Source: Bernardetia sp. (GTDB taxonomy: Bacteria; Bacteroidota; Bacteroidia; Cytophagales; Bernardetiaceae). Taken from it: 64,000 nt of DNA. The notes beneath the pieces were generated by a model. The model was not told where the DNA came from and ran no database searches. It was given only the letters and a program-made list of their open reading frames with translations. The position numbers were made by a program, and so were the translations under genes. The stretch is taken from assembly GCF_020630935.1 (NCBI RefSeq), contig NZ_JAHDIG010000003.1, forward strand, positions 75,634 to 139,633, given 5' to 3'. The first letter of the stretch is position 1, and every line of letters starts with the position of its first letter. Below, piece after piece: positions 1 through 64,000 of this stretch.

Positions 1-231
1 GTATTTCATTCCTGGAACACCATTTACGGCTTGCTCTAGTGGAATCAGTACAGATTCGGTCAAAACTTTTGCACTTGCACCAGGGTAAGAAGCACGCACA
101 ATAACCATTGGAGGAGAAATATCTGGAAATTGTGATTTAGGAAGGGTATTCATTGCCAAAATACCCATAAAGATTATGATAAGCGATAACACTATGGCAA
201 GCACAGGTCGCTGAATAAATTTATTAAACAT
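1..231 (-). CDS. RND efflux pump inner-membrane subunit, N-terminal fragment
   Basis: Only the first 77 residues lie in the window; the gene continues past base 1. They contain the hallmark start of an AcrB/MexF-type (HAE1) resistance-nodulation-division transporter: FIQRPVLA, a first transmembrane helix, then LPKSQFPDISPPMVIVRASYPGAS and the LIPLEQAVNGVPGMKY stretch of the first porter subdomain. Members are proton-driven trimeric pumps of the inner membrane that work with a periplasmic adaptor and a TolC-like outer channel. The gene lies 94 bp downstream of the adaptor gene on the same strand, so the two are an operon. A 24 bp hairpin (276-299) sits in the gap. The substrate cannot be told from this fragment. 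Confidence 0.93.
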   Translation of the reverse strand, partial: MFNKFIQRPVLAIVLSLIIIFMGILAMNTLPKSQFPDISPPMVIVRASYPGASAKVLTESVLIPLEQAVNGVPGMKY

Positions 232-275
232 GATATTTTATTTTTTTAGAAGGTCTTTTATGATAGAATATATTG

Positions 276-299
276 GTTGTTGGTGGAGACACCAACAAC
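276..299. repeat. 24 bp hairpin repeat with GAGA loop, copy 1
   Basis: This is a perfect 10 bp inverted repeat, GTTGTTGGTG and CACCAACAAC, closed by the tetraloop GAGA and followed by CGGCTAT. It lies between the efflux adaptor and pump genes. A second copy at 45749-45772 has two base pairs replaced by compensatory changes. No T-run follows on the minus (coding) strand, so it is not a standard terminator. It could be an RNA-processing or stability element inside an operon. Confidence 0.8.
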
Positions 300-325
300 G
301 GCTATTTTTCGCTTTGCCTAAATTT

Positions 326-1411
326 TTATTCTGTATATACTTTCAGATGCGAAATCACTTCTTTAGGCTTCTTATATTCGTAGGTAATTTTGTCGCCATC
401 TCTTACCTTACGCAGTCCTTCTAAAAGAATCTTATCAGTTTCTTTTAGTCCTTCACTAATCGCATACAAATCTTCCATTTCTGCTCCAATAGAGATTTGC
501 CTAGAACGCACAATATTATCTTTGTCCACCACAAAAACATATTTATTATCCAAAATTTCATACGTCGCTTTTTGTGGGACAATGATAGCTTCTCTAAATG
601 GAATATTCATCTGAATATTTCCAGTTTCGCCATGTCTTAAAAGTTGATTTGGATTGGGAAAACTAGCACGAAAAGCAATATTTCCAGTTTCATTATTAAA
701 ATCAGCTTCAATAACATCAATTCTTCCTGTCTGTGGGAATAGTTTATTATTTGCCATTACCAATTTTACTTTTGTAACACTATCCTCTTTTTTGTGAGAT
801 TGGTATTCCAAATATTCATTTTCAGGAACATTAAAATACACCCACATGGTGCTATTATCTGAAAGGGTAGTTAGCAGTTCGCCTTCATCTAAAAGACTTC
901 CCTGTCTTACTTTTAGTCTATCCATAATACCATCAAAAGGAGCTGTGATTTTTGTAAATCCTAAATGCACTTGTGTAAGAGAGAGTTCTGCTTTGGCTTT
1001 GTCTAATTTTGCTTTAGCAAGCGCAAGTTCGTTGGGAGAAACTATTGAACTATCAGCTAACCTTTTGGTATTTTGATATTCAATATTTGCAAAATCTACT
1101 TCTGCTTGTGCTTTTTTAGTTTCTGCTTCGTAGAGCATTGGCATAATCTGAAACATCATTTGCCCTTTCTTTACAAGTTGTCCTTCATCTACATACGTAT
1201 CTTGCAAATAGCCTTTTTCTAACGCTCTAAGTTCAATATGACGAATAGAATGAATTTGACAAACATACTCTTTTGTAATTGAAGTATCCATTTTGATGGG
1301 ACTTGTAACTAAAAAGTGAGTTTTTTCTTCTTTTTTTTCTTTGTGGGATTGGCAGCTTACGCTACATACACAAATACATAAGCACATAAGCCCAAGTAAT
1401 ATCTTATTCAT
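326..1411 (-). CDS. RND efflux periplasmic adaptor (membrane fusion) lipoprotein
   Basis: This is an HlyD/AcrA-type adaptor that bridges the inner-membrane pump to the outer-membrane channel. The start at 1411 is chosen because it gives a normal lipoprotein signal, MNKILLGLMCLCICVCSVSC; the frame is open 22 codons further upstream but that would bury the signal. After the lipid-anchored cysteine come a beta-barrel strand, a biotinyl-lipoyl-like half (LRALEKGYLQDTYVDEGQLVKKGQ), an alpha-helical hairpin rich in A/K/E, the second lipoyl half (ITAPFDGIMDRLKVRQGSLL), a barrel, and a membrane-proximal domain. At about 361 residues it is of usual length. It is followed directly by the pump gene. Confidence 0.93.
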   Translation of the reverse strand: MNKILLGLMCLCICVCSVSCQSHKEKKEEKTHFLVTSPIKMDTSITKEYVCQIHSIRHIELRALEKGYLQDTYVDEGQLVKKGQMMFQIMPMLYEAETKKAQAEVDFANIEYQNTKRLADSSIVSPNELALAKAKLDKAKAELSLTQVHLGFTKITAPFDGIMDRLKVRQGSLLDEGELLTTLSDNSTMWVYFNVPENEYLEYQSHKKEDSVTKVKLVMANNKLFPQTGRIDVIEADFNNETGNIAFRASFPNPNQLLRHGETGNIQMNIPFREAIIVPQKATYEILDNKYVFVVDKDNIVRSRQISIGAEMEDLYAISEGLKETDKILLEGLRKVRDGDKITYEYKKPKEVISHLKVYTE

Positions 1412-1616
1412 GATAATCTTTGTTATAATTTTTGTAATACCTAAAAAAAGTGGATATATACAGCCTAAGTGTAGCACAGGTATTTTAAAATCAAAGCATT
1501 ACACAAAATGGTATAATGGATTTAATACGTGCGAAAAATCACTAAGAAAGCTGATATATGAAATGAGGTAGGGAAATTGAAGCTTGACTCCTACCTAAAG
1601 AGAAGAAAAAACGGCA

Positions 1617-2069
1617 TTACAATCTGAACACTTGGAACAGAACATAACATTTGTGGAATAAGAAGTAATTAAGACTTTCATTTCTTCGGAGATAGCTTTT
1701 ATTATATTGGTAAAATCTATCAAAAAAGAAAACGACAGGAGTAGATAAAAGAGAAATAGGCTGTTTTGACACTATTTCAAAAGAAGAAAATTTATCTTCT
1801 TTCTCTTTTTCTTCTTTCTCAAAGAGAGGAAAATCAAAATCTTTATTTTGTGTATTTCTATCGTGAGAAGATTCTGACTGAAGAATAGTAATACCTACTT
1901 GGAGGTCTGTATCTGAAGTATTAAGCTCAAATTTGTGTAAAAACTTTTCAAAAAAATCTTCTGAAGATTTAGTTTCATCTACCGTATTTGTATGGGCATA
2001 CAAAGACTGATTCCCTCCTAAGAGGAAAAAAGCTAATAAGACAAACGATATGTTGAAAAGTTTTTTCAT
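1617..2069 (-). CDS. Small exported protein of unknown function
   Basis: I do not recognise this 150-residue protein. It begins with a clear signal peptide (MKKLFNISFVLLAFFLLGGNQSLYA) and continues with a polar acidic/lysine-rich middle (EKEEKEKEDKFSSF). It ends with an aromatic-rich tail (FFFDRFYQYNKSYLRRNESLNYFLFHKCYVLFQVFRL). It probably acts in the periplasm or at the outer membrane. A good Bacteroidota promoter lies just upstream, so it is transcribed on its own. Its 3' end faces the upstream region of the efflux operon. It could be a small species-specific envelope protein. Confidence 0.6.
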   Translation of the reverse strand: MKKLFNISFVLLAFFLLGGNQSLYAHTNTVDETKSSEDFFEKFLHKFELNTSDTDLQVGITILQSESSHDRNTQNKDFDFPLFEKEEKEKEDKFSSFEIVSKQPISLLSTPVVFFFDRFYQYNKSYLRRNESLNYFLFHKCYVLFQVFRL

Positions 2070-2076
2070 TTGGTCG

Positions 2077-2108
2077 CAAATGTAGTCAGAAGGATTGGCT
2101 TTGCAAAA
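2077..2108 (-). promoter_or_regulatory. Bacteroidota-type promoter for the 1617-2069 gene
   Basis: On the minus strand a -7 box TACATTTG (2077-2084) follows a -33 TTTTG (2104-2108) with 19 bases between. This fits the Bacteroidota consensus TTTG-N19-21-TAnnTTTG. The start codon lies only 8 bases beyond the box, so the transcript would have almost no leader. Confidence 0.6.
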
Positions 2109-2131
2109 TTTTAGTTAAGCTAAGGACAAAA

Positions 2132-2176
2132 AAAATGCTTGAAATTTCTTTTAAGAAAGAAAAATTCAAGCATTTT
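2132..2176 (-). terminator. Rho-independent terminator of nqrF
   Basis: A perfect 12 bp inverted repeat (AAAATGCTTGAA at 2132-2143, TTCAAGCATTTT at 2165-2176) sits 37 bases after the nqrF stop. On the minus strand the stem is followed by a run of eight T. Confidence 0.85.
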
Positions 2177-2213
2177 GTCAATAATTAATCACTAATAATT
2201 GATAACTATAAAA

Positions 2214-3491
2214 TTATCCACCAAAGTCGTCAAACATGATATGTTCTTGAGGAACGCCATAATCGTCTAACATTTTAATTACAGCTGCATTCATCATTGG
2301 AGGTCCACAGAAATAAAATTCAATTTCTTCGGGGTCTTCGTGTTTAGAAAGATAATTATCAATCAAAACTTGGTGAACAAATCCTACATAACCATCCCAA
2401 TTATCTTCTGGAAGAGGTTCTGAAAGGGCAATATTGAAAGTAAAGTTTGGAAATTCTTTTTCAATCGCTCTAAACTCATCTACATAGAAAAGTTCTCTTT
2501 TTGAGCGTCCTCCATACCAAAATGATACTTTACGGTCAGATTTTAAGGTATGGAATAGGTGGAAGATATGTGAACGCAAAGGTGCCATTCCTGCACCACC
2601 ACCAATATAAATCATTTCTTTACCTGTATCTTTAATAAAGAACTCACCATAAGGTCCTGAAATAGAGACTTTATCGCCTTTCTTACAATTAAATACATAA
2701 GAAGAACATTTACCTGGGTTTACGTCCATCCATTTGTTGTTTGCTCTATCCCAAGGTGGAGTAGCAATACGAATATTAAGCATGACAATATTTCCCTCTG
2801 CTGGGTGATTTGCCATTGAGTAAGCTCTAAATTCAAGCTCATCATTTACCATTTTCAAGTCCCATAGTCCAAATTTGTCCCATTCGTCTCTGAATTTATC
2901 TTTTCCAGCTGGGTCGTTTGGAAGAGGACTAATATCAATATTTTTGAAATCTACTGTAATTGGTGGTACATCAATCTGAATATAACCTCCCGATTCGAAG
3001 TGTAGGCTTTCTCCTTTAGGTAACTCTACTACAAATTCTTTGATAAATGAAGCTACATTATAGTTTGACCTAACTGTACATTCCCATTTCTTGATTCCAA
3101 AAATTTCTTCTGGAATACGGATTTGCATGTCTTTCTTTACTTTTACTTGACAAGCCAAGCGAACATTTTCCTTTTGTTCTGTACGGCTAAGGTGTCCTAC
3201 TTCGGTTGGTAAAACATCTCCTCCTCCTTCATCAACAGCACATTTACACATGGCACAAGTACCACCACCACCACAAGCAGAAGGTAAAAATATTTTGTTG
3301 TCTCCCAAAGTACTTAGGAGAGTTGAACCAGCAGGAACAACAATAGGGTCTTCTTCATTGCCATTTACCACAATTTTTACGTCTCCACTCTGGACTAATT
3401 GCGCCTTTGCAACAAGAAGCAACCCAACAAGTAGGAGTGTAACAACTCCGAAAACAGCAAGCCCTGCAAGAATTACAGTTATGTTAATCAT
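2214..3491 (-). CDS. nqrF: Na+-translocating NADH:quinone reductase subunit F
   Basis: NqrF is the NADH-oxidising subunit of the sodium-pumping Na+-NQR complex and passes electrons from NADH through FAD and a [2Fe-2S] centre. Residues 1-28 form the single membrane anchor. The ferredoxin domain shows C73, C79, C82 and C114. The FAD-binding RAYSMAN is at 222-228, the NADH-binding GGGAGMAP at 297-304, and CGPPMM at 395-400. Its 425 residues are slightly longer than classical NqrF (about 407), with an insert near 185-215. No nqrA-E gene is adjacent: the next gene upstream is an unrelated small ORF 420 bp away. It therefore forms its own transcription unit with a promoter and a strong terminator. 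Confidence 0.96.
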
Positions 3492-3559
3492 GTACTCTGT
3501 TTTTTTAGGTCTATTTTTGCGTTTGAATAAATTACTTTAATAAGTATTGATAATAGCTA

Positions 3560-3591
3560 CAAATATACGTTCAAAAATCCTCAAATACCAA
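3560..3591 (-). promoter_or_regulatory. nqrF: Probable nqrF promoter
   Basis: On the minus strand a -7 box TATATTTG (3560-3567) is preceded by TTG (3589-3591) at a spacing of 21 bases. It lies about 70 bases before the nqrF start. The match supports independent expression of nqrF. Confidence 0.5.
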
Positions 3592-3914
3592 TAGAAAAGC
3601 ATCAAAAAACGTGTTTTTATTTTGAAGCCCTGCTATCTGTTTAGTTTTGAGATGTATAGAAGTCTGTATATGACAAGGCTTGAATTGATATTTTAAGTCT
3701 TTATGAAAAGTATTAGCTATTCTGAAAAAGGAATGTAGTAGAAAATTGTTTGGATAAAGTTGAAACAGGATAGTATTTCAATCACTTGGCAGGGGCAAGA
3801 TTAGAAAAATGTATTAATACTTAAATCCATATTTACTGTTACTTTTGATGAGAAACAAATTCCTTAAGGATCAATAAAGTTTAATTCTTAGGAAAGCTTC
3901 TAAATTTATTAGAT
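3592..3914. other. Gene-free stretch
   Basis: This stretch lies between the nqrF promoter and the end of the 3915-4385 gene. I see no open frame, clear hairpin or family repeat in it. It is AT-rich, and remnants of a decayed gene cannot be excluded. Confidence 0.5.
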
Positions 3915-4385
3915 TTAGCCATCTATATTCAACCACTTAGCTTCCATATCAGACATTCCGACAGTGAATTGATGATTTGGGTCGTGTATAGTTTCAAAAG
4001 TAATTTCCCAAATTATAGAATCTTCTTTCTGAATAGGAATTGATAGACTTACAATCTGAAATTCTTGTTTAAAATCTTTTATTTTAAAATTTTCTTTCCA
4101 GTTCTGCAAAGTATCTTCAAGAAGTGGAGTAATAGCAGTAATTACTTCTGGATAAGAAGATTCAATTTTTCTAAAAAAAGAATTGGCAAAACTGAAATTA
4201 TCGTTATTTTTTCCCTCTAAAAATATAGAAATTTTATACTTCACTGGCATAAAATGGCGTATGCAACTATATGAAAAGCTACCATGTTTCAACTTTTGAA
4301 TAGTAACTTGTCCAAAAAAAGAATTTTCAATAATTTTTTTATTGCTGCTAAAAAAATATTTAAGAGGGTTCATACAACTACTCAA
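3915..4385 (-). CDS. Conserved-looking protein of unknown function
   Basis: This is a 156-residue soluble protein without signal peptide or membrane helix, and I do not recognise it. It alternates hydrophobic beta-like segments (VKYKISIFLEG, FQIVSLSIPIQ, IWEITFETIHDPNHQFTVGM) with a central helix. The pattern resembles the compact alpha/beta proteins often found as immunity or DUF2262-like proteins, but this is only an impression. Its start overlaps the stop of the HupE-like gene upstream by 8 bases, which implies translational coupling. Met5 (4373) is an alternative start. Confidence 0.65.
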   Translation of the reverse strand: MSSCMNPLKYFFSSNKKIIENSFFGQVTIQKLKHGSFSYSCIRHFMPVKYKISIFLEGKNNDNFSFANSFFRKIESSYPEVITAITPLLEDTLQNWKENFKIKDFKQEFQIVSLSIPIQKEDSIIWEITFETIHDPNHQFTVGMSDMEAKWLNIDG

Positions 4386-5037
4386 ACAAAGCCAAACTCT
4401 GCATTACAAAAAGGTGTAGAGCAAATACAAAAACAATAGTTGAAAGTACAATCTTCCAACGGTTTTGACTAAATTTTAAAAATTTTATCACTAAAAAACC
4501 TACAAGAAGACCTACCAAAACAATGATAATTTGAGCAATCTCTAAACCAATATTGAAGCCCAATAATGGAGAAAACAAATCATTGGGTAACATCTGACGC
4601 AAGTAATTAGCAAATCCCAAACCGTGTATAAGTCCAAAAAAAAGAGCAATAGTATATCTACGGAGCATCAAAGGAGAAGTAACTTCTTTAGTCTGATTTG
4701 ATAAATCTAGTATTTCAGAATCTGTAATTATTGTTTTGTTTTCAATTTTTATCACAAAATTCATAATACAAACTATCAGAATTGTCAGAGGAATCAGCCA
4801 TTCGATAACTGAACTTGGGATGGGCGAGAAGTCATATACTGTCAGAAGAAGCGTAAACGAATGACCTACTGTAAAAGCTGTAACCAACATCAATACTTTT
4901 CTCCAGTCTGAAAAAGTATAGATAGCACTAAGAGCTAAAATAAAAAGTAGGTGGTCGTAACCTTCTGGAAATGAGATAACATGTTCAATCCCCATTCCCA
5001 TAAATGTAAAAAATTCGTTCATCTTTGCTGTTTTCAA
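4378..5037 (-). CDS. HupE/UreJ-family membrane protein
   Basis: This 219-residue integral membrane protein has about six transmembrane helices. It carries the family signature GYDHLLFILAL, AFTVGHSFTLL, LFFGLIHGLGFANYL and GFNIGLEIAQ. HupE and UreJ relatives are linked to nickel or cobalt supply for hydrogenase or urease, but the larger branch seen in Bacteroidota has no proven substrate. No hydrogenase or urease gene is present here. The conserved His and Asp in the helices could bind a metal. Met1 (MKTAKM) or Met6 may be the start. It is 6 bp downstream of the DUF2945 gene and overlaps the next gene, so the three form an operon. Confidence 0.85.
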   Translation of the reverse strand: MKTAKMNEFFTFMGMGIEHVISFPEGYDHLLFILALSAIYTFSDWRKVLMLVTAFTVGHSFTLLLTVYDFSPIPSSVIEWLIPLTILIVCIMNFVIKIENKTIITDSEILDLSNQTKEVTSPLMLRRYTIALFFGLIHGLGFANYLRQMLPNDLFSPLLGFNIGLEIAQIIIVLVGLLVGFLVIKFLKFSQNRWKIVLSTIVFVFALHLFVMQSLALFE

Positions 5038-5043
5038 ATAGTT

Positions 5044-5256
5044 TTAGTTAGCTCTTTCTACTTCACTTTCAAGTTTGAGAACTTTTGTTCCGTCTTCTTG
5101 TTCGATATAAAGAGCTTTATTGCCTTCTTCACCTTCTCTGACTACCTTTTGTCCTTTGATAGTCTTGACCATTTTTTCAGTGGCTGTCTCTACTACTTTT
5201 CCAGTAGCAGTGCCGTCTGCCCATTTCCATTTTACGTTTGTCCCTGTACGAATCAT
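5044..5256 (-). CDS. DUF2945 (HVA1/Tudor-like) small protein
   Basis: This 70-residue protein matches the DUF2945 pattern: an N-terminal GTNVKWKWADGTATGKV that resembles a small SH3/Tudor barrel, then TIKGQKVVREGEEGNKALYIEQEDGTKVLKLESEVE. Family members are single-domain cytosolic proteins, often near stress genes, with no defined biochemical role. It is the first gene of a minus-strand trio with the HupE-like gene and the 3915-4385 gene. Confidence 0.85.
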   Translation of the reverse strand: MIRTGTNVKWKWADGTATGKVVETATEKMVKTIKGQKVVREGEEGNKALYIEQEDGTKVLKLESEVERAN

Positions 5257-5458
5257 AATTATAGGTTTTTATTAGAGTGATTAAACTTTTAAACCAACTG
5301 ATTTATTATGAAACTTGTTTAGGAGTCAAGCATTGGTTTTTCAACGTAAAAATGAATCAAAAAATACTTTCTCTTTCCTTGTTTAGTCAAATATTGCTTT
5401 AGAAGTATTTTTTGTGTAAATTTTAAATTAAAGTTATAGACATTCCAATTTGGAAGTT

Positions 5459-5466
5459 TACATTTG
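5459..5466 (+). promoter_or_regulatory. murD: Probable -7 box for the murD operon
   Basis: TACATTTG matches TAnnTTTG and lies 38 bases before the murD start. A convincing -33 TTTG at the right distance is not seen, so the call is moderate. Confidence 0.45.
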
Positions 5467-5504
5467 TATGGTAAATTTATGTTGTCCTTCTAATTATTGC
5501 AACT

Positions 5505-6881
5505 ATGAAACAGAAAAATATTGTCATTTTGGGTGGTGGAGAAAGTGGTGTAGGTGCAGCTCGCCTAGCTGCTGAAAAAGGATATAATGTTCTGCTCTCA
5601 GAAAAAAACAAACTTTCTGATGAAAATAGATACGAATTAGAACACCATAAAATTTTTTATGAAGAAGGAAAGCATACAGAATCTATTATTTTAGGAGCAG
5701 ACTTGATTATCAAAAGCCCCGGTATTCCTGAAACAGCTCCTATTATGGAAGCTATTCGTTTGGAACACATTGAAGTAGTTTCAGAGATAGAATTTGCTTC
5801 TCGTTTTATTTCAGGGCAAATCATTGCTATCACTGGAACGAACGGTAAGACAACAACAACTTTGCTTACCCATCACTTGCTCAAAAGTGCAGGTTTGAAT
5901 GTATGTATAGCTGGAAATATAGGTAAAAGTTTGGCTAGAGAAGCCATAGAAGATAATTATGATTATTATGTTGTGGAGGTAAGCAGCTTTCAGTTAGACG
6001 ATATTGACGAGTTTCGTCCACATGTTGCTATTTTACTCAATATTACTCCAGACCATTTGGATAGATATAATTATCAAATAGAAAACTATGTACAGTCCAA
6101 ATTTAAGATAAACGAAAATCAGAGTAATAAAGACTTTTTTATTTACAATGAAGAAGATATAGAAACACTAAAATACCTTCGTTTCCATCGTTTGGCAGGC
6201 AGAATGTTACCTATTAATATTTCAAAACAGAGTGAGTATTTGTCTCTGCAAAACAAAATTCGAATTTCGGCAACTCCTGCACAAATGCTTGACATTCCAA
6301 TAGCTGATTTGCCATTGAAGGGAAAACATAATTTCCTAAATATTGTGGCTGCTGGAATGGCTGCACAAATTGTAGGACTTTCAGATGAGCAAATTGTAAA
6401 AGGATTAAAATCATTTGTCAATGCTCCTCACAGACTTGAAAAAATCAAGACCATCAAAGGAGTTACTTTTATTAATGATTCGAAGGCTACCAATGTAGAT
6501 GCTGTTTCTTATGCACTAGCGAGTTTTGATAAACCTCTCATTTGGATTGCTGGAGGAGTAGATAAAGGAAATGAGTACGAACTGATTGAAGAAACGGTCA
6601 AGAAAAACGTGCGTGCAATAGTTTGTTTGGGAAAAGATAATGAAAAACTGATTACTTTCTTTAAAGGAAAGGTAAGCGAAATCAGAGAAACTGATTCTAT
6701 CAAAAAAGCTATCGAAATAGCCTTTAGTTTGGCTGAAAGTGAAGACATAGTATTACTTTCTCCTGCTTGTGCTAGTTTTGATTTGTTTAAAAACTACGAA
6801 GACCGAGGCGACCAGTTTCGTCGCTACGTACAAGAACTTGCCCTAAATATAAAAGACAAAAAAGAAACTGAAAGCGTATAG
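5505..6881 (+). CDS. murD: UDP-N-acetylmuramoylalanine--D-glutamate ligase
   Basis: MurD adds D-glutamate to UDP-MurNAc-L-alanine in the cytosolic stage of peptidoglycan synthesis, using ATP. The 458-residue protein shows an N-terminal Rossmann-like UDP-binding domain (VILGGGESGVGAARLA), the ATP P-loop GTNGKTTTT at 111-119, the LNITPDHLDRY segment of the Mur ligase centre, and the C-terminal INDSKATNVDA and LSPACASFDLFKNYEDRGDQF motifs. Length is normal. It lies outside the usual division/cell-wall cluster. The following membrane-protein gene starts two bases after its stop, so the pair is probably translationally coupled. Confidence 0.96.
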   Translation: MKQKNIVILGGGESGVGAARLAAEKGYNVLLSEKNKLSDENRYELEHHKIFYEEGKHTESIILGADLIIKSPGIPETAPIMEAIRLEHIEVVSEIEFASRFISGQIIAITGTNGKTTTTLLTHHLLKSAGLNVCIAGNIGKSLAREAIEDNYDYYVVEVSSFQLDDIDEFRPHVAILLNITPDHLDRYNYQIENYVQSKFKINENQSNKDFFIYNEEDIETLKYLRFHRLAGRMLPINISKQSEYLSLQNKIRISATPAQMLDIPIADLPLKGKHNFLNIVAAGMAAQIVGLSDEQIVKGLKSFVNAPHRLEKIKTIKGVTFINDSKATNVDAVSYALASFDKPLIWIAGGVDKGNEYELIEETVKKNVRAIVCLGKDNEKLITFFKGKVSEIRETDSIKKAIEIAFSLAESEDIVLLSPACASFDLFKNYEDRGDQFRRYVQELALNIKDKKETESV

Positions 6882-6883
6882 CT

Positions 6884-7990
6884 ATGGAAGCATCTATAAA
6901 AAATAAGAACAAAAAGAAAGAACAAAAATCAACTTTGTCTAGTCGTTTTTCAATGAATTGGATTGTAAGTTCTCGCTACGATGGATTCTTTTTTATAGGT
7001 AGTTGTGTTTTTACACTAGGCTTTTTAGCTATTTTTTTATGGGCTGAAACACTAGATTTAGCTCCTCACGGAGATTCAATTATTCTAACTTATTTTGTCT
7101 TTACAGCTATTTTTGACCATCCTCATATTTTTCAAACCTTTTCAAGAACACACGCCGATAAAGAGGAGTTTGAAGAACGAAAACACATGCATACATGGGG
7201 GTTGGCTGCCTTTATTGTCGTTGGACTTGCCATAACACTTATGGGTTTTGAGAAAGAACTTATTGTTTTTGCTGCTTTTTTTGGAAGTTGGCATATTATC
7301 CGTCAGCACTCTGGTTTTTTAAAGGCATATAAAGGAGTAAACCAAGATTTTGAAAAAATTGATGAATACTTAGACTTAGGGCTTTTCTATTCTGGAATGT
7401 TTGTTTGTTTTTTTAGAGATTATTCTGATATAAAAAGTCCTGTTGTGATTTATAGAGAGCTTACAGCTAATTTTCCTTACTTACCTCCACAGATTACAGA
7501 GGTTGTTTGGAGCGTTTTTATCTTCTTTTTGGTGTTGTTTGTCTTGCGCCAAGGATGGCGTTTGTATAAAAGGCAACCTATCAATGTTCCCAAAATATTA
7601 TTTTTAGTAGCTGCACTCTCTACGCATTATTTTGTGTTTTTCCTTACAGCTCTTCCTTTTTTGGTAGCAGAATCTTTAGAAACTGTTTATCATAATATTC
7701 AATACCAAGGTTTTGTAATGCACTATCAACGAAAGCGTTTTTCCCATATTAAAAATGTAGTCTTGAAGTGGTTTGGTGTCGCTATGATTTATGGTTTGGT
7801 AGTCGGTACAATAGAAATTGTCGGACTAATGACAAATGGCTGGGCAAAACTGCTTTTTGTTCCCTTCACAATGATTGTTATTTATCATTATTATATCGAT
7901 GGACTGATTTGGAAGTTTGGTAAAAATCCAGAGCTTCGTAAACTTCTTTTTGATAAAACGAATAAAAAAATAGCAGATTCAGCAGAGTAG
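6884..7990 (+). CDS. Multipass membrane protein with conserved-looking histidine motifs, unknown function
   Basis: The protein has 368 residues, a lysine-rich cytosolic start and about eight hydrophobic helices. Histidine-containing motifs are spread along it: FDHPHIFQTFSRTH, HMHTWG, GSWHIIRQHSGF, ETVYHNIQYQGFVMHYQRKRF and IYHYYIDGLIWKFG. Several lie at helix ends, as in membrane di-iron or heme enzymes. I cannot assign a family; a distant relation to Brp/Blh-type or fatty-acid-hydroxylase-like membrane enzymes is possible. The gene begins two bases after murD, which suggests co-expression. There is no signal peptide. Confidence 0.8.
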   Translation: MEASIKNKNKKKEQKSTLSSRFSMNWIVSSRYDGFFFIGSCVFTLGFLAIFLWAETLDLAPHGDSIILTYFVFTAIFDHPHIFQTFSRTHADKEEFEERKHMHTWGLAAFIVVGLAITLMGFEKELIVFAAFFGSWHIIRQHSGFLKAYKGVNQDFEKIDEYLDLGLFYSGMFVCFFRDYSDIKSPVVIYRELTANFPYLPPQITEVVWSVFIFFLVLFVLRQGWRLYKRQPINVPKILFLVAALSTHYFVFFLTALPFLVAESLETVYHNIQYQGFVMHYQRKRFSHIKNVVLKWFGVAMIYGLVVGTIEIVGLMTNGWAKLLFVPFTMIVIYHYYIDGLIWKFGKNPELRKLLFDKTNKKIADSAE

Positions 7991-8243
7991 AGATTAGATT
8001 ATTTTGGTTTTATCATTTTTTAAGATATAAAAAACCATAGCTTTCCATAACTTGCCTACAAAGAAGTAATGAAGTAAAAGGTTTGGCTTGTTTGAAAACA
8101 GCTAATTAACTTTCCCATCTTTCAATTAGCTTTGCTAAATAATTATTTAATTCCGTTGGCTTTCTAATTGACTTCGTATTTCAATTCGTAATTTTTAATT
8201 TACTAATTAGCTTCGCTGCTTTGGCAGGTCGTAATTATTTAAT
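7991..8243. other. AT-rich spacer with repeated AATTAG/AATTCGTAATT words
   Basis: This spacer contains many diverged copies of short words such as CTAATTAG, TTCAATTCGTAATTTTTAA and CGTAATTATTTAA (densest from 8101 to 8241), ending at the start of the amidohydrolase gene. Similar words occur before the genes starting at 53292, 54264 and 55680. No gene is seen. Confidence 0.5.
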
Positions 8244-11200
8244 ATGCAAAACTCTAAAAATCAGCTTTTTATAGTCTTTGTTGCATTTTTTCTATCTATT
8301 TTTTCGTGTCAAAAAGTGTTTGCCCAACAGACATTTTATACCAACGGAATTACAGATAAGCGCAATACAGTCTATGCGTTTACAAATGCTACCATCTATA
8401 CAGACTACAAAACCAAAATTTCTGAAGCTACTTTAGTCATTAAAGATGGAAAAATTTTGGAAGTAGGAAAAAATATTACTGTTCCTAAAGGTGCTATCGT
8501 AGAAGATTTGAAAGGCAAAGTGATATATCCGTCGTTCATTGATTTATATTCAGACTATGGAATGCCAGCCATAGAAAAATCTAAAGGAGGCGCATGGTGG
8601 CAACTTCAACTTACTCCACAAACTTCTTATGCTTTTGGAAACAATGAAGCTGTGAAAGCGCACCACAAGGCAAGTGAAATGTTTGACCCAACAAATAAAG
8701 TTACACAAAAAGAAGCTGAAGGACTTAGAAAATTGGGCTTTGGAACACTTCTTTCACAACAACAAGATGGTATTGTCAGAGGAACTTCTGCTCTTGTTTT
8801 CTTAGGAGAAGGAGCTGCAAACGAACAGCTTTACAAAACTGATGCAGCCGTAGGGCTTTCATTTAATAAAGGTTCTTCTTCACAATCTTATCCGACTTCT
8901 CTGATGGGTTCAATGGCTCTTTTGCGCCAAACGTATTTGGATGGAAAGTGGTATGCTAGTGGAAATGCAAAGGATAAAAACTTGACGTTGGCATCGTGGA
9001 ATAACATTCAAAATCTGCCTCAAATCTTTGAAGTAGATGATAAACTCAATGCTGTGCGTGCTGATAGATTAGGAGATGAGTTTGGAAAGCAATATATTTT
9101 AAAAGGAAGTGGAGACGAGTATCAAGCCGTTGATTTGATAAAAAATACGGGTGCTGCTTTTATTCTTCCTCTTGAATTTCCAAAAGCTTTTGATGTAAAT
9201 GACCCACTAGATGCTCAATTTATTTCTTTTACAGCTCTCAAACATTGGGAGTATGCCCCTGCCAACGCAGGAATTTTGGAGAAAGCAGATGTAGATTTTG
9301 CATTTACTACTGACGGACTGAAAGACAAATCTAAATTTTTGGAACACCTTAGAAAAGCTGTTGGTGCTGGTCTTTCAAAAGAAAAAGCTCTAAAAGCTCT
9401 TACCTACACGCCAGCAAAACTTTTGGGAGAAGAAAACAATTTGGGAACGCTTAAAAAAGGTGCGATTGCTAACTTTATTATTACTTCTGGAGATTTATTT
9501 TTGTCAAAAACTAAAGTGTATCAAAACTGGATAAAAGGTCAGAAAAATGAAGTTACAGCATATCCAAATTCTAGCTATGCAGGTATTTATGATTTGACAT
9601 TAGAAGAAGATGGCAAACCAAAACTTTATAAATTGGAAGTTTCTGGAGAAGAAGATAACCTAAATTATAAAGTTATTGATGGAAAAGATACGCTCAAAGC
9701 AAAAGGTTCTTACGAAAAGGGAATTTTTGCGTTACAATTCTCTCCTCAAAACCAAACAGAAGCCACTCGCCTTACAGGTTGGTACGATTCAGAAGGAAAA
9801 TATTGGTCGGGTTCAACACGTACGTCAGGAGGAAAGTGGGTTACTTGGAACGCCAAAAATTCAGATTCGAATATGAAAATCAATCAGAATATTGGAGATG
9901 CGCCAAAAGTAGATTCTACCTTGCAAGACTTTAAACCTATGTTTCCTTTTGCGCCTTATGCTTTCCAAGAACAGCCAAAATCTGAAACCGTTTTGATAAA
10001 AAATGCAACGGTTTGGACAAACGAAGCTGATGGAATTTTAGAAAATACGGATGTTCTGTTAGTAAATGGAAAAATTAGTAAAATAGGTAAAAATCTTTCT
10101 GCACCAAATGGAGCAACTACTATCGACGGAACAGGAAAACATCTTACAAGTGGAATTATTGATGAGCATTCTCATATTGCTATTTCTGGAGGAGTAAACG
10201 AAGGCGTATATGCAAATAGTTCAGAAGTTCGAATTGGAGATGTTATTAATCCAGAAGACGTAAATATTTACCGTCATTTGGCAGGTGGTGTAGTCGCTAT
10301 TCAACAGCTTCACGGTTCGGCAAACCCGATTGGAGGACAGTCAGCAGTAGTAAAACTTCGTTGGGGAAAAACAGCCGAAGAAATGAAAATTAAAGGCGCA
10401 CCTGAGCGTATCAAATTTGCACTAGGAGAGAACGTAAAGCATTCAAACTGGTCGGAATACAGCCGTTTTCCACAGTCAAGAATGGGAGTAGAGCAGTTTA
10501 TGATGGATGCTTTCACAAGAGCAAAAGAATATGAAGCAGCTAAAAAAGCAAATCCAATGGCAACTAGAACTGATTTACAAATGGAAGCACTTTTAGAAAT
10601 CATCAATGGAAAACGTCTGATTTCTTGTCATTCCTATATTGCTTCTGAAATTTTGGCAACTATGCGTGTCGCTGAAAAATTTGGTTTTAAAGTCAATGTA
10701 TTTACTCATATTTTGGAAGGCTATAAAGTTGCTCCAGAGATGGCAAAACATGGGGTAGCTGGTTCTACTTTCTCTGATTGGTGGGCGTACAAGTATGAAG
10801 TAAAAGATGCTATTCCGTACAATGCTGCACTTATGAATCAAGCTGGCGTACTTACTTCTATCAACTCTGACGATGCTGAAATGGGAAGAAGACTCAACCA
10901 AGAAGCTGCCAAAACAGTAAAATATGGTGGCGTTTCTCCAGAAGAAGCGTGGAAATTCGTTACGCTCAATCCTGCTAAAATGTTAGGCATTGCTGAGAGA
11001 ACAGGAAGTATAAAAGTTGGAAAAGATGCTGATGTTGTTTTGTGGTCGGATAATCCACTTTCTGTGTATGCAAAAGCAGAAAAAACATTTGTAGATGGTA
11101 TTTTGTATTTTGACAGAGAAAATGACGAAAAATTACGCCGTGAACTAGCAGCAGAACGTGAAAGAATTATTCAAAAGATGATTTCAGCTAAAGAAGGAGG

Positions 11201-11300
11201 CGCACCAACAATGGGCATCAAATTCAAAAAGCAACATATTTGGGATTGTGAAGAAACACAGTTTGACTATTGGAAAACAGTCAATGGAGGAGAAGAATAA
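8244..11300 (+). CDS. Exported double-domain amidohydrolase (imidazolonepropionase-like), one half apparently dead
   Basis: The protein has 1018 residues with a signal peptide ending near VFAQ. It holds two amidohydrolase units in tandem. The first (about 40-440) keeps the flanking composite sheet (IYTDYKTKISEATLVIKDGKI) and the C-terminal LTYTPAKLLGEENNLGTLKKGAIANFIIT. Where the metal-binding HxH should be, however, it reads IDLYSDYG. The second (about 590-1000) is complete: IDEHSHIA with H642 and H644, HSY, THILEGYK and SINSDD with D876. Such enzymes hydrolyse amide-like bonds, often of cyclic dipeptides or prolyl compounds, in the periplasm. It stands alone, followed by a terminator. The substrate is unknown. 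Confidence 0.9.
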   Translation: MQNSKNQLFIVFVAFFLSIFSCQKVFAQQTFYTNGITDKRNTVYAFTNATIYTDYKTKISEATLVIKDGKILEVGKNITVPKGAIVEDLKGKVIYPSFIDLYSDYGMPAIEKSKGGAWWQLQLTPQTSYAFGNNEAVKAHHKASEMFDPTNKVTQKEAEGLRKLGFGTLLSQQQDGIVRGTSALVFLGEGAANEQLYKTDAAVGLSFNKGSSSQSYPTSLMGSMALLRQTYLDGKWYASGNAKDKNLTLASWNNIQNLPQIFEVDDKLNAVRADRLGDEFGKQYILKGSGDEYQAVDLIKNTGAAFILPLEFPKAFDVNDPLDAQFISFTALKHWEYAPANAGILEKADVDFAFTTDGLKDKSKFLEHLRKAVGAGLSKEKALKALTYTPAKLLGEENNLGTLKKGAIANFIITSGDLFLSKTKVYQNWIKGQKNEVTAYPNSSYAGIYDLTLEEDGKPKLYKLEVSGEEDNLNYKVIDGKDTLKAKGSYEKGIFALQFSPQNQTEATRLTGWYDSEGKYWSGSTRTSGGKWVTWNAKNSDSNMKINQNIGDAPKVDSTLQDFKPMFPFAPYAFQEQPKSETVLIKNATVWTNEADGILENTDVLLVNGKISKIGKNLSAPNGATTIDGTGKHLTSGIIDEHSHIAISGGVNEGVYANSSEVRIGDVINPEDVNIYRHLAGGVVAIQQLHGSANPIGGQSAVVKLRWGKTAEEMKIKGAPERIKFALGENVKHSNWSEYSRFPQSRMGVEQFMMDAFTRAKEYEAAKKANPMATRTDLQMEALLEIINGKRLISCHSYIASEILATMRVAEKFGFKVNVFTHILEGYKVAPEMAKHGVAGSTFSDWWAYKYEVKDAIPYNAALMNQAGVLTSINSDDAEMGRRLNQEAAKTVKYGGVSPEEAWKFVTLNPAKMLGIAERTGSIKVGKDADVVLWSDNPLSVYAKAEKTFVDGILYFDRENDEKLRRELAAERERIIQKMISAKEGGAPTMGIKFKKQHIWDCEETQFDYWKTVNGGEE

Positions 11301-11339
11301 AATGTAGCTCACTCTTTAGCGTGAGAAATTATAAAAGCG

Positions 11340-11386
11340 AAGAACACAGATTGAAATTGTATTTTCAGTTTGTGTTCTTTGATTTT
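11340..11386. terminator. Bidirectional terminator between convergent genes
   Basis: The left arm at 11340-11357 (AAGAACACAGATTGAAAT) pairs imperfectly with the right arm at 11361-11379. On the plus strand the stem is followed by a T-rich stretch. It lies between the ends of the amidohydrolase gene and the 11390-12205 gene. Confidence 0.65.
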
Positions 11387-11389
11387 GAA

Positions 11390-12205
11390 TTAATTTAAAG
11401 ACAAGGTGTTATTAATTAGCACTATATTTTTTCTGTTATGTTTTTGTTTTTCCTCTAATAAAAATTGAAGTTCTTTACTAGTAGAAGCATAGAAAGTAAT
11501 CTTTTTAGTTATAGCCAACTTCATTATTTTAATCAAAAATTCAGTGTTGTAAGGATATTTTGAAGATAAATTAATCTTAATAGTTTCATCTACTAACTTG
11601 ATTTCAAGTTTATCAGGAATCTTGCTAAAGATACTATATGATGTATGAATTATTGTTTCAACGTTCTTCCATTGATATACTTTATTAAATGAGATTATTT
11701 TGTCTTGATAAACTTGAAGTGGAGTAGTTCCTATATAATAATTTTTCTTTGCATTTTTGACGGCATTTCTAGATGCTATTATAAGTAAAAAACTAAGAAT
11801 TAGTGCAGAAATTGAAAAAAATACTTTATCTGTAAATGAGCTTTGAGGTTCTATGAAAATATACAAGAATCCAAAGATTGAAGGAATGCATATAATCAAA
11901 GTAAAATATATAACAATAATTGATAGACGATATGTTTTCATATCAGCAGAAACCTCTAAAAGTAATTTATCCTTCTTTCCAGCCTTAATTTCCTTTTCTT
12001 GAGCAGGAACAAAACCAAGTGTTTCTCTCTGTCCACAATATTCTTCATTCATATACTCCCAACTATCCTTCAAAAAAACAGACTGGCAAGCACTACAAAA
12101 AACAACTTCATCATTTGCTTTGATTGTATCGCCTGTAACAGCATCTTGTCTGCCTAAGATGTGAGAGTGATTTTCAGAGTTTAATATGTGGGTATGGTAG
12201 TTCAT
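11390..12205 (-). CDS. Membrane protein with N-terminal RING-like zinc motif
   Basis: This 271-residue protein has no assigned function. The first 65 residues hold a treble-clef-like pattern (HILGRQDAVTGDTIKANDEVVFCSACQSVFLKDSWEYMNEEYCGQ). It is like the prokaryotic RING-like fingers that usually read C-x2-C...H-x2-C, with several ligands replaced here. Two transmembrane helices follow (about 92-115 and 125-148). After them comes a beta-rich domain (TTPLQVYQDKIISFNKVYQWKNVETI) that looks like a bacterial PH-like fold. This architecture suggests a membrane-anchored adaptor rather than an enzyme. It is a single-gene unit. Confidence 0.7.
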   Translation of the reverse strand: MNYHTHILNSENHSHILGRQDAVTGDTIKANDEVVFCSACQSVFLKDSWEYMNEEYCGQRETLGFVPAQEKEIKAGKKDKLLLEVSADMKTYRLSIIVIYFTLIICIPSIFGFLYIFIEPQSSFTDKVFFSISALILSFLLIIASRNAVKNAKKNYYIGTTPLQVYQDKIISFNKVYQWKNVETIIHTSYSIFSKIPDKLEIKLVDETIKINLSSKYPYNTEFLIKIMKLAITKKITFYASTSKELQFLLEEKQKHNRKNIVLINNTLSLN

Positions 12206-12397
12206 TTGGGTAGAGCTATTTATAAAATAATTTTTACTTTAAAGACAAAAATAATTTAATTTGAAGCAATTTATATGAAAAGTAAATAGTCTAAGTAGAA
12301 AAGATAATGTGCTGTTCTCTAAAATTTCATAACCCTTTTTTTATCTTAGCGTTAATAAAACCTATAAAGCCAACTATCTTGAATTACTTTACGTACT

Positions 12398-12868
12398 GTG
12401 TATAACCAAGTAGCTAACAACAAAGTGAAGGAGGAAGAATATACAATCAAACTAAGAAAAATCTTAGACTTGCATTTTACAGAGGTAGCCAAAAAACTCA
12501 ATGTAGTTTTAAGTATTTTACCTAAAGAAACCAAGGAAGTTGAACTAACCATTTTTCTTAGTCAAGAGGGAGATGGAGGATTTAGTATATATGTATCTTT
12601 AAGAGGAAAAGAGTTGTATGTTCTTAATAAACCTATTAGAAGTTCGGCAAATATTTTTCAAGTAAAATACACAAGAAATGGGTTTCAACCAGATGTTCCT
12701 ATGATGGGTTTTGAGGCTGAGTTCGATGTAAATGCTGTACTTTCTAATATTGTTGGTGAATGGTTATTAGAAGTTTGGAATCAAGCTGAAACAAAAAATA
12801 TTACTCTTCCAGTTACAATTGTTGCTGTTGAAGGAGCTATACAAATATTATCATTAAAAATAAACTAA
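12398..12868 (+). CDS. Cytosolic protein of unknown function
   Basis: The protein has 156 residues and no signal peptide or membrane helix, and I do not recognise it. It has an N-terminal helix (KEEEYTIKLRKILDLHFTEVAKKLNVVLSIL), a run of beta strands (VELTIFLSQEGDGGFSIYVSLRGKELYVL) and a C-terminal helix. The reading frame is closed by a stop 18 bases upstream and offers no ATG before residue 80. It must therefore start with GTG, at 12398 or at 12425. It lies 9 bp before the DUF697 gene and is probably cotranscribed with it. Confidence 0.65.
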   Translation: MYNQVANNKVKEEEYTIKLRKILDLHFTEVAKKLNVVLSILPKETKEVELTIFLSQEGDGGFSIYVSLRGKELYVLNKPIRSSANIFQVKYTRNGFQPDVPMMGFEAEFDVNAVLSNIVGEWLLEVWNQAETKNITLPVTIVAVEGAIQILSLKIN

Positions 12869-12877
12869 AAATTACCT

Positions 12878-13774
12878 ATGTGGGATTATCTTCTCTACAA
12901 ATTAAAAGACAAAATGCGCTTAGACGACGACAACGAGCGTGCTGATAAAGTTATTGAAAACTCTGTAATATGGGCAATGGGAGCATCTCTTATTCCTATT
13001 CCATTGGCTGATATGATTGCCGTTACGGTCATTCAGGCAGATATGGTCAGAAGACTAGCAGAAATAAATGGAGTTACTGCCAACAATGCCAATATAGAAT
13101 CGTGGCTTGGAACTCTCTCTGGTGGTGTTTTATCCAAGTTAGGAGCGCAAGCACTCAAACTCATTCCAGGGTGGGGAAGTGTAGCTGGAGGTGTTGGAAT
13201 GGCTGTTTTGTCTGGCGCATCGACGTATGCAGCAGGAAAAACATTTGCCAAACACTTTAGAGAAGGAGGTGATTTAGAAGATTTTGATGCAGATGCAGTA
13301 AAAGGATTTTATGATGAGCAACTTATCAAAGGACGAGATTTTGCCAAGCAGATGAAAGACGAAGTAGAAAAACGTGCTAAGGCTGCTTACGCTGAATTTT
13401 CTGGAGAAGAAGTAAAACAGGAAAATGAAAAAGATTTTGAATTTGAGGAAGTGATGGATTTTGAGGAAGTAGTGGATGAAAAATACCAAAAACAAGAATC
13501 AAAGCAAACTAAGACAACTTCTAACTTCAATCAAGAAGAAGAAGCACCTCACCAAGCAAATCCAACAAGAAATAACACTTCACAAAAAGCTCCAAAAGCA
13601 GAAGGTGTTCCACCAAACAGTGCTGTGGATAAATCTTCTCCATCTTATCAGTCTGCTAAAGAATCGGCTGGAGTGTTGGCAGAGCTTCGCCAACTTGCTA
13701 GTTTGAAGGATAAAGGCATTCTGACAGAAGAAGAATTCCAACGCTTGAAAACAAAACTGATGGAAAAATTGTAG
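12878..13774 (+). CDS. DUF697-family protein with C-terminal SHOCT domain
   Basis: Residues 15-150 match the DUF697/YcjF-like domain: NSVIWAMGASLIPIPLADMIAVTVIQADMVRRLAEINGV, then a glycine-rich amphipathic helical pair (LKLIPGWGSVAGGVGMAVLSGASTYAAGKTFAKHF). A charged, low-complexity linker spans about 180-260. The last 33 residues (VLAELRQLASLKDKGILTEEEFQRLKTKLMEKL) are a textbook SHOCT motif, thought to mediate oligomerisation. It probably associates with the inner membrane through the glycine-rich helices. The role is unknown. It is the second gene of a pair and is closed by a strong terminator. Confidence 0.82.
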   Translation: MWDYLLYKLKDKMRLDDDNERADKVIENSVIWAMGASLIPIPLADMIAVTVIQADMVRRLAEINGVTANNANIESWLGTLSGGVLSKLGAQALKLIPGWGSVAGGVGMAVLSGASTYAAGKTFAKHFREGGDLEDFDADAVKGFYDEQLIKGRDFAKQMKDEVEKRAKAAYAEFSGEEVKQENEKDFEFEEVMDFEEVVDEKYQKQESKQTKTTSNFNQEEEAPHQANPTRNNTSQKAPKAEGVPPNSAVDKSSPSYQSAKESAGVLAELRQLASLKDKGILTEEEFQRLKTKLMEKL

Positions 13775-13785
13775 TTCTTATAGTT

Positions 13786-13828
13786 AAAAACCGTAAACGA
13801 CGGCTTTACTACTCGTTTACGGTTTTTT
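13786..13828 (+). terminator. Strong rho-independent terminator
   Basis: A perfect 15 bp stem (AAAAACCGTAAACGA at 13786-13800, TCGTTTACGGTTTTT at 13813-13827) with a 12-base loop and T-run lies 12 bases after the DUF697 gene. Confidence 0.92.
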
Positions 13829-13859
13829 GCAATTTTTTCATCTAAAAATCAAAACAGCC

Positions 13860-14240
13860 ATGCAAAATAAAAAAACGCTCATCTTAGGAGCAACACCAAA
13901 TCCATCTCGTTATGCTTACTTGGCAGCCGAACGATTGACAAATAAAAATCACGATATTGTTCCTGTTGGTATAAAAAAGGGAGAAGTTTTTGGAAAAGAA
14001 ATTGAGCATCAAACAGACAATCAAGAACTAACTATTCACAACGATATTGATACAATAACGCTTTATGTGGGAGTTCGAAATCAACCAGAATGGTACAATT
14101 ATATTTTAGAAACCAATCCAAAGCGAATTATTTTCAATCCAGGAACAGAAAATCCAGAGCTAATGCAAAAAGCAAGAGAAAAAGGAATTGAAGTAGAAGT
14201 AGCTTGTACGTTGGTAATGCTAGGTTCTGGGCAGTATTAA
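13860..14240 (+). CDS. CoA-binding domain protein (YccU-like)
   Basis: This is a 126-residue single-domain Rossmann protein of the CoA-binding family. It has the nucleotide loop LILGATPNPSRYAYLA, the VGIKKGEVFG strand-turn, IDTITLYVG, IIFNPGTENPE and the C-terminal GIEVEVACTLVML. Relatives bind CoA or an acyl-CoA but have no known reaction. The frame is open 11 codons further upstream, into the T-run of the preceding terminator, so the ATG at 13860 is the real start. Confidence 0.9.
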   Translation: MQNKKTLILGATPNPSRYAYLAAERLTNKNHDIVPVGIKKGEVFGKEIEHQTDNQELTIHNDIDTITLYVGVRNQPEWYNYILETNPKRIIFNPGTENPELMQKAREKGIEVEVACTLVMLGSGQY

Positions 14241-14277
14241 TCAATATAGATTTGCAAAGGTGTAATTAATCATAGGT

Positions 14278-14300
14278 CAAAGGCTTGCCTTTGGCTTTTT
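14278..14300 (+). terminator. Short terminator hairpin
   Basis: CAAAGGC (14278-14284) pairs with GCCTTTG (14287-14293), followed by T-rich sequence, 37 bases after the CoA-binding gene. Confidence 0.6.
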
Positions 14301-14346
14301 ATTTTTTTGCAAATATGTTTATCATAGAAATGGAGACAAAAAAAAG

Positions 14347-14814
14347 TCAAATCTCATCTATCCATTCAAATAAGTATTTTTCATCATATTCAATTTCAAA
14401 TTTTTTGAGTAATAGCAAATACTCTTCCTTAAAATTTCTTTTCTTGTGGTGTTCTGGTTGATTTAAAATATATTTCACAACATTGTCTAATGCAGATTTT
14501 GAGTAGGAAAATGCACCATATCCTTTTTGCCATTCAAATTTTGTTTGTAAGAATTTTTTATCTTTTATCAATTTATTTGAACTGGTTTTCACGTCTTGTA
14601 CTAATTCAGAAATAGGTAGATTAGGTTTTAGTCCAATGAGTAAATGTGTATGGTCTGGCATACAATAAATAGCAAGTAGTTTATGTCCTTTTGCTTGTAC
14701 AACTCCTGTAATATATTTCTGTAGCTCAACTCTAAAGCTCTCTTTAATCAAACTCTTTCTACCTTTCACAGCGAATACAATTTGAATGTAGAGTTGAGAA
14801 TAAACGTTTGCCAT
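14347..14814 (-). mobile_element. RayT-type (IS200-like) HUH transposase
   Basis: This 155-residue Y1 transposase belongs to the IS200/REP-associated group. The HUH motif is H55-T-H57 within MPDHTHLLIGLKP. The nucleophile is probably Tyr115 in VVKYILNQPEHH, and FEWQKGYGAFSYSKS is characteristic of the family. These enzymes cut and rejoin single-stranded DNA at small hairpins. It has no partner TnpB. Upstream of its start lies an array of GTTGC-N3-GCAAC palindromes (14850-15140), the expected substrate hairpins. The gene appears intact. Confidence 0.9.
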
Positions 14815-14849
14815 AATTTGTAATTGATAAACTTTATTGAAAATATAAC

Positions 14850-15138
14850 GTTGCTCTGCAACTTTCTGATAAAAATATGTTTAATTTTCTACAAATATCT
14901 TGTTGCTCTGCAACTCTGCTTTGTTCTAAAATAAAAGGTTATTCAGTTGCATCGCAACGTCCTGTTTGTAGCATTTAATGGTTGATGTGATTGAGAGTTG
15001 CATCGCAACGAAATGTAATTCTGCTTTGTTCTAAAATAATAAATTTATTAAAAGATTGTGCAGCTGTATTGCAATGAAATGTAATAAGCCCTTTGTATGA
15101 TTTGATAAAAATAATGTTACATTACTCTACAACTTGGT
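14850..15138. repeat. REP-like palindrome array next to the RayT gene
   Basis: Four perfect hairpins GTTGC-N3-GCAAC lie at 14850-14862, 14902-14914, 14946-14958 and 14997-15009, with loops TCT, TCT, ATC and ATC. Decayed copies follow near 15060-15075 and 15115-15134. The word TCTGCTTTGTTCTAAAATAA follows two of them (14915-14934 and 15020-15039). The TCT and ATC loop types occur in opposite senses, as in bacterial interspersed mosaic arrays. They fill the space between the transposase and the S9 peptidase gene. Confidence 0.8.
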
Positions 15139-15220
15139 TTTTTTTAAAATAATGAATTAAACAGAATTTTCACTAATTTCCCATTTCAAACAGAATCAAG
15201 AACAAACTACACAGCATCTA

Positions 15221-17749
15221 ATGAAATTAAAATATTTATTTTTATCCTCTTTATTTTTTACTACGACATTTTCCTTTGCTCAAAAATATGAAAGTCAAGA
15301 ACAGGCTTTAGATAGAATTGATGAAATTATGCAAGGCGATAAATTTGTAGGTGTCTTGCCAGAAAATGGGCGTTGGTCATACAATGGAAAAGAGATTTAT
15401 TTTTCTAAAAAGTCATATTTAGAGCCTCTTCCAACGTGGTACAAACAAAGCATTTCGAACGGAAACCCTATTGGAACGCCTCTCAAAATTGCTGAAAATG
15501 ATTTTAATCTGAACCCTAAAAATTACGTTTTTGGAGATAATGCAAGTTTTGAAAATTATAACAGTACCAAAACGGATAAAGTGGTTTCTGTAGATGGAGA
15601 TTTGTATTTGCAAGATATTCAGAATGGAAGTTCAAAACGTCTTACCAATACATTAGAAAACGAACAAAATCCTAGTTTTACACGAAATGATAGTGCTATT
15701 GTTTATCAGAAAGGAAATGATTTGTTTTATTTTTGGTTACAGGGTGAGCAGATAGGACAAACACAGCAAATTACTTCTTTTGTAGATTCAAATAAAAAAG
15801 GAGAAAGCTACTTAAATGATGCTGAAAAATGGCTGAATAGACAACAAACCGACCTCTTAGAAATTGTTAGAATAAATAAAGCTGAAGATTCGGTCAAAAA
15901 TGCACAACCCAAACCGTATCGTTTGACAGCAATTCCCTTGAATGGAAAATATGTTTCATCTGTTCAGATTAGCAACGACGGACGTTATGTAGTTTATGTT
16001 TTGGGAGAATATTCTTCAAAAGCTACCGAAGTTCCGAACTATATCAATGAACTAGGCTATACAGAAAACTTACCTGCTCGTGCAAAAGTAGGAACTACAA
16101 CAGCAAATTTTACATTGCACGTATATGACAGATATGCAAAAGCGAATGATAAAGTAGATTTGTCTAGTTTGCCAAAAATGATGGAAAATCCTGCTTTTTA
16201 TGCAGAGTATGGAAAAGATTTGAAAAGAAGTTCACCAAGAAATGTTTGGATTCATGAAACAAAATGGTCTCCCAACGGAGAAAAAGGTGTGATGGTAGTC
16301 CGTGCAGATGATTCTAAAAGCCGTTGGATTGTAGGAATGGATTGGACAAGTGAGAACGAAAAACTCAAACTGGTAGATTATCAGCAAGATGATGCTTGGA
16401 TAGGAGGCGAAGGAATTAGTGGTTGGCATTCAGAAACAGGAACGCTAGGATGGAAAGACAATGAAACTGTTTATTTTCAGTCTGAAAAAACTGGTTTTTC
16501 TCATCTTTATACCTATAATTTCAAAACAAAAGAGAAAAAACAGCTTACAAATGGAAACTTTGAAGTAACTGATGTTTGGCTTTCAAAAGACCAAAGCACG
16601 TTTTATGTCAGAGCCAACAAAGAAAATCATCACGAATATCATTTATATAAACTTGGCAAGAAAAACGATTTAGAAAAAATAACTTCTCAAAAAGGAGTGT
16701 ATGAAGATTTTGTATTGTCGCCAGATGAGAAATATTGGATAGCTCGTTATTCGTATTCTAATAAGCCGTGGGAGTTGGTAGTTTTTGCAAATAAATCAAA
16801 TGCTCCACAACGAGAAATTACTAATTCAATTACTGATAAATTCAAGAATTATTCTTGGTATCCTAAAGATGTAACTATGGTAGTAGATAGTAGTGGAAAA
16901 AAAATACAGGCAAAGCTAGTAGACTTACCTGATTCTATGACTGAAGGAAGAAAGCCATACGTTTGGTACGAGCCAAAAATCATTACCTTCAAAACACCAG
17001 ATGGTGCAGAAGTTCCTGCAAGACTCTATGAACCCGATGCCAACGTAAAAAATAAAGCTGCTGTGATGTTTGTTCATGGTGCTGGTTATTTGCAGAATGT
17101 TCATTATGGTTGGAGTGCGTATTTTAGAGAATATATGTTTCATAATCTTTTGAGAGAGCAAGGTTATACAGTCATTGATATAGATTATAGGGGAAGTAAA
17201 GGCTATGGTAGAGATTGGAGAACAGCAATTTATCGCCACATGGGAAATAAAGAACTTGTAGATTATGTAGCAGGAGCAGATTATCTTGTCAAAAATCACG
17301 GCATCGATAAAGATAGAATCGGGATTTATGGAGGTTCGTACGGAGGTTTTATGACGATGATGGCAATGTTTAAAGAGCCAAAAGTATTTCGTTCTGGAGC
17401 TGCACTTCGTTCAGTTACAGATTGGGCGCATTACAATCATCCATATACAGCTAACATTCTGAATACACCTGTTGAGGATAGTTTGGCGTATGTGCGTTCG
17501 TCTCCCATTTATTTTGCCGAAGGCTTAGAGGGAGATTTACTTATTTGCCATGGAATGTTAGATACAAATGTTCAGTTCCAAGATGTTGTTCGTTTATCGC
17601 AAAGACTTATAGAACTTAGAAAAGAAAACTGGGAACTCGCTGTTTATCCGATTGAAGGACATGGCTTTGTCTATCCAACCAGCTGGGCAGATGAGTACAA
17701 GCGTATTTATCAACTCTTTGATAGAACCATAGGAAAAGAGAAAGAGTAA
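15221..17749 (+). CDS. Exported S9-family prolyl peptidase (DPP-IV-like)
   Basis: The protein has 842 residues: a signal peptide (MKLKYLFLSSLFFTTTFSFAQ), a beta-propeller N-terminal domain (about 60-580) and an alpha/beta hydrolase domain (about 590-842). The catalytic triad is visible: Ser706 in GGSYGGF, Asp781 in HGMLDTNVQF and His814 in EGHGF. Family members remove dipeptides after proline or alanine, or cleave proline-containing oligopeptides, in the periplasm of Bacteroidota. Length is slightly above DPP-IV. It appears monocistronic, with an acyltransferase gene 45 bp downstream. Confidence 0.93.
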   Translation: MKLKYLFLSSLFFTTTFSFAQKYESQEQALDRIDEIMQGDKFVGVLPENGRWSYNGKEIYFSKKSYLEPLPTWYKQSISNGNPIGTPLKIAENDFNLNPKNYVFGDNASFENYNSTKTDKVVSVDGDLYLQDIQNGSSKRLTNTLENEQNPSFTRNDSAIVYQKGNDLFYFWLQGEQIGQTQQITSFVDSNKKGESYLNDAEKWLNRQQTDLLEIVRINKAEDSVKNAQPKPYRLTAIPLNGKYVSSVQISNDGRYVVYVLGEYSSKATEVPNYINELGYTENLPARAKVGTTTANFTLHVYDRYAKANDKVDLSSLPKMMENPAFYAEYGKDLKRSSPRNVWIHETKWSPNGEKGVMVVRADDSKSRWIVGMDWTSENEKLKLVDYQQDDAWIGGEGISGWHSETGTLGWKDNETVYFQSEKTGFSHLYTYNFKTKEKKQLTNGNFEVTDVWLSKDQSTFYVRANKENHHEYHLYKLGKKNDLEKITSQKGVYEDFVLSPDEKYWIARYSYSNKPWELVVFANKSNAPQREITNSITDKFKNYSWYPKDVTMVVDSSGKKIQAKLVDLPDSMTEGRKPYVWYEPKIITFKTPDGAEVPARLYEPDANVKNKAAVMFVHGAGYLQNVHYGWSAYFREYMFHNLLREQGYTVIDIDYRGSKGYGRDWRTAIYRHMGNKELVDYVAGADYLVKNHGIDKDRIGIYGGSYGGFMTMMAMFKEPKVFRSGAALRSVTDWAHYNHPYTANILNTPVEDSLAYVRSSPIYFAEGLEGDLLICHGMLDTNVQFQDVVRLSQRLIELRKENWELAVYPIEGHGFVYPTSWADEYKRIYQLFDRTIGKEKE

Positions 17750-17794
17750 AACAAGATTTTTTACTCTATAAATCAATTTTGATAAATAATTAAA

Positions 17795-18862
17795 GTGAAA
17801 GAAAGCAAACATATTCCTATTTTGAACACACTCAGAGCTATTGCTGCTTTGAGTGTGTGTTTCCATCACCATCTTTTTACTACCAAAATACATATTCATG
17901 AGTACAGCCCTATGCGTATTTTTGAATATGGAAACCATGGCGTAACACTTTTCTTTGTAATTTCTGGCTTCGTAATTCCTTATTCGATGTACAATAAGGG
18001 TTTTAAGCTGCATAATTATGGAAAATTTATTATAAAAAGATTGGCTCGCCTTGAACCACCCTATATAGTAGCTATTTTCTTAGGAATCGCTTTTTCTTAT
18101 GTCAGAGTGCTTAATCCGAATGGAAATGGAGTAGATATTACGCCTAATTTCCAACAAATTATGCTACATTTTGGGTATATGATTCCTTTGAAAGATATTT
18201 TCCGTTATTTTGGTTATTACCCAGAAATTCTTCAAAATAAAGGATGGATTATTGGTGTTTTTTGGTCACTGGCGATTGAGTTTCAATATTATTTGTACAT
18301 AGGCTTATTTTTTCCTCTTGTTGCTCACAAGAAAATATTGTATAGATGCGTGGGCTATGCCATAATTTTTATAACAGCTATATCTACATTTTTACGATTC
18401 AATACAAATTTTCTTCCTTCTTGGTTGCCTGTTTTTATGGTGGGAATAATTTTATTTTTGCGCCATGTAAAGCATATTAAAGATATAGAGTTTTATTGTT
18501 TGCTTATTTTGTCGCTTATAGCTTCTTATTATTGCAGAGGATATGAAATTACGATTGCAACATTTATTAGTTTTCTACTAATCATTTCCTTTACAAATTA
18601 TGAGAATAAGATACTTCATTTTTTCTCTCTGATTTCTTATTCTTTATACCTAACACACACTATTGTTGGAGATCCATTTCTTAATTTTACGAGTCATTAT
18701 ATTCCAAATTATTTAGAGGAAATTCTACTTTTTCCGATAGCTGTAGGTTTGAGTACTGGTGTTGCTTATGTGTTATATCTTCTAGTTGAAAAACCTTCTA
18801 TGAAACTTTCAAGTCGTATTTCTTGGAGTAAGAAGAAAGAATCCAAACAGAAAGATTCATAG
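17795..18862 (+). CDS. Acyltransferase-3 family membrane protein
   Basis: This 355-residue integral membrane acyltransferase of the OafA/YrhL type carries O-acyl groups to surface sugars. The N-terminal LNTLRAIAALSVCFHHHLF contains the conserved histidine. NHGVTLFFVISGFVIPYS and KRLARLEPPYIVAI follow, with about ten transmembrane helices and a short basic tail. Start is a GTG (MKESKHIPI) because no ATG precedes the conserved region. No adjacent glycan biosynthesis genes show the substrate. Confidence 0.9.
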   Translation: MKESKHIPILNTLRAIAALSVCFHHHLFTTKIHIHEYSPMRIFEYGNHGVTLFFVISGFVIPYSMYNKGFKLHNYGKFIIKRLARLEPPYIVAIFLGIAFSYVRVLNPNGNGVDITPNFQQIMLHFGYMIPLKDIFRYFGYYPEILQNKGWIIGVFWSLAIEFQYYLYIGLFFPLVAHKKILYRCVGYAIIFITAISTFLRFNTNFLPSWLPVFMVGIILFLRHVKHIKDIEFYCLLILSLIASYYCRGYEITIATFISFLLIISFTNYENKILHFFSLISYSLYLTHTIVGDPFLNFTSHYIPNYLEEILLFPIAVGLSTGVAYVLYLLVEKPSMKLSSRISWSKKKESKQKDS

Positions 18863-18913
18863 CCAGTTTAAAATGAAAAAAAACAGAGAGTGTTCAAATT
18901 CAAAATAAAATAA

Positions 18914-19690
18914 ATGAAAATAACATTTTTAGGAACAGGAACATCACAAGGCGTTCCTGTTATTGCATGTAATTGTGAAGTATGTAATTCTTTAGATTAT
19001 AGAGATAAGCGTTTGCGTGTTTCTATTCATATTGAGGTGGAAAATAAGGAGGGCGAAGAGAAGAGTTTTATTATAGATACAGGAGCAGATTTTCGCCAGC
19101 AATGTCTTCGTGAACGCATTACAAAACTAGATGCTGTTCTTTATACTCATCAACACAAAGACCACACAGCAGGAATGGACGAAGTGCGTTCTTTTAATTT
19201 TGTACAGCAAAAAGATATGCCTATTTATGCAAGACAACCTGTTTTGGAACAACTAAAGCGAGAGTTTGCCTATATTTTTGCAGAATACAAATATCCAGGT
19301 GTACCAAGTGTAGAAACACATAGTATTGAAAATGAAACTTTTGAAATAGAAGGAGTAACTATTACTCCAATTGATGTTTTGCACTACAAACTTCCTGTTT
19401 TTGGTTTTAGAATAGGCGATTTTACCTATATCACAGACGTTAATTTTATTTCTGACCAAGAACTAGAGAAAGTAAAAGGAACAAAAATATTAGTCTTGGG
19501 GGCATTACAAAAAGAGCAACATATTTCTCACTTTACATTACAAGAAGCACTTGATGTAATAGAAAAATTACAACCACAAAAAGCCTATTTGACTCATATC
19601 AGTCATAAAATGGGGCTGCACAAAGAAGTTTCTGAAGAGCTTCCTGCAAATGTTGAAATTGCTTATGATGGCTTGCAGATAAAAATTTAA
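18914..19690 (+). CDS. PhnP-like metallo-beta-lactamase-fold hydrolase
   Basis: This 258-residue MBL-fold phosphodiesterase-like protein starts MKITFLGTGTSQGVP. It carries the C-N-C-x2-C cluster (C19, C21, C24) that binds a structural zinc in PhnP. The catalytic metal motif THQHKDH has H79, H81, D83 and H84; further ligands are in TDVNFI and in THISH. In Bacteroidota this branch is usually called MBL fold metallo-hydrolase and probably acts on cyclic phosphodiesters or similar. No phosphonate genes are nearby. It is convergent with ychF. Confidence 0.9.
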   Translation: MKITFLGTGTSQGVPVIACNCEVCNSLDYRDKRLRVSIHIEVENKEGEEKSFIIDTGADFRQQCLRERITKLDAVLYTHQHKDHTAGMDEVRSFNFVQQKDMPIYARQPVLEQLKREFAYIFAEYKYPGVPSVETHSIENETFEIEGVTITPIDVLHYKLPVFGFRIGDFTYITDVNFISDQELEKVKGTKILVLGALQKEQHISHFTLQEALDVIEKLQPQKAYLTHISHKMGLHKEVSEELPANVEIAYDGLQIKI

Positions 19691-19692
19691 AA

Positions 19693-19719
19693 TGGTGTCC
19701 TATGAGAAAAAGGACACCA
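19693..19719. terminator. Hairpin between convergent genes
   Basis: TGGTGTCCT (19693-19701) pairs with AGGACACCA (19711-19719) between the MBL gene and ychF. It probably ends both transcripts. Confidence 0.7.
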
Positions 19720-19731
19720 AACTGTTTTATA

Positions 19732-20829
19732 CTACACATTAAATCTAAAGTGCATTATATCACCATCTTCTACGACATATTCTTTACCTTCAACAGCTAA
19801 TTTTCCAGCTTCTTTGAGGGCTACTTCGGTTTTGTATTGCTGATAATCACCAAGTTTGATAACTTCTGCACGAATAAAGCCACGCTCAAAATCAGTATGG
19901 ATAACACTGGCAGCCTTAGGAGCTTTCCAGCCTCTCTGAATTGTCCAAGCTCTGACTTCTTTTACGCCTGCCGTAAAATAAGTAATCAGATTCAAAATAG
20001 AATAGGCACTACGAATGAGTTTATTGAGTCCAGATTCTTTAAGTTCGTATTCCTCCAAAAACATTTGTTTTTCTTCCTCATCTTCTAGTTCTGCAATCTG
20101 TGATTCGATAGAAGCACAAACCACTACCACCTCTGCATTTTCATCTTTTACAGATTCTTTAAGCTGTTCTACAAGTGCATTACCTGTGTGGATAGAAGCC
20201 TCATCTACGTTAGCAACATAAATCACGGGTTTTTGTGTAAGTAAAAACGCTTCATCTACCAGTTTTTGTTCTTCGTCTTCCAATACCAAAGAACGAACAT
20301 TTTTTCCTTGCTCTAAGTGGTTTTTTACTTTTTCAAGAATATCAGCTTCTTTTTTTGCTGTTTTGTCGCCAGTACGTGCTGCTTTGCCTACACGAGCAAG
20401 ACGTTTTTCAACAGTTTCTAAATCTTTGAGTTGAAGCTCAATATCTATGGTTTCTTTATCTGAAACAGGATTTACTTTTCCATCTACGTGGATTACATTA
20501 TCGTCTTCAAAGCAGCGCACTACGTGAGCAATAGCATCTACTTCTCTGATGTTTGCCAAAAACTGATTTCCCAAGCCTTCGCCTTTACTTGCACCACGAA
20601 CCAAACCTGCAATATCTACAAATTCTACAATCGCTGGAACAGTTCGCTGTGGAGTAATCAAATCTTCAAGTACGCCAATGCGCTCATCTGGAACAGTTAC
20701 GATACCGACATTGGGTTCAATCGTACAGAATGGATAATTAGCAGATTCTGCCTTTGCACTAGATAAAGCATTGAAAAGAGTAGATTTTCCAACATTGGGC
20801 AAACCAACGATTCCACAACGTAATCCCAT
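19732..20829 (-). CDS. ychF: Redox-regulated ATPase YchF
   Basis: YchF is a universally conserved Obg-family P-loop protein that prefers ATP and binds ribosomes. The 365 residues start with GIVGLPNVGKSTLFNAL (Walker A), the effector segment NYPFCTIEPNVG, and DIAGLVRGASKGEGLGNQFL (switch II). Instead of NKxD it carries NVDE, which explains its ATP specificity. A helical hairpin domain and the C-terminal TGS domain (DFERGFIRAEVI) follow. Length and motifs are normal. A minus-strand -7 box TACCTTTG at 20880-20887 is a plausible promoter. Confidence 0.96.
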   Translation of the reverse strand: MGLRCGIVGLPNVGKSTLFNALSSAKAESANYPFCTIEPNVGIVTVPDERIGVLEDLITPQRTVPAIVEFVDIAGLVRGASKGEGLGNQFLANIREVDAIAHVVRCFEDDNVIHVDGKVNPVSDKETIDIELQLKDLETVEKRLARVGKAARTGDKTAKKEADILEKVKNHLEQGKNVRSLVLEDEEQKLVDEAFLLTQKPVIYVANVDEASIHTGNALVEQLKESVKDENAEVVVVCASIESQIAELEDEEEKQMFLEEYELKESGLNKLIRSAYSILNLITYFTAGVKEVRAWTIQRGWKAPKAASVIHTDFERGFIRAEVIKLGDYQQYKTEVALKEAGKLAVEGKEYVVEDGDIMHFRFNV

Positions 20830-21196
20830 AATTTATTTTTTATATTTTGATGCTGTTTAATTTCTAAAAATTGAAAGCGCAAAGGTACAAAAAGTTTGAA
20901 ATCTTATGAAAGTATTTCAATAACCAAGTAAAAATGAATTTTTTTATAGCTCAAGACAAAAACTTATTGTAGCAAATTTAGTTATATTTGCCTCATTGGA
21001 ATGTTTTTTGCCCTACATGCGCTATTTTACTAAGTATTAATTGTATATTTTACATGATAAGTATAACTTAATAAAGTTCAATTTTTATAATTTCCTAAAT
21101 ATCAGTAAAATAGTAAGTTGTTTTATATTATGATAGTTTCAAACTAATTTTAATCAAAAATATATCATGCCAAAAAAAATACTATCAATATTTATC
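20830..21196. other. Divergent regulatory region
   Basis: This region lies between ychF and the type IX-secreted protein gene. It holds TACCTTTG (20880-20887) on the minus strand for ychF and TATATTTG (20983-20990) on the plus strand. The latter would give the secreted protein a leader of about 200 bases. No gene or strong hairpin is seen. Confidence 0.45.
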
Positions 21197-24100
21197 ATGA
21201 AGAAAATTACATTATTTATTATTTTAGTCTGTTGCATTTTTGGAGTGAGTTCCATAAGCTATGGACAATTTTACCCTGGAGGTTTTGGAGGAAATGAAAT
21301 GCCTTTTTGGCTTTTGCCAACACAGGCCTATACTGTCGGTACAACTAGCAATAACGGAGACAATGTCATTCTTTGGGAAGATGAGGCTATCCTTGTAGGA
21401 GGGCTCAATGATGCTACACAAGGTACAGTGGCAGATCAACCTAATTATAATAACACAGGAGTTTATGGCTCTGCTTCAGTATTATTTGATAGAACAAACA
21501 CAGAGTGGATGGGAATTGCAGACGATAATTCAATCAACACTTCAGCTCTCAATGAGAAAATGATGACTATGACATTTCGTACCTCTAATATTACGCACAA
21601 TGTCCAGTTTTTATACGAAGAAGGAGGAGGAACGAATGGAATGGCAATTTATTTATTACAAGATCAGTTGTATGTAGCTATTTGGAATTATGGAGATGCT
21701 ACTTGGGGAAATGTAGGTGGAGGAAGTACTTTATTCTCTAATAATGAATACTATCGTTGTTTTAGAGCTACTATTGTTCCGAATACAGACTATTTGGTAA
21801 CACTTCTCTATGATAATTTTTATACTGTTACAGCTGGAAGAGGCACGTTTAGAGCTTTCTTAAATGGAACTCAGATGACGATAAATGATAATATAGTAAG
21901 AAACTCACTTCCAGTAGCTACTTTTGCATCTCATGGCGATGATGTTGGTATTGGTGCTATAAATGGAGGTTCTAAAATATTTGATGTTACTAACGCTGCT
22001 GTTGCTAATAACAACATTAATGCAACAGACTTGGGAGGAACATATTTTCAAGGACGTATAGGAGAAATTACTTATTACAATAGTGCGAAAAATACAGAAA
22101 GAAAGATTGTAGAAAATTATTTCTCTACAAAATATCAGTTTGCCTTATCTGCTGATGATATGTATCCTCAAAATCCTACATACAGATTTAATATGATAGG
22201 AATTGGAAGAGAATCTGCTAGTGCATCACTCACCAATACAGACCGTGTAGATGCCAATGTACAAAGTAGTGGAGGTTTTTTTATGGCTAACCCTGCTACT
22301 GGAGGTTTTTTAAATACTGTAGGAGACTACATGTTTGCTGCACACAACGCAGGAGTAGGAACATCCCCTGATGGAACAGGACAGTACTCAAATAGAACTT
22401 GGTATGTTCGTTTTACCAATCAAGGAAGTGATGCAGGAGATATTGTACTCTCTTTTGATGCGACAGGGCTAGGTGTATTACCTGTTTGTGCAAATAATTC
22501 AACAGATTATTATATTCGTGATTTAGCAAATCCAACGAACAGATTAGGCTTAGGAACAGGAACTCTTGACCCTGTAACTGGTCTTATTTCATTTACTATT
22601 CCTGCTAACTTTTTTGTGGGAGATAAAGAAATTACATTAGGTATAGATAATGTCGCACTAGCAGCAGATGAAACAGGTCTTTGTAATAATGGTTGTGATG
22701 ATGATGGTGATGGTTTGGTAGATTGTTATGACAATGATTGTAATGGTAATGCTGCTGTTCCAGACCCTGCTTGTGATGATTATTTCTTTGGGCAAGTACC
22801 ACCAGACTGCGCAATTAGTCAGCCTATTGTGCCAGATGTAAACCCTGTTCCAGAGTTTGAAACCGACCTTAGTTTTGAAGTAGAGCAGCGTGGTGGTGTT
22901 TTTGTAGGAGATGTAGTACCAGATTCTTGGCCAAATTATCCTGCTGCAGATGATAATGAACATATAGAGATAGTTTCTAAAAATCCATATAACACACCTT
23001 ACACTGGGGGACCTAGGAACGGACAACCACGTTCTCCCAATATTTATATTTTTTCTGGAGATAATGGCTCTTTAATTCAGCAAATTCCTACTCCTGTTAC
23101 AGATAAATTTAGTATGTTAGCTTTAGCAGATGTGGATGATGATGGAAATGGAGATATATTTATTACAGGAAACGATAGAAGGCTTTATAGGTACGAGTTT
23201 GATCCTTCTCTTGCTTACGGTGCATCGCAAGCAGCTACTGGAAATGAAGTAGCTGTATCTTCTTCAACAGGTACTTTATTAGTTCAAACGAGTGAAATGA
23301 CACCAGCTCTCGCTGACTTCGACCAAAATGGTATTCCAGAAGTCTATGTAGGAAATGCTATTTATAATGCTCTTACTCTTCAAAATTTAGTGCCTCCAAA
23401 TGCTAGTTTAAGTGCTGGTATTCATCCTAATGATGCCCAACAAGCTGCTTTCCCAGTAGCATACGATATTTATCGCCCTGGAGACCCACTTCCAGGAGGA
23501 GGGTCGTGTGGACCTGAATGTCAAGGTTTAGAGCTTGTTACGGGCAATGTCATTTATGCAGTAGATTTACTTTCTGGAACACTTACTCCACTCACTACAG
23601 CTCCTGCTAATATTACAGATGGTAGAGCTAGTATTGCAGATGTTGATAATAATGGAACAGTAGATATTGTTACATGTGGCTATGATAATACAGGAACAGC
23701 TGCTGGAGCTATCTTTGTTTGGAGTCCTTACACAGGAAATCAAATAGGAACTACTTTCAAACTTATTGATGGTGGGCAGGTAACTACTATTGGAGGTCGT
23801 CCAAACCTTGCTAATGTAGATGGAGACCCACAACTAGAGGTTATTGTAGGAGGTAGAAATAGAGTATATTGTATAGAAATAGGTGCAACACTTACCCAAA
23901 AGTGGAATGCAACTATTGATGAGACTTCTGACCGAACCAGTGGCTCTACATTTGACTTTAATGGCGATGGAAATGCAGAGGTAATCTATAGCGATGAGGA
24001 GAATCTACTGGTTTATAATGGAGAAACAGGTGCATTGCTCTCTTCTAGTACGTCTCGTTCAGGTACTCGTAGCGAGTATCCATTAGTAGCTGATGTAGAT

Positions 24101-25387
24101 AAAGATGGCTTTACAGAGCTTATTGTAACAGCACAAGACTTAAACGGACCTAATGATAATGCCATTGGTAATGTAACGGTGTATGGTTCTGGTTCTGACT
24201 GGGTTAGCTCTAGAATTGTATGGAATCAGCATACTTATTTTGTAACTAATATTGAAGATAATCTAAGAGTGCCTTCCGTTCAGCAAAATCACGCAGCAGT
24301 AGGGTACTCGGCTGGAGTAAACGGTCCTCTCAATTCATTTATCAAGCAAGTATCTTTGTTTGACCAAGATAATAACTCTCTTACTCCGACTGGAGACTTA
24401 CGCATCATTTCTATTTCTGGAAGTGTAGTATCTGATGGAGGAAACTCAGGTAGTGTAGATTACTCTAACTGTGAGGCTACTGGAGAAATTCTTATTACAG
24501 CTATCGTAACCAATTTAGGTGATGCTACCTTGCCAGCTAATACTCCAATTACATTCTTCGATGGAGACCCTTTTACCAGTGCTGCCAATGTATTAGCAGT
24601 TCTTACCTTAGGGCAAGCCTTAGCTCCTGGGGGAGCAGAAATAACACTTACTTTTAGTGTACCTGCTAATGGAGGTAACATTACTGTATTCGCTTTAGGA
24701 AATGTTGATTCTAATGACCCTAGCGTAGGACTTCCACAATATGATATTTCAGACCCATCTGCTGTATTTGATGAAGGAGAGTGTGATTTTACAAACAATG
24801 GTCAGAATGCTGATATTGGTCCTTGCCTTTTACCAGTAGAGCTTATCTCTCTTTATGCAGAAAATTTATCTGAAAAAGTAGTAGTGCATTGGGCAACAGC
24901 AAGCGAGTTAGACAATGATTATTTCTTAGTAGAGCGTGCTGGAGAAGACTTGCAGTTTAAGGCTATTGGTAAAGTAAAGGGCAAAGGAAGTAAAAACACT
25001 CGTACAGATTATCTATTCAATGATTATGAACCGATGTTAGGAACTTCATATTATCGCCTAAAGCAAGTTGATTTCAATGGTCAATGGGTAAACACAAAAA
25101 TTGTATCTGTTACACGCACTACAAATAACCTACCTCCTGCCTTATATCCAAATCCAAATAAAGCTGGAAGAGAACTCTATATGCGTGGTTTGGTAGATGC
25201 TTCTATGATAAAACAACTTCGTATTGTAAGTGTTACAGGTCAAGAAGTAGTGGCAAATATTCCTGTTCGTACTTCTGTAGATGGAATTACTGTAATTTCA
25301 CTTCCAAAATCACTTTCAAAAGGAATCTATATTTTGAATGTAGCAACAGACTTTGGTGTAGAAAACTTTAAGTTTGTTATAGAATAA
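21197..25387 (+). CDS. Large type IX-secreted FG-GAP/VCBS-repeat protein
   Basis: The protein is about 1396 residues from a start chosen at 21197, which begins a canonical signal peptide (MKKITLFIILVCCIFG...SYGQ); the frame is open 10 codons earlier. Residues 40-320 look like a concanavalin/LamG-like domain with DUF8202-type features (GRIGEITYYNSAKNTERKIVENY). A calcium-binding cysteine loop follows (CNNGCDDDGDGLVDCYDNDCNG). Then come FG-GAP propeller repeats (LADVDDDGNGDIFITG, ADFDQNGIPEVYVG, VDVDNNGT-like, VADVDKDGFTELIV) and a CARDB-like domain. The protein ends with the LPVELISL region and a C-terminal sorting domain (YPNPNKAG...GIYILNV) used by the type IX system. It is probably a surface adhesin. 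Confidence 0.9.
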   Translation: MKKITLFIILVCCIFGVSSISYGQFYPGGFGGNEMPFWLLPTQAYTVGTTSNNGDNVILWEDEAILVGGLNDATQGTVADQPNYNNTGVYGSASVLFDRTNTEWMGIADDNSINTSALNEKMMTMTFRTSNITHNVQFLYEEGGGTNGMAIYLLQDQLYVAIWNYGDATWGNVGGGSTLFSNNEYYRCFRATIVPNTDYLVTLLYDNFYTVTAGRGTFRAFLNGTQMTINDNIVRNSLPVATFASHGDDVGIGAINGGSKIFDVTNAAVANNNINATDLGGTYFQGRIGEITYYNSAKNTERKIVENYFSTKYQFALSADDMYPQNPTYRFNMIGIGRESASASLTNTDRVDANVQSSGGFFMANPATGGFLNTVGDYMFAAHNAGVGTSPDGTGQYSNRTWYVRFTNQGSDAGDIVLSFDATGLGVLPVCANNSTDYYIRDLANPTNRLGLGTGTLDPVTGLISFTIPANFFVGDKEITLGIDNVALAADETGLCNNGCDDDGDGLVDCYDNDCNGNAAVPDPACDDYFFGQVPPDCAISQPIVPDVNPVPEFETDLSFEVEQRGGVFVGDVVPDSWPNYPAADDNEHIEIVSKNPYNTPYTGGPRNGQPRSPNIYIFSGDNGSLIQQIPTPVTDKFSMLALADVDDDGNGDIFITGNDRRLYRYEFDPSLAYGASQAATGNEVAVSSSTGTLLVQTSEMTPALADFDQNGIPEVYVGNAIYNALTLQNLVPPNASLSAGIHPNDAQQAAFPVAYDIYRPGDPLPGGGSCGPECQGLELVTGNVIYAVDLLSGTLTPLTTAPANITDGRASIADVDNNGTVDIVTCGYDNTGTAAGAIFVWSPYTGNQIGTTFKLIDGGQVTTIGGRPNLANVDGDPQLEVIVGGRNRVYCIEIGATLTQKWNATIDETSDRTSGSTFDFNGDGNAEVIYSDEENLLVYNGETGALLSSSTSRSGTRSEYPLVADVDKDGFTELIVTAQDLNGPNDNAIGNVTVYGSGSDWVSSRIVWNQHTYFVTNIEDNLRVPSVQQNHAAVGYSAGVNGPLNSFIKQVSLFDQDNNSLTPTGDLRIISISGSVVSDGGNSGSVDYSNCEATGEILITAIVTNLGDATLPANTPITFFDGDPFTSAANVLAVLTLGQALAPGGAEITLTFSVPANGGNITVFALGNVDSNDPSVGLPQYDISDPSAVFDEGECDFTNNGQNADIGPCLLPVELISLYAENLSEKVVVHWATASELDNDYFLVERAGEDLQFKAIGKVKGKGSKNTRTDYLFNDYEPMLGTSYYRLKQVDFNGQWVNTKIVSVTRTTNNLPPALYPNPNKAGRELYMRGLVDASMIKQLRIVSVTGQEVVANIPVRTSVDGITVISLPKSLSKGIYILNVATDFGVENFKFVIE

Positions 25388-25405
25388 AATTCAACTCAAT
25401 AATTT

Positions 25406-25441
25406 AAAATGGTTTGTGTAGCTTTACTCAAACCATTTTTT
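25406..25441 (+). terminator. Terminator of the type IX-secreted protein gene
   Basis: AAAATGGTTTG (25406-25416) pairs with CAAACCATTTT (25429-25439) and ends in a T-run that reaches base 25441. The next open frame has an ATG directly after this T-run, which is why a later start is preferred for it. Confidence 0.9.
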
Positions 25442-25466
25442 TATGTCAAAATATTTCAAAAGCAAA

Positions 25467-26576
25467 ATGCCCCAAAACATAAGTTTTTATCCTGGTCCTT
25501 CAAAAGTATATCCACAAGTTAGAGATTGGTTAGAGGAAGCCTATCAAGAAAATATTTTGAGTATTCAGCATCGTAGTGATACGTTTATGGAAATGTATGA
25601 GAATATTTTGCAAAATCTACAAGAAAAACATACTATTCCAAAAGATTATACTATTGTTTTTACCTCGTCGGCTACTGAAGCATGGCATATTTTGAATGAT
25701 AATTTTTCAACAACAAATACTTACCATTTCTACAACGGAGCATTTGGAAAAAAGTGGTTTGACTACAGAAATGCAAATTATCCAGAAACTACTTTTGGAA
25801 GTGAGTTTGAAATTAATGAAGAACTGAATTTTGATAAAGAAAATGTTTTTCAACAAATCACACAAAGTAAAAAATCTCCTAATATAATTTGTCTTTGCCA
25901 AAACGAGACGGCAAATGCTACACAAATCTCTCCCAAAGTTTTATCGAAAGTTAGAAAAAATAGAAAAGACGACTTTATTTTTATAGATGCAACTTCATCG
26001 TGGGGAGGACAACATCTAAATTTTCAAGATGCTGATGCATGGTTTGCTTCCGTTCAGAAGTGTTTTGGATTGCCTGCTGGTTTGGGAATTATGGTACTTT
26101 CGCCACGTCTGATTGATTTTTATAATTACCAAAGAAAACAAAGAAATGCCGTTGTTGATGTTTTTAGCAGATATAACCAGCTTTCATTTTTGGTAGAAAA
26201 GGCAAAACAGTTTCAAACAACTTATACTCCCAATGTTTTAAATATTTATTTGCTTTCCAAAGTAATGGAGTTTGTCCCAAATATTTCTACTACGTCTCAA
26301 AAGATTGAGAAACGAGCAACTGATTTGTATAGTTTCTTTGAAGAAAATCATTTTAAAGTATTGATAGAAAATAAATCTGTTCGTTCTCAAACTGTTTTGG
26401 CAATCGAACTAAATGCACCAAAACTTAGTTTTTTGAAACAAAAAGCAAATCAGTCAAATATTATTTTGGGAAACGGCTATGGAAAATGGAAACAAAATAC
26501 ATTCAGAATTGCTAATTTTCCACAACATACAGACAAAGAATTTGAGATATTGAAAGAATTTTTATCTAAAAAATAA
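25467..26576 (+). CDS. Class V aminotransferase, SerC-like
   Basis: This PLP enzyme has about 369 residues, with the start chosen at 25467 (MPQNISFYPGPSKVYP) because the upstream ATG at 25443 abuts a terminator T-run. The N-terminus matches the F-x-PGPS motif of phosphoserine aminotransferases. TSSATEAWHIL binds the cofactor phosphate, FIDATSSWGG carries the cofactor-contacting Asp, and the Schiff-base Lys198 is in SVQKCFGLPAGLGIM. SerC makes phosphoserine from 3-phosphohydroxypyruvate, but alanine-glyoxylate aminotransferases share these features. The assignment is therefore to the class, with serine synthesis as the likeliest role. The CCA-adding enzyme gene follows after 20 bp. Confidence 0.85.
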   Translation: MPQNISFYPGPSKVYPQVRDWLEEAYQENILSIQHRSDTFMEMYENILQNLQEKHTIPKDYTIVFTSSATEAWHILNDNFSTTNTYHFYNGAFGKKWFDYRNANYPETTFGSEFEINEELNFDKENVFQQITQSKKSPNIICLCQNETANATQISPKVLSKVRKNRKDDFIFIDATSSWGGQHLNFQDADAWFASVQKCFGLPAGLGIMVLSPRLIDFYNYQRKQRNAVVDVFSRYNQLSFLVEKAKQFQTTYTPNVLNIYLLSKVMEFVPNISTTSQKIEKRATDLYSFFEENHFKVLIENKSVRSQTVLAIELNAPKLSFLKQKANQSNIILGNGYGKWKQNTFRIANFPQHTDKEFEILKEFLSKK

Positions 26577-26596
26577 AAATACACTATTTTTGCCTT

Positions 26597-28069
26597 ATGA
26601 AAACTAAAGAACAACCAGCCGAACTGAAAGAATTACTACATCAGACCTCTATTTTTAAGTGGATACAAGAAAGTGCCGATGCTTTAGGGCTAGAAACCTA
26701 TGTCATTGGTGGCTTTGTGCGTGATTTTTTATTGGATAGAGAAAGAGAAACTAAAGACATTGATATTGTCTGTATTGGAAGTGGAATTACGCTTGCCAAA
26801 CACGTTGCCAAATCGTATGGAAAAGCGCACGGAGTTTTTGTGAAAGTTTCTATTTTCAAGCGTTTTGGAACGGCAATGATTACCCTACAAGATGAGAAAA
26901 CCAACCAAAAAGTAGAGGTGGAGTTTGTAGGGGCAAGAAAAGAATCGTATGATTTTGATTCAAGAAAACCAACCGTAGAAGAAGGAACTTTAGAAGATGA
27001 CCAAAAACGAAGAGATTTTACTATCAATGCGTTGGCTGTTAGTTTGAATGCAGAAACGTATGGGAAATTTTTAGACCCTTTTGATGGATTTAGAGACTTA
27101 AGTAAAAAACTTATCCGAACGCCACTTGCGCCAGAGCAGACTTTTTCTGATGACCCTTTGCGTATGATGCGTGCTGTACGTTTTGCCTCTCAACTTGGTT
27201 TTGACATTGATGCAGATACATTTGATGCACTTTCTACACAAAAAGAACGTATCAAAATTATTTCTCAAGAGAGAATTACGACTGAACTGAACAAAATTAT
27301 TTTGTCAAATCCTCCTTCGTATGGATTTAAGTTACTTTTTCAATGTGGACTTTTAGAAATTATTTTTTCTGAAATGACAGATTTGTATGGTGTAGAATAT
27401 ATTGATGGAAAGGGACACAAAGATAATTTTTATCATACACTACAAGTTTTGGATAATGTAGCACAGGTTTCTGATGATTTGTGGTTGCGTTGGGCTGCCA
27501 TTTTGCACGATATTGCCAAGCCAGCTACAAAGCGTTTTCATAAAAAAGCAGGGTGGACATTTCATGGGCACGAAGACAAAGGTGCAAGAATGACTCCTTA
27601 TATTTTTAAAAAGTTGCGACTTCCTTTAGACGCTAAAATGCGTTTTGTACAAAAATTGGTGCGATTACATTTGCGTCCGATAGCTTTAGTTAAGAAAACC
27701 ATTACAGATTCGGCTATTCGAAGATTACTTTTTGAAGCAGGAGATGATACAGATTCGCTTATGAAGCTCTGTCGTGCTGATATTACATCTAAAGACCATA
27801 ACCGAGTACAGCGTTATCTTCAAAATTTTGATAGAGTAGAGAAGCGAATGGCAGAAGTAGAAGAGAAGGACGAGCTTCGTAATTTTCAGCCTGTCATTGA
27901 TGGAGAAACTATTATGCAAACTTTCAATTTAAAACCTTCTGCTCAAGTTGGAAAAATAAAGTTGGCTATCAGAGAAGCTATTTTGGAAGGTGAAATTAGA
28001 AATGAATATGAAGAAGCATTTGCCTTTATGCTTAAAGAAGGTGAAAAGTTGGGTTTGAAAAAAGTTTAA
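26597..28069 (+). CDS. cca: CCA tRNA nucleotidyltransferase with HD domain
   Basis: This enzyme adds or repairs the 3'-CCA end of tRNAs. In the 490 residues the nucleotidyltransferase head shows VIGGFVRD (38-43) and the catalytic D54-I-D56. RRDFTINALAV, DPLRMMRAVRFASQLGF and the neck helix (ISQERITTELNKI) follow, then an HD phosphohydrolase domain with H304-D305 in ILHDIAKPATKRF. The HD domain suggests 2',3'-cyclic phosphatase or phosphodiesterase activity. It could in principle be a poly(A) polymerase, but the presence of one family member and the Bacteroidota context favour CCA addition. It is the second gene of a two-gene unit. Confidence 0.93.
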   Translation: MKTKEQPAELKELLHQTSIFKWIQESADALGLETYVIGGFVRDFLLDRERETKDIDIVCIGSGITLAKHVAKSYGKAHGVFVKVSIFKRFGTAMITLQDEKTNQKVEVEFVGARKESYDFDSRKPTVEEGTLEDDQKRRDFTINALAVSLNAETYGKFLDPFDGFRDLSKKLIRTPLAPEQTFSDDPLRMMRAVRFASQLGFDIDADTFDALSTQKERIKIISQERITTELNKIILSNPPSYGFKLLFQCGLLEIIFSEMTDLYGVEYIDGKGHKDNFYHTLQVLDNVAQVSDDLWLRWAAILHDIAKPATKRFHKKAGWTFHGHEDKGARMTPYIFKKLRLPLDAKMRFVQKLVRLHLRPIALVKKTITDSAIRRLLFEAGDDTDSLMKLCRADITSKDHNRVQRYLQNFDRVEKRMAEVEEKDELRNFQPVIDGETIMQTFNLKPSAQVGKIKLAIREAILEGEIRNEYEEAFAFMLKEGEKLGLKKV

Positions 28070-28166
28070 GTGAAATATCTAGTGTCTTTGCTGCAAACTC
28101 ATAAGAGTTTACGTATAGATACAAAGTCACAGAAAATAACTTTCACTCTATTAAATTTTCAAAACA

Positions 28167-28628
28167 ATGTCAAAATCAAGTTCAAAACAAGAAATTATTG
28201 GTTCTGCTAAAAGAGCCTTTTCTATCAATTTTCCTTTTTATGTTTTTGCCTTAGGAATACTCCTTGCTTTTTCGGCTTTCCAGTGTGAAGATGAAGAAGA
28301 TTGGTGTGCTACTCCAACTTGTGAAGTAGAAGAATGTGAAATTATCAATGTAGCAAATGTTACGGTGGAGAATATAGTATGTGGTGTAGGAGTTTGGGAC
28401 AACCTTTGGCTCAATGATGGTTCGAATGTTTATTTGCAGCCCTATTCTTTAGATGAGTATAACAAGTCAAAACTTGAAAAACTGGAGATTGAAGATAAAA
28501 TGCAACTCAAAATTCAGTACGTAACTGCTAAAAAAGATGATAGATATAAAGATGTTGCTGTTTGTATGGCTTATGTGGGAGAAAGCAGACCCATTACTAT
28601 CATCGATATTGAAATTATTGAAAACTAA
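28167..28628 (+). CDS. Small cysteine-rich envelope protein, unknown
   Basis: The protein has 153 residues and I do not recognise it. A hydrophobic segment at about 22-40 (INFPFYVFALGILLAFSAFQC) could be a signal or membrane anchor. The Cys after it lacks a canonical lipobox, having Gln at -1. A cysteine- and acid-rich stretch follows (CEDEEDWCATPTCEVEECEI), then a beta-rich domain. Seven cysteines suggest disulfides in the periplasm. Its TAA stop is also the first three bases of a dispersed repeat (28626-28746). Confidence 0.6.
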   Translation: MSKSSSKQEIIGSAKRAFSINFPFYVFALGILLAFSAFQCEDEEDWCATPTCEVEECEIINVANVTVENIVCGVGVWDNLWLNDGSNVYLQPYSLDEYNKSKLEKLEIEDKMQLKIQYVTAKKDDRYKDVAVCMAYVGESRPITIIDIEIIEN

Positions 28629-28746
28629 TACCAAGATAAAAACTAAACTACACCTAAAAACTACATTGGTATTGACCTTATTATAATCAGGTCAGCCTCG
28701 TAGAGCAACAAAATAAAGTGTAAAATAGCTTTTATATTGGTATAAT
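28626..28746 (+). repeat. TAATACCA-family repeat, copy 1
   Basis: A 121 bp element is bounded by inverted ends TAATACCAAGATAAAA and TTTTATATTGGTATAA. The centre contains AGGTCAGCCTCGTAGAGCA and AAATAGCTTTTAT, shared with copies at 51004-51134 and 57649-57733 (reverse). Its first three bases are the stop codon of the upstream gene. No coding capacity. It looks like a MITE-type element. Confidence 0.75.
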
Positions 28747-28772
28747 ACAGAAAAAGTAAGAGCAAAATCAAC

Positions 28773-28808
28773 AATCACTTCTTTAGAAATTAAAGAAGTG
28801 ATTTTTTT
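28773..28808 (+). terminator. Terminator after the 28167-28628 gene
   Basis: AATCACTTCTTTA (28773-28785) pairs perfectly with TAAAGAAGTGATT (28791-28803), followed by a T-run. Confidence 0.9.
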
Positions 28809-28827
28809 ATGGGAGGAATAAAATGAA

Positions 28828-28857
28828 AAAGTCTTGAGCATAAACACCCAAGACTTT
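28828..28857 (-). terminator. Terminator of the 28885-29262 lipoprotein gene
   Basis: AAAGTCTTG (28828-28836) pairs with CAAGACTTT (28849-28857). On the minus strand it ends in five T, 28 bases after the gene. Confidence 0.8.
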
Positions 28858-28884
28858 CGTTTATATTTTTTGAAATGTTTCTGA

Positions 28885-29262
28885 TTATTTCAATTCTGAA
28901 CCTAAAGGAGTATCAACGTGGCTCAAATAAACACTTTTTGCATTTGTACAATCTACAATTTTGCTATCTTCTGAACGGTAGGTAATATTAACTACTTGAT
29001 TATGAGAAGGTTTTTTTAAAAAGCTGTTTAAGTTAGTAGGTAAAATATAAGTTCCATCTTTCAATAAAAAAGCCACAGTATGACCACATAGTTTTTCTTG
29101 TTGTTCGCTATTATTATCATCAAAGATTTGAATAGTAGCAGTGCGAACAAATAAACTTCCTTGAGAAGTTTTTTCTGTGGGATTAATTCTTTGACAGGCT
29201 GATATTCCTGCTCCAAGCATCAAGACAATCATCAAGATAAATGGAATATTCTGGGCTTTCAT
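28885..29262 (-). CDS. Small lipoprotein of unknown function
   Basis: The protein has 125 residues. The signal region MKAQNIPFILMIVLMLGAGISAC ends in a good lipobox (GISAC). The mature part is about 100 residues with beta-like segments (SLFVRTATIQIFDD, VAFLLKDGTYILPT, VVNITYRSED) and two further cysteines (in EKLCGH and VDCTN) that could pair. I do not recognise the family. It is a single-gene unit with its own terminator. Confidence 0.65.
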   Translation of the reverse strand: MKAQNIPFILMIVLMLGAGISACQRINPTEKTSQGSLFVRTATIQIFDDNNSEQQEKLCGHTVAFLLKDGTYILPTNLNSFLKKPSHNQVVNITYRSEDSKIVDCTNAKSVYLSHVDTPLGSELK

Positions 29263-29538
29263 GAGTTTACAATTTTGAAGTAGATGGGTTTTATTAATAA
29301 GTGAGATAAAAAATAGGACTTTATCAAAAATATTTAGTTCTTAACTAAGAAAAATTATATTTTTATGCCCTTTATTATCATGACCCAAAAAACAGCAAAA
29401 AGGTTGCAATCAAATCAAAAAAAAGCCATTTTTTTTGTGTTAATTTAATTTTAACGGTGTTTTTCCTCAAAATTACATAAAAAATAGCCTTTTGAAGAAT
29501 GATTACTTGTGTGATTTTTGAAAAAAATTGTACTTTTT
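29263..29538. other. AT-rich spacer
   Basis: This stretch lies upstream of the lipoprotein gene and downstream of the DUF445 gene. Long A/T runs are present. I see no convincing gene, hairpin or family repeat. Confidence 0.4.
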
Positions 29539-30831
29539 TTATGCTAAACCAAAATACCACATCACAACAAATTGCAATACTCCTGCTAACATTCCCAAAA
29601 CAGCTCCTACCAAAATCAGAATCCATTCATCTTCTTGAAATACAGGTCGTAAAAAACCTTCAAATTCTTTGAATGAAAGATTGCCCATACGCTCAGCAAG
29701 TGTGTTTTCTAAATCAAGAGCCTCATTTGCATACTCCTCTGTTTGCTTTACTACAATAGGCAGCTCTCTCATAAAATGAAACATAATGATATTCTTGGCA
29801 ATATCCATACGTTTTCCTGCTAAAAGTGTGAAGATTGGACGAGATGCTCCAGCCATATCTTCCACTACTTCATCTACTAAATTATTAACTTCTCTACTAA
29901 TAATGAGGGCTAGTTTGTCTGATGCAGGACCTCGTACCAAATACTCTGTCATTACTTCAGTAGGCAATATTTTTTCTGTAATTACTTTTGCATATTCTCT
30001 TGCTACTTCTTTTTGTCTCTTCAAAAATAATCCTTGAAATTTATATACTCCTAAAATATTGATGGGTTCTAAGGGTTCGAAGATGAGTTTTAGAGCCAAT
30101 ACATTTGTGAGATAACCTACTACTAAGCCACATCCAGGTAAGATAAACCATGAGCCAGAGGGAAAATTGTAGGAAAGAACCATTTGAGCCAAACCAAAAA
30201 GACCTCCAAACCAAAAACCAGAGACTTCTATAAACTTAAATTCTTTTGCTCCACAACGCAAAAATATTTCATTGACAAGTTGCTTGTCTGCCATTAGGGT
30301 TTCGATAGATATACGTTTGAGGTCTAAGAGTTTATCAACTTGTCCGTTGAGTTCTACCATTATATCCACTACAGCATTCGGAATCTCATCTTTTGCACGC
30401 TGATAAATTTGTTTTTTTATAGGTATAGGCGTGTTCTCCCAAATGATACCTGCCTGTGCTTCCATTGCCTCATTTATAATCTTTACACTCAATGTTTCTA
30501 GTTCTGGGCGCATCTGCCGAGCTATTATAAGAGGGTCTAGTTGCTCAAAACGTTCTTCTATGCGTAAGAGTTTGGAAGTCAGCATTTCTACTGATTTGGT
30601 TGCCATTTTTTGAGCCTTTGAAGGAATGATTCCTTGCCAGCCAAAAGGTTTAATACCTATGTATTCCAAGGGATAGAAAGTCATCAAGAGTGCCATCCAG
30701 TTGGTTGCCCAACCAATAATTCCACTAGAGATAGGAATAGATAGATATACCAACAACACCTTGATTTGTGCCCAATCTAGGGTAGAGAAATAGTCTGAAA
30801 AATAGTCTGAAATAGCTGAAACGATTTCCAC
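29539..30831 (-). CDS. DUF445 family membrane protein
   Basis: The 430 residues match the DUF445/YheB-like family: an N-terminal helix with SSGIIGWATNWMALLMTFYPLEYIGIKPFGWQGIIPSKA, long amphipathic helices, a second copy of the G-x-TN motif (GYLTNVLALKLIFEPLEPINI) after a transmembrane pair, and a final C-terminal helix (LVGAVLGMLAGVLQFVVMWYFG). The internal duplication of the G-x-x-TN-x-hydrophobic motif is typical. Function is not established; a membrane or sporulation-related scaffold has been suggested for relatives. It is a single-gene unit. Confidence 0.88.
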   Translation of the reverse strand: MEIVSAISDYFSDYFSTLDWAQIKVLLVYLSIPISSGIIGWATNWMALLMTFYPLEYIGIKPFGWQGIIPSKAQKMATKSVEMLTSKLLRIEERFEQLDPLIIARQMRPELETLSVKIINEAMEAQAGIIWENTPIPIKKQIYQRAKDEIPNAVVDIMVELNGQVDKLLDLKRISIETLMADKQLVNEIFLRCGAKEFKFIEVSGFWFGGLFGLAQMVLSYNFPSGSWFILPGCGLVVGYLTNVLALKLIFEPLEPINILGVYKFQGLFLKRQKEVAREYAKVITEKILPTEVMTEYLVRGPASDKLALIISREVNNLVDEVVEDMAGASRPIFTLLAGKRMDIAKNIIMFHFMRELPIVVKQTEEYANEALDLENTLAERMGNLSFKEFEGFLRPVFQEDEWILILVGAVLGMLAGVLQFVVMWYFGLA

Positions 30832-31025
30832 TTAGTTGGTTGAAACAATTATAAACTGAAAGACAACTATGCCTGTTTTTGATTGAAACAAGTAAAGTTA
30901 AAAAAATATCTTTAACTAGCTTTATAAAAAATAGAGCAAGGACGAAAGATAAAAAAACTCTTCATAACTAAAAATAGTTTTGCTACTTTTTATTTTTTTA
31001 GTTTATTTCCTCAATATATTCATTT

Positions 31026-31216
31026 AAGTTGTTTAAGAATATTTTTCTAGCGCACGATTCTATCTTGTGCTTACCGTTTTGTCAGCATGTGCTGACGAAC
31101 TGAAAGTCGGCGTAGCCAAAAAATGTGTCCAAGTAGAATGCTTGAACGAGAAACAATGAGCAGAACCTAATCTATCACTTAAATTAAGACCCTTTTTTAT
31201 ATTCTTTAAACAACTT
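31026..31216 (+). repeat. AAGTTGTTTAAGAAT-family repeat, copy 1
   Basis: A 191 bp element has inverted ends AAGTTGTTTAAGAAT (31026-31040) and ATTCTTTAAACAACTT (31201-31216). Inside are at least three hairpins: GCGCACGAT/ATCTTGTGC, GTCAGCA/TGCTGAC (31081-31096) and CAAGTA/TGCTTG. The other copy is at 55777-55945 in reverse. This copy carries about 22 extra bases after the second hairpin. No reading frame is seen. Confidence 0.8.
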
Positions 31217-31383
31217 CTACTTTTTTCCCAATCATAAAAAAGTAAAAGTCAGTTTTTGTAAAATCTCCCTCATCAAAAAAATACTATTTTGCGTAAGTGT
31301 TTTCAAGTGTCTTTTCGTTTTATTAGAATAAATACGTATTTTTCTAAAACAACCCATTACCAAACTGACTACTATCACTACTT
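31217..31383. other. Upstream region of the DUF2339 gene
   Basis: Together with the repeat before it, this completes a gene-free stretch of about 550 bases. A TATTTTG-like word about 90 bases before the start may belong to the promoter, but no full consensus is visible. Confidence 0.35.
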
Positions 31384-33771
31384 ATGAATAATAAACAGCA
31401 GATAAATGAACTTTTGCGAAAACTCTCTATTGTTGAGAACAAGCAAGCCATTTTTGAAAGAGAAATCTACAAACTTCGTGTGGAAATAGAAGGATTACAA
31501 AATGAAACTTCTTTTGAAACAGAACCAAAAGAGAAAACAAAACCTATCTTTAAAGATATTCCTTCCGACTTTCCACAACAAGAAGAAACAAAAAGAAAAG
31601 AATTTGAAAAGCAAAGTCAGGGGCAAAAGCAAGAGCCGATTCGTAGAAAAACGCCTGTTTTTGAAAAACAACATCCAAAAGTTCGTCATAAATCTAGCCT
31701 TGAAAAGTTTATTGGTGAGAATGTAATTTACATTGTTGGTGTCTTGATTATTGTTTTGGGAGTAGGTATTGGTGTAAAATATGCCATCGATAATGATATG
31801 ATTAGTCCTCTTACAAGAATTGTATTAGGCTATTTTATGGGTGCTGGTCTTTTAGGATTTGCTATTTATTTGAAGAAAAAATACGAACAAATCAGTGCAG
31901 GACTTCTGAGTGGTGCAATGGCAATTTTCTATTTCGTAACCTTTATGGGATATGATTTTTATGCGCTTTATCCTAAAGAGTTAGCGTTTGGGCTAATGGT
32001 TGTCTTCACTATTTTTACGGTAGTGGCTTCTCTACACTACGACAGACAAATTATTGCTCATATTGGACTGGTGGGCGCATACTGTGTGCCATTTTTGCTA
32101 AGTGATGGTTCTGGAAAAGTGATGATACTGTTTATCTATATGGCAATTATCAATTTAGGGATTTTGGCTATTTCTATCAAAAAATATTGGAAGTGGCTAT
32201 TTATCAATGCTTTTTCGCTTACTTGGCTGATTGTTTTGGGTTGGTACGGTGCAAAATACAGCAAGGAAGAACATTTTAGCTTATCTCTAATTTTCTCAAC
32301 GCTATTTTTCCTTATTTTCTATATTTCATTTTTGGCGTACAAAATCCGAAAGAAAGAAGTATTTGGGATTAGTGATGTGATTTTGATGCTCATCAACTCT
32401 TTTATTTTCTACGGAATTGGTTTTGTAACGCTTATTGATAATCCACAAACAGAAAATTTAGTCGGACTTTTCACGCTTGGAAATGCGATTATTCACTTTG
32501 GAGTGAGTGTAGTCTTGTATAAAAATAAACTTGCTGACAGAAATCTGTTTTACCTCGCTTCTGGAATGGTCTTGGTTTTTATTACGATTGCCGTTCCTGT
32601 GCAGCTAGATGGAAACTGGGTTACGCTGATTTGGTCGTTGCAGGCTGCACTTTTATTTTGGATTGGCAGGACGAAAAAAGTCGGGGTTTATGAAACGCTC
32701 TCTTTTCCTCTGATGGTTTTGGCTGCTTTTAGTATGCTACAAGATTGGGCAATGGCGATTGATGCTTCTACTGGAGTATATGATTATGAGACAAGTAAAA
32801 TGGTTGTAAATGAAGTTTTACCTATTTTCAATGTAATTTTTCTTACAGGAGTTATTTTCGCAGGCTCATTTTTCTTTATTGATTGGCTTAATAAAAATGA
32901 TAAATATGTTTCACCTCTTAAAGAAAAGGCAAGTGGTTTTTTAAGTTTTGTAACAGTTGTTATTACCACGACGCTACTTTTTGCTATTTATTTGCCTTTG
33001 TTTGTTGAGATTACGGTTTATTTCAATCAGCTTTTTGAGGCTTCACAGATAGAAGTAATGGGAGAATATGGTATGGAGACTTTTCATGATTATGATTTTA
33101 GACATTTTCTATCTGTTTGGTTACTTAACTACACACTTGTGTTTTTTATTAGTTTAGGCTTCTATATTATTAAAAAAGTAGAAACTCAAATGTCTGTTAT
33201 TCTGTATTACTTGGCTTCTGCTTTTGTCTTATTTATCTTTATGAGTTTAGGCTTGTATGAACTAAGCGAACTTAGAGAAAGCTATGTAACTCAAAGACTA
33301 GGTAAATATTATAACATTGGAGTATTTAATCTTATCATACGTTATATTTCTTTTGCGCTTGTTGGAGGACTTTTGTTTACTCTTTTCAAATTGGCGAAGC
33401 AAGAATTTTTGAAGTTCAATTTCCTTCCGTTTTTTGACTTTATCTTGCACGTTTCTGTGCTGTGGCTTCTAAGTGCCGAACTTATCCATATTTTGAGCCT
33501 AATGAGCAATGCAGATGCTTACAAATTAGGATTGAGTATTTTATGGGGAGTATATGCGCTCTTTGTAGTAGGCTTAGGAATTTGGAGAAAGAAAAAATAC
33601 TTGCGTATTGGTGGACTGGCTTGGTTTGCTATCACACTTGTAAAACTTTTCTTTTACGATATTGCAGCTCTTTCTACTATTTCCAAAACGATTGTTTTTG
33701 TGTGTTTGGGTACGCTACTCGTTATTATTTCGTTCCTGTACAACAAATACAAAGATAAGATTGAGGAGTGA
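31384..33771 (+). CDS. DUF2339 multipass membrane protein
   Basis: The 795 residues begin with a coiled coil (about 1-40, heptad-like LLRKLSIVENKQAIFEREIYKLRVEIEGL) and a charged linker. About twenty transmembrane helices follow, beginning with FIGENVIYIVGVLIIVLGVGIGVKYAIDNDMISPLTRIVLGY, the DUF2339 signature. The family is common in Bacteroidota and Proteobacteria, with no proven function. The C-terminal helices end in NKYKDKIEE. The small membrane protein downstream may be cotranscribed. Confidence 0.9.
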   Translation: MNNKQQINELLRKLSIVENKQAIFEREIYKLRVEIEGLQNETSFETEPKEKTKPIFKDIPSDFPQQEETKRKEFEKQSQGQKQEPIRRKTPVFEKQHPKVRHKSSLEKFIGENVIYIVGVLIIVLGVGIGVKYAIDNDMISPLTRIVLGYFMGAGLLGFAIYLKKKYEQISAGLLSGAMAIFYFVTFMGYDFYALYPKELAFGLMVVFTIFTVVASLHYDRQIIAHIGLVGAYCVPFLLSDGSGKVMILFIYMAIINLGILAISIKKYWKWLFINAFSLTWLIVLGWYGAKYSKEEHFSLSLIFSTLFFLIFYISFLAYKIRKKEVFGISDVILMLINSFIFYGIGFVTLIDNPQTENLVGLFTLGNAIIHFGVSVVLYKNKLADRNLFYLASGMVLVFITIAVPVQLDGNWVTLIWSLQAALLFWIGRTKKVGVYETLSFPLMVLAAFSMLQDWAMAIDASTGVYDYETSKMVVNEVLPIFNVIFLTGVIFAGSFFFIDWLNKNDKYVSPLKEKASGFLSFVTVVITTTLLFAIYLPLFVEITVYFNQLFEASQIEVMGEYGMETFHDYDFRHFLSVWLLNYTLVFFISLGFYIIKKVETQMSVILYYLASAFVLFIFMSLGLYELSELRESYVTQRLGKYYNIGVFNLIIRYISFALVGGLLFTLFKLAKQEFLKFNFLPFFDFILHVSVLWLLSAELIHILSLMSNADAYKLGLSILWGVYALFVVGLGIWRKKKYLRIGGLAWFAITLVKLFFYDIAALSTISKTIVFVCLGTLLVIISFLYNKYKDKIEE

Positions 33772-33820
33772 AGATGAACGAAAATGACTATTATTTGCAC
33801 ATATTGACCACTCGCAAAAT

Positions 33821-34255
33821 ATGAGCGAGACTATTATCAATAAAATAACTGTAAAGACAAAACAAATGATGATAAAGAGAAAGTTAATTTTAATGAGACT
33901 TTGGCAAACATTGACAATTATAGTATGTATCTACCTGATTGTAATGGCTTTCATGGCGTATAATTGGTATCCTGACAGCCAAACACCTAAGTATAATGCT
34001 ATTATAGGGCTACTTCTTTTTTCAACCGTGGTTGCAAGATTAATAACACCTCAAAACAGAGTAATTCCTATTTTAATAATTCTTGACTTTTTTCTAATCA
34101 CTATTATTTCCAGAGCTTTTATAAATAATGGCTTTTGGCACAGCATCTTTTCAGTTATAACACATCTACCTATACTGCCTATGTTGATAATCTTGATGAC
34201 TGACTATCCTTTAAGATATTATTATTTCAAGGAAAACAAAAATTACAGAATCTAA
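33821..34255 (+). CDS. Small four-helix membrane protein, unknown
   Basis: The 144 residues have four hydrophobic helices (about 30-50, 60-75, 82-100 and 105-125) and a tyrosine-rich tail (YPLRYYYFKENKNYRI). I do not recognise the family. The start at 33821 is the first ATG, but Met16 or Met17 would also place the basic stretch correctly before the first helix. It lies 49 bp after the DUF2339 gene on the same strand. Confidence 0.55.
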   Translation: MSETIINKITVKTKQMMIKRKLILMRLWQTLTIIVCIYLIVMAFMAYNWYPDSQTPKYNAIIGLLLFSTVVARLITPQNRVIPILIILDFFLITIISRAFINNGFWHSIFSVITHLPILPMLIILMTDYPLRYYYFKENKNYRI

Positions 34256-34431
34256 ATTCATAGGTTTGCTTTCCATATCTTTCTCGGTTACCAAAAAATG
34301 AATAAAAGAAAGATAAGTATTCGGTATACCTGCCGTGGTTTTTGCATTTACTTTAGTTAAGTTTAAGAATTTGAGGTTATATTTAGAACAACAAAAGGCT
34401 AGAAGCCTAAATACATTTCAATCAAAACATC

Positions 34432-34635
34432 ATGACCCTTCAAGAGAGAAAAAAAGAGCTAATAAGAAAAATAGAAAGTATGTCAGATGAGCAAATCAAT
34501 GCTCTTTATAAAACTGTATCTGAACTTTTAGAAAAAGAAAATCAAGATAAAAAACATATTGAGAATTCAGAGTTTGAACGGCTTTTAAAACAAGATTTAG
34601 AACAGTATAAAGAAGTTTGGAAAGAATTAGCCTAA
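34432..34635 (+). CDS. Antitoxin-like protein of a Doc-type module
   Basis: The 67 residues are entirely helical and highly charged. They start MTLQERKKELIRKIESMSDEQINALYKTVSELLEKE and end FERLLKQDLEQYKEVWKELA. The C-terminal pattern resembles the Phd-family tail that wraps the Doc toxin. The N-terminal half resembles small addiction antitoxins of Bacteroidota rather than classic Phd. It is immediately upstream of the Doc-like gene (3 bp apart), the usual antitoxin-first order. It probably neutralises the toxin and represses the operon. Confidence 0.78.
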   Translation: MTLQERKKELIRKIESMSDEQINALYKTVSELLEKENQDKKHIENSEFERLLKQDLEQYKEVWKELA

Positions 34636-34638
34636 AAA

Positions 34639-35046
34639 ATGTCTATGTTTTATCTATCAAAAGAACAAATTATCACTATCAATCGCTTACAGGTAGAAGG
34701 TTTTGGGGGAAAGTTTGCCCCTCCTCAAAATTTTTTGAAAGAATCTGGTTTGGACTATCTTTTGGAAATCATAGATAGTGAGATGTTTGGAGAACCTTTG
34801 TACCCATCCATTTATCAAAAAGCTGGATTGTATATGCACAGTATTGTTTCTAATCACGTATTTCAAGATGGAAACAAAAGAACAGGACTGCAATCTGCTC
34901 ATATTTTTATGAAGGCAAATGGATATTTCTATAAAAAAGAAATGACTGATGAAACTCTTATAAATTTTACTATTTCAGTCGCAGCAGGAGACAAGACATT
35001 GGAAGAAGTACAACACTGGTTTGAAGAAAATATAGAGAAAGTATGA
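34639..35046 (+). CDS. doc: Doc/Fic-family toxin
   Basis: This 135-residue death-on-curing protein carries the Fic-fold active loop HVFQDGNKRT (residues 73-82), with the catalytic His73 and the phosphate-binding GNKR. YQKAGLYMHSIVSNHVF precedes it. Doc proteins use ATP to phosphorylate elongation factor Tu and stop translation. Length is normal. It follows its antitoxin by 3 bp. Its TGA overlaps the ATG of the exported-protein gene downstream, so the module extends into other genes. Confidence 0.9.
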   Translation: MSMFYLSKEQIITINRLQVEGFGGKFAPPQNFLKESGLDYLLEIIDSEMFGEPLYPSIYQKAGLYMHSIVSNHVFQDGNKRTGLQSAHIFMKANGYFYKKEMTDETLINFTISVAAGDKTLEEVQHWFEENIEKV

Positions 35047-35762
35047 CGAGAATAGTTTTTGTATTGTTTTTATTGGTAATTCCTTTTCTAAGCGCAAAGG
35101 CACAAGAAAATTCTATCAACTCGGCTGACAGTTTGCAGATACAAGAATATCTAAAAGTTTTGAATAGCAAAGAGTTTGAACAAAAATATTATGGCATTCA
35201 TATTTATGAGCAGTATGATGAAAGCAACATTGTTTATGCTCCAGATTCTTCTTTCAAGGTTTTTACTTTCAATGGCGAATTTGTATCTACTTCTATAACG
35301 AAGGTTTCAAAGTCTTATTTGCATTTTTTAGATAATCAGAAAAAAACGACAAAAGCTGTAGAAGCAAACTTTAAGAATATTATTGCTATTCATCAACTCT
35401 CTTATTCAAATTATCTTGTTTTAGAAGCAGAAACCATCGGAAATCCTTTCGATAGTGATTGTCTGACTACGCTTACTGCCATTTGGATAGAAATTGATAA
35501 AGAAAAAAATATTTTTCAGCGAAAAATAATAGACCAAAAAAAAGAAGAAAAGGATAAAAAACTAATGTTTTCTAGTTACGAATGTGGAAAAATAGAATCA
35601 GATAAAACTTCCAAAGTTTATTTTAAAAAAGAGACCAAACAACTTGTTTTTAGATGTGTTACAAAATCTGCTAATGAACCTTACAAGTACATTTTTTATG
35701 ATTGGAATGGAAAATTATTTGTCTTTGTAAAAGAAGAAACAATGTTTTTTCCTGTAGATTAG
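35043..35762 (+). CDS. Exported protein of unknown function, coupled to doc
   Basis: The 239 residues begin with a signal peptide (MTRIVFVLFLLVIPFLSAKAQ). The mature protein is beta-rich (SSFKVFTFNGEFVSTSITKVSKSY, NIIAIHQLSYSNYLVLEAETIG, PYKYIFYDWNGKLFVFVKEET). I do not recognise a family. The ATG overlaps the toxin stop by four bases (ATGA). Translation is therefore linked to doc, although an exported protein has no obvious part in a cytosolic toxin-antitoxin pair. Possibly the module inserted in front of an older operon. Confidence 0.7.
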   Translation: MTRIVFVLFLLVIPFLSAKAQENSINSADSLQIQEYLKVLNSKEFEQKYYGIHIYEQYDESNIVYAPDSSFKVFTFNGEFVSTSITKVSKSYLHFLDNQKKTTKAVEANFKNIIAIHQLSYSNYLVLEAETIGNPFDSDCLTTLTAIWIEIDKEKNIFQRKIIDQKKEEKDKKLMFSSYECGKIESDKTSKVYFKKETKQLVFRCVTKSANEPYKYIFYDWNGKLFVFVKEETMFFPVD

Positions 35763-35795
35763 CCATACATTTTTTTTATATCAAATAATAAAGAC

Positions 35796-36593
35796 GTGTC
35801 AGAAAAACAACTGTTTAACTCTACTCAAAAACCTATCGGAATTGTCTTGTCTGGTGGTGGTGGGCGTGCTTTGGTTCATCTAGGAATTTGGAAAGCACTA
35901 GAAGAAAAAGGCATTCAACCCAAAAAAATAAGTGGTGTCAGTATGGGAGGAATTATGGGAGCAATGTGGGCTGCTGGTTATTCTGCTGACGAAACACTTG
36001 CTATTTTTCAGACAGAAAGTTGGAAAAAATGGTTGCGACCTACGTGGAGTGAAAACGGAATGATTTCTATTCAAAAGCTGCGAATGCTTTTTTCAACTTA
36101 CCTACCCAAAACCTTTGAAGAACTTCATTTTCCTTTGACTACATCTGCTTTTTGCCTACAAACTGCTACTATTGAACGTTTTGAAAGTGGCGATTTAATT
36201 TCTGCTCTGCTCGCTTCTATGGCTGTTCCTGCTATTTTTTCGCCTATTCGAATTGGAAAATACGACTTTGTAGATAGTGGACTTTTAGAAAATTTGCCTA
36301 CACAACCATTTTTTAAAGCTCACCAACAAGAGTCAGAGCATTTCGTTGTTGGTATTCATACCAATCCACTTGCTGATAATTTTATTCCTACTTCTACTCG
36401 CTCTGTGATTGAACGATATTTTCAAGCTGTGGGAGCATATTTTGTAAGAAAAGATGAGCCAACATGTGATGTATATTTAGAACCTAATGAAATTGCTAAG
36501 GTTAAGTTCTCAAACACAAATATCGAACTAGCTTTCCAAATAGGTTATGATTATGCAAAAGGTTTTTTAAATAATTTTGATATTCAAAGTTGA
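35796..36593 (+). CDS. Patatin-like phospholipase
   Basis: The protein has 265 residues. The oxyanion loop GGGGR (20-24) and the nucleophile elbow G47-V-S49-M-G51 are clear. The catalytic Asp160 lies in FVDSGLLENLP, where DSG replaces the usual DGG/DGA, a known variant. Such enzymes hydrolyse acyl chains from phospholipids. There is no signal peptide, so it acts in the cytosol or at the inner membrane. Start is GTG at 35796. It lies 33 bp after the exported-protein gene and 14 bp before the VOC gene. Confidence 0.9.
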   Translation: MSEKQLFNSTQKPIGIVLSGGGGRALVHLGIWKALEEKGIQPKKISGVSMGGIMGAMWAAGYSADETLAIFQTESWKKWLRPTWSENGMISIQKLRMLFSTYLPKTFEELHFPLTTSAFCLQTATIERFESGDLISALLASMAVPAIFSPIRIGKYDFVDSGLLENLPTQPFFKAHQQESEHFVVGIHTNPLADNFIPTSTRSVIERYFQAVGAYFVRKDEPTCDVYLEPNEIAKVKFSNTNIELAFQIGYDYAKGFLNNFDIQS

Positions 36594-36607
36594 GTAATTA
36601 ATATATC

Positions 36608-37288
36608 ATGAGAATCAGAGAAATTACACTATTTACCAATCAGCTTACGGAGCAACTTCATTTTTATAAAAATGTATTAGGTTTTCAAATTACAGAAGAA
36701 GATAGCAAGCAGTTTACCTTTCAAGCAGGGTTTTCAACGATAACTTTCCGAAAAAGTGAGCAGAAACATATCTATCACTACTGTTTTTTGATTCCTTCTA
36801 ACCAACTAGAATTTGCTATAAAGTGGCTAGATTCTAGGTTGAATATTATAAAAATTGAGGGCGATAGAATAATTCAAAATTTTGAAAGTTGGAATGCTGA
36901 TTCTGTGTATTTTTACGATGGTGTTGGAAATATCGCTGAATTTATTGTTCGTTATGATTTAGAAAACCAAACAGTAAATAAAGAATTTGATGTTTCTACT
37001 ATTTTGTGTCTGAATGAAATAGGAACTCCAACACAAGATATTGCAATTACGAATACATTTTTGGAAACTGAAATAGGTTCAAAGTTTTGGAAAGGTGATT
37101 TTGAACGTTTTGGGACAAACGGAACACAAGAAGGTTTATTCCTCTTAGTAAACAATGAAATCAAGAAAGAATGGTTTCCAACACAGTTAAGCACCGAATC
37201 ATCTCCTTTTTATGGTAGTTTTGAAGTAGAAAAAAGTCTTTTTAAATTACAATTCAGAGATGGAAAACTAAGTAAGGTTGGCAAGTAA
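36608..37288 (+). CDS. VOC (glyoxalase-like) family protein
   Basis: The 226 residues start with the beta-alpha-beta-beta-beta VOC unit (MRIREITLFTNQLTEQLHFYKNVLGFQI...FTFQAGFSTITF). A second half contains VYFYDGVGNIAEFIVRY, which carries the expected metal-binding Glu. The C-terminal 100 residues (STILCLNEIGTPTQDIAITNTFLETEIGS) look like a further half-domain. Members include dioxygenases and lyases, but the substrate is unknown. It is the last gene of the doc-patatin run. Confidence 0.85.
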   Translation: MRIREITLFTNQLTEQLHFYKNVLGFQITEEDSKQFTFQAGFSTITFRKSEQKHIYHYCFLIPSNQLEFAIKWLDSRLNIIKIEGDRIIQNFESWNADSVYFYDGVGNIAEFIVRYDLENQTVNKEFDVSTILCLNEIGTPTQDIAITNTFLETEIGSKFWKGDFERFGTNGTQEGLFLLVNNEIKKEWFPTQLSTESSPFYGSFEVEKSLFKLQFRDGKLSKVGK

Positions 37289-37388
37289 GCTGAGAGAATA
37301 AAATATCATATAGAAAAAATAAAACAAAATCTGCTTTGTTATTATTATTAGTCAGTATAGTTTTTTCAAATAGAAAATATTTTTTGCT

Positions 37389-38477
37389 ATGACTGATAAT
37401 TCAAATTCTTCTAAAGGTTCTAATTCTTTAAAACTTACCGTCTCATCACATCACTTTTTAAAAGTACTTCTAAGTGTTATTCTGATAACAATAGTTTTGT
37501 ATTTTGCATCTTCTGTTTTGTTGCCTCTTTTCCTAGCTATCATTTTGGCTACAGTTTTAGACAAGCCTAATGAGTTTTTTATGAAAAAGTGGAAGTTTCC
37601 CAAATGGCTGGCTATTCTTTGTTCTATGCTTTTGTTGCTTTCTATCTGTTTGTCTATTGGTGGGCTTGTAGTAGAAAGAGTAGAAAATATTTCAGAAGAC
37701 TGGGATAAAATTCAGCAAAAATCTACGGAAAAAATAGAAAAGATAGAAAACTGGTCAAAGCAAAATTTGGGTTTCAATCCTGTTAGAATGGCTTCAAATT
37801 CAGAATCGTTGAAAGAGCAAATAAAGAGCTATCTAAAAAAAATGGCAGTTTCTTTAGCTACATTATCTTCACAATCTTTTATCATTCTTATTTATATCGT
37901 TTTGATGCTGGCACAGAAGAAAATGCTACACAATTTTTTCTATAAAATTGCTGAAAAAGATACTGGTGTTATGAGGAAAATTATAAAAGAATCTGGAAAA
38001 ACAGTAAGTCATTATCTACTAGGAAAAGGAAAGGTTATGATTTTACTTTTTATAATGTATTATCTTGGTTTTTTGATTGGAAGCGTACCGTATGCTCTTT
38101 TTCTAGCTTTGTTTGCAGCCTTTTTTTCTATTATTCCTTATGTGGGAAATCTTGTTGGAGGTGGAGCTGCTATTATCTTGGCTTCACTTTATTCAGGTTT
38201 TACAGCAGGAATTATTGTGTTTTCCGTTGTGGCAATAGCTCAAGTCTTTGAAAGTTACGTTCTAACTCCTTGGATTATTGGAGATGAAATAGAACTCAAC
38301 CCTTTTATGACTATTTTTAGTGTAGTTGTTTTTTCAGCCCTTTGGGGAATTGTAGGAGCTATTATTGCATTGCCTGTGGCTGGTGTTTTGAGAGTTATCT
38401 TTTCGCATACAAATGGCTTAGAACCTTATGGTTATTTGATGGAAAAACATAAGGAAAAAGAAATTGAGAGTTATTAA
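37389..38477 (+). CDS. AI-2E family transporter
   Basis: This 362-residue permease of the PerM/AI-2E family has about seven helices. An N-terminal pair includes FASSVLLPLFLAIILATVLDKPNEFFMKKW. A periplasmic coiled-coil region (about 100-150) follows. The conserved core is YVGNLVGGGAAIILASLYSGF, VFESYVLTPWIIGDEIELNPFMTIFSVVVFSALWGIVGAIIALPVAGVLRVIF. Members export autoinducer-2 in some bacteria and Na+/H+ or other solutes in others. Its TAA overlaps the first base of a 110 bp repeat. Confidence 0.92.
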   Translation: MTDNSNSSKGSNSLKLTVSSHHFLKVLLSVILITIVLYFASSVLLPLFLAIILATVLDKPNEFFMKKWKFPKWLAILCSMLLLLSICLSIGGLVVERVENISEDWDKIQQKSTEKIEKIENWSKQNLGFNPVRMASNSESLKEQIKSYLKKMAVSLATLSSQSFIILIYIVLMLAQKKMLHNFFYKIAEKDTGVMRKIIKESGKTVSHYLLGKGKVMILLFIMYYLGFLIGSVPYALFLALFAAFFSIIPYVGNLVGGGAAIILASLYSGFTAGIIVFSVVAIAQVFESYVLTPWIIGDEIELNPFMTIFSVVVFSALWGIVGAIIALPVAGVLRVIFSHTNGLEPYGYLMEKHKEKEIESY

Positions 38478-38586
38478 CTGGAAATGAACAGATAGTTGCT
38501 GTTCTGTGTGTCACAGAACAGGGGAAAATACCGTTAGTTGGTATTTTAACATAGCGACACCAACAACTTTTTATCTCGTGTCCAGT
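38477..38586 (-). repeat. ACTGGACA-family repeat, copy 1
   Basis: A 110 bp element runs in reverse orientation to the copy at 48194-48308. Ends are ACTGGA...TGTCCAGT. It contains a perfect 10 bp hairpin CTGTTCTGTG/CACAGAACAG with loop TGT or ACA, and GTTGGT/ACCAAC arms, both matched in the other copy. It lies between the AI-2E gene, whose stop it touches, and the DUF4112 gene. No coding capacity. Confidence 0.8.
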
Positions 38587-38666
38587 ACTCTAATTAGAAG
38601 TAGAAAACAAATTGTTGTTTTGTTCGTATTATCAAATCAGCATCTATACCACTATTTCACCAAACT

Positions 38667-39167
38667 ATGAAACTAGAAACAAAAAAAGAACTTCCCAAAG
38701 AACTACAATGGATAGACAAAACCTCAACCGTTTTAGATGATGTTTTTAAAATTCCAGCGACAAATGTTCGTTTTGGTCTTGACCCACTTATCGGACTTCT
38801 TCCAATGGCAGGCGACTTTGTAAGTTTTGCTATTTCTGCTTCAATGGTAGTGGCGATTGTGAGACACGGCGTAAGTTTGTCTGTATTGATGAAAATTTTA
38901 GGAAATATAACCTTTGATTATCTTATCGGACTTTTTCCCTTCTTAGGCGATTTTCTTGATGTGGCGTATAAAGCTAACCGAAAAAATGTAGATATTTTGA
39001 AAGATTATTATACTTCTGGAAATCACAAGGAATCTAGCAAGTATGTAGTTTGGTTTGTAGCGATAGGCTTCCTTGTTTTGCTTGCAGGCTTTGTAGCAGG
39101 CACTATTTATCTAACTTGGTTGGCATTGAGTAGCTTTTTTGGAGGAATACAAACAACAAACCCATAA
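38667..39167 (+). CDS. DUF4112 domain protein
   Basis: The 166 residues match the DUF4112 pattern: LQWIDKTSTVLDDVFKIPATNVRFGLDPLIGLLPMAGDFVSFAISASMVVAIVRHG, then ITFDYLIGLFPFLGDFLDVAYKANRKNVDIL and a C-terminal transmembrane helix. The family has two membrane-associated G-LLP-x-GD/G-FP-x-GD repeats and no known function. It is convergent with the class IV aminotransferase gene, 25 bp apart. Confidence 0.92.
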   Translation: MKLETKKELPKELQWIDKTSTVLDDVFKIPATNVRFGLDPLIGLLPMAGDFVSFAISASMVVAIVRHGVSLSVLMKILGNITFDYLIGLFPFLGDFLDVAYKANRKNVDILKDYYTSGNHKESSKYVVWFVAIGFLVLLAGFVAGTIYLTWLALSSFFGGIQTTNP

Positions 39168-39192
39168 AATCTATATTATTTGTTTTCTGTTT

Positions 39193-40056
39193 TTATCTAA
39201 ATATTTGATTAACCTTCTCAACAAAAATCTTCATTCTTTCCAACTGCTCATTTTTCAAAACTTTAATGAGCTGTACAGACTGAACAGCATTTGTGGTAAA
39301 AATAATTTCTGAGCTTTCAAGTTGTTGTTTTGTAATAGGTTTTTCCTCAACTCGTATATCAAAATTTTCTTGGTGGTCTAACAAATAATTTCGCAACGTT
39401 CCCATAACACCACCTTCCGAAGCTGGAGGAGTGATAAAATGTAACTGATTTTTATTTGATTTGTCTAAAATAAAAACATTGGCTGCTCCTGCCTCTGCAA
39501 TTCTGCCTTTATCATTCAATAAAAAAACTTCATCAGCTTGATGTTCTTTTCTGTATTTTCCAGCCAAAATATAAGATAATGCACTAGCTTTTTTGAAAGA
39601 CGAAAAACGAGAAGGAAAAAGAGGTAAGTCATCAAAAAAGACATATTTTTTATTGATAGGAAGAGATAAGTTTGTTGTCAGCTTTGGGATTTCTGTCAAG
39701 ACAATAACAAATTCTGATTTTGTATTTGTAGGTGTATAAAGTCCTCCCTCACTTCTAAAAACGGTTAGCCGAGTTTTAAAATCAGTTTCTGTATCTTTAT
39801 TTTTTGAAGCAATGGCTGTTTTCAGAATTTCATTTTTTAGAACATCACTTTCTATTTTATCATACCCAAATGCTTGCATTCCCTTTGAAAGCCTGTTGAA
39901 ATGATAATTCCACAAAGGAATATGATAGTTTTCTGAATTTTTCTTGATTACTCGTATCGTTTCAAAGAACGCATCAGAATATGAGAAAGCTCTGTTTTGA
40001 GCAGAAAAAAGAAGTGTGTTTTTATCTGTATAAACTTTTCCGTTGTGGTTGAGCAT
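39193..40056 (-). CDS. Class IV aminotransferase (PabC/branched-chain type)
   Basis: This 287-residue PLP enzyme of fold type IV starts MLNHNGKVYTDKNTLLFSAQNRAFSYSDAFFETIRV. The catalytic Lys lies in SSFKKASALSYILAGKY. The distal EVFLLNDKGRIAEAGAANVFIL and PPASEGGVMGTLRNYLL motifs are intact. Family members include 4-amino-4-deoxychorismate lyase (folate), D-amino-acid aminotransferase and BCAT. The size and spacing resemble Bacteroidota PabC-like proteins, but the exact substrate cannot be fixed. The phosphatase gene lies 6 bp upstream and the two may be cotranscribed. Confidence 0.88.
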   Translation of the reverse strand: MLNHNGKVYTDKNTLLFSAQNRAFSYSDAFFETIRVIKKNSENYHIPLWNYHFNRLSKGMQAFGYDKIESDVLKNEILKTAIASKNKDTETDFKTRLTVFRSEGGLYTPTNTKSEFVIVLTEIPKLTTNLSLPINKKYVFFDDLPLFPSRFSSFKKASALSYILAGKYRKEHQADEVFLLNDKGRIAEAGAANVFILDKSNKNQLHFITPPASEGGVMGTLRNYLLDHQENFDIRVEEKPITKQQLESSEIIFTTNAVQSVQLIKVLKNEQLERMKIFVEKVNQIFR

Positions 40057-40062
40057 AATTTT

Positions 40063-42330
40063 TTAGACAATTTTTATTCCCATTACAGCAACATCATCCA
40101 CTTGCTCATATTTGCCTCTCCAATCTTCAAAATGATTTTCTAACATCTGTTTTTGTTCTGAAACAGGCTTGGAAGCTAATATTTGTAGTAGATTTCTAAA
40201 GTTTTTTGTCATTAGCTTTTTACCTTTTTTTCCTCCAAACTGGTCTTGGTAACCATCACTAGAAAGATAAAATTGTGTTGGAATCGTATTTTTATTTTCG
40301 TTTAGGAGTGGAATTGTATGGTTTTGAAAAACAGGACTTGAAGTTGAGGCTGCCTCTTCTTTCTTGACATAAATCGTTCCTCCAACCGATTTTTTAGTTG
40401 CCTTAATGGTTTTGAGCTTCTCATTTTGAAAATAGTACAAAGGATTCATTGCTCCTGCATAATCTACAGAAACGAACTTGTTATTTTCTTTTCTAAAAGC
40501 CAGTACCACAGCATCCATTCCATCTTGGTCTTTCGTATCGTCTTGATGAAGAAGGTTATTGATTTGAATATGAAGATTAGCCAAAATTTGAGAGGGAGAA
40601 GTAATATTCTGATTCGTGATTTTGTGTAGAGATTCTATACCCAACATTGACATAAATGCTCCCGAAACGCCATGTCCTGTGCAGTCTGCCACACAAACAA
40701 TCGTAGTATTTTCTATTTCTTTTACAAAATAAAAATCACCACTCACAATATCTTTTGGTTTGTACAAGACAAAAAAGTCATCTCCTAAAGATTGTTGCAT
40801 TTCTTTTCGTGTGGGCAGAATAGCATCTTGAATGCGCTTGGCATATTTTATACTAGAGGTAATGTTGTGGTTTTGCTCATTGACAATGTCTAACGTGCTT
40901 TGTATTTCCTCATTGAGCTTGTTGGCGTATTCTGTTTTGATTTCTATTTCTTCTTTTTGTTGTTCTACTTCTTTATTTTTTTGAAGAAGTAAAATATTGG
41001 CTTTATTTTTTGCCATACGCTGACGATTAAGAACTATTGCCAAACCAAAAAATATGAAAATTATAAAAATAGCTCCCCCAATAAGGCTTTTTTGTGTGCC
41101 TAATTCTTGCTCTTGTAATTTATTTTGAGCTAACAGAAGTTGGTTTTCTTTGTCTTTTTTATCGGTTTCGTATTTAGTATTGATTTCTGTGATTTGTTTT
41201 TCTTTTTGCTCTGTAAAAATGCTATCGTTGTATTGATGTGACTTTCTCAATGCTTCAAAAGCATTTTGATAATCTTTCTTCTTTTCATAAATATCTGTAA
41301 GCGTATTATAAACCTGTAATAGAATCTGATTTGAATTAACTTCTTGTGCTATCTTGACAGCTTTCTTTACATAAAAAATAGCCAATGTATTATTTCCTAG
41401 TTTTGAATACATCATCCCCATCTGTCTATAATCATCAGCCAAAACATATTTGTAATCTAACTCTTCGTCGATTTTGGCAGCTTTTTTAAATTCTTCTAAA
41501 GCTCGCTTGTATTTTCCTTGTGAGTCGTAGAGTTGAGCCATTCCAAAATAAACGCCAGCCTCTCCTTCTTTATCCCCAATTTCTTGCTTTATTTCTAATA
41601 CTTCTTTGAAAATTTGAATAGACTTGCTATAATTTCCTAATTGTTGGTGGATAATGGCAATGTTGCCCATTGAGTTTGAAATGGCACGCTTGTTTCCTGC
41701 TTTTTTCTTATAAACTAAAGATTTTTCATAATATTCTAAGGCTTTGAGAGGTTGTTCCTTTGTTGTAAAGACATTTCCTATGCTATTGAGAATATTTCCT
41801 TGTAACTTATCATCTTCTAGTTTTTCTGCTATTTCTAGTCCTTTCAGTAAGTAGTTTATTGCCTGATCGTATTTGCCTTTATATTTGTAGATTACACCTA
41901 TTTTTTCCAAAACAACGCCTCTTTGAATAGTTTGGTTATTTGTCTTTTTTACTAATCGATAGGCTTCTTCGAAATAAGTAAGGGCAGAATCATATTTTCC
42001 ACGTATTTCATACGAACTCCCTAAACTGCTCAGAGCAAGAATTTTAGCTGTATTATTTTTTTGTTGTTCTGCTAAATCTAATGCCTTATGAGCGTATTCT
42101 TTAGCTTTTATTGGGTCAGAATGAAGATACTCATTGGAAAGCTCAGAAAGTAATGCAATCGGAACAATATTGCTTCTGCTTCTATTTTGAGAATAGTTTT
42201 TTATCTCGTGCAGCAAGCTATCTATTTTATTTTGACAGAAAGCATTATCAACACCAAATCCAACTAAGTATAATTGTAGCAGGATTAGAAAATAAATTCC
42301 TTTTTTTAGATTTGGAGGAAGGAAAAACAC
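40063..42330 (-). CDS. TPR sensor with SpoIIE-type protein phosphatase
   Basis: The protein has 755 residues: a signal/anchor segment at the start, about nine tetratricopeptide repeats (60-380, for example ALEYYEKSLVYKKKAGNKRAISNSMGNIAIIHQQLGNYSKSIQIFKE), one transmembrane helix (about 418-436), a coiled coil (440-480) and a SpoIIE/PP2C-like domain (490-755). Metal ligands are apparent in ILVCVADCTGHGVSGAFMSMLG-like sequence and in DDVAVMGIK. Such proteins dephosphorylate anti-anti-sigma factors in response to signals read by the periplasmic TPR part. No STAS or anti-sigma gene is adjacent. It is divergent from the 42411 gene. Confidence 0.9.
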   Translation of the reverse strand: MFFLPPNLKKGIYFLILLQLYLVGFGVDNAFCQNKIDSLLHEIKNYSQNRSRSNIVPIALLSELSNEYLHSDPIKAKEYAHKALDLAEQQKNNTAKILALSSLGSSYEIRGKYDSALTYFEEAYRLVKKTNNQTIQRGVVLEKIGVIYKYKGKYDQAINYLLKGLEIAEKLEDDKLQGNILNSIGNVFTTKEQPLKALEYYEKSLVYKKKAGNKRAISNSMGNIAIIHQQLGNYSKSIQIFKEVLEIKQEIGDKEGEAGVYFGMAQLYDSQGKYKRALEEFKKAAKIDEELDYKYVLADDYRQMGMMYSKLGNNTLAIFYVKKAVKIAQEVNSNQILLQVYNTLTDIYEKKKDYQNAFEALRKSHQYNDSIFTEQKEKQITEINTKYETDKKDKENQLLLAQNKLQEQELGTQKSLIGGAIFIIFIFFGLAIVLNRQRMAKNKANILLLQKNKEVEQQKEEIEIKTEYANKLNEEIQSTLDIVNEQNHNITSSIKYAKRIQDAILPTRKEMQQSLGDDFFVLYKPKDIVSGDFYFVKEIENTTIVCVADCTGHGVSGAFMSMLGIESLHKITNQNITSPSQILANLHIQINNLLHQDDTKDQDGMDAVVLAFRKENNKFVSVDYAGAMNPLYYFQNEKLKTIKATKKSVGGTIYVKKEEAASTSSPVFQNHTIPLLNENKNTIPTQFYLSSDGYQDQFGGKKGKKLMTKNFRNLLQILASKPVSEQKQMLENHFEDWRGKYEQVDDVAVMGIKIV

Positions 42331-42410
42331 TGTGTTTTTTGAATTTTAAGCAGCTAGAATAGTTTTTTTAAACAAAATACGACAAAGTAGATAAACTAAC
42401 AAAATGCTAG

Positions 42411-43154
42411 ATGGCTTTTCTTTCCTTAAAAGAGATTATTTCGTACTTTAAAAATAGAGAGCTAATTAAATTTATATCCAAACAGCCAAAAATGAGCATC
42501 AAAAAAATATTGTTACAATTAGAAATTTTACTACTTTGTCTTTTGCCTTGGACTGCATATATCCTAATGCTTTGGAATTATAGAGAATTTTCTGGTTCAA
42601 TTATTCTGATAGGTTGGCTTTTTCTACTGGTTTATCAGATTATGAGTTCAGCTTTACTGCTAAATGCGAAATCAAACAATACCAAACATCAAATCATTCA
42701 GCAACTTCTAATAGGTTCTGTTTTTCTGCTTATTGCGCTGCATCAAGCCTTTACAGAAGGGTCTTTTACTCAATTTGTTTTAGAAAAAATAGTAATTGAT
42801 GCTATTTGTCTGATGTTAGCTATTTTTATATTGATGCTTTTTTCTTTCGACGAACTGGGAATCACACCTCTAATTTTGGGTGGATTTCTCTACTGGGGCT
42901 GCTATCCGTTCGTAACAACCTACTTAGGAATCTTGGATGCTAAATCTACTACTTGGCTAACTTATTCTCAATTAGGAATCGCATTTTTAGTCAATCTTTA
43001 TTCACAATTTAGAGTTTTGTATCGTGTCAATAAAGGAGAAATTGTATTGAATGATATTTTCGAACAAAAATACGGAGTAGCTCTAATTTTAGGACAAATA
43101 TTTTTATGGTTCACTACGCCGTTTGCTATTTTGTATTTGAAAAGCCTACTCTAA
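42411..43154 (+). CDS. Membrane protein of unknown function
   Basis: The 247 residues have about seven hydrophobic helices (from residue 35 on) and short loops. The first 30 residues are basic and amphipathic. No motif of a known transporter or enzyme is seen. Met28 (MSIKKILLQLEI) is an alternative start that would place a basic cap directly before the first helix. It is divergent from the TPR-phosphatase gene, 80 bp apart, and could share regulation with it. Confidence 0.6.
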   Translation: MAFLSLKEIISYFKNRELIKFISKQPKMSIKKILLQLEILLLCLLPWTAYILMLWNYREFSGSIILIGWLFLLVYQIMSSALLLNAKSNNTKHQIIQQLLIGSVFLLIALHQAFTEGSFTQFVLEKIVIDAICLMLAIFILMLFSFDELGITPLILGGFLYWGCYPFVTTYLGILDAKSTTWLTYSQLGIAFLVNLYSQFRVLYRVNKGEIVLNDIFEQKYGVALILGQIFLWFTTPFAILYLKSLL

Positions 43155-43329
43155 TATAAGTAAGAAGTTAAAGCACGTTAAACCTTAGTTTTTTTTGTAA
43201 ACTAAATGAGGGATTGCAAACTTATTATTCGTCAAGTAATTTGAAAATACGACCTTTGCATATCAAACTTCCAACACAATATTATAACTTATTCACTAAA
43301 TCAATTTCTTTTATCAACTTAACTATTTT

Positions 43330-45735
43330 ATGAAACGAAGTTACACGCATTTTTTATGCGTTTTTTCCATTCTACTTTTTATTTCTACTTTCTACTCCTT
43401 TTCAGCCTTTGCTCAAGAAAATCGCTATACCCTTAGTGGAAAAATTAGAGATGCTGCTAGTGGAGAAGAACTTATTGGCGCAACCGTTTTGGTAGAAAAA
43501 ATGCCAGGTACTGGCGCAGTTGCTAACGAGTATGGATTTTATTCCCTTACGCTTTCAGAGGGTAAATACAGAATTTTGGTCTCTTATATCGGATTTGAAA
43601 ATCAAATTTTTGAAATTGATTTGACAAAAGATATAACGCTCAATGTAGAAATGAGTGAGGCGAGTGAGTTAAAAGAGGTTGTCGTTACAGCCGAACGAGA
43701 TGCAGATGCCAACATAACCGAAGTACAGATGAGTACACAAGTATTAGAGGTAGAACAAGTTAAAAAGTTACCTGCTCTTTTAGGAGAAGTTGATGTATTG
43801 CGTACACTTACTTTGCTTCCAGGGGTACAGAGCGCTGGCGAAGGAACAGGAGGACTCTTTGTGCGTGGTGGTGCAAACGACCAAAATCTAATTCTTTTAG
43901 ATGATGCCCCAGTTTATAATGCTTCTCACCTTTTGGGCTTTTTTTCAGTATTTAATCCAGATGCTATCAAAGATGTAAAGCTCTACAAAGGAGGAATTCC
44001 TGCTCAATATGGAGGACGTTTGTCGTCTATTATCGATATTCGAATGAAAAATGGAAACAATAAAAGGTTTATTGCTTCGGGTGGTGTAGGAACAGTTTCT
44101 AGTCGTTTGACTGTAGAAGCTCCTATCAATGATAAAAGTTCGTTCATTTTATCTGGACGCAGAACGTATGCAGACCAGTTTTTGAGGTTTGCTAGAGATA
44201 CAGCTCTCAGACAAAATCAACTTTATTTTTATGATTTTAATGCAAAAGCGAACTACGAAATTTCAGATAAAGACCGTATTTATTTATCGGGTTATTTTGG
44301 TAGAGATGTTTTTAAATTTGGAGAAGGGTTTGGCTTGAATTGGGGCAATTCAACGGCTACGCTGCGTTGGAATCATATTTTCAATCAGAAATTGTTTTTA
44401 AATACAACAGCTATTTATAGCCAATTTAACTATGGATTTGATATAGATGATGGTGCACAAAACTTTACATGGAGGTCTGGTATCACAGATTATTCTATCA
44501 AATTAGATTTTGATTATTTCCTAAATCCTAATAACCTTATTACGTTCGGAACGGAAAATATTTATCATCATTTCAACCCAACTGAAATTAAGCCTCAAAA
44601 TGACGAGTCTATCTTCAATTCTTTTGAACTTAGTGATAAATTTGCCATTGAAAATGCTTTTTATGTGGCAAATGAACAGAAAATAGCGCAGAAACTTACC
44701 CTTCAATACGGTTTGCGTTTTTCTATGTTCCAAAATGTAGGAAAAACAGAGGAATATGAATATGCAGAAGGACAGCCACGAACAGATGCAAACATTACAG
44801 ATACGCTTCGTTATGATAGTTTTGAATCATACAGTTTTTATGCAGGTTTTGAGCCTCGTTTGGCTATTAATTATCTTATCGATAAAAAATCGTCTGTAAA
44901 GGCATCCTACAATCGTACTCGCCAGTATTTACAAACGGTTTCCCCAAATACGGCAGCCCTTCCTTTCGACCGTTGGATTCCTACCAATAAATACATTGAA
45001 CCACAGCTTTCCGACCAAGTTGCTTTAGGCTATTTTCGTAATTTTGATGATAATAAGTGGGAAGCATCCATAGAAGGATACTACAAATCTATGCAAAATC
45101 AAATTGATGTTAGAGATGGAGAGGACTTACTCTTGAATGACAACATTGAGGAGGCTTTGGCAGCAGGAGATGCGTGGTCGTATGGATTAGAGTTTTATGT
45201 AAAGAAAAACTATGGACAGACAACAGGTTGGATAAGCTATACACTTTCCACTACACAGCGTCAAATAGATGAAATTAATTTAGGAAATGCGTATAGTCCT
45301 CGTTACGACCGTCCTCATAATTTAGCGATTGTTTTGGCGCATCAGTTTTCTCCTAGAGTTACACTAGCAGGTAATTTTATTTATACTTCGGGTGTGGCTG
45401 TTACGTTTCCTGTCGGAAGATATAAAGTAGGAAATCAGATTGTAGATTATTATGAAGATGGAGCAAGAAATGTAGATAGGTTGCCAGACTATCACAGAGC
45501 CGATATTTCGCTCACTATTGATGGCAAACACAGGAGAAACTGGAAAGGAAGTTGGAATTTTTCTATTTATAATTTCTATAATCGCAAAAATGCTTTTTCT
45601 ATTTATTTCAGAGAAAAACAAGATGAAAACGAAGAAGGAACAGGAGAATATGAAGCTGTCAAGACAACACTTTTTGGAATCATTCCTTCTATTACCTACA
45701 ACTTTACCTTCTCATTTGACAAAAAGAAAAAATAA
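43330..45735 (+). CDS. TonB-dependent receptor with carboxypeptidase-like leader domain
   Basis: This 801-residue outer-membrane transporter has a signal peptide ending AFAQ. An N-terminal carboxypeptidase-regulatory-like beta-sandwich (YTLSGKIRDAASGEELIGATVLVEK...) covers about 35-115. The plug (LKEVVVTAERDADA, LPGVQSAGEGTGGLFVRGGANDQNLILLDDAPVYNASHLLGFFSVFNPDAIKDVKLYKGGIPAQYGGRLSSIIDIR) covers about 118-230, followed by a 22-strand barrel. It takes up large substrates with TonB energy. The DUF4249 lipoprotein downstream is the standard partner in this receptor class. A GAGA-loop hairpin lies between the two genes. Confidence 0.94.
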   Translation: MKRSYTHFLCVFSILLFISTFYSFSAFAQENRYTLSGKIRDAASGEELIGATVLVEKMPGTGAVANEYGFYSLTLSEGKYRILVSYIGFENQIFEIDLTKDITLNVEMSEASELKEVVVTAERDADANITEVQMSTQVLEVEQVKKLPALLGEVDVLRTLTLLPGVQSAGEGTGGLFVRGGANDQNLILLDDAPVYNASHLLGFFSVFNPDAIKDVKLYKGGIPAQYGGRLSSIIDIRMKNGNNKRFIASGGVGTVSSRLTVEAPINDKSSFILSGRRTYADQFLRFARDTALRQNQLYFYDFNAKANYEISDKDRIYLSGYFGRDVFKFGEGFGLNWGNSTATLRWNHIFNQKLFLNTTAIYSQFNYGFDIDDGAQNFTWRSGITDYSIKLDFDYFLNPNNLITFGTENIYHHFNPTEIKPQNDESIFNSFELSDKFAIENAFYVANEQKIAQKLTLQYGLRFSMFQNVGKTEEYEYAEGQPRTDANITDTLRYDSFESYSFYAGFEPRLAINYLIDKKSSVKASYNRTRQYLQTVSPNTAALPFDRWIPTNKYIEPQLSDQVALGYFRNFDDNKWEASIEGYYKSMQNQIDVRDGEDLLLNDNIEEALAAGDAWSYGLEFYVKKNYGQTTGWISYTLSTTQRQIDEINLGNAYSPRYDRPHNLAIVLAHQFSPRVTLAGNFIYTSGVAVTFPVGRYKVGNQIVDYYEDGARNVDRLPDYHRADISLTIDGKHRRNWKGSWNFSIYNFYNRKNAFSIYFREKQDENEEGTGEYEAVKTTLFGIIPSITYNFTFSFDKKKK

Positions 45736-45748
45736 TTTGCAGCTATAA

Positions 45749-45772
45749 ATTGTCGGTGGAGACACCGACAAT
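45749..45772. repeat. 24 bp hairpin repeat with GAGA loop, copy 2
   Basis: ATTGTCGGTG (45749-45758) pairs with CACCGACAAT (45763-45772) around GAGA, followed by GGCTAT. Relative to copy 1 (276-299), base pairs 1 and 6 have changed on both arms so pairing is kept. It also lies between two same-strand genes. Confidence 0.8.
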
Positions 45773-45827
45773 GGCTATAAAAAATCATTGCTTGTATATT
45801 TAACAACAATACAATTCAATAAAAACT

Positions 45828-46610
45828 ATGAACCGAATTTATGAGCTCAGCGTAGCTAAAAATATATCATTTTTAAACAAAGCATATATTTTGCTTTTTA
45901 TCATTATCGCTTTTTCTTCGTGTGAAGAAGTTATTGATTTAGAACTTCGTGGGAAAGATGACCCAGCCTTGATTGTAGAGGCTGAAGTGGTAGATGTAGA
46001 AGGATATTCTTTTGTTCGCTTAGGGGAAAGCTTGGACTTTTACGACCCTTCAGAAGAACCCAAAGTTTCTGGTGCAATAGTTTCTGTTACCGACCAAAAT
46101 GGAAATAAAATGGATTTTTTGGAAAGTAGTGAAGAAGCAGGACTATATTTGCCTCAAGATTCTAATTACAAAGGTGTTGTGGGAAATACTTACAATTTAC
46201 GTATTGAATATAAAAATGAAGCATTTACGTCTGAAAGTACAATTTTTCCAACTACTGATATAGATTCTGTTCAAATTCGTTTTGTGCCAGAGTCTCGCTT
46301 TCAAGATGAAGGGTATTATTTGTTTTTTTATGCGAAAGAACCACAAGAAACAAGAGACTATTATTTTTGGAGAAATTATGTCAATGATACATTAATTTAT
46401 GACAATGCAGGTGACTTACTATATTCTGCAGATGATGCTGTTGGTGAAAATATAGATGGTTTGCAGCTTCCTTATGCGTATGAGTTGGGCGATACAGTTC
46501 GTTTGGAACAATACTCTATTACCAAAGAGGCGTATGATTATTATGATGATTTGGTAGATGTGGTTTTCAATGACGGTGGACTTTTTAGCCCTCCTCCTGT
46601 CAATTACTAA
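45828..46610 (+). CDS. DUF4249 lipoprotein with frameshifted C-terminus
   Basis: The 260 residues have a lipoprotein signal (AYILLFIIIAFSSC) and the DUF4249 pattern VIDLELRGKDDPALIVEAEV...GATVSVTD-like, DSVQIRF, DTVRLEQYSITKEAYDYYDDL and FSPPP. The frame ends VNY-stop. The next frame (+1), from 46609 to 46692, continues exactly as family members do with NIKGENVLGLF...SVTVVVEDEE. A 1-base insertion or 2-base deletion near 46602-46608 therefore cut off the last 27 residues. The protein lies with the TonB receptor and probably helps it at the surface. Confidence 0.85.
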   Translation: MNRIYELSVAKNISFLNKAYILLFIIIAFSSCEEVIDLELRGKDDPALIVEAEVVDVEGYSFVRLGESLDFYDPSEEPKVSGAIVSVTDQNGNKMDFLESSEEAGLYLPQDSNYKGVVGNTYNLRIEYKNEAFTSESTIFPTTDIDSVQIRFVPESRFQDEGYYLFFYAKEPQETRDYYFWRNYVNDTLIYDNAGDLLYSADDAVGENIDGLQLPYAYELGDTVRLEQYSITKEAYDYYDDLVDVVFNDGGLFSPPPVNY

Positions 46611-46692
46611 CATAAAAGGTGAAAATGTACTTGGACTTTTTATGACTTCCTCTATGGTTTCGGTTACAGTGGTTGTTGAAGATGAAGAGTAA
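46609..46692 (+). pseudogene. Out-of-frame C-terminal tail of the DUF4249 gene
   Basis: Twenty-seven codons without their own start encode NIKGENVLGLF and a final beta strand, and end in TAA at 46690-46692. This is the missing end of the preceding gene. It is either a real frameshift or a sequencing error. Confidence 0.75.
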
Positions 46693-46777
46693 AGTTTTAT
46701 GAAAGAATTACGAATTTTTTGACTTAAAAGACAATAATAACTCAAGAGATGCTGTTTCACCTTGATAACTGATTAAA

Positions 46778-47431
46778 ATGCGTTTTAAACCTTATCCTCA
46801 TAAAAGTGGTAAAATTGTTCGGTGGCTTTTTCCAAATCTGCTTTGGTTTAAGCCTACCGAAAAGCCTACTATTTATTTAACGTTTGATGATGGACCCATT
46901 CCAGAAATCACGGAAAATGTACTTTCTATTTTAGAAAAATTTGATGCAAAAGCAACTTTTTTTTGTATTGGGGATAATGTAAAAAAACACCCTCATATTT
47001 TTAAAAAAGTAGTAGAGGCTGGTCATTCTGTCGGCAATCATACGCAAAATCATCTAAATGGCTGGACTACTGAAAATGAAATGTATTATGAAAACATAAA
47101 TAAGGGCAAAACCAGTATTTTAGAAGAATATTCCAATTTAGACATGTTTGAACAGGTCTCACTTTTTCGTCCACCGTATGGAAGAATTACGCCAGAACAG
47201 TTTCAAAAAATATCGACAGAATATCAGATTGTGATGTGGGATGTCTTGACAGGTGATTTTGATAAATTTTTATCTCGTAAAGTATGTCTTCAAAAGTCTA
47301 TTGAATGCACTGAATCGGGTTCTATTGTTACGTTTCACGACAGTATAAAAGCTGCAAAAAACATGCTCTATACTTTGCCTCGTTACTTAGAATATTTTTC
47401 TGAAAAAGGGTTTGTTTTTGAGAGATTATAA
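46778..47431 (+). CDS. Polysaccharide deacetylase (NodB domain)
   Basis: The 217 residues have TIYLTFDDGP with D37 and D38, and the metal-binding H88 and H92 in GHSVGNHTQNH. LFRPPYGRITPEQ and IVMWDVLTGDFD follow, and the catalytic His lies in IVTFHDSIKA. Such enzymes remove acetyl groups from N-acetylglucosamine in peptidoglycan or chitin-like polymers. There is no signal peptide, which is unusual for a cell-wall enzyme but common in Bacteroidota members. The next gene is 81 bases away on the same strand. Confidence 0.93.
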   Translation: MRFKPYPHKSGKIVRWLFPNLLWFKPTEKPTIYLTFDDGPIPEITENVLSILEKFDAKATFFCIGDNVKKHPHIFKKVVEAGHSVGNHTQNHLNGWTTENEMYYENINKGKTSILEEYSNLDMFEQVSLFRPPYGRITPEQFQKISTEYQIVMWDVLTGDFDKFLSRKVCLQKSIECTESGSIVTFHDSIKAAKNMLYTLPRYLEYFSEKGFVFERL

Positions 47432-47512
47432 ACTGCTGTGCAACTAAACAAATACAAATTGCGTCTAGCTTCTGAATTAGAAAAAACAATCAAAACTAAA
47501 CGTAATTTTGCC

Positions 47513-48115
47513 ATGAAAAATCTTTTTTCAATTTTTATTTTACTTACATTATTTTGCCTTTCCTCCCATTTTTTAGCAGCTCAAACTACGAGAGAAACAG
47601 ATTCTCTGCCTCCATTAAAATTTGTTCCTAAGGTAGAAGTGGGTTTAGTTCAAGGCATTGGGTTAGGGGTAGAACTACCTCTATCTAAAAAATCTACTTT
47701 TGAGGTTTTAGCTGGCTTGGGAAGTGGATATACAATTTTTGAAAACCAATTTGAAAATACTTGGGTACTCAATAATCCAGCATTTTTTCTACAAGCCAAA
47801 TACAAACTCTACTACAACAGACAAAAAAGATGGGATAAAGGAAAATCTGTATTGAATAATAGTGGAAACTATGTTGGTTTTCGCTTTAAATACGCTTCAA
47901 GAGAATTAAGTCCTAGTACATTTAATGATGTATCCATTTATCAACTCAATAATGTTACACTTTGGGATGTACATTGGGGGATTCAGCGACCTATGGGAAA
48001 ACGTTTTTTTTTTAATCTGAATTTAGGTTTAGGATACGGATATGATTGGGACTTTGAAAGTGGAATGATATATCCTGCTGCTGATGTTCGTTTTTCGTAT
48101 AAATTGTGGAAATAA
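47513..48115 (+). CDS. Outer-membrane beta-barrel protein, unknown
   Basis: The protein is about 200 residues from a start at 47513 that gives a signal peptide (MKNLFSIFILLTLFCLSSHFLAAQ). The frame is open 25 codons further upstream, but those residues are polar and would block secretion. The mature part alternates amphipathic strands ending in aromatic residues (KVEVGLVQGIGLGVELPL, STFEVLAGLGSGYTIF, YVGFRFKYASRE, FFFNLNLGLGYGYDW, AADVRFSYKLWK). It resembles eight-stranded DUF3575/OmpW-like barrels. No partner is obvious. Confidence 0.75.
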   Translation: MKNLFSIFILLTLFCLSSHFLAAQTTRETDSLPPLKFVPKVEVGLVQGIGLGVELPLSKKSTFEVLAGLGSGYTIFENQFENTWVLNNPAFFLQAKYKLYYNRQKRWDKGKSVLNNSGNYVGFRFKYASRELSPSTFNDVSIYQLNNVTLWDVHWGIQRPMGKRFFFNLNLGLGYGYDWDFESGMIYPAADVRFSYKLWK

Positions 48116-48136
48116 AGTAAATTAGAGAATCTCTCA

Positions 48137-48177
48137 AAAAAAGAGCTTTAGACAATGGTTATCTAAAGCTCTTTTTT
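48137..48177 (+). terminator. Strong terminator after the barrel protein gene
   Basis: A perfect 16 bp stem (AAAAAAGAGCTTTAGA at 48137-48152 and TCTAAAGCTCTTTTTT at 48162-48177) with a 9-base loop lies 21 bases after the stop. Confidence 0.92.
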
Positions 48178-48193
48178 AGTAAAAAAATATAGG

Positions 48194-48308
48194 ACTGAAC
48201 ATGAGATAAAAAATTGTTGGTATCGTTACGCTAAAATACCAACGAACAGCATTTTTTCCCTGTTCTATGAATCACAGAATAGAAAGTATCTATTTATTGA
48301 TGTCCAGT
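48194..48308 (+). repeat. ACTGGACA-family repeat, copy 2
   Basis: A 115 bp element starts ACTGAACATGAGATAAAAA and ends TGTCCAGT. It matches the reverse complement of 38477-38586 along its whole length at roughly four bases in five. The CTGTTCTATGA/TCACAGAATAG hairpin and the GTTGGT/ACCAAC arms are kept. It lies between convergent genes, just after a terminator. Confidence 0.8.
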
Positions 48309-48321
48309 ATTCTATAAAAAA

Positions 48322-49260
48322 TTACTTTTCATCTGGATTATATGTACCAGGAGGGCTAAATAATACTTTGAATGCCTGCTTTGGAGAACGCACTTTTTTT
48401 AAGTCTTTGGCAATATCTACAAACTCATGAAAAACTAGGCGTACAGGGTTTGTACTATGAATTGGCGTAGTGATGCCATATACAACTTCCTCTTCTTCTG
48501 GCTGAAAGCTACCAAACATTTTATCCCAAATAATAAAAGTAGAGCCATAGTTTTTGTCGATATAATGCTCATTTATTCCATGATGTACTCTATGATGAGA
48601 TGGCGTTACAAAGAAATACTCAAACCAAGCTGGCATTTTTCTGATTTGTTCGGTATGAATCCAAAACTGATACAAAACAGCTACTTGATGACAAATAAAA
48701 AATGTTATAGGATGAAAACCCAGTAGTGCCACAGGCAGGAAAAAGACCACTTTAAGCTGCTGCACCCAAGAAAGGCGAAACGAAACTGTAAAATTATAGT
48801 CTTCTGAAGAGTGATGTGTAACGTGAGTAGCCCACCAAAAACGTTGGCGATGTGCAATACGATGCGCCCAATATCTACAAAAATCTAATACAATAAAGCA
48901 AGGGATAAAAGACCACCAAGACGGTTCTATATAAAATGGACTGATACTAAAAAAGAACAAAACCACTCCAAAAGTAAGAACTTTAGCTAGTGCTGTAGAG
49001 ATAAGATTTCCCAAGCCAATCAGAACAGAGGGGAAAAATGTGTGTTTGTTGTAGGTGATTTTTTTTTCTTGATGTTCTTTTTTTTCTCTTCGCTCTAAAA
49101 AATATTCTAAAGCAACTAAGGAAAGCATCACAGGAACAGCCCAAACAATAATTGGAGGAGGATTCAAGTCATTGATTTGCTGGTTTAAGGTTTCTAAATT
49201 GCTCAAATCAAATACAGGTTTATTACTAAGAGCAGATAAAAAAATGTGTAGAAGTAACAT
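48322..49260 (-). CDS. Sterol desaturase/fatty-acid hydroxylase family protein
   Basis: This 312-residue membrane di-iron enzyme has about five helices. The conserved histidine boxes are HRIAHRQRFWWATHVTHHSSEDYN and TPSHHRVHHGINEHYIDKNYG. The first box belongs to the HxxxH/HxxHH set that binds two irons. FIPCFIVLDFCRYWAHRI precedes it. These enzymes hydroxylate or desaturate alkyl lipids, sterols or carotenoids. Length is normal for the family. It is a single gene, convergent with the barrel protein gene, and the substrate is not known. Confidence 0.92.
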   Translation of the reverse strand: MLLLHIFLSALSNKPVFDLSNLETLNQQINDLNPPPIIVWAVPVMLSLVALEYFLERREKKEHQEKKITYNKHTFFPSVLIGLGNLISTALAKVLTFGVVLFFFSISPFYIEPSWWSFIPCFIVLDFCRYWAHRIAHRQRFWWATHVTHHSSEDYNFTVSFRLSWVQQLKVVFFLPVALLGFHPITFFICHQVAVLYQFWIHTEQIRKMPAWFEYFFVTPSHHRVHHGINEHYIDKNYGSTFIIWDKMFGSFQPEEEEVVYGITTPIHSTNPVRLVFHEFVDIAKDLKKVRSPKQAFKVLFSPPGTYNPDEK

Positions 49261-49512
49261 ATAAAAGTTTTTTTTGTAAAATACAGTCTATTTATATAGT
49301 AGAGGTGGTGGTTTTTAACAGAATGATTTTGGTAAAGTTGAAATGCCTTTTTATATATTTTATGGAATACAACTTAAACAATCATCATAATTACTGAAAT
49401 TAGTGATATTTGTTTTGCATAAGTTATTACTAATTAAATCTACAAAAAAGCAATTCCTTTAATTTCATTAGCAGACAAAATATTAAAAACAATTCGAATA
49501 AAAAAACTAGAT

Positions 49513-51006
49513 ATGCGTAAAAATGTGCTTAACATAACCTTAATGTTACTGTTTCCAGTTATTTGTTTTTCACAAGTAAATCAAGTAGAAATAGAACTTT
49601 ATGATATAACAGATTCTATAGATTTAGAATATGAAAAAAGCTCTACTATCATCAAAATAGGAAACAGATATAAACGTACTTTGCCTTTCTTGGGAAGTTT
49701 TGATGTTGATAAACTTAAAAATTTAGATGATACACTCTATGTCAATCATTTTAATTACTCCTTTGATACTTTACCTATAAAATATCATGACTTTGTTCTT
49801 ACAGATAAAAAACTTTCCGTAAAAGTGTATGCAAAACCTTCATACAACTATTACTATGAAAAAGATTTAGAAGTATCATATAGTAGAGTAACTAAAAATG
49901 ATAGTGTTGTAGTCAAGGCTTTTTACCCAAACCATCAAAATATATTCAGCATATTTTTAGAATTAAATAATGGTAAGGAATATATCTTTAGAAAGGGAAA
50001 AGAAAACCTCTATTATTCTACCTTACATTATGATGATTTGTCTAATGGTTTTTTTCAAATTGATGAAAAACAGTTTCTCTTTCAAGCAAAAAAATGGTTT
50101 CAAACACATTACCTCATCTCCACACTTTCTCAAAGACCTACTCAGAGAGAAAACCGATTAATACAATCCTATTTTGATTATGCAAAAAAATCAGAAGATA
50201 AATATAAAAAACTAGAACAAGAAGCAAGGTGGGAAAGAGATTCATTGATTTCGGTTATACATAGATTACAAGGTAAAGCCCCTTTTCCTGTCCCAGAAAT
50301 TGAACCCATAGAAACCGAGTTTTTTGATTTTGTTAATCAAGATGCTTTTCCTAAAATTGGTTTTGCTACCTTTTTTGAAAATCTACAACACTATTTAATT
50401 TTTGAAAATAGACGAAATGGTATTTCTAGATATATAAACTATGCTGGTAATATTACGCTTGAATTGACAATTTTGAAAGATGGTAAAGTAAGAGTACATC
50501 CATTACATCAAATGAAAGATGATAAACTATATAAAATCTTATTAAAATACCTAAGAGAAAATCAATGGATACCTGCCAAAAGAAGTGGTAGAGTTTGTAA
50601 TCAAACGGTGGTTTTGAGCTTGAATCTTATAGAAAATAAGCAAGCTATTAACGCAATGAAAAAAACGAAAAAATTTGAACCTACAAAAGAAATGGTAAAG
50701 ATTGAACCTCTCAAAGACAATAAAATTATATTGGAAGTAGGGCAAAAAATATATTACCAAGCCGATGTACATGGTTCTGTGGGAGCGTGGGTATATACTA
50801 CTTCAGAAAATGAGGAGGTTTTAGAAAATGTCGATGCTCATTTTGCCTATCATACAGTACAGATAGAAGGAGAAACAGGAGGCGACCGAGCTACCAAAAC
50901 CTATGTTTTTGAAGCAAAGAAAAAAGGAAAAACTAAGCTGACTATTACAAATAGCTTTAGAGGAGAAACAACAGGAAAAAAGACAATAAAGATTGTTGTA
51001 AAGTAA
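49513..51006 (+). CDS. Exported protein with TonB-C-like and chagasin-like domains
   Basis: The 497 residues have a signal peptide (MRKNVLNITLMLLFPVICFSQ). The first 260 residues are unrecognised. About 300-375 resembles a TonB C-terminal domain (GNITLELTILKDGKVRVHPLHQMKDDKLYKILLKYLRENQWIPAKRSG). The last 95 residues (IILEVGQKIYYQADVHGSVGAWVYTT...YVFEAKKKGKTKLTITN) have the strand pattern of chagasin-type (I42) inhibitors of papain-like proteases. Both are weak matches by eye. Its TAA is also the first bases of a TAATACCA-family repeat. Confidence 0.65.
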   Translation: MRKNVLNITLMLLFPVICFSQVNQVEIELYDITDSIDLEYEKSSTIIKIGNRYKRTLPFLGSFDVDKLKNLDDTLYVNHFNYSFDTLPIKYHDFVLTDKKLSVKVYAKPSYNYYYEKDLEVSYSRVTKNDSVVVKAFYPNHQNIFSIFLELNNGKEYIFRKGKENLYYSTLHYDDLSNGFFQIDEKQFLFQAKKWFQTHYLISTLSQRPTQRENRLIQSYFDYAKKSEDKYKKLEQEARWERDSLISVIHRLQGKAPFPVPEIEPIETEFFDFVNQDAFPKIGFATFFENLQHYLIFENRRNGISRYINYAGNITLELTILKDGKVRVHPLHQMKDDKLYKILLKYLRENQWIPAKRSGRVCNQTVVLSLNLIENKQAINAMKKTKKFEPTKEMVKIEPLKDNKIILEVGQKIYYQADVHGSVGAWVYTTSENEEVLENVDAHFAYHTVQIEGETGGDRATKTYVFEAKKKGKTKLTITNSFRGETTGKKTIKIVVK

Positions 51007-51134
51007 TGCCAAAATAAAAATTAAATGCACTATGTCGGTACTGCCCTTATTGCGCTGCCCTAAGTAGAAAATGAGGTCATTCTCATAGAACATACCAAAA
51101 ATATTAGGGTAGAATAGCTTTTATTTTGGTATAA
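51004..51134 (+). repeat. TAATACCA-family repeat, copy 2
   Basis: A 131 bp element has ends TAATGCCAAAATAAAA and TTTTATTTTGGTATAA. The core AATAGCTTTTAT and the GAGGTCATTCTCATAGAACA region correspond to the other copies. The first TAA is the stop of the 49513 gene. It is followed by a terminator at 51159. Confidence 0.75.
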
Positions 51135-51158
51135 CCTCACTTGAAAAGTGTAAAAACA

Positions 51159-51190
51159 AAAAAGACATCTCAACAATGAGGTGTCTTTTT
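51159..51190. terminator. Bidirectional terminator
   Basis: AAAAAGACATCTCA (51159-51172) pairs with TGAGGTGTCTTTTT (51177-51190), with one G-U pair. Both sides carry A/T runs, so it can stop both convergent genes. Confidence 0.88.
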
Positions 51191-51213
51191 AAAATTGACA
51201 TAAAATAATACAT

Positions 51214-53292
51214 CTATTTCACTACCTCTACCGTAGTACGACGGTTGAGTTGATGCTCTTCTTCATTTTTAGCTCTAGGAATCTTCAAACGAGTTTCGCC
51301 ATAACCTACTGCTTTGATTTTGTCTTTAGAAATTCCTTTTTCAATGATATATTTTACAGCTGAATTAGCACGACGTTGAGAAAGACGTTGATTATATCCA
51401 TTTGAACCTCTTGAATCGGTATGAGAACCCATAATCAGTTTTGCTTCTGGATACATTTCTAAGTATTCATTTAAGAAAACTACAAAGTTATCTAGTTTAG
51501 CTTTTGCTTCTGGAGTAAGTCTATCCTTATCTAATTCGTATAAAATCTCAATTTCTGGTGGAAGCATGTCTTTTCCTTCTCCATCACCTGTTTCAAAGAA
51601 GTCTTTTGTCAAGACGAAAGCCGTATCAAAATAAACTGTAGTGTACATTTGAGTAAGTTTGCTCTTATCTAAGCCACGCCCAACTGTTGAGAAAGCATTA
51701 TCTTCTTTTGGTAAATAACCAGAAGCCATCACGTCAATATCATAGATTTTTCCAATGACAAGTGAAGTATCAAACAAGAATGTTCCTTTGTCATCTGTAG
51801 AAACTTTTACAATTTTGTCTGTCCCTAAGTTTAAATCTAGCTCTACTCCAGAAAGGAAACCACGAGTATTTTCTACCATATCCACTCCTTCAACTGTTCC
51901 ACAAAGTACGTAACGCACCTCACGAATATCTAAAGAATCTAAATGGAAGCGATAAATATTATCATTTACTTCTTCAATTGGCTCTGTTTCTGTTATTTGA
52001 CGTTTTGAAGTAAAATATCCTCCTTTATCGTCTTTTTCTGTAAAAGTAAGTCCAAAATCATCGCCAGTACTATTGATTGGCGCACCTACATTACGAATTT
52101 TCTTAATCATTGTAGCTGTGTCTTCTGGGTTTGGTATTTCTTCTTGTACAAAAATATCCAAGCCTCCTAAGCCACCCTGTCCATCCGAAGCAAAAAAGAA
52201 ACGTCCTTTTTCATCGATATAAGGAAACATTTCATTGCCTTCTGTATTTATGTCGTCTCCCAAACGCTGCACATTTGACCACGTTTTGTCTCTTTCATTG
52301 TAGCTTGCCTTATAAATATCCAAACCTCCCTTGCTAGAAGCACGGTTAGAAGAAAAATAAAGTGTTTTGCCATCTTTAGAAATATGTGGTGTTCCATCCC
52401 AATAGCTACTATTTACGTACTTCAAAGGCTGTGCATCTGACCAAAGCCCATTATTTAAAGATGAGGTATAAAGACTGACTTCTTTATCTGATTCTCCTTT
52501 TTTATCGCCATTTCCACTACGAGCAAAAATTACCATTTTTCCATCTGGAGAAAAGGTAGCCGAAGCGTCGTGTGTTCCTGCTTTATTAAAAACATCTCCT
52601 CCCCAAAGTTTAACTGTGCCTATACAAGCATTGGTAGTGTCAGAAATGCCGTTTTCATTTTCAAAGAGATACAAGTCGTAAAAACCTTGTCCTGTTCCTT
52701 CATAAATATCTTCTTTTCTTCTATCTGATGAAAAAACCAGTTTGTTCATCCATTTGGTAGGTGCAAAATCAGAATTTTCTGTATTGATACCATCACAAGG
52801 AACAACAGTTACATATTTGTTTGCTTCTGCAATTTCGTTGATACTTTCTAAGTTTTCAATTTCACTTTGCGCTAACGTTTTGAGTTTTTGATTGATGCCA
52901 AACTTAGCATAATCTTCAAACTGTGCCTTTGCTTCATCATATTTTTTATTGACTTTCAAGGCTTCTGCTGTATAATAGCGTAGTGTATCACGGTCGCCTG
53001 CTGTGAGCTTGTCTGTTCCAGCTTCCTTAACTTTTTCATAGTAAGGTAATGCCATTTCCAAACGATTCGAACGGCGATAGGCTTCTGCAATTTTGTAATT
53101 GACTTCAGCTGCCTTCGCTGGGTTTTTTGCAAGATATGATTGATAGAGGGTAATGGCTTTGTTGTACGCTGCTCTATCAAATTCGGATTCTGCCTTCTGA
53201 TAGACAGACGAACAAGCTGTAAAAAATGCAAAAAGTAAAGTCAAAGCTGCAAAGAGCTTAATAGAATTACTTTTTTGAGATAGAATATTCAT
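51214..53292 (-). CDS. PorE-like TPR/PD40/OmpA lipoprotein
   Basis: The protein has 692 residues. The lipoprotein signal ends FAFFTAC with Cys27. Tetratricopeptide repeats cover about 35-160, followed by PD40/WD40-like beta-propeller repeats (FSSDRRKEDIYEG, ATFSPDGKMVIFAR, LYFSSNRASSKGGLDIYKA, FFASDGQGGLGGLDIFV), a carboxypeptidase-regulatory-like domain (470-560) and a C-terminal OmpA peptidoglycan-binding domain (GSHTDSRGSNGYNQRLSQRRANSAVKYI). This architecture matches PorE, which links the type IX secretion machinery to peptidoglycan. Paralogues with the same layout exist in this phylum, so the role is likely but not certain. Confidence 0.88.
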   Translation of the reverse strand: MNILSQKSNSIKLFAALTLLFAFFTACSSVYQKAESEFDRAAYNKAITLYQSYLAKNPAKAAEVNYKIAEAYRRSNRLEMALPYYEKVKEAGTDKLTAGDRDTLRYYTAEALKVNKKYDEAKAQFEDYAKFGINQKLKTLAQSEIENLESINEIAEANKYVTVVPCDGINTENSDFAPTKWMNKLVFSSDRRKEDIYEGTGQGFYDLYLFENENGISDTTNACIGTVKLWGGDVFNKAGTHDASATFSPDGKMVIFARSGNGDKKGESDKEVSLYTSSLNNGLWSDAQPLKYVNSSYWDGTPHISKDGKTLYFSSNRASSKGGLDIYKASYNERDKTWSNVQRLGDDINTEGNEMFPYIDEKGRFFFASDGQGGLGGLDIFVQEEIPNPEDTATMIKKIRNVGAPINSTGDDFGLTFTEKDDKGGYFTSKRQITETEPIEEVNDNIYRFHLDSLDIREVRYVLCGTVEGVDMVENTRGFLSGVELDLNLGTDKIVKVSTDDKGTFLFDTSLVIGKIYDIDVMASGYLPKEDNAFSTVGRGLDKSKLTQMYTTVYFDTAFVLTKDFFETGDGEGKDMLPPEIEILYELDKDRLTPEAKAKLDNFVVFLNEYLEMYPEAKLIMGSHTDSRGSNGYNQRLSQRRANSAVKYIIEKGISKDKIKAVGYGETRLKIPRAKNEEEHQLNRRTTVEVVK

Positions 53293-53300
53293 ATTTTGTG

Positions 53301-53332
53301 AATTACGAATTATTTAATTACTAATTACGAAT
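53301..53332. repeat. AATTACGAATTA low-complexity motif
   Basis: AATTACGAAT, TTTAATTA and TAATTACGAAT lie directly before the PorE-like gene start. Related sequence is before dapF (54268-54297), before the dapF/M16 gap (54371-54405) and at 8101-8241. Confidence 0.45.
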
Positions 53333-53388
53333 GAAAAGACAGTTTTCTCTTAACTTTCTTAATTGTATTTTTTATAAAAAATATTTTT

Positions 53389-54264
53389 CTACATTTCTCC
53401 TTCAAAAACTGCTGTGGCAGCTCCAATGAGGAAAATATTGGTAAAGTTATGTTCGGAATTTGATATTTTTTTATAATCAAAACGTACTTTTAGATTTCCT
53501 CCTAAAGTTTCTACATTGATTAAATTTTGATTTTTCTGACTTGATATAGCTCCTTCTAGCATTTCACTATGAAGAGAATACGACAGCGCACAAGCTGTTA
53601 CGCCTGTTCCACAAGAGAGTGTTTCATCTTCTACACCACGTTCATACGTTCTTACAAAAATGCTATTTTTTTCTGAATTAGCTACCTTTTTTACAACAAA
53701 ATTAACATTTGTACCTTCTTTTTCAAACCTTTCGTTGTACCTGACTTTTTTTCCCTCCTCAAAAACTGGGTAGTTTTTGAAGTTGTGCAGAGTTTCGCCT
53801 TCTAAAAAACGAACAAAATGAGGCGAACCTGTGTCTAAAAAATAAAAATCTTGGTTTGTTTCAACTTCTGAAATATCACTCATTTGGAGTTCTACTTCTG
53901 TAACCTCATTTTCTTTACTTGCTACTTTTGCAAAGTGAAGTCCGTCATAAGCTAAAAAAGTGGTTTCTTTGCCTTCAAAAACCCCCAAACGGTAGGCAAA
54001 CGCCACAGCACAACGCCCACCATTGCCACACATCGAACCCAGCGCACCATCAGAGTTGAAGTAAACCATTTCAAAATCTGCTTTTTCGTTAGGTTCTTTT
54101 GATTTTTCTATTAAAATCAGCCCGTCAGCACCAATTCCAAAACGGCGATGGCAAAGTCTTTCAATGAAATCTTTATCTTTTTTTTGAGTGTCAGAAAAAG
54201 AATTATTACGATTGTCTATCATAATAAAATCGTTTCCTGTTCCTTGGTATTTATAGAATTTCAT
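53389..54264 (-). CDS. dapF: Diaminopimelate epimerase
   Basis: DapF converts LL-diaminopimelate to the meso form for lysine and peptidoglycan synthesis. It has 291 residues from the ATG at 54264; the frame has a TTG two codons earlier, which is not needed. The N-terminus is MKFYKYQGTGNDFIMIDNR. The two catalytic cysteines are C79 in MCGNGGRC and C218 in ETLSCGTGVTAC. Length is a little above the usual 275. It lies between the M16-like gene upstream and the PorE-like gene downstream, all on the minus strand, but gaps over 95 bp argue against a tight operon. Confidence 0.95.
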   Translation of the reverse strand: MKFYKYQGTGNDFIMIDNRNNSFSDTQKKDKDFIERLCHRRFGIGADGLILIEKSKEPNEKADFEMVYFNSDGALGSMCGNGGRCAVAFAYRLGVFEGKETTFLAYDGLHFAKVASKENEVTEVELQMSDISEVETNQDFYFLDTGSPHFVRFLEGETLHNFKNYPVFEEGKKVRYNERFEKEGTNVNFVVKKVANSEKNSIFVRTYERGVEDETLSCGTGVTACALSYSLHSEMLEGAISSQKNQNLINVETLGGNLKVRFDYKKISNSEHNFTNIFLIGAATAVFEGEM

Positions 54265-54414
54265 AATCAATTATGAATGATTTAATTACGAATTAGAAAG
54301 CCATCAAAAATGAATTGATAAATAATAATGCTATCTAAAAAATTAATATATAATTAAGTAGAGTATTATATCAATTTGTAATTGATTCATTCTTAATTCG
54401 TAACGGATTAAGAT

Positions 54415-55680
54415 TTATCCGACACAAACTTCTGTCAAATCTATTAGATATTTTTGAGCAACTTTTTGAATATCTTTTGGAGTTACTTTTCGTAGGTTCA
54501 AAACATAATTGTTGTAATGATTTTCATCTAAACCGTAAAGATGAACGTCTTGAATTTTGTCCATCACAGCAAAAGCTGTGGAAAGTGAACCCAAAAAGTT
54601 TCCACTCATATAATTTTTTACATTGTCTAATTCATCTTCTGAAACTAGCTCATTTTTCAAAAGTTCTATTTCTTTATAGATTTCAGCAACAGCATCTTGA
54701 TAGTTTTCTTTCTTTACATCTGTTCCAATAACGAAATATGCTCCGTTTTTCATCGACAAATGGCGTGAAGAAATTCCATACGTATAGCCTTTGTCTTCTC
54801 TAATATTTTGCATAAGTCTTGAGCCAAAATATCCTCCCAAAATCATATTCATCACTTTAAAAGCTGTATAATCTGGGTGTTTTTGATTGAAAAGTGTTCT
54901 TCCTATTCGAATAGAAGTCTGTACACTACCCTCTATTTCTTCGTATATTTTGGTAATTCGGTTGGCAGGAGTTTCTACTAGATTTCCTTTAGTTGTATTT
55001 TTATTAACTTCAAAGCTCTCAATAAAATCTGTTATCAGTTTTTCAGAATGAGCATCAATATCTCCCACCAAATAGGCTTCAAAAGGAGTAGATTTTATAT
55101 TATTTTCATAACAATCTATTATATCTTGCCTTTGAATAGCTCTAATATTTTCTTCGCTTGGCGAAGCTGAATAAGGATGAGACGCACTAAAAATTTCTTT
55201 CTTAAACTTTACCGTGGCTTGGTAGGCTGTGCGTTCTTGCTGTACTTTTAGATTTTGAACCGAACGGTTTTTCAAGTTGTCTAACTCTGCTTGTGGGAAG
55301 GTTGGAGACTGTAAAACTTCTTTCAAAAGTGGCAAAAGGCTTTCTAAATGCTTTCCTAATGTATAAAAAGAAACAATCGTAAAATCATTTCCAGAATCAA
55401 TATTTATAGATGCTCCATGAAACGAAATTGTGTCAGCAATTTGTTTTCCTGTTTTAGTTTTTGAGCCTTCTAAAAACATTTTTCCCATTATTGAGGCTTG
55501 CCCTGTTTTGCTCTCTTGACACTTTCCTGCTTCGTAAGCCATCTGAAATCCCAAAACAGGTTGGTTTTTGGTAGTCAGTTGGTGTAATGAAATATTGTTT
55601 TTTAATTTCTTAGTCGTTATTTCTGGTAGTTGGTGAGCTTCAATAACTTGAAACTTAGGAGCTGTCTTACGGTCAAGCAT
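54415..55680 (-). CDS. M16-family peptidase-like protein, catalytic motif missing
   Basis: The 421 residues have the fold of the M16B peptidase/processing-peptidase family: two similar halves, YEAGKCQESKTGQASIMGKMFLEGSKTKTGKQIADTISFHGASINIDSGNDFTIVSFYTL and, near the C-terminus, ILGGYFGSRLMQNIREDKGYTYGISSRHL. The HxxEH zinc motif that should precede FLEGS is absent and reads ASIMGKMFLEG. It is therefore probably a non-catalytic partner subunit. The C-terminal R/Y pair (RLMQNIREDKGYTYG) that positions substrate is kept. An active M16 partner normally sits next door but is not seen here. Confidence 0.9.
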   Translation of the reverse strand: MLDRKTAPKFQVIEAHQLPEITTKKLKNNISLHQLTTKNQPVLGFQMAYEAGKCQESKTGQASIMGKMFLEGSKTKTGKQIADTISFHGASINIDSGNDFTIVSFYTLGKHLESLLPLLKEVLQSPTFPQAELDNLKNRSVQNLKVQQERTAYQATVKFKKEIFSASHPYSASPSEENIRAIQRQDIIDCYENNIKSTPFEAYLVGDIDAHSEKLITDFIESFEVNKNTTKGNLVETPANRITKIYEEIEGSVQTSIRIGRTLFNQKHPDYTAFKVMNMILGGYFGSRLMQNIREDKGYTYGISSRHLSMKNGAYFVIGTDVKKENYQDAVAEIYKEIELLKNELVSEDELDNVKNYMSGNFLGSLSTAFAVMDKIQDVHLYGLDENHYNNYVLNLRKVTPKDIQKVAQKYLIDLTEVCVG

Positions 55681-55776
55681 AAAGAATTTTTTATACGGCT
55701 GTTAAAGTTTTTGTTAGGCGAAAATAGCTATTTTTTATTCTATTTTCTAACAAATTTGTGTTTTATATTTTTATTG

Positions 55777-55945
55777 AAGTTGTTTAAGAATGTAAAAAAG
55801 TAGCTTGAATGAAGTTTAGAGTAAATTTTATTTATTATTTCTCGTTCAAGCATTCTGCTTGGACGCACTTTTTTGTCAGCATATGCTGACGAAACGGTAA
55901 GCACAAGATGGAATCTTGCGCTAGAAAACCATTCTTAAACAAGTT
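55777..55945 (-). repeat. AAGTTGTTTAAGAAT-family repeat, copy 2
   Basis: A 169 bp element lies in reverse orientation to 31026-31216. Ends are AAGTTGTTTAAGAAT (55777-55791) and ATTCTTAAACAAGTT (55931-55945). It holds the perfect palindrome GTCAGCATATGCTGAC, a CAAGCA/TGCTTG hairpin and a GCAAGAT/ATCTTG hairpin. It occupies most of the gap between the M16-like and MORN genes. No coding capacity is seen. Confidence 0.8.
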
Positions 55946-56115
55946 CATTGACAAAATGAGACAAAAACAAAAATCATTTTTCACTTCACTCATCTTGGTA
56001 TATTTTTGGAACATAATATAGTTACCCATTTTTTACAGAAAAATAATACTTTTCACAAGAATTTGTTTGCAATAAGCGATTCAGTCAAGCGTTTTAGTTA
56101 CTGAAACTGACAACT

Positions 56116-57651
56116 ATGAAATCAATAAACGACCTATCTATGAAAATCAATAATAAATATCCTTATTTATTAACTGTCTTTGTTTTACTTGTTGTGCCTT
56201 TTAGTGTCTTCGGACAGCTTTCAGCTTCTGCACAAACAGCTGAAAATGAGCGTTTAACTTCTGCAAATCAGAGTGGGCGCAAAGTAGCTCGCACCTATTA
56301 CGACCTTGACCAAACCGTCTTGAAGGCGCAATACTATTTTATTGGAGACGATAGTACAAATGTAGATGGCGAATACAAACTTTTCCACGTAACAGGCGAA
56401 CTAAAATCTATTGCTAACTTCAAACAAGGAGAAATACAGGGAAGAGCGATTGAATATTATCCTAATGGAAATGAAAAACTGGTAGGCTCATATAAAGAAG
56501 GAAAGAAAGATGGCATCTTCAAAGAATATTACTTTGAAGGTGGACTGATGGCTGAATACGAATGCAAAGACGATAAGAGAAACGGAAATGCGAAGGTTTA
56601 TAATGAAAAACAAGTAATCGTTCAAGAAGCTAATTATGTAAATGACCATTTAGATGGAATAATCAAGACATTTTATCCAAATGGAAAACTAAAAGCCAAA
56701 ACACCCTTCAAACTAGATAAAATAGATGGCTTGGTAGAAGAATATTACGAAGATGGTCAGCTAAAAAGAACTATTACTTTTAAAAATCATAAACCCAACG
56801 GAGAAGAAAAGACATTTTATAAAAATGGTGTTTTGCGTACCACAACTACCTATTTGGATGGAGAAATGAGTGGCGATTTTAAAAGTTATTACGATAATGG
56901 TATTTTAGAACTGGAAACCATAAATATACACGGCAAAAAGAATGGCTATTTTAGAAGATATACAAGAGATAGTGTTTTGGTACAAGATGCAATGTATAAA
57001 AATGGACAATTACATGGCGATAACATTCTTTATTTTGACAATGGAAACCTCAAGCAAGAAGTAAAATACCGTGCTGGGCAGCAACTTTATTCTAAAATAT
57101 ATAGAGAAAATGGAAATCCTCTGAAAGAAATTGATTTTGGAAATACTATCAAAGACCGAAAAGAAACACATTATTACGCCAATGGAAATAAGGAAAAGCA
57201 AATCGAATTTCAGAATGAGCAAAAAGTAGGAGAGTGGAAATATTTTTATTCTAATGGAAAAAAGAAAGTAGAAGAAAACTATAAAGACGATAAACTACAC
57301 GGCAAGCGAGAAACTTATTTTTCGAATGGAAAAACTCACTTGAAAGAAGAATATGCATTTGGAAAGCAACAAGGCATTACTAAAGAATATAGCAAAGAAG
57401 GCGACCTAGTTTCTGAAATTGATTACAAACTAGGCAAAAAATGGGGTGTTGCTACATATTACCATCCCAATGGAAAAATATTAGCAGAAGGAGTATTCTA
57501 CAAAGATATTAAAAACGGAAAATGGTATTATTACAACGAAGATGAAAAACTTATAAGACGAGAAGTCCATAGAAGAGGGAAAATTTCTTCTGCCAAAAGT
57601 TATTCGAAAGGCAAGCCTCGTAAAAAATCTCCTTTCAAAAAGAGAAGATAA
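56116..57651 (+). CDS. MORN-repeat (YwqK-like) exported protein
   Basis: The 511 residues have a signal peptide ending VFGQ. Met9 at 56140 is an alternative start. From about residue 85 to 490 it consists of roughly sixteen MORN_2 repeats of the type EYYPNGNEKLVGSYKEGKKDGIFKEYY, spaced by about 23 residues. These repeats form extended beta-hairpin ribbons. The family is often named toxin-antitoxin YwqK antitoxin by homology, but there is no toxin here. In Bacteroidota such proteins are probably structural or peptide-binding surface proteins. The C-terminus is strongly basic. The stop codon is shared with a repeat element. Confidence 0.85.
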   Translation: MKSINDLSMKINNKYPYLLTVFVLLVVPFSVFGQLSASAQTAENERLTSANQSGRKVARTYYDLDQTVLKAQYYFIGDDSTNVDGEYKLFHVTGELKSIANFKQGEIQGRAIEYYPNGNEKLVGSYKEGKKDGIFKEYYFEGGLMAEYECKDDKRNGNAKVYNEKQVIVQEANYVNDHLDGIIKTFYPNGKLKAKTPFKLDKIDGLVEEYYEDGQLKRTITFKNHKPNGEEKTFYKNGVLRTTTTYLDGEMSGDFKSYYDNGILELETINIHGKKNGYFRRYTRDSVLVQDAMYKNGQLHGDNILYFDNGNLKQEVKYRAGQQLYSKIYRENGNPLKEIDFGNTIKDRKETHYYANGNKEKQIEFQNEQKVGEWKYFYSNGKKKVEENYKDDKLHGKRETYFSNGKTHLKEEYAFGKQQGITKEYSKEGDLVSEIDYKLGKKWGVATYYHPNGKILAEGVFYKDIKNGKWYYYNEDEKLIRREVHRRGKISSAKSYSKGKPRKKSPFKKRR

Positions 57652-57733
57652 AAAAATAAAAGCTATTACTTTCGGTCTGCTCTACAAGGCTGACCTTATT
57701 TCCTAGGTTAGCCCAATAGGGCAGTACTGATAA
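57649..57733 (-). repeat. TAATACCA-family repeat, copy 3 (degenerate, reversed)
   Basis: Read on the minus strand, this copy has CAGTACTGCCCTA, AAGGTCAGCCTTGTAGAGCA and TAATAGCTTTTATTTTTTTA, matching copies 1 and 2. The outer TACCA end has decayed to an A-run, and the far end is lost near 57733-57752. Its plus-strand TAA is the stop codon of the MORN gene. Confidence 0.65.
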
Positions 57734-57781
57734 ACTTTAGACACTATCCCAAAAAACATGAAAATTTTTAGCTTTCAGATT

Positions 57782-58492
57782 TTAGAGGATAGTTTCTTTT
57801 TTTTCAATATTTTTCAAATATTCTTGCATAATTTCTACTCCAGAAGACGTGCCGATGCGCTCTGCACCAGCCTTCACAAAATCCTGCACTTGCTGATATG
57901 TTTTGATTCCTCCAGAAGCTTTTATACCTACCATTTCTGAAACAGTACTTCGTATTAGTTTTACATCTTCTAATTTTGCGCCTGCATAAAAATCTTTTTT
58001 CTCTGAAAAATTAGCTGTTGCAAATCCTGTGGAGGTTTTGACAAAATCTGCCCCTGCTTCTTCACAAAGCAAAGCTGTTTTTTTGATTTCTTCTTCCGAT
58101 AAATAAGCCGTTTCGATAATTACTTTAAGCATTTTTTCGGCTTGGTGTGCCAAATCTGCTAATCGTACCATCTCTACTTTTGCCCAAAAAGGATTTGTCT
58201 TGAGAGCTGTCATAGAAATAACCAAATCAAGTTCATCTGCACCATCTTTGAGAGCAACTTCGGCTTCTCTTACTTTGGTCTCTGTTCGATTGTAACCCAA
58301 AGGAAAACCAATTACAGTAACTACTTTAGTTTCTGTTTTGAGCAAGTCTCGTTTTACTTTCTTTACCCAAAAAGGAGGAACACAAACTCCTACAAAATTA
58401 TAGTTGAGAGCTTCTTCTATGAGTTTTTCAATGTCTCTATCATTAATGGTGGGTTTCAGATGGGTTTGTTCTATGTACTGTGCAGGGTTCAT
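57782..58492 (-). CDS. deoC: Deoxyribose-phosphate aldolase
   Basis: DeoC splits 2-deoxyribose-5-phosphate into glyceraldehyde-3-phosphate and acetaldehyde. The 236 residues form a TIM barrel with VVTVIGFPLGYNRTETKVREAEVALKDGADELDLVI (D89 acidic), VIIETAYLSEEE, the Schiff-base Lys152 in FVKTSTGF and the proton-relay Lys191 in GIKASGGIKT. Length fits the short bacterial class. There is no nucleoside phosphorylase or kinase nearby. It appears as a single gene on the minus strand. Confidence 0.95.
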   Translation of the reverse strand: MNPAQYIEQTHLKPTINDRDIEKLIEEALNYNFVGVCVPPFWVKKVKRDLLKTETKVVTVIGFPLGYNRTETKVREAEVALKDGADELDLVISMTALKTNPFWAKVEMVRLADLAHQAEKMLKVIIETAYLSEEEIKKTALLCEEAGADFVKTSTGFATANFSEKKDFYAGAKLEDVKLIRSTVSEMVGIKASGGIKTYQQVQDFVKAGAERIGTSSGVEIMQEYLKNIEKKETIL

Positions 58493-58623
58493 ATTGAAAG
58501 TTAAGTTTTATATCAGAATATATTTTTAGAGTAAATAGATAAGTCGTATAAGTGTTTGATAAACACACTTCAAATTATTAAAAAATATTGATAATTATTT
58601 TAGAAAGTATAACCAATAAAAAT

Positions 58624-59337
58624 TTAATTCCTTACAAAAAACCACTTTACAGTTTTATAAAGTCCTACACCAACGTAACCTAAAAGTCCTAGTTTGGCTT
58701 TTTCTCTAATGGAAATAGTGATGGTGGCAAATTCTTCTAGGTTGTCTAGCTTATTGATTTGTCCTTTCAAAAGGTCTATATCTTGGCTAATTCGTGCCAG
58801 TTCTCGCTCTACTAAAATAGCTTCTTCTACATTTTTTGCCATTTGTAAAAGTTCAATATAGCGTTTTCTTGTGGCAATAGCATTGTCTAATCTAATTTGA
58901 GCATCCCAATACTGTTCCGTTACGTCGTTTCCAATAATATCTTTTCGTGTAATTTTCCCTAGTTTTTCAATTTCTTCAATTACATTTTCAAATTCTTCAC
59001 TTTTTACACGAATAGTAGTTTGGCGAGTACTCAAATAACCGACATAACCATCATACTTTTCTGCAATACGTTCTAATTGTGGATTAATGCTATCAGGCAA
59101 TGGAGAAACAACAGTCATATTAGCAGAATAAAGAATTTTACGTTTTTCTTTAGGTGTTTTAGGATTTTTCTTTATTTCTAAGCTATTCAAACGCTCACTT
59201 GTGTAGCTTTCATTTGTACTTCCTGTTTTTTGCTGCTGTATAGTAGGAAGGTTTGCCTTTGAGTGAGATTTGCAAGAAGAAAAAATAAAAGGAACAAAGA
59301 GTAGGAGAATGAAAAATGTTTTTTTAGAAAAAGTCAT
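58624..59337 (-). CDS. DUF4349 lipoprotein
   Basis: The 237 residues have a lipoprotein signal ending FIFSSC and a basic/polar linker to about residue 65. The DUF4349 domain follows: ILYSANMTVVSPLPDSINPQLERIAEKYDGYVGYLST, TIRVKSEEFENVIEEIEKLGKITRKDIIGNDVTEQYWDAQIRLDNAIATRKRYIELL. A coiled coil (VEEAILVERELARISQDIDLLKGQINKLDNL) and a C-terminal hydrophobic helix complete it. The family is widespread in envelope proteins but uncharacterised. Both a lipid anchor and a C-terminal membrane segment are present. Confidence 0.88.
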   Translation of the reverse strand: MTFSKKTFFILLLFVPFIFSSCKSHSKANLPTIQQQKTGSTNESYTSERLNSLEIKKNPKTPKEKRKILYSANMTVVSPLPDSINPQLERIAEKYDGYVGYLSTRQTTIRVKSEEFENVIEEIEKLGKITRKDIIGNDVTEQYWDAQIRLDNAIATRKRYIELLQMAKNVEEAILVERELARISQDIDLLKGQINKLDNLEEFATITISIREKAKLGLLGYVGVGLYKTVKWFFVRN

Positions 59338-59527
59338 TGTAATAGAGAGTTTTGATGATTATTGTATAATATTTAGTCATCAGATGCCAAAACTATCTTT
59401 TTTACACACATTTTTTTAGAACTTTTTCCATACAAGGCAAAATCTCACAAACAAAAACAGTGTAAATATCATTTAATAAATAAGAGTTCGACAAATACTC
59501 ACTTTTTCAACTAAAACATTTTTTACT

Positions 59528-59908
59528 ATGGATACTAAAAAACAAGACAGAATAATATTAGAGGAGCTTCAAAACACTAATACAAACCCAGACCCAAATA
59601 GTCCTCTACATACATTAGATACGCTTTCAGAAACAATGAATGCACTCAAAAACAAAGGTTACACGACAGATTTCAACCTAGATAAAGACTGTTTAGTCTG
59701 TACTCACGAAGGCAAAGAAATTCATGTCTATCCACAAGAATTTGAAATTGATGATACGTTCCGATTTGAAGGCGAAACTAATCCTGCTGATGAATCTGTC
59801 TTATACGCTATCAGCTCTGAAAAGCATAATTTGAAAGGTGTTTTGGTAAATGCTTATGGAGTATATGCAAATGATACGGTTGGGGAAATGGCAAAGAAAT
59901 TTAAGTAA
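59528..59908 (+). CDS. Conserved small Bacteroidota protein (misnamed phosphoribosylpyrophosphate synthetase)
   Basis: The 126 residues are cytosolic. The pattern DTLSETMNALKNKGYTTDFNL, IHVYPQEFEIDDTFRFEGETNPADESVLYAISSEKHNLKGVLVNAYGVYA is a conserved family often labelled phosphoribosylpyrophosphate synthetase in this phylum. It lacks the PRPP synthase motif and is far too short to be one. The real function is unknown. Acidic and compact, it is convergent with pnuC. Confidence 0.8.
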   Translation: MDTKKQDRIILEELQNTNTNPDPNSPLHTLDTLSETMNALKNKGYTTDFNLDKDCLVCTHEGKEIHVYPQEFEIDDTFRFEGETNPADESVLYAISSEKHNLKGVLVNAYGVYANDTVGEMAKKFK

Positions 59909-59919
59909 TAAAAATTAAG

Positions 59920-59953
59920 TATGTAAAGACAGTGCTTGCATTGTCTTTACATA
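59920..59953. terminator. Hairpin between convergent genes
   Basis: TATGTAAAGACAGTGC (59920-59935) and GCATTGTCTTTACATA (59938-59953) form a 16 bp stem with one G-U pair. It lies between the 59528 gene and pnuC. Confidence 0.8.
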
Positions 59954-59959
59954 TAACTC

Positions 59960-60652
59960 TTATTTTCTAACCATTTGTTTTTTCCACTCAAAATATCCTA
60001 GGGCAGCCAAAACCAAGAAAACAGCATACAACCCTGTTGTAAAATAAAGTCCTTTATAGTAGTAAAGTCCTACACAAATAATATCAATAATAAACCAAAA
60101 AATCCAGTTTTCAACCCAGCGTTTCGCAAGTTGAAACTGTGCAACTACACTAAAAGAGGTGGTAAAAGCATCTAGGTAGGGAACAGAAGCGTTTTCTAAA
60201 GTTGAGAACCAAGCTCCAAATCCAAAAATACCTGCCGTTCCAATTACCAAACTTGCTATCCAAAATTTGAAAGGCATATTTGTAATGGGTAGTTCAGTGT
60301 TTTCTTCCTTATAAAAATTGTTATCTAATTCTTCTACAACATTTTTGTCTAAAACAGAGCTTTCGATTTTTGCATCTTCTGTATCTGGCTCTTTCTTTTT
60401 TCCTCCAAAAAGCCAATGATACCAACCCCAAATACTAACAACAAAATAAAAAGCACTTAAGATAGAATCTCCATACAAGCCAGCATTAAAAAAAATATAG
60501 ATATACGGAACTACACTTAAAATTCCGAAAAACCATCCCCAGTGATTGTTTCTAGTATTTAGCCATACACAAATAAGTCCTGTAAGGGCAGCAAAAAGCT
60601 CTAGTTTATGAGAAAAAAAGTAAGTAAGGAAAGATTCGATGAGTTGTTCCAA
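59960..60652 (-). CDS. pnuC: Nicotinamide riboside transporter
   Basis: PnuC carries nicotinamide riboside across the inner membrane by facilitated diffusion for NAD synthesis. The 230 residues have seven predicted helices. The substrate-binding region is WVENWIFWFIIDIICVGLYYYKGLYFTTGLYAVFLVLAALGYFEWKK, a good match. A hydrophilic insert of about 40 residues (about 83-125, EPDTEDAKIESSVLDKNVVEELDN...) splits the helices and is longer than in most members. No kinase (nadR-like) partner is adjacent. Confidence 0.93.
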   Translation of the reverse strand: MEQLIESFLTYFFSHKLELFAALTGLICVWLNTRNNHWGWFFGILSVVPYIYIFFNAGLYGDSILSAFYFVVSIWGWYHWLFGGKKKEPDTEDAKIESSVLDKNVVEELDNNFYKEENTELPITNMPFKFWIASLVIGTAGIFGFGAWFSTLENASVPYLDAFTTSFSVVAQFQLAKRWVENWIFWFIIDIICVGLYYYKGLYFTTGLYAVFLVLAALGYFEWKKQMVRK

Positions 60653-60845
60653 AATGATATAAAGGTTTTATAAAAAATTTCCACAAAGGTAAACTATAAA
60701 GGAAAAGGAAAAAGAATTATTTTTTTGAGAAAGGCTTTGACGAATTCTGCTTGTGAAAAAAATAATTTCTACATCTATTTTATTTCTAAATTTGTAGTAG
60801 GGCAGAACATTTTTTATTAAAAATCTTAAATTTATACCACGATTT

Positions 60846-61679
60846 ATGCAAACCATATTTGTTCCTTTAGATTTTTCAGAAAACTCATTACAAGCACTTC
60901 GCCACGCCATCGAACTTGCCAAAATATCAGATTCAAAAATTATTGTTTTTCACTCTTATCAGCCTCCTCAAATGGGGGGAGGAAGTTTTACAGGAAAAAG
61001 AAAACTTACTAACCTTGGAAAGCAAGAAGCTGAAGACAATATGTATAAGGTAGTGATGGGCTTGGAAGAAGCCGACTATAATTTGGACTTTGAACATCTT
61101 GTGGTAGAAGGCGACCCTATGCAACGCATTCTTTTCTACATTGAAGAATATAATGCTGATTTGATAGTGATGGGAACACAAGGAGCAACAGGACTTAAAG
61201 AAGTTTTTTTAGGTAGTGTAGCAAGTAAGGTTATCAGAGATGCTACTTGTCCAGTAATTATCGTCCCAGAGAAAAGTAAGGAAATGGTGTACGAGAAAAT
61301 TATATATGCTACTTCACTTATTGCCGATGATAAAGGAGTTTTGAGCTATCTGAAAGGTTTGGCAAAGGATTTTAAAGCAAAACTAGAATGTATTCATATC
61401 GAACAAGACACAGAAACAAATAAAAAGTTTGAAGAGCTTGCTAAAAACCATATAGAAGATGATATAACTTTCAAAAGTATTGAGAAAGAAGAAGATGAAA
61501 AAGTAGGAGATACTCTTCTAAATTACATACATGAAAGTCCACAAACACTATTAGTAATGCTTCGTCGTGAGCGAGACTTTATGCAGCGTATTTTTGGGTA
61601 CAGTGTGACCAAAAAAATGGCACACCGTTCGGAAAGTCCTATGCTAATTATAAAGGCTGCTGACAAAATAGAATTATAA
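60846..61679 (+). CDS. Universal stress protein, tandem UspA domains
   Basis: The 277 residues form two Usp domains. The first (1-145) has FVPLDFSENSLQALRHAIELAK and the ATP-binding GTQGATGLKEVFLGSVASKVI. The second (150-277, KIIYATSLIADDKGVLSYLKGL) keeps the fold. Instead of the usual G-x2-G-x9-G-S it has LRRERDFMQRIFGYSVTKKMAHRSESPMLII, so only the first half is likely to bind nucleotide. Tandem Usp proteins act in stress survival. It is a single-gene unit with a terminator. A TAAATTTG word at 60787-60794 may be the -7 box. Confidence 0.92.
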   Translation: MQTIFVPLDFSENSLQALRHAIELAKISDSKIIVFHSYQPPQMGGGSFTGKRKLTNLGKQEAEDNMYKVVMGLEEADYNLDFEHLVVEGDPMQRILFYIEEYNADLIVMGTQGATGLKEVFLGSVASKVIRDATCPVIIVPEKSKEMVYEKIIYATSLIADDKGVLSYLKGLAKDFKAKLECIHIEQDTETNKKFEELAKNHIEDDITFKSIEKEEDEKVGDTLLNYIHESPQTLLVMLRRERDFMQRIFGYSVTKKMAHRSESPMLIIKAADKIEL

Positions 61680-61721
61680 CTAAAAGCAAACTTAACGGTT
61701 ATAAGGTTTAATAAGCTCATC

Positions 61722-61757
61722 AAAACAAAACTTCAACAAGAAGTTTTGTTTTTTGTT
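61722..61757 (+). terminator. Terminator after the universal stress protein gene
   Basis: AAAACAAAACTTC (61722-61734) pairs with GAAGTTTTGTTTT (61740-61752), followed by T-rich sequence. Confidence 0.85.
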
Positions 61758-62064
61758 TTAGATATTTTATGTTTAACTTTTATAGTTTTAAAAATAAATT
61801 TTACTAAAAATAATTCAACAAAAGAGTAATATGTCGTCTTTTATTTTTACCTTTGTTTAATATAGGTATCAGATAGTAGTTCAAAAAAATCACTTGATTT
61901 CACAATTTTATTTCTTTGGTTTTGTGTATCATTAAGTCTAAAAAACGGAGTTTTAGATTGAGTTTATTAATAGTAGATGAGGAAAGTGAGAAGCAGGAAG
62001 TGCAAAAGTAGTATAACCAAGGGAATGTTTAAAGAATTTTTAAGTACATTAAAATATCAAAAAA
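61758..62064. other. Long spacer or leader before the 62065 gene
   Basis: TACCTTTG at 61848-61855 fits a -7 box and would give the next gene a leader of about 210 bases. No hairpin strong enough to call a riboswitch is seen. Confidence 0.4.
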
Positions 62065-62481
62065 TTGAAGGAGGAAGTAAAACATATCATTGACACAGAA
62101 GCCTATACTATCCAAGTAGATATAGAAAAAAATAGAGTATATTTTTGCATTCGTGGACGTTGGGACAAAGAAACCAAATTAGAAGACTACTTAGACAAAT
62201 GGAAAGAGGCTATTTCGTATTTAGAACCTAACTTTACTATTATTGCAGATGTTCGTACAATGCTACCTCATGCTATCTCTGTAGAAAAAGTTCATGAAGA
62301 GGCTCAAAGATATTTAATCGAAAATGGTCTTTTCAAAGTAGCCGAAGTAATTTCTTTAAACGATATTGCAGCTTTGCAGGCGACTAGAGTAGCCGAACGT
62401 TCTAACTTTCCCATCAGTAAGTTTTCATCTTTTGAAGGAGCCGAAAAATACTTAGACCAAGTTGTTGGAGTACTCAAATAA
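62065..62481 (+). CDS. STAS/SpoIIAA-like cytosolic protein
   Basis: The protein is about 138 residues. The pattern YTIQVDIEKNRVYFCIRGRWDKETKLEDYLDKWKEAISYLEPNFTIIADVRTMLP resembles the SpoIIAA/STAS-like fold seen in many short Cytophagia proteins, but it is only a weak match. The start is unsure. The frame has no ATG before residue 65 and a stop 15 bases before a TTG at 62065. A GGAGG at 62070-62074 lies just inside the frame. This would allow an ATC or ATT start at 62086-62091 instead. Confidence 0.55.
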   Translation: MKEEVKHIIDTEAYTIQVDIEKNRVYFCIRGRWDKETKLEDYLDKWKEAISYLEPNFTIIADVRTMLPHAISVEKVHEEAQRYLIENGLFKVAEVISLNDIAALQATRVAERSNFPISKFSSFEGAEKYLDQVVGVLK

Positions 62482-62487
62482 AAAATA

Positions 62488-63558
62488 TTATTTTTTCCTT
62501 ACTCCCAATACATTCGGAATTTCCCAAAAATGGTTGTTTTCATCATTGAGATTAAAATTTGTTTCATAACTGCCCATTTTTGAAATCACACTATCTTCAT
62601 ATTTTATAAAAAATGAAGTTTCAGGTCCTCCTTCCAAATACATAATTTTCTTGATATGTAGATTAGACTCTAAAAGCATATTGTTATATGTTTGAACATT
62701 ATAAGGCGAGCGAGTATAGATAAAAAGCACATTATCATCTTTATCAGATGCCAAAACTACCATACTCCAATAGCGTTTCTGATTTCCCCAACGGTTTTTT
62801 CTGTGGCAATCTACCAAACGGAGGTTCTGAATAAGAGTATTGTAGTTTTTAATCGTTTCTTCCCAGTTTCCACATGAGTTGTCTTTATCAATAATTTGAA
62901 ATTTAGGTAAACCTTTCTTTTTTCCTTCTTCTGTCAGATTAAAGGCTGCGATGGAATTATATTTTGGTGTAAAAATAGAGTTATTTACATATTCAAAATC
63001 TTTCATGTAGCCTGCACTTGTTCCACCCATTTGAAACATAGACGCATTGAAAGCTGCAATTAGCTTTTCAGATTTTGCCCATTTGGGAGCTGTTTTTGAA
63101 CCTTTTTTATCCAAACTATTTTCTGATTTTTTTTCTAGGGCAGAAATTAAATCTAAGTTGAAATAATCTAAATCTATTTTCAAGACTGAAATTTTACTAT
63201 CTGCGATATTGGATTGTATGGGGGCATCAAATTCAGCGTATTCCAAGCCTTTTTCAAAAACTTTCCAGTTTATTGTTTTATTTACTTCTCTTTTTGTAAA
63301 TGTTGGAACTAATTCTTTGGGTTCTTGATAATTAGAATCTGTATAAATCCAACCTGTTTGCTCTCCATCAGAATAGGGGTCGTTTTCTTCTTCTTTTGTT
63401 GTTATAGAATCAGTAGCAGATTTTTGATTTGTGGTAATTTTTATAGTGTCTTTTTCTGTTTGGTTTTTTTGTTGTGTTTTTTCTGATGTAGAATTACAAG
63501 ACAAACAAATAAAGATGGTGCTGCATACTAAAGCAAATAACTGTATCTTTGTAGTCAT
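62488..63558 (-). CDS. Phosphodiester glycosidase (NAGPA)-family lipoprotein
   Basis: The 356 residues have the lipoprotein signal TIFICLSC and a polar linker. The NAGPA-like domain runs from about residue 110: ISVLKIDLDYFNLDLISALEKK, IAAFNASMFQMGGTSAGYMKDFEYVN (N-x-MFQ), and YLEGGPETSFFIKYEDSVISKMGS, the place where family members have a GG-x-S motif. The animal relative uncovers mannose-6-phosphate. In bacteria the substrates are surface polysaccharides or teichoic-acid-like polymers. It is anchored in the envelope. Confidence 0.85.
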   Translation of the reverse strand: MTTKIQLFALVCSTIFICLSCNSTSEKTQQKNQTEKDTIKITTNQKSATDSITTKEEENDPYSDGEQTGWIYTDSNYQEPKELVPTFTKREVNKTINWKVFEKGLEYAEFDAPIQSNIADSKISVLKIDLDYFNLDLISALEKKSENSLDKKGSKTAPKWAKSEKLIAAFNASMFQMGGTSAGYMKDFEYVNNSIFTPKYNSIAAFNLTEEGKKKGLPKFQIIDKDNSCGNWEETIKNYNTLIQNLRLVDCHRKNRWGNQKRYWSMVVLASDKDDNVLFIYTRSPYNVQTYNNMLLESNLHIKKIMYLEGGPETSFFIKYEDSVISKMGSYETNFNLNDENNHFWEIPNVLGVRKK

Positions 63559-63665
63559 ATTGTGAAATAAAATCTTGATAATTAAACGTTGAAATATAGT
63601 CTCAAAACGTGTAAACTATTTTTTATTGCATAATTTTTCTCAACTCAATTCATTTAGAAACAGAA

Positions 63666-64000
63666 ATGGAAAATCAAGAATTGCTAGAACTTATTGAAAA
63701 AGGTGAAACCAGTTTTGTACAGTTTAAAAGTGATATAAAGAATGTTACAAGTATAGCACAAGAAATGGTTGCTTTTTCGAATAGTGAAGGAGGAAAACTT
63801 TTGATTGGAATAGACGACAAGACAGGAAAACTTATAGGACTTTCTTTTGAGGATATTCAAAGAATTAATAGCTTACTGACTACGGCTGCCAACGAACACG
63901 TAAAGAGTCCGATTACAATTCAAACTCAAACCTTTGAAGTTGAAGGAAAAAAAATGATTGTGGCAACTGTTCCAAAAGGTTTGGATAAGCCTTATATGGA
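63666..64000 (+). CDS. AlbA_2/Schlafen-type ATP-binding protein, N-terminal part
   Basis: Only the first 111 residues lie in the window. MENQELLELIEKGETSFVQFKSDIKNVTSIAQEMVAFSNSEGGKLLIGIDDKTGKLIGLSFEDIQ is the AlbA_2 (formerly AAA_4) domain start, with E-x-FK, AFSN and GG-x-L-x-GI-DD. Full-length relatives usually continue with a transcription-regulator or helix-turn-helix part. In some families it is joined to anti-phage modules, but nothing nearby suggests defence. It is divergent from the NAGPA gene. Confidence 0.9.
   Translation, partial: MENQELLELIEKGETSFVQFKSDIKNVTSIAQEMVAFSNSEGGKLLIGIDDKTGKLIGLSFEDIQRINSLLTTAANEHVKSPITIQTQTFEVEGKKMIVATVPKGLDKPYM

Follow-up and report, generated by a model that had tools for sequence, protein, structure and literature searches.

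Two kinds of Y1 (HuH) system are among those closest to the locus described here. The first of them, the RAYTs, carry the motif Y---NP and are associated with a GTAG word at or within 1–2 nt of the hairpin 5′ foot. In proteobacterial REPs, GTAG stands at the 5′ foot, and Quentin et al. 2018 (PMC6006769) connect GTAG with E. coli residues that include W94 and Q95. The second kind is represented by the ends of IS608 and ISDra2 (IS200/IS605), where hairpins are located near the cut sites. According to the portions of the IS608 literature used, the left-end guide lies at the hairpin base and includes position +18 from the cut, and the hairpin therefore begins shortly after +18.

TnpAY1 subclass 1.2 is described by Quentin et al. 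2018 (PMC6006769) as a low-copy group found mostly in Cyanobacteria and Bacteroidetes, which is characterized by a specific conserved C-terminal domain, has the entry ‘no’ in the REP column and generally is without typical IS200 terminal structures. The IS200-type subclass 1.1 is given with W[TS] at the W motif. Two TnpAREP subclasses are both from Bacteroidetes and possess long REPs (2.4) or ‘atypical’ structures (2.6), so REP systems in Bacteroidetes are not new as such. The GTAG repeats recorded by Di Nocera et al. 2013 come from Proteobacteria, Cyanobacteria, Chloroflexi and the PVC group, not from Bacteroidetes; for CGTC repeats, which are present in Bacteroidetes, these authors found no dedicated transposase. 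A 2025 survey reports thousands of REP-like palindromes in Flavobacterium, with transposases unmentioned in its main text; PMC12306157 and PMC5934647 also belong to the literature consulted. Among the openly licensed papers listed, no link between subclass 1.2 and hairpins was seen.

The window, a stretch of 64,000 nucleotides from Bernardetia sp., contains on its minus strand an intact open reading frame (14347..14814) encoding a Y1 HuH transposase-like protein of 155 aa. D54-H55-T56-H57 and Y115 are all in place and the protein matches Pfam Y1_Tnp with 91 bits, in line with a sequence-only reading that had recognized an intact Y1 HUH protein with H55, H57 and Y115. The ‘RayT’ family name given in that reading does not stand. 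The RAYT motif Y---NP is absent from the window protein, which has YILNQPEHH in its place and displays the signature of TnpAY1 subclass 1.2 (DHTH, WQ, YILNQPEHH). Particularly, the Y motif Y---Q--HH is formed by Y115, Q119, H122 and H123, and across 93 proteins, the window's included, its residues are present in 93 (Y), 91 (Q), 91 (H) and 93 (H). DH[IV]H and WQ are represented by D54, H55, H57, W95 and Q96; the u residue of DH-u-H is T, as in 8 of the 93 proteins, the window's among them, so that I/V itself is unmatched. A conserved C-terminal tail is visible in the alignments. The motifs DH-u-H, WQ and Y---Q--HH, the length of ~150 aa, the low copy number and the origin in Bacteroidetes all agree with subclass 1.2 as presented in the sections used of PMC6006769. 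Only two subclass 1.2 copies are found in this genome, and they are diverged (64% identical). W95-Q96 can be set beside W94/Q95 of E. coli, with a putative role towards GTAG. Subclasses 2.4 and 2.6 share the phylum and the flanking repeats, but they carry the motifs YIxNNP and YIH[QN]NP in the same partly used source and belong to a different protein class.

With the NCBIfam IS200 model the window protein scores 69 bits, above the cut-off of 55, whereas with REP_Tyr_transpos it reaches 38.8 bits, below the cut-off of 80. All 39 proteins of alignment A2 match the IS200 model (E <= 0.001), and 36 of them also match the REP-transposase model at the same threshold, so the distance from the RAYTs is, profile-wise, a matter of degree. 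The AlphaFold model of the window protein (pLDDT 93.5) has IS200/IS605-type transposases as its nearest solved structures, with Z 12.2–12.7 and an rmsd of 2.0–3.1 Å over 105–121 residues; TnpAREP 4er8 gives Z 10.6 and 3.4 Å over 126 residues (fold comparison within Foldseek's top 1000 chains). A sequence search of solved structures yielded eight matches (2fyx, 2f4f, 2xm3, 2xma, 2a6m, 2vhg, 2ec2 and 2xo6), none of which is a TnpAREP. Judged from its sequence, the window protein appears to be an IS200-side TnpAY1 of subclass 1.2 and not a classical RAYT.

The 5′ side of the gene adjoins an array of hairpins. It contains four perfect copies of GTTGC-N3-GCAAC with two loop types, as the sequence-only reading had reported. 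The copies start at 14850, 14902, 14946 and 14997, and their loops are TCT and ATC; 0.02 copies are expected in the window, and 0 of 100 shuffles reach four. The hairpins are real, and the repeated element is a two-hairpin unit of ~65 bp with GTAG inside, not the lone palindrome on which the earlier ‘palindrome array’ was based. The window contains two such units, one per orientation. The minus-strand unit runs from hairpin A (14902..14914, read from 14914 to 14902) through 9 nt, a GTAG tag (14889..14892, CTAC on the plus strand) and 26 nt to hairpin B (14850..14862, read from 14862 to 14850; GTTGC-AGA-GCAAC on the minus strand), which is nearest to the gene and ends 35 nt from the ATG. Its plus-strand counterpart consists of hairpin A (14946..14958, GTTGC-ATC-GCAAC), 9 nt, the GTAG tag (14968..14971), a linker of 25 nt and hairpin B (14997..15009), which is followed by GAAATGTAA.

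Where at least two decayed hairpins had been claimed in addition, two were found, each with three of ten stem bases changed. One is B-type, lies on the plus strand (15063..15075) and is again followed by GAAATGTAA; the other lies on the minus strand (15121..15133) and is weak when taken alone. Allowing up to two mismatches, the stem matches 18 times in the whole window against 16.4 expected, and the decayed copies are therefore weak on the stem alone. The copy at 15063–15075 gains support because it shares the GAAATGTAA tail with the perfect hairpin at 14997. Moreover, a 19-bp direct repeat, TCTGCTTTGTTCTAAAATA, can be read directly in the plus strand (first copy 14915..14933, second copy 15020–15038), and is a trace of local duplication within the array. 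The hairpins are confined to the 5′ side of the window gene and none was seen 3′ of it, so that the flanking described earlier applies to one side.

We compared the array with those of the best 80 of at least 576 relatives from a scan of named genomes. These 80 are mostly labelled Bacteroidota or a group within it, together with four from Ignavibacteria and one from Desulfonema. Of the 80 genes, 74 have at least two hairpins no more than 300 bp away whose stems agree (allowing one differing base), and 60 have at least three. Control blocks 2 kb away, long enough at 57 of the 80 loci, contain at least two such hairpins in 3 of 57 and at least three in 1 of 57, and two same-stem hairpins occur in 0.06% of shuffled flanks. 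The remaining six of these best 80 loci lack a recurrent 5-bp stem; in L068 the hairpins have unlike stems, in L072 and L082 the stems are 4 bp long, L084 and L087 have one hairpin each, and L142 has a loopless palindrome on either side. Unlike the tabulated subclass 1.2, which is listed without REPs, matching hairpins are thus frequent here; the absence of REPs is a reported trait that stands outside the sequence definition of the subclass. As a separate observation, three loci of a more distant branch (L047, L048 and L060, 35–39% identical) are flanked by long CCCACGANT-nn-ANTCGTGGG hairpins, which look like another matching repeat type with stems of 9–10 bp.

The GTAG-like word occupies a fixed position relative to these hairpins. 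Among 352 hairpins from 80 of 93 loci, which were picked blind to the tag and read both ways, [A/G]TAG occurs 150 times at +9 and 1–7 times at each other offset from 0 to 22. Anchoring in reverse gives the same spacing: a perfect stem lies 9 nt before [A/G]TAG in 146 of 770 cases and in 1–8 of 770 at 20 other gaps. In the main reverse count, 147 of 799 [A/G]TAG words have a stem, and these stems are of 25 different sequences; in control blocks the count is 7 of 416. Hairpins with [A/G]TAG at +9 are present in 63 and absent from 17 of the best 80 of at least 576 relatives, a count made without control blocks. Away from the gene, the spacing recurs in this genome at 19 of 45 hairpins in 15 regions, which are not independent because many are copies of one element, and in five other genomes at 18 of 44 hairpins in 19 hand-picked regions. 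One locus with two of four hairpins tagged (L196) was set aside from the latter count because it lies near a tnpA. The distance from the tag to the next hairpin is usually 20–30 nt. On the 5′ side of the 150 tagged hairpins only A at −1 (68%) stands out, and no conserved 5′ foot tetranucleotide, GT[AG]G included, was found there. The subclass 1.2 hairpins thus favour [A/G]TAG exactly 9 nt 3′ of the stem. A conserved tetranucleotide next to the hairpins, for which the sequence-only reading had proposed a check, does exist, but it is [A/G]TAG at 9 nt on the 3′ side and not GTAG at the 5′ foot.

This geometry both joins the locus to the described systems and separates it from them. Like RAYT/TnpAREP with their REP, BIME and REPIN sequences (PMC8266576, PMC3733652, as far as the parts used extend), the subclass 1.2 genes are diverged and low in copy number, and they have their own short palindromes in inverted pairs, which are dispersed and accompanied by a GTAG-like tag. 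The RAYT trait of a gene flanked by its own dispersed palindromes is also found, in the window on one side only. Unlike RAYT/TnpAREP, the protein has Y---Q--HH and [A/G]TAG lies 9 nt 3′ of the stem. The gene was rejected as a classical RAYT because of its Y motif, its score below the NCBIfam cut-off and the place of the tag. With the IS608 and ISDra2 ends the locus shares the HuH/Y1 fold. The cut-to-hairpin distance of IS608, taken from the literature used in part, is comparable with the 20–30 nt from [A/G]TAG to the next hairpin. A conserved guide at the hairpin foot, present in IS608/ISDra2, is missing here. The gene also differs from these elements in that it is apparently not moving as a unit and is not flanked by two ends on one strand.

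The surroundings of the gene agree with such immobility. It lies on the upstream side of a peptidase-like gene, which has a weak Dpp5 match, and is divergent from it; an 88%-identical gene of a congener (G004) takes the same position with one more ORF in between. Compared with this congener, the window gene shows a dN/dS of 0.064 at dS 0.98 and is under purifying selection. The 1.5 kb upstream of the peptidase-like gene yielded no tnpA in G005, G003 and G001; G006 has a decayed hairpin with a CTAC tag but no tnpA gene there, and the contig of G002 ends too close to the peptidase-like gene to judge. In G002, paralogues are 80, 77, 54, 48, 37, 34 and 29% identical to the window protein. Near-identical copies of the gene plus its ends were not found in this genome or in G002, where the in-genome copies are diverged paralogues. 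From the peptidase neighbourhood, the dN/dS and the diverged paralogues, the gene behaves as a kept, immobile one, in the manner of the RAYTs. An IS200/IS605 insertion sequence of the ordinary kind, whose two ends carry subterminal hairpins, would fit the score above the IS200 cut-off (69 against 55) and the IS200/IS605-type transposases as nearest solved structures. However, the copies within a genome are diverged paralogues and not near-identical IS copies, the hairpin units are inverted on both sides or lie on one side only, and other arrays in this genome are located away from its two genes. An ordinary IS200 was rejected on this copy structure, and we consider it extremely improbable.

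The hairpins could also be regulatory RNA structures, such as 5′/3′ UTR hairpins or attenuators, selected for control of the gene. IS200 mRNA carries regulatory RNA structures, and in the relatives a hairpin often stands near the start codon (median distance 45 nt at 68 loci) and near the stop codon (median distance 22 nt at 71 loci). Far from the gene there are copies that carry the same 9-nt tag, which argues against this explanation. An Rfam search of nine sources at gathering scores, in which the hairpin arrays had no match, also argues against it. We regard the regulatory explanation as very unlikely. The two Rfam matches in the nine sources are RNase P in L105 and a Flavo-1 RNA in L100 (3609–3668), the latter ~150 bp downstream of a subclass 1.2 gene and separate from the hairpins.

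The stems follow the enzymes. Stem distance rises with protein distance among the 80 of 93 loci with recurrent stems that entered a Mantel test (r 0.416; the maximum of 2000 permutations is 0.151), and the stem is shared in 93% of the 14 pairs below 15% protein distance and in 2% of the 59 pairs above 55%. In this genome, GTTGC-N3-GCAAC forms 52 palindromic sites while the reversed control pattern forms none; with four sites in the window, 48 lie outside the locus, so the palindrome proves to be enriched genome-wide. Among the 11 genomes of the family, GTTGC palindromes are numerous in this genome (G000, 52, control 0) and in G002 (75, control 3), followed by G006 (14, control 2) and G004 (12, control 6), and number 0–4 in the other seven. 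G005, whose enzyme is 76% identical and flanked by a different stem, has 0. Two further stems behave similarly: GCTCC palindromes are commoner in genomes with a GCTCC-type gene (Mann–Whitney p 0.008, 8 vs 8 genomes) and ACCCC palindromes in those with an ACCCC-type gene (p 0.02, 3 vs 13 genomes), in groups that were fixed only after the counts were seen. The GCTCC group includes L066, in which GCCTC is the commonest stem, and leaves out L133, where GCTCC is a minor stem. There are exceptions: of the genomes with a GCTCC-type gene, two contain no more than 2 and 3 GCTCC palindromes, three non-ACCCC genomes have 11–14 ACCCC palindromes (one against a control of 7), and one of the three ACCCC-type genomes has its 11 copies together on a single contig, in ~3.7 kb around the gene. 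These cross-genome counts are supportive but not clean. Taken with the genome-wide count, the relatives and the co-divergence of stem and protein, the link between transposase and palindrome is supported.

The second subclass 1.2 paralogue of this genome (L037, G000:C6:10629-11090; 64% identical) has its own units on both sides, with the stems ACACC-GTA-GGTGT, ACGCC-GTA-GGCGT and AAGCC-GTA-GGCTT, the first of which is rare in the genome. One stem of this paralogue has only 3 exact genome sites, and no strong genome-wide palindrome family is therefore seen for it. In Flavobacterium foetidum (L066, L187, L188) the dispersed GCTCC hairpins have mostly AGC/AGA loops, and those next to tnpA have GTA; the dispersed AGC/AGA hairpins are perhaps the set of a second paralogue.

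Much of the dispersal in this genome is associated with carriers. We read 16 arrays around the listed palindromes (two of the 52 sites are unlisted); a seventeenth place (L036), without any unit feature, was counted as chance. Twelve of the 16 arrays sit in two MITE-like element families. Family 1, an element of ~315 bp bounded by GGTGTACGACAAA-type ends, has inverted hairpin units in both arms and was noted at L022, L023, L025–L028, L030, L031, L035 and L148 of G000. It accounts for nine arrays, of which those at L025, L026 and L027 have no right end by the pattern used. In a search for a full IS by this pattern of ends, with at most one mismatch, GGTGTACGACAAA occurs at 24 places, against 5 for the control; seven solitary places were inspected as short stretches, two of which (L151, L169) did not include the match. 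In family 2, three arrays lie in an element with NACTCTACCCTACTA ends, in which the hairpin units are oppositely arranged (L032 3039–3285, L033 2999–3244 and L034 2986–3164). Target duplications were scored after their registers had been picked by inspection. An exact 8-bp duplication is present in two of seven two-ended elements of family 1, with 7 of 8 bases in two more and 3–4 of 8 in three, where an exact 8-mer at one register has a chance of ~1e-4; in family 2 the 9-bp duplications are 9/9, 9/9 and 8/9 in all three elements.

Target duplications are a mark of double-strand cut-and-paste transposons, and Y1 enzymes are not known to make them. MITE-like elements, some of which show 8- or 9-bp duplications, contain 12 of the 16 arrays, so much array dispersal in this genome looks driven by putative DDE transposases. 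Spread by the Y1 transposase alone is not supported; what is supported of the sequence-only interpretation is the tie between transposase and palindrome. The observation of the gene with its hairpins in that reading is confirmed and its interpretation partly supported. Inside the elements, the units vary by exactly one per arm, hairpin to hairpin (L023, L025 and L026 against the rest). This variation fits excision of a unit, and slippage between the 13-bp repeats explains it equally well. At the joint of the shorter state [A/G]TAG is absent, and the change therefore does not look like insertion at this word.

The carriers raise the question whether the hairpins are simply parts of MITEs moved by DDE transposases, with the Y1 gene as a bystander that picked up an element. 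The two terminal-inverted-repeat families that carry the units, with target duplications in part, speak for it. It leaves unexplained the hairpins beside the gene in 74 of the best 80 of at least 576 relatives, the tracking of the enzyme by the stem and the exact 9-nt tag, as well as four arrays (window, L020, L024 and L029) in whose printed flanks no MITE-like ends were seen. We therefore consider a mere bystander role of the gene improbable.

In our view, the locus probably encodes a vertically kept, apparently immobile single-stranded DNA endonuclease/ligase of the IS200-side subclass 1.2, which acts on the hairpins surrounding it and whose distant hairpin copies have spread as passengers of MITEs. 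The best overall reading is that of a REP-type system which belongs to the IS200 lineage and whose substrate has a new geometry. It builds on the intact catalytic residues, the purifying selection, the association and co-divergence of hairpin and enzyme, the 9-nt spacing of [A/G]TAG and the target duplications of part of the carriers; binding, cutting, strand transfer, mobility, dimer formation, the part played by [A/G]TAG and the action of DDE transposases are inferred. The substrate would be a 5-bp stem with a loop of 3–4 nt, often with [A/G]TAG at 9 nt and a second hairpin of the same stem 20–30 nt further on. Probably as a HuH/Y1 dimer, the enzyme would bind single-stranded DNA at the folded hairpin, and Y115 may cut at or near [A/G]TAG. 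Passing of the cut end to another site would amplify or rearrange hairpin units near the gene and elsewhere, and each enzyme lineage would have its own stem sequence. Many of the distant copies in this genome would then have been carried inside two unrelated terminal-inverted-repeat elements, moved by other transposases of presumed DDE type. The uneven copy number of the palindromes across genomes and the placement of 12 of the 16 arrays in MITE-like elements speak against this account.

A further reading of the dispersed unit (hairpin, 9 nt, [A/G]TAG, ~25 nt, hairpin) starts from the spacing at which the right-end cut site of IS200/IS605 elements stands from its hairpin. By analogy, [A/G]TAG 3′ of a hairpin resembles this right-end cut site, and the 20–30 nt to the next hairpin resemble a left end. 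Subclass 1.2 might then be a second REP system, IS200-side and independent of the RAYTs, whose unit is in effect a junction of right and left ends in which [A/G]TAG would be the cut site. The unit would have been retained and amplified while the parent lost the mobility of its gene. We propose this tentatively, as a possible but doubtful origin.

The association described here provides an enzyme group that has been listed without a substrate with a concrete, testable candidate, in which the position of the tag is given to the base. The association points to REP-type systems in both branches of the Y1 family, and it could explain part of the many short palindromes of Bacteroidota that are not yet tied to an enzyme.
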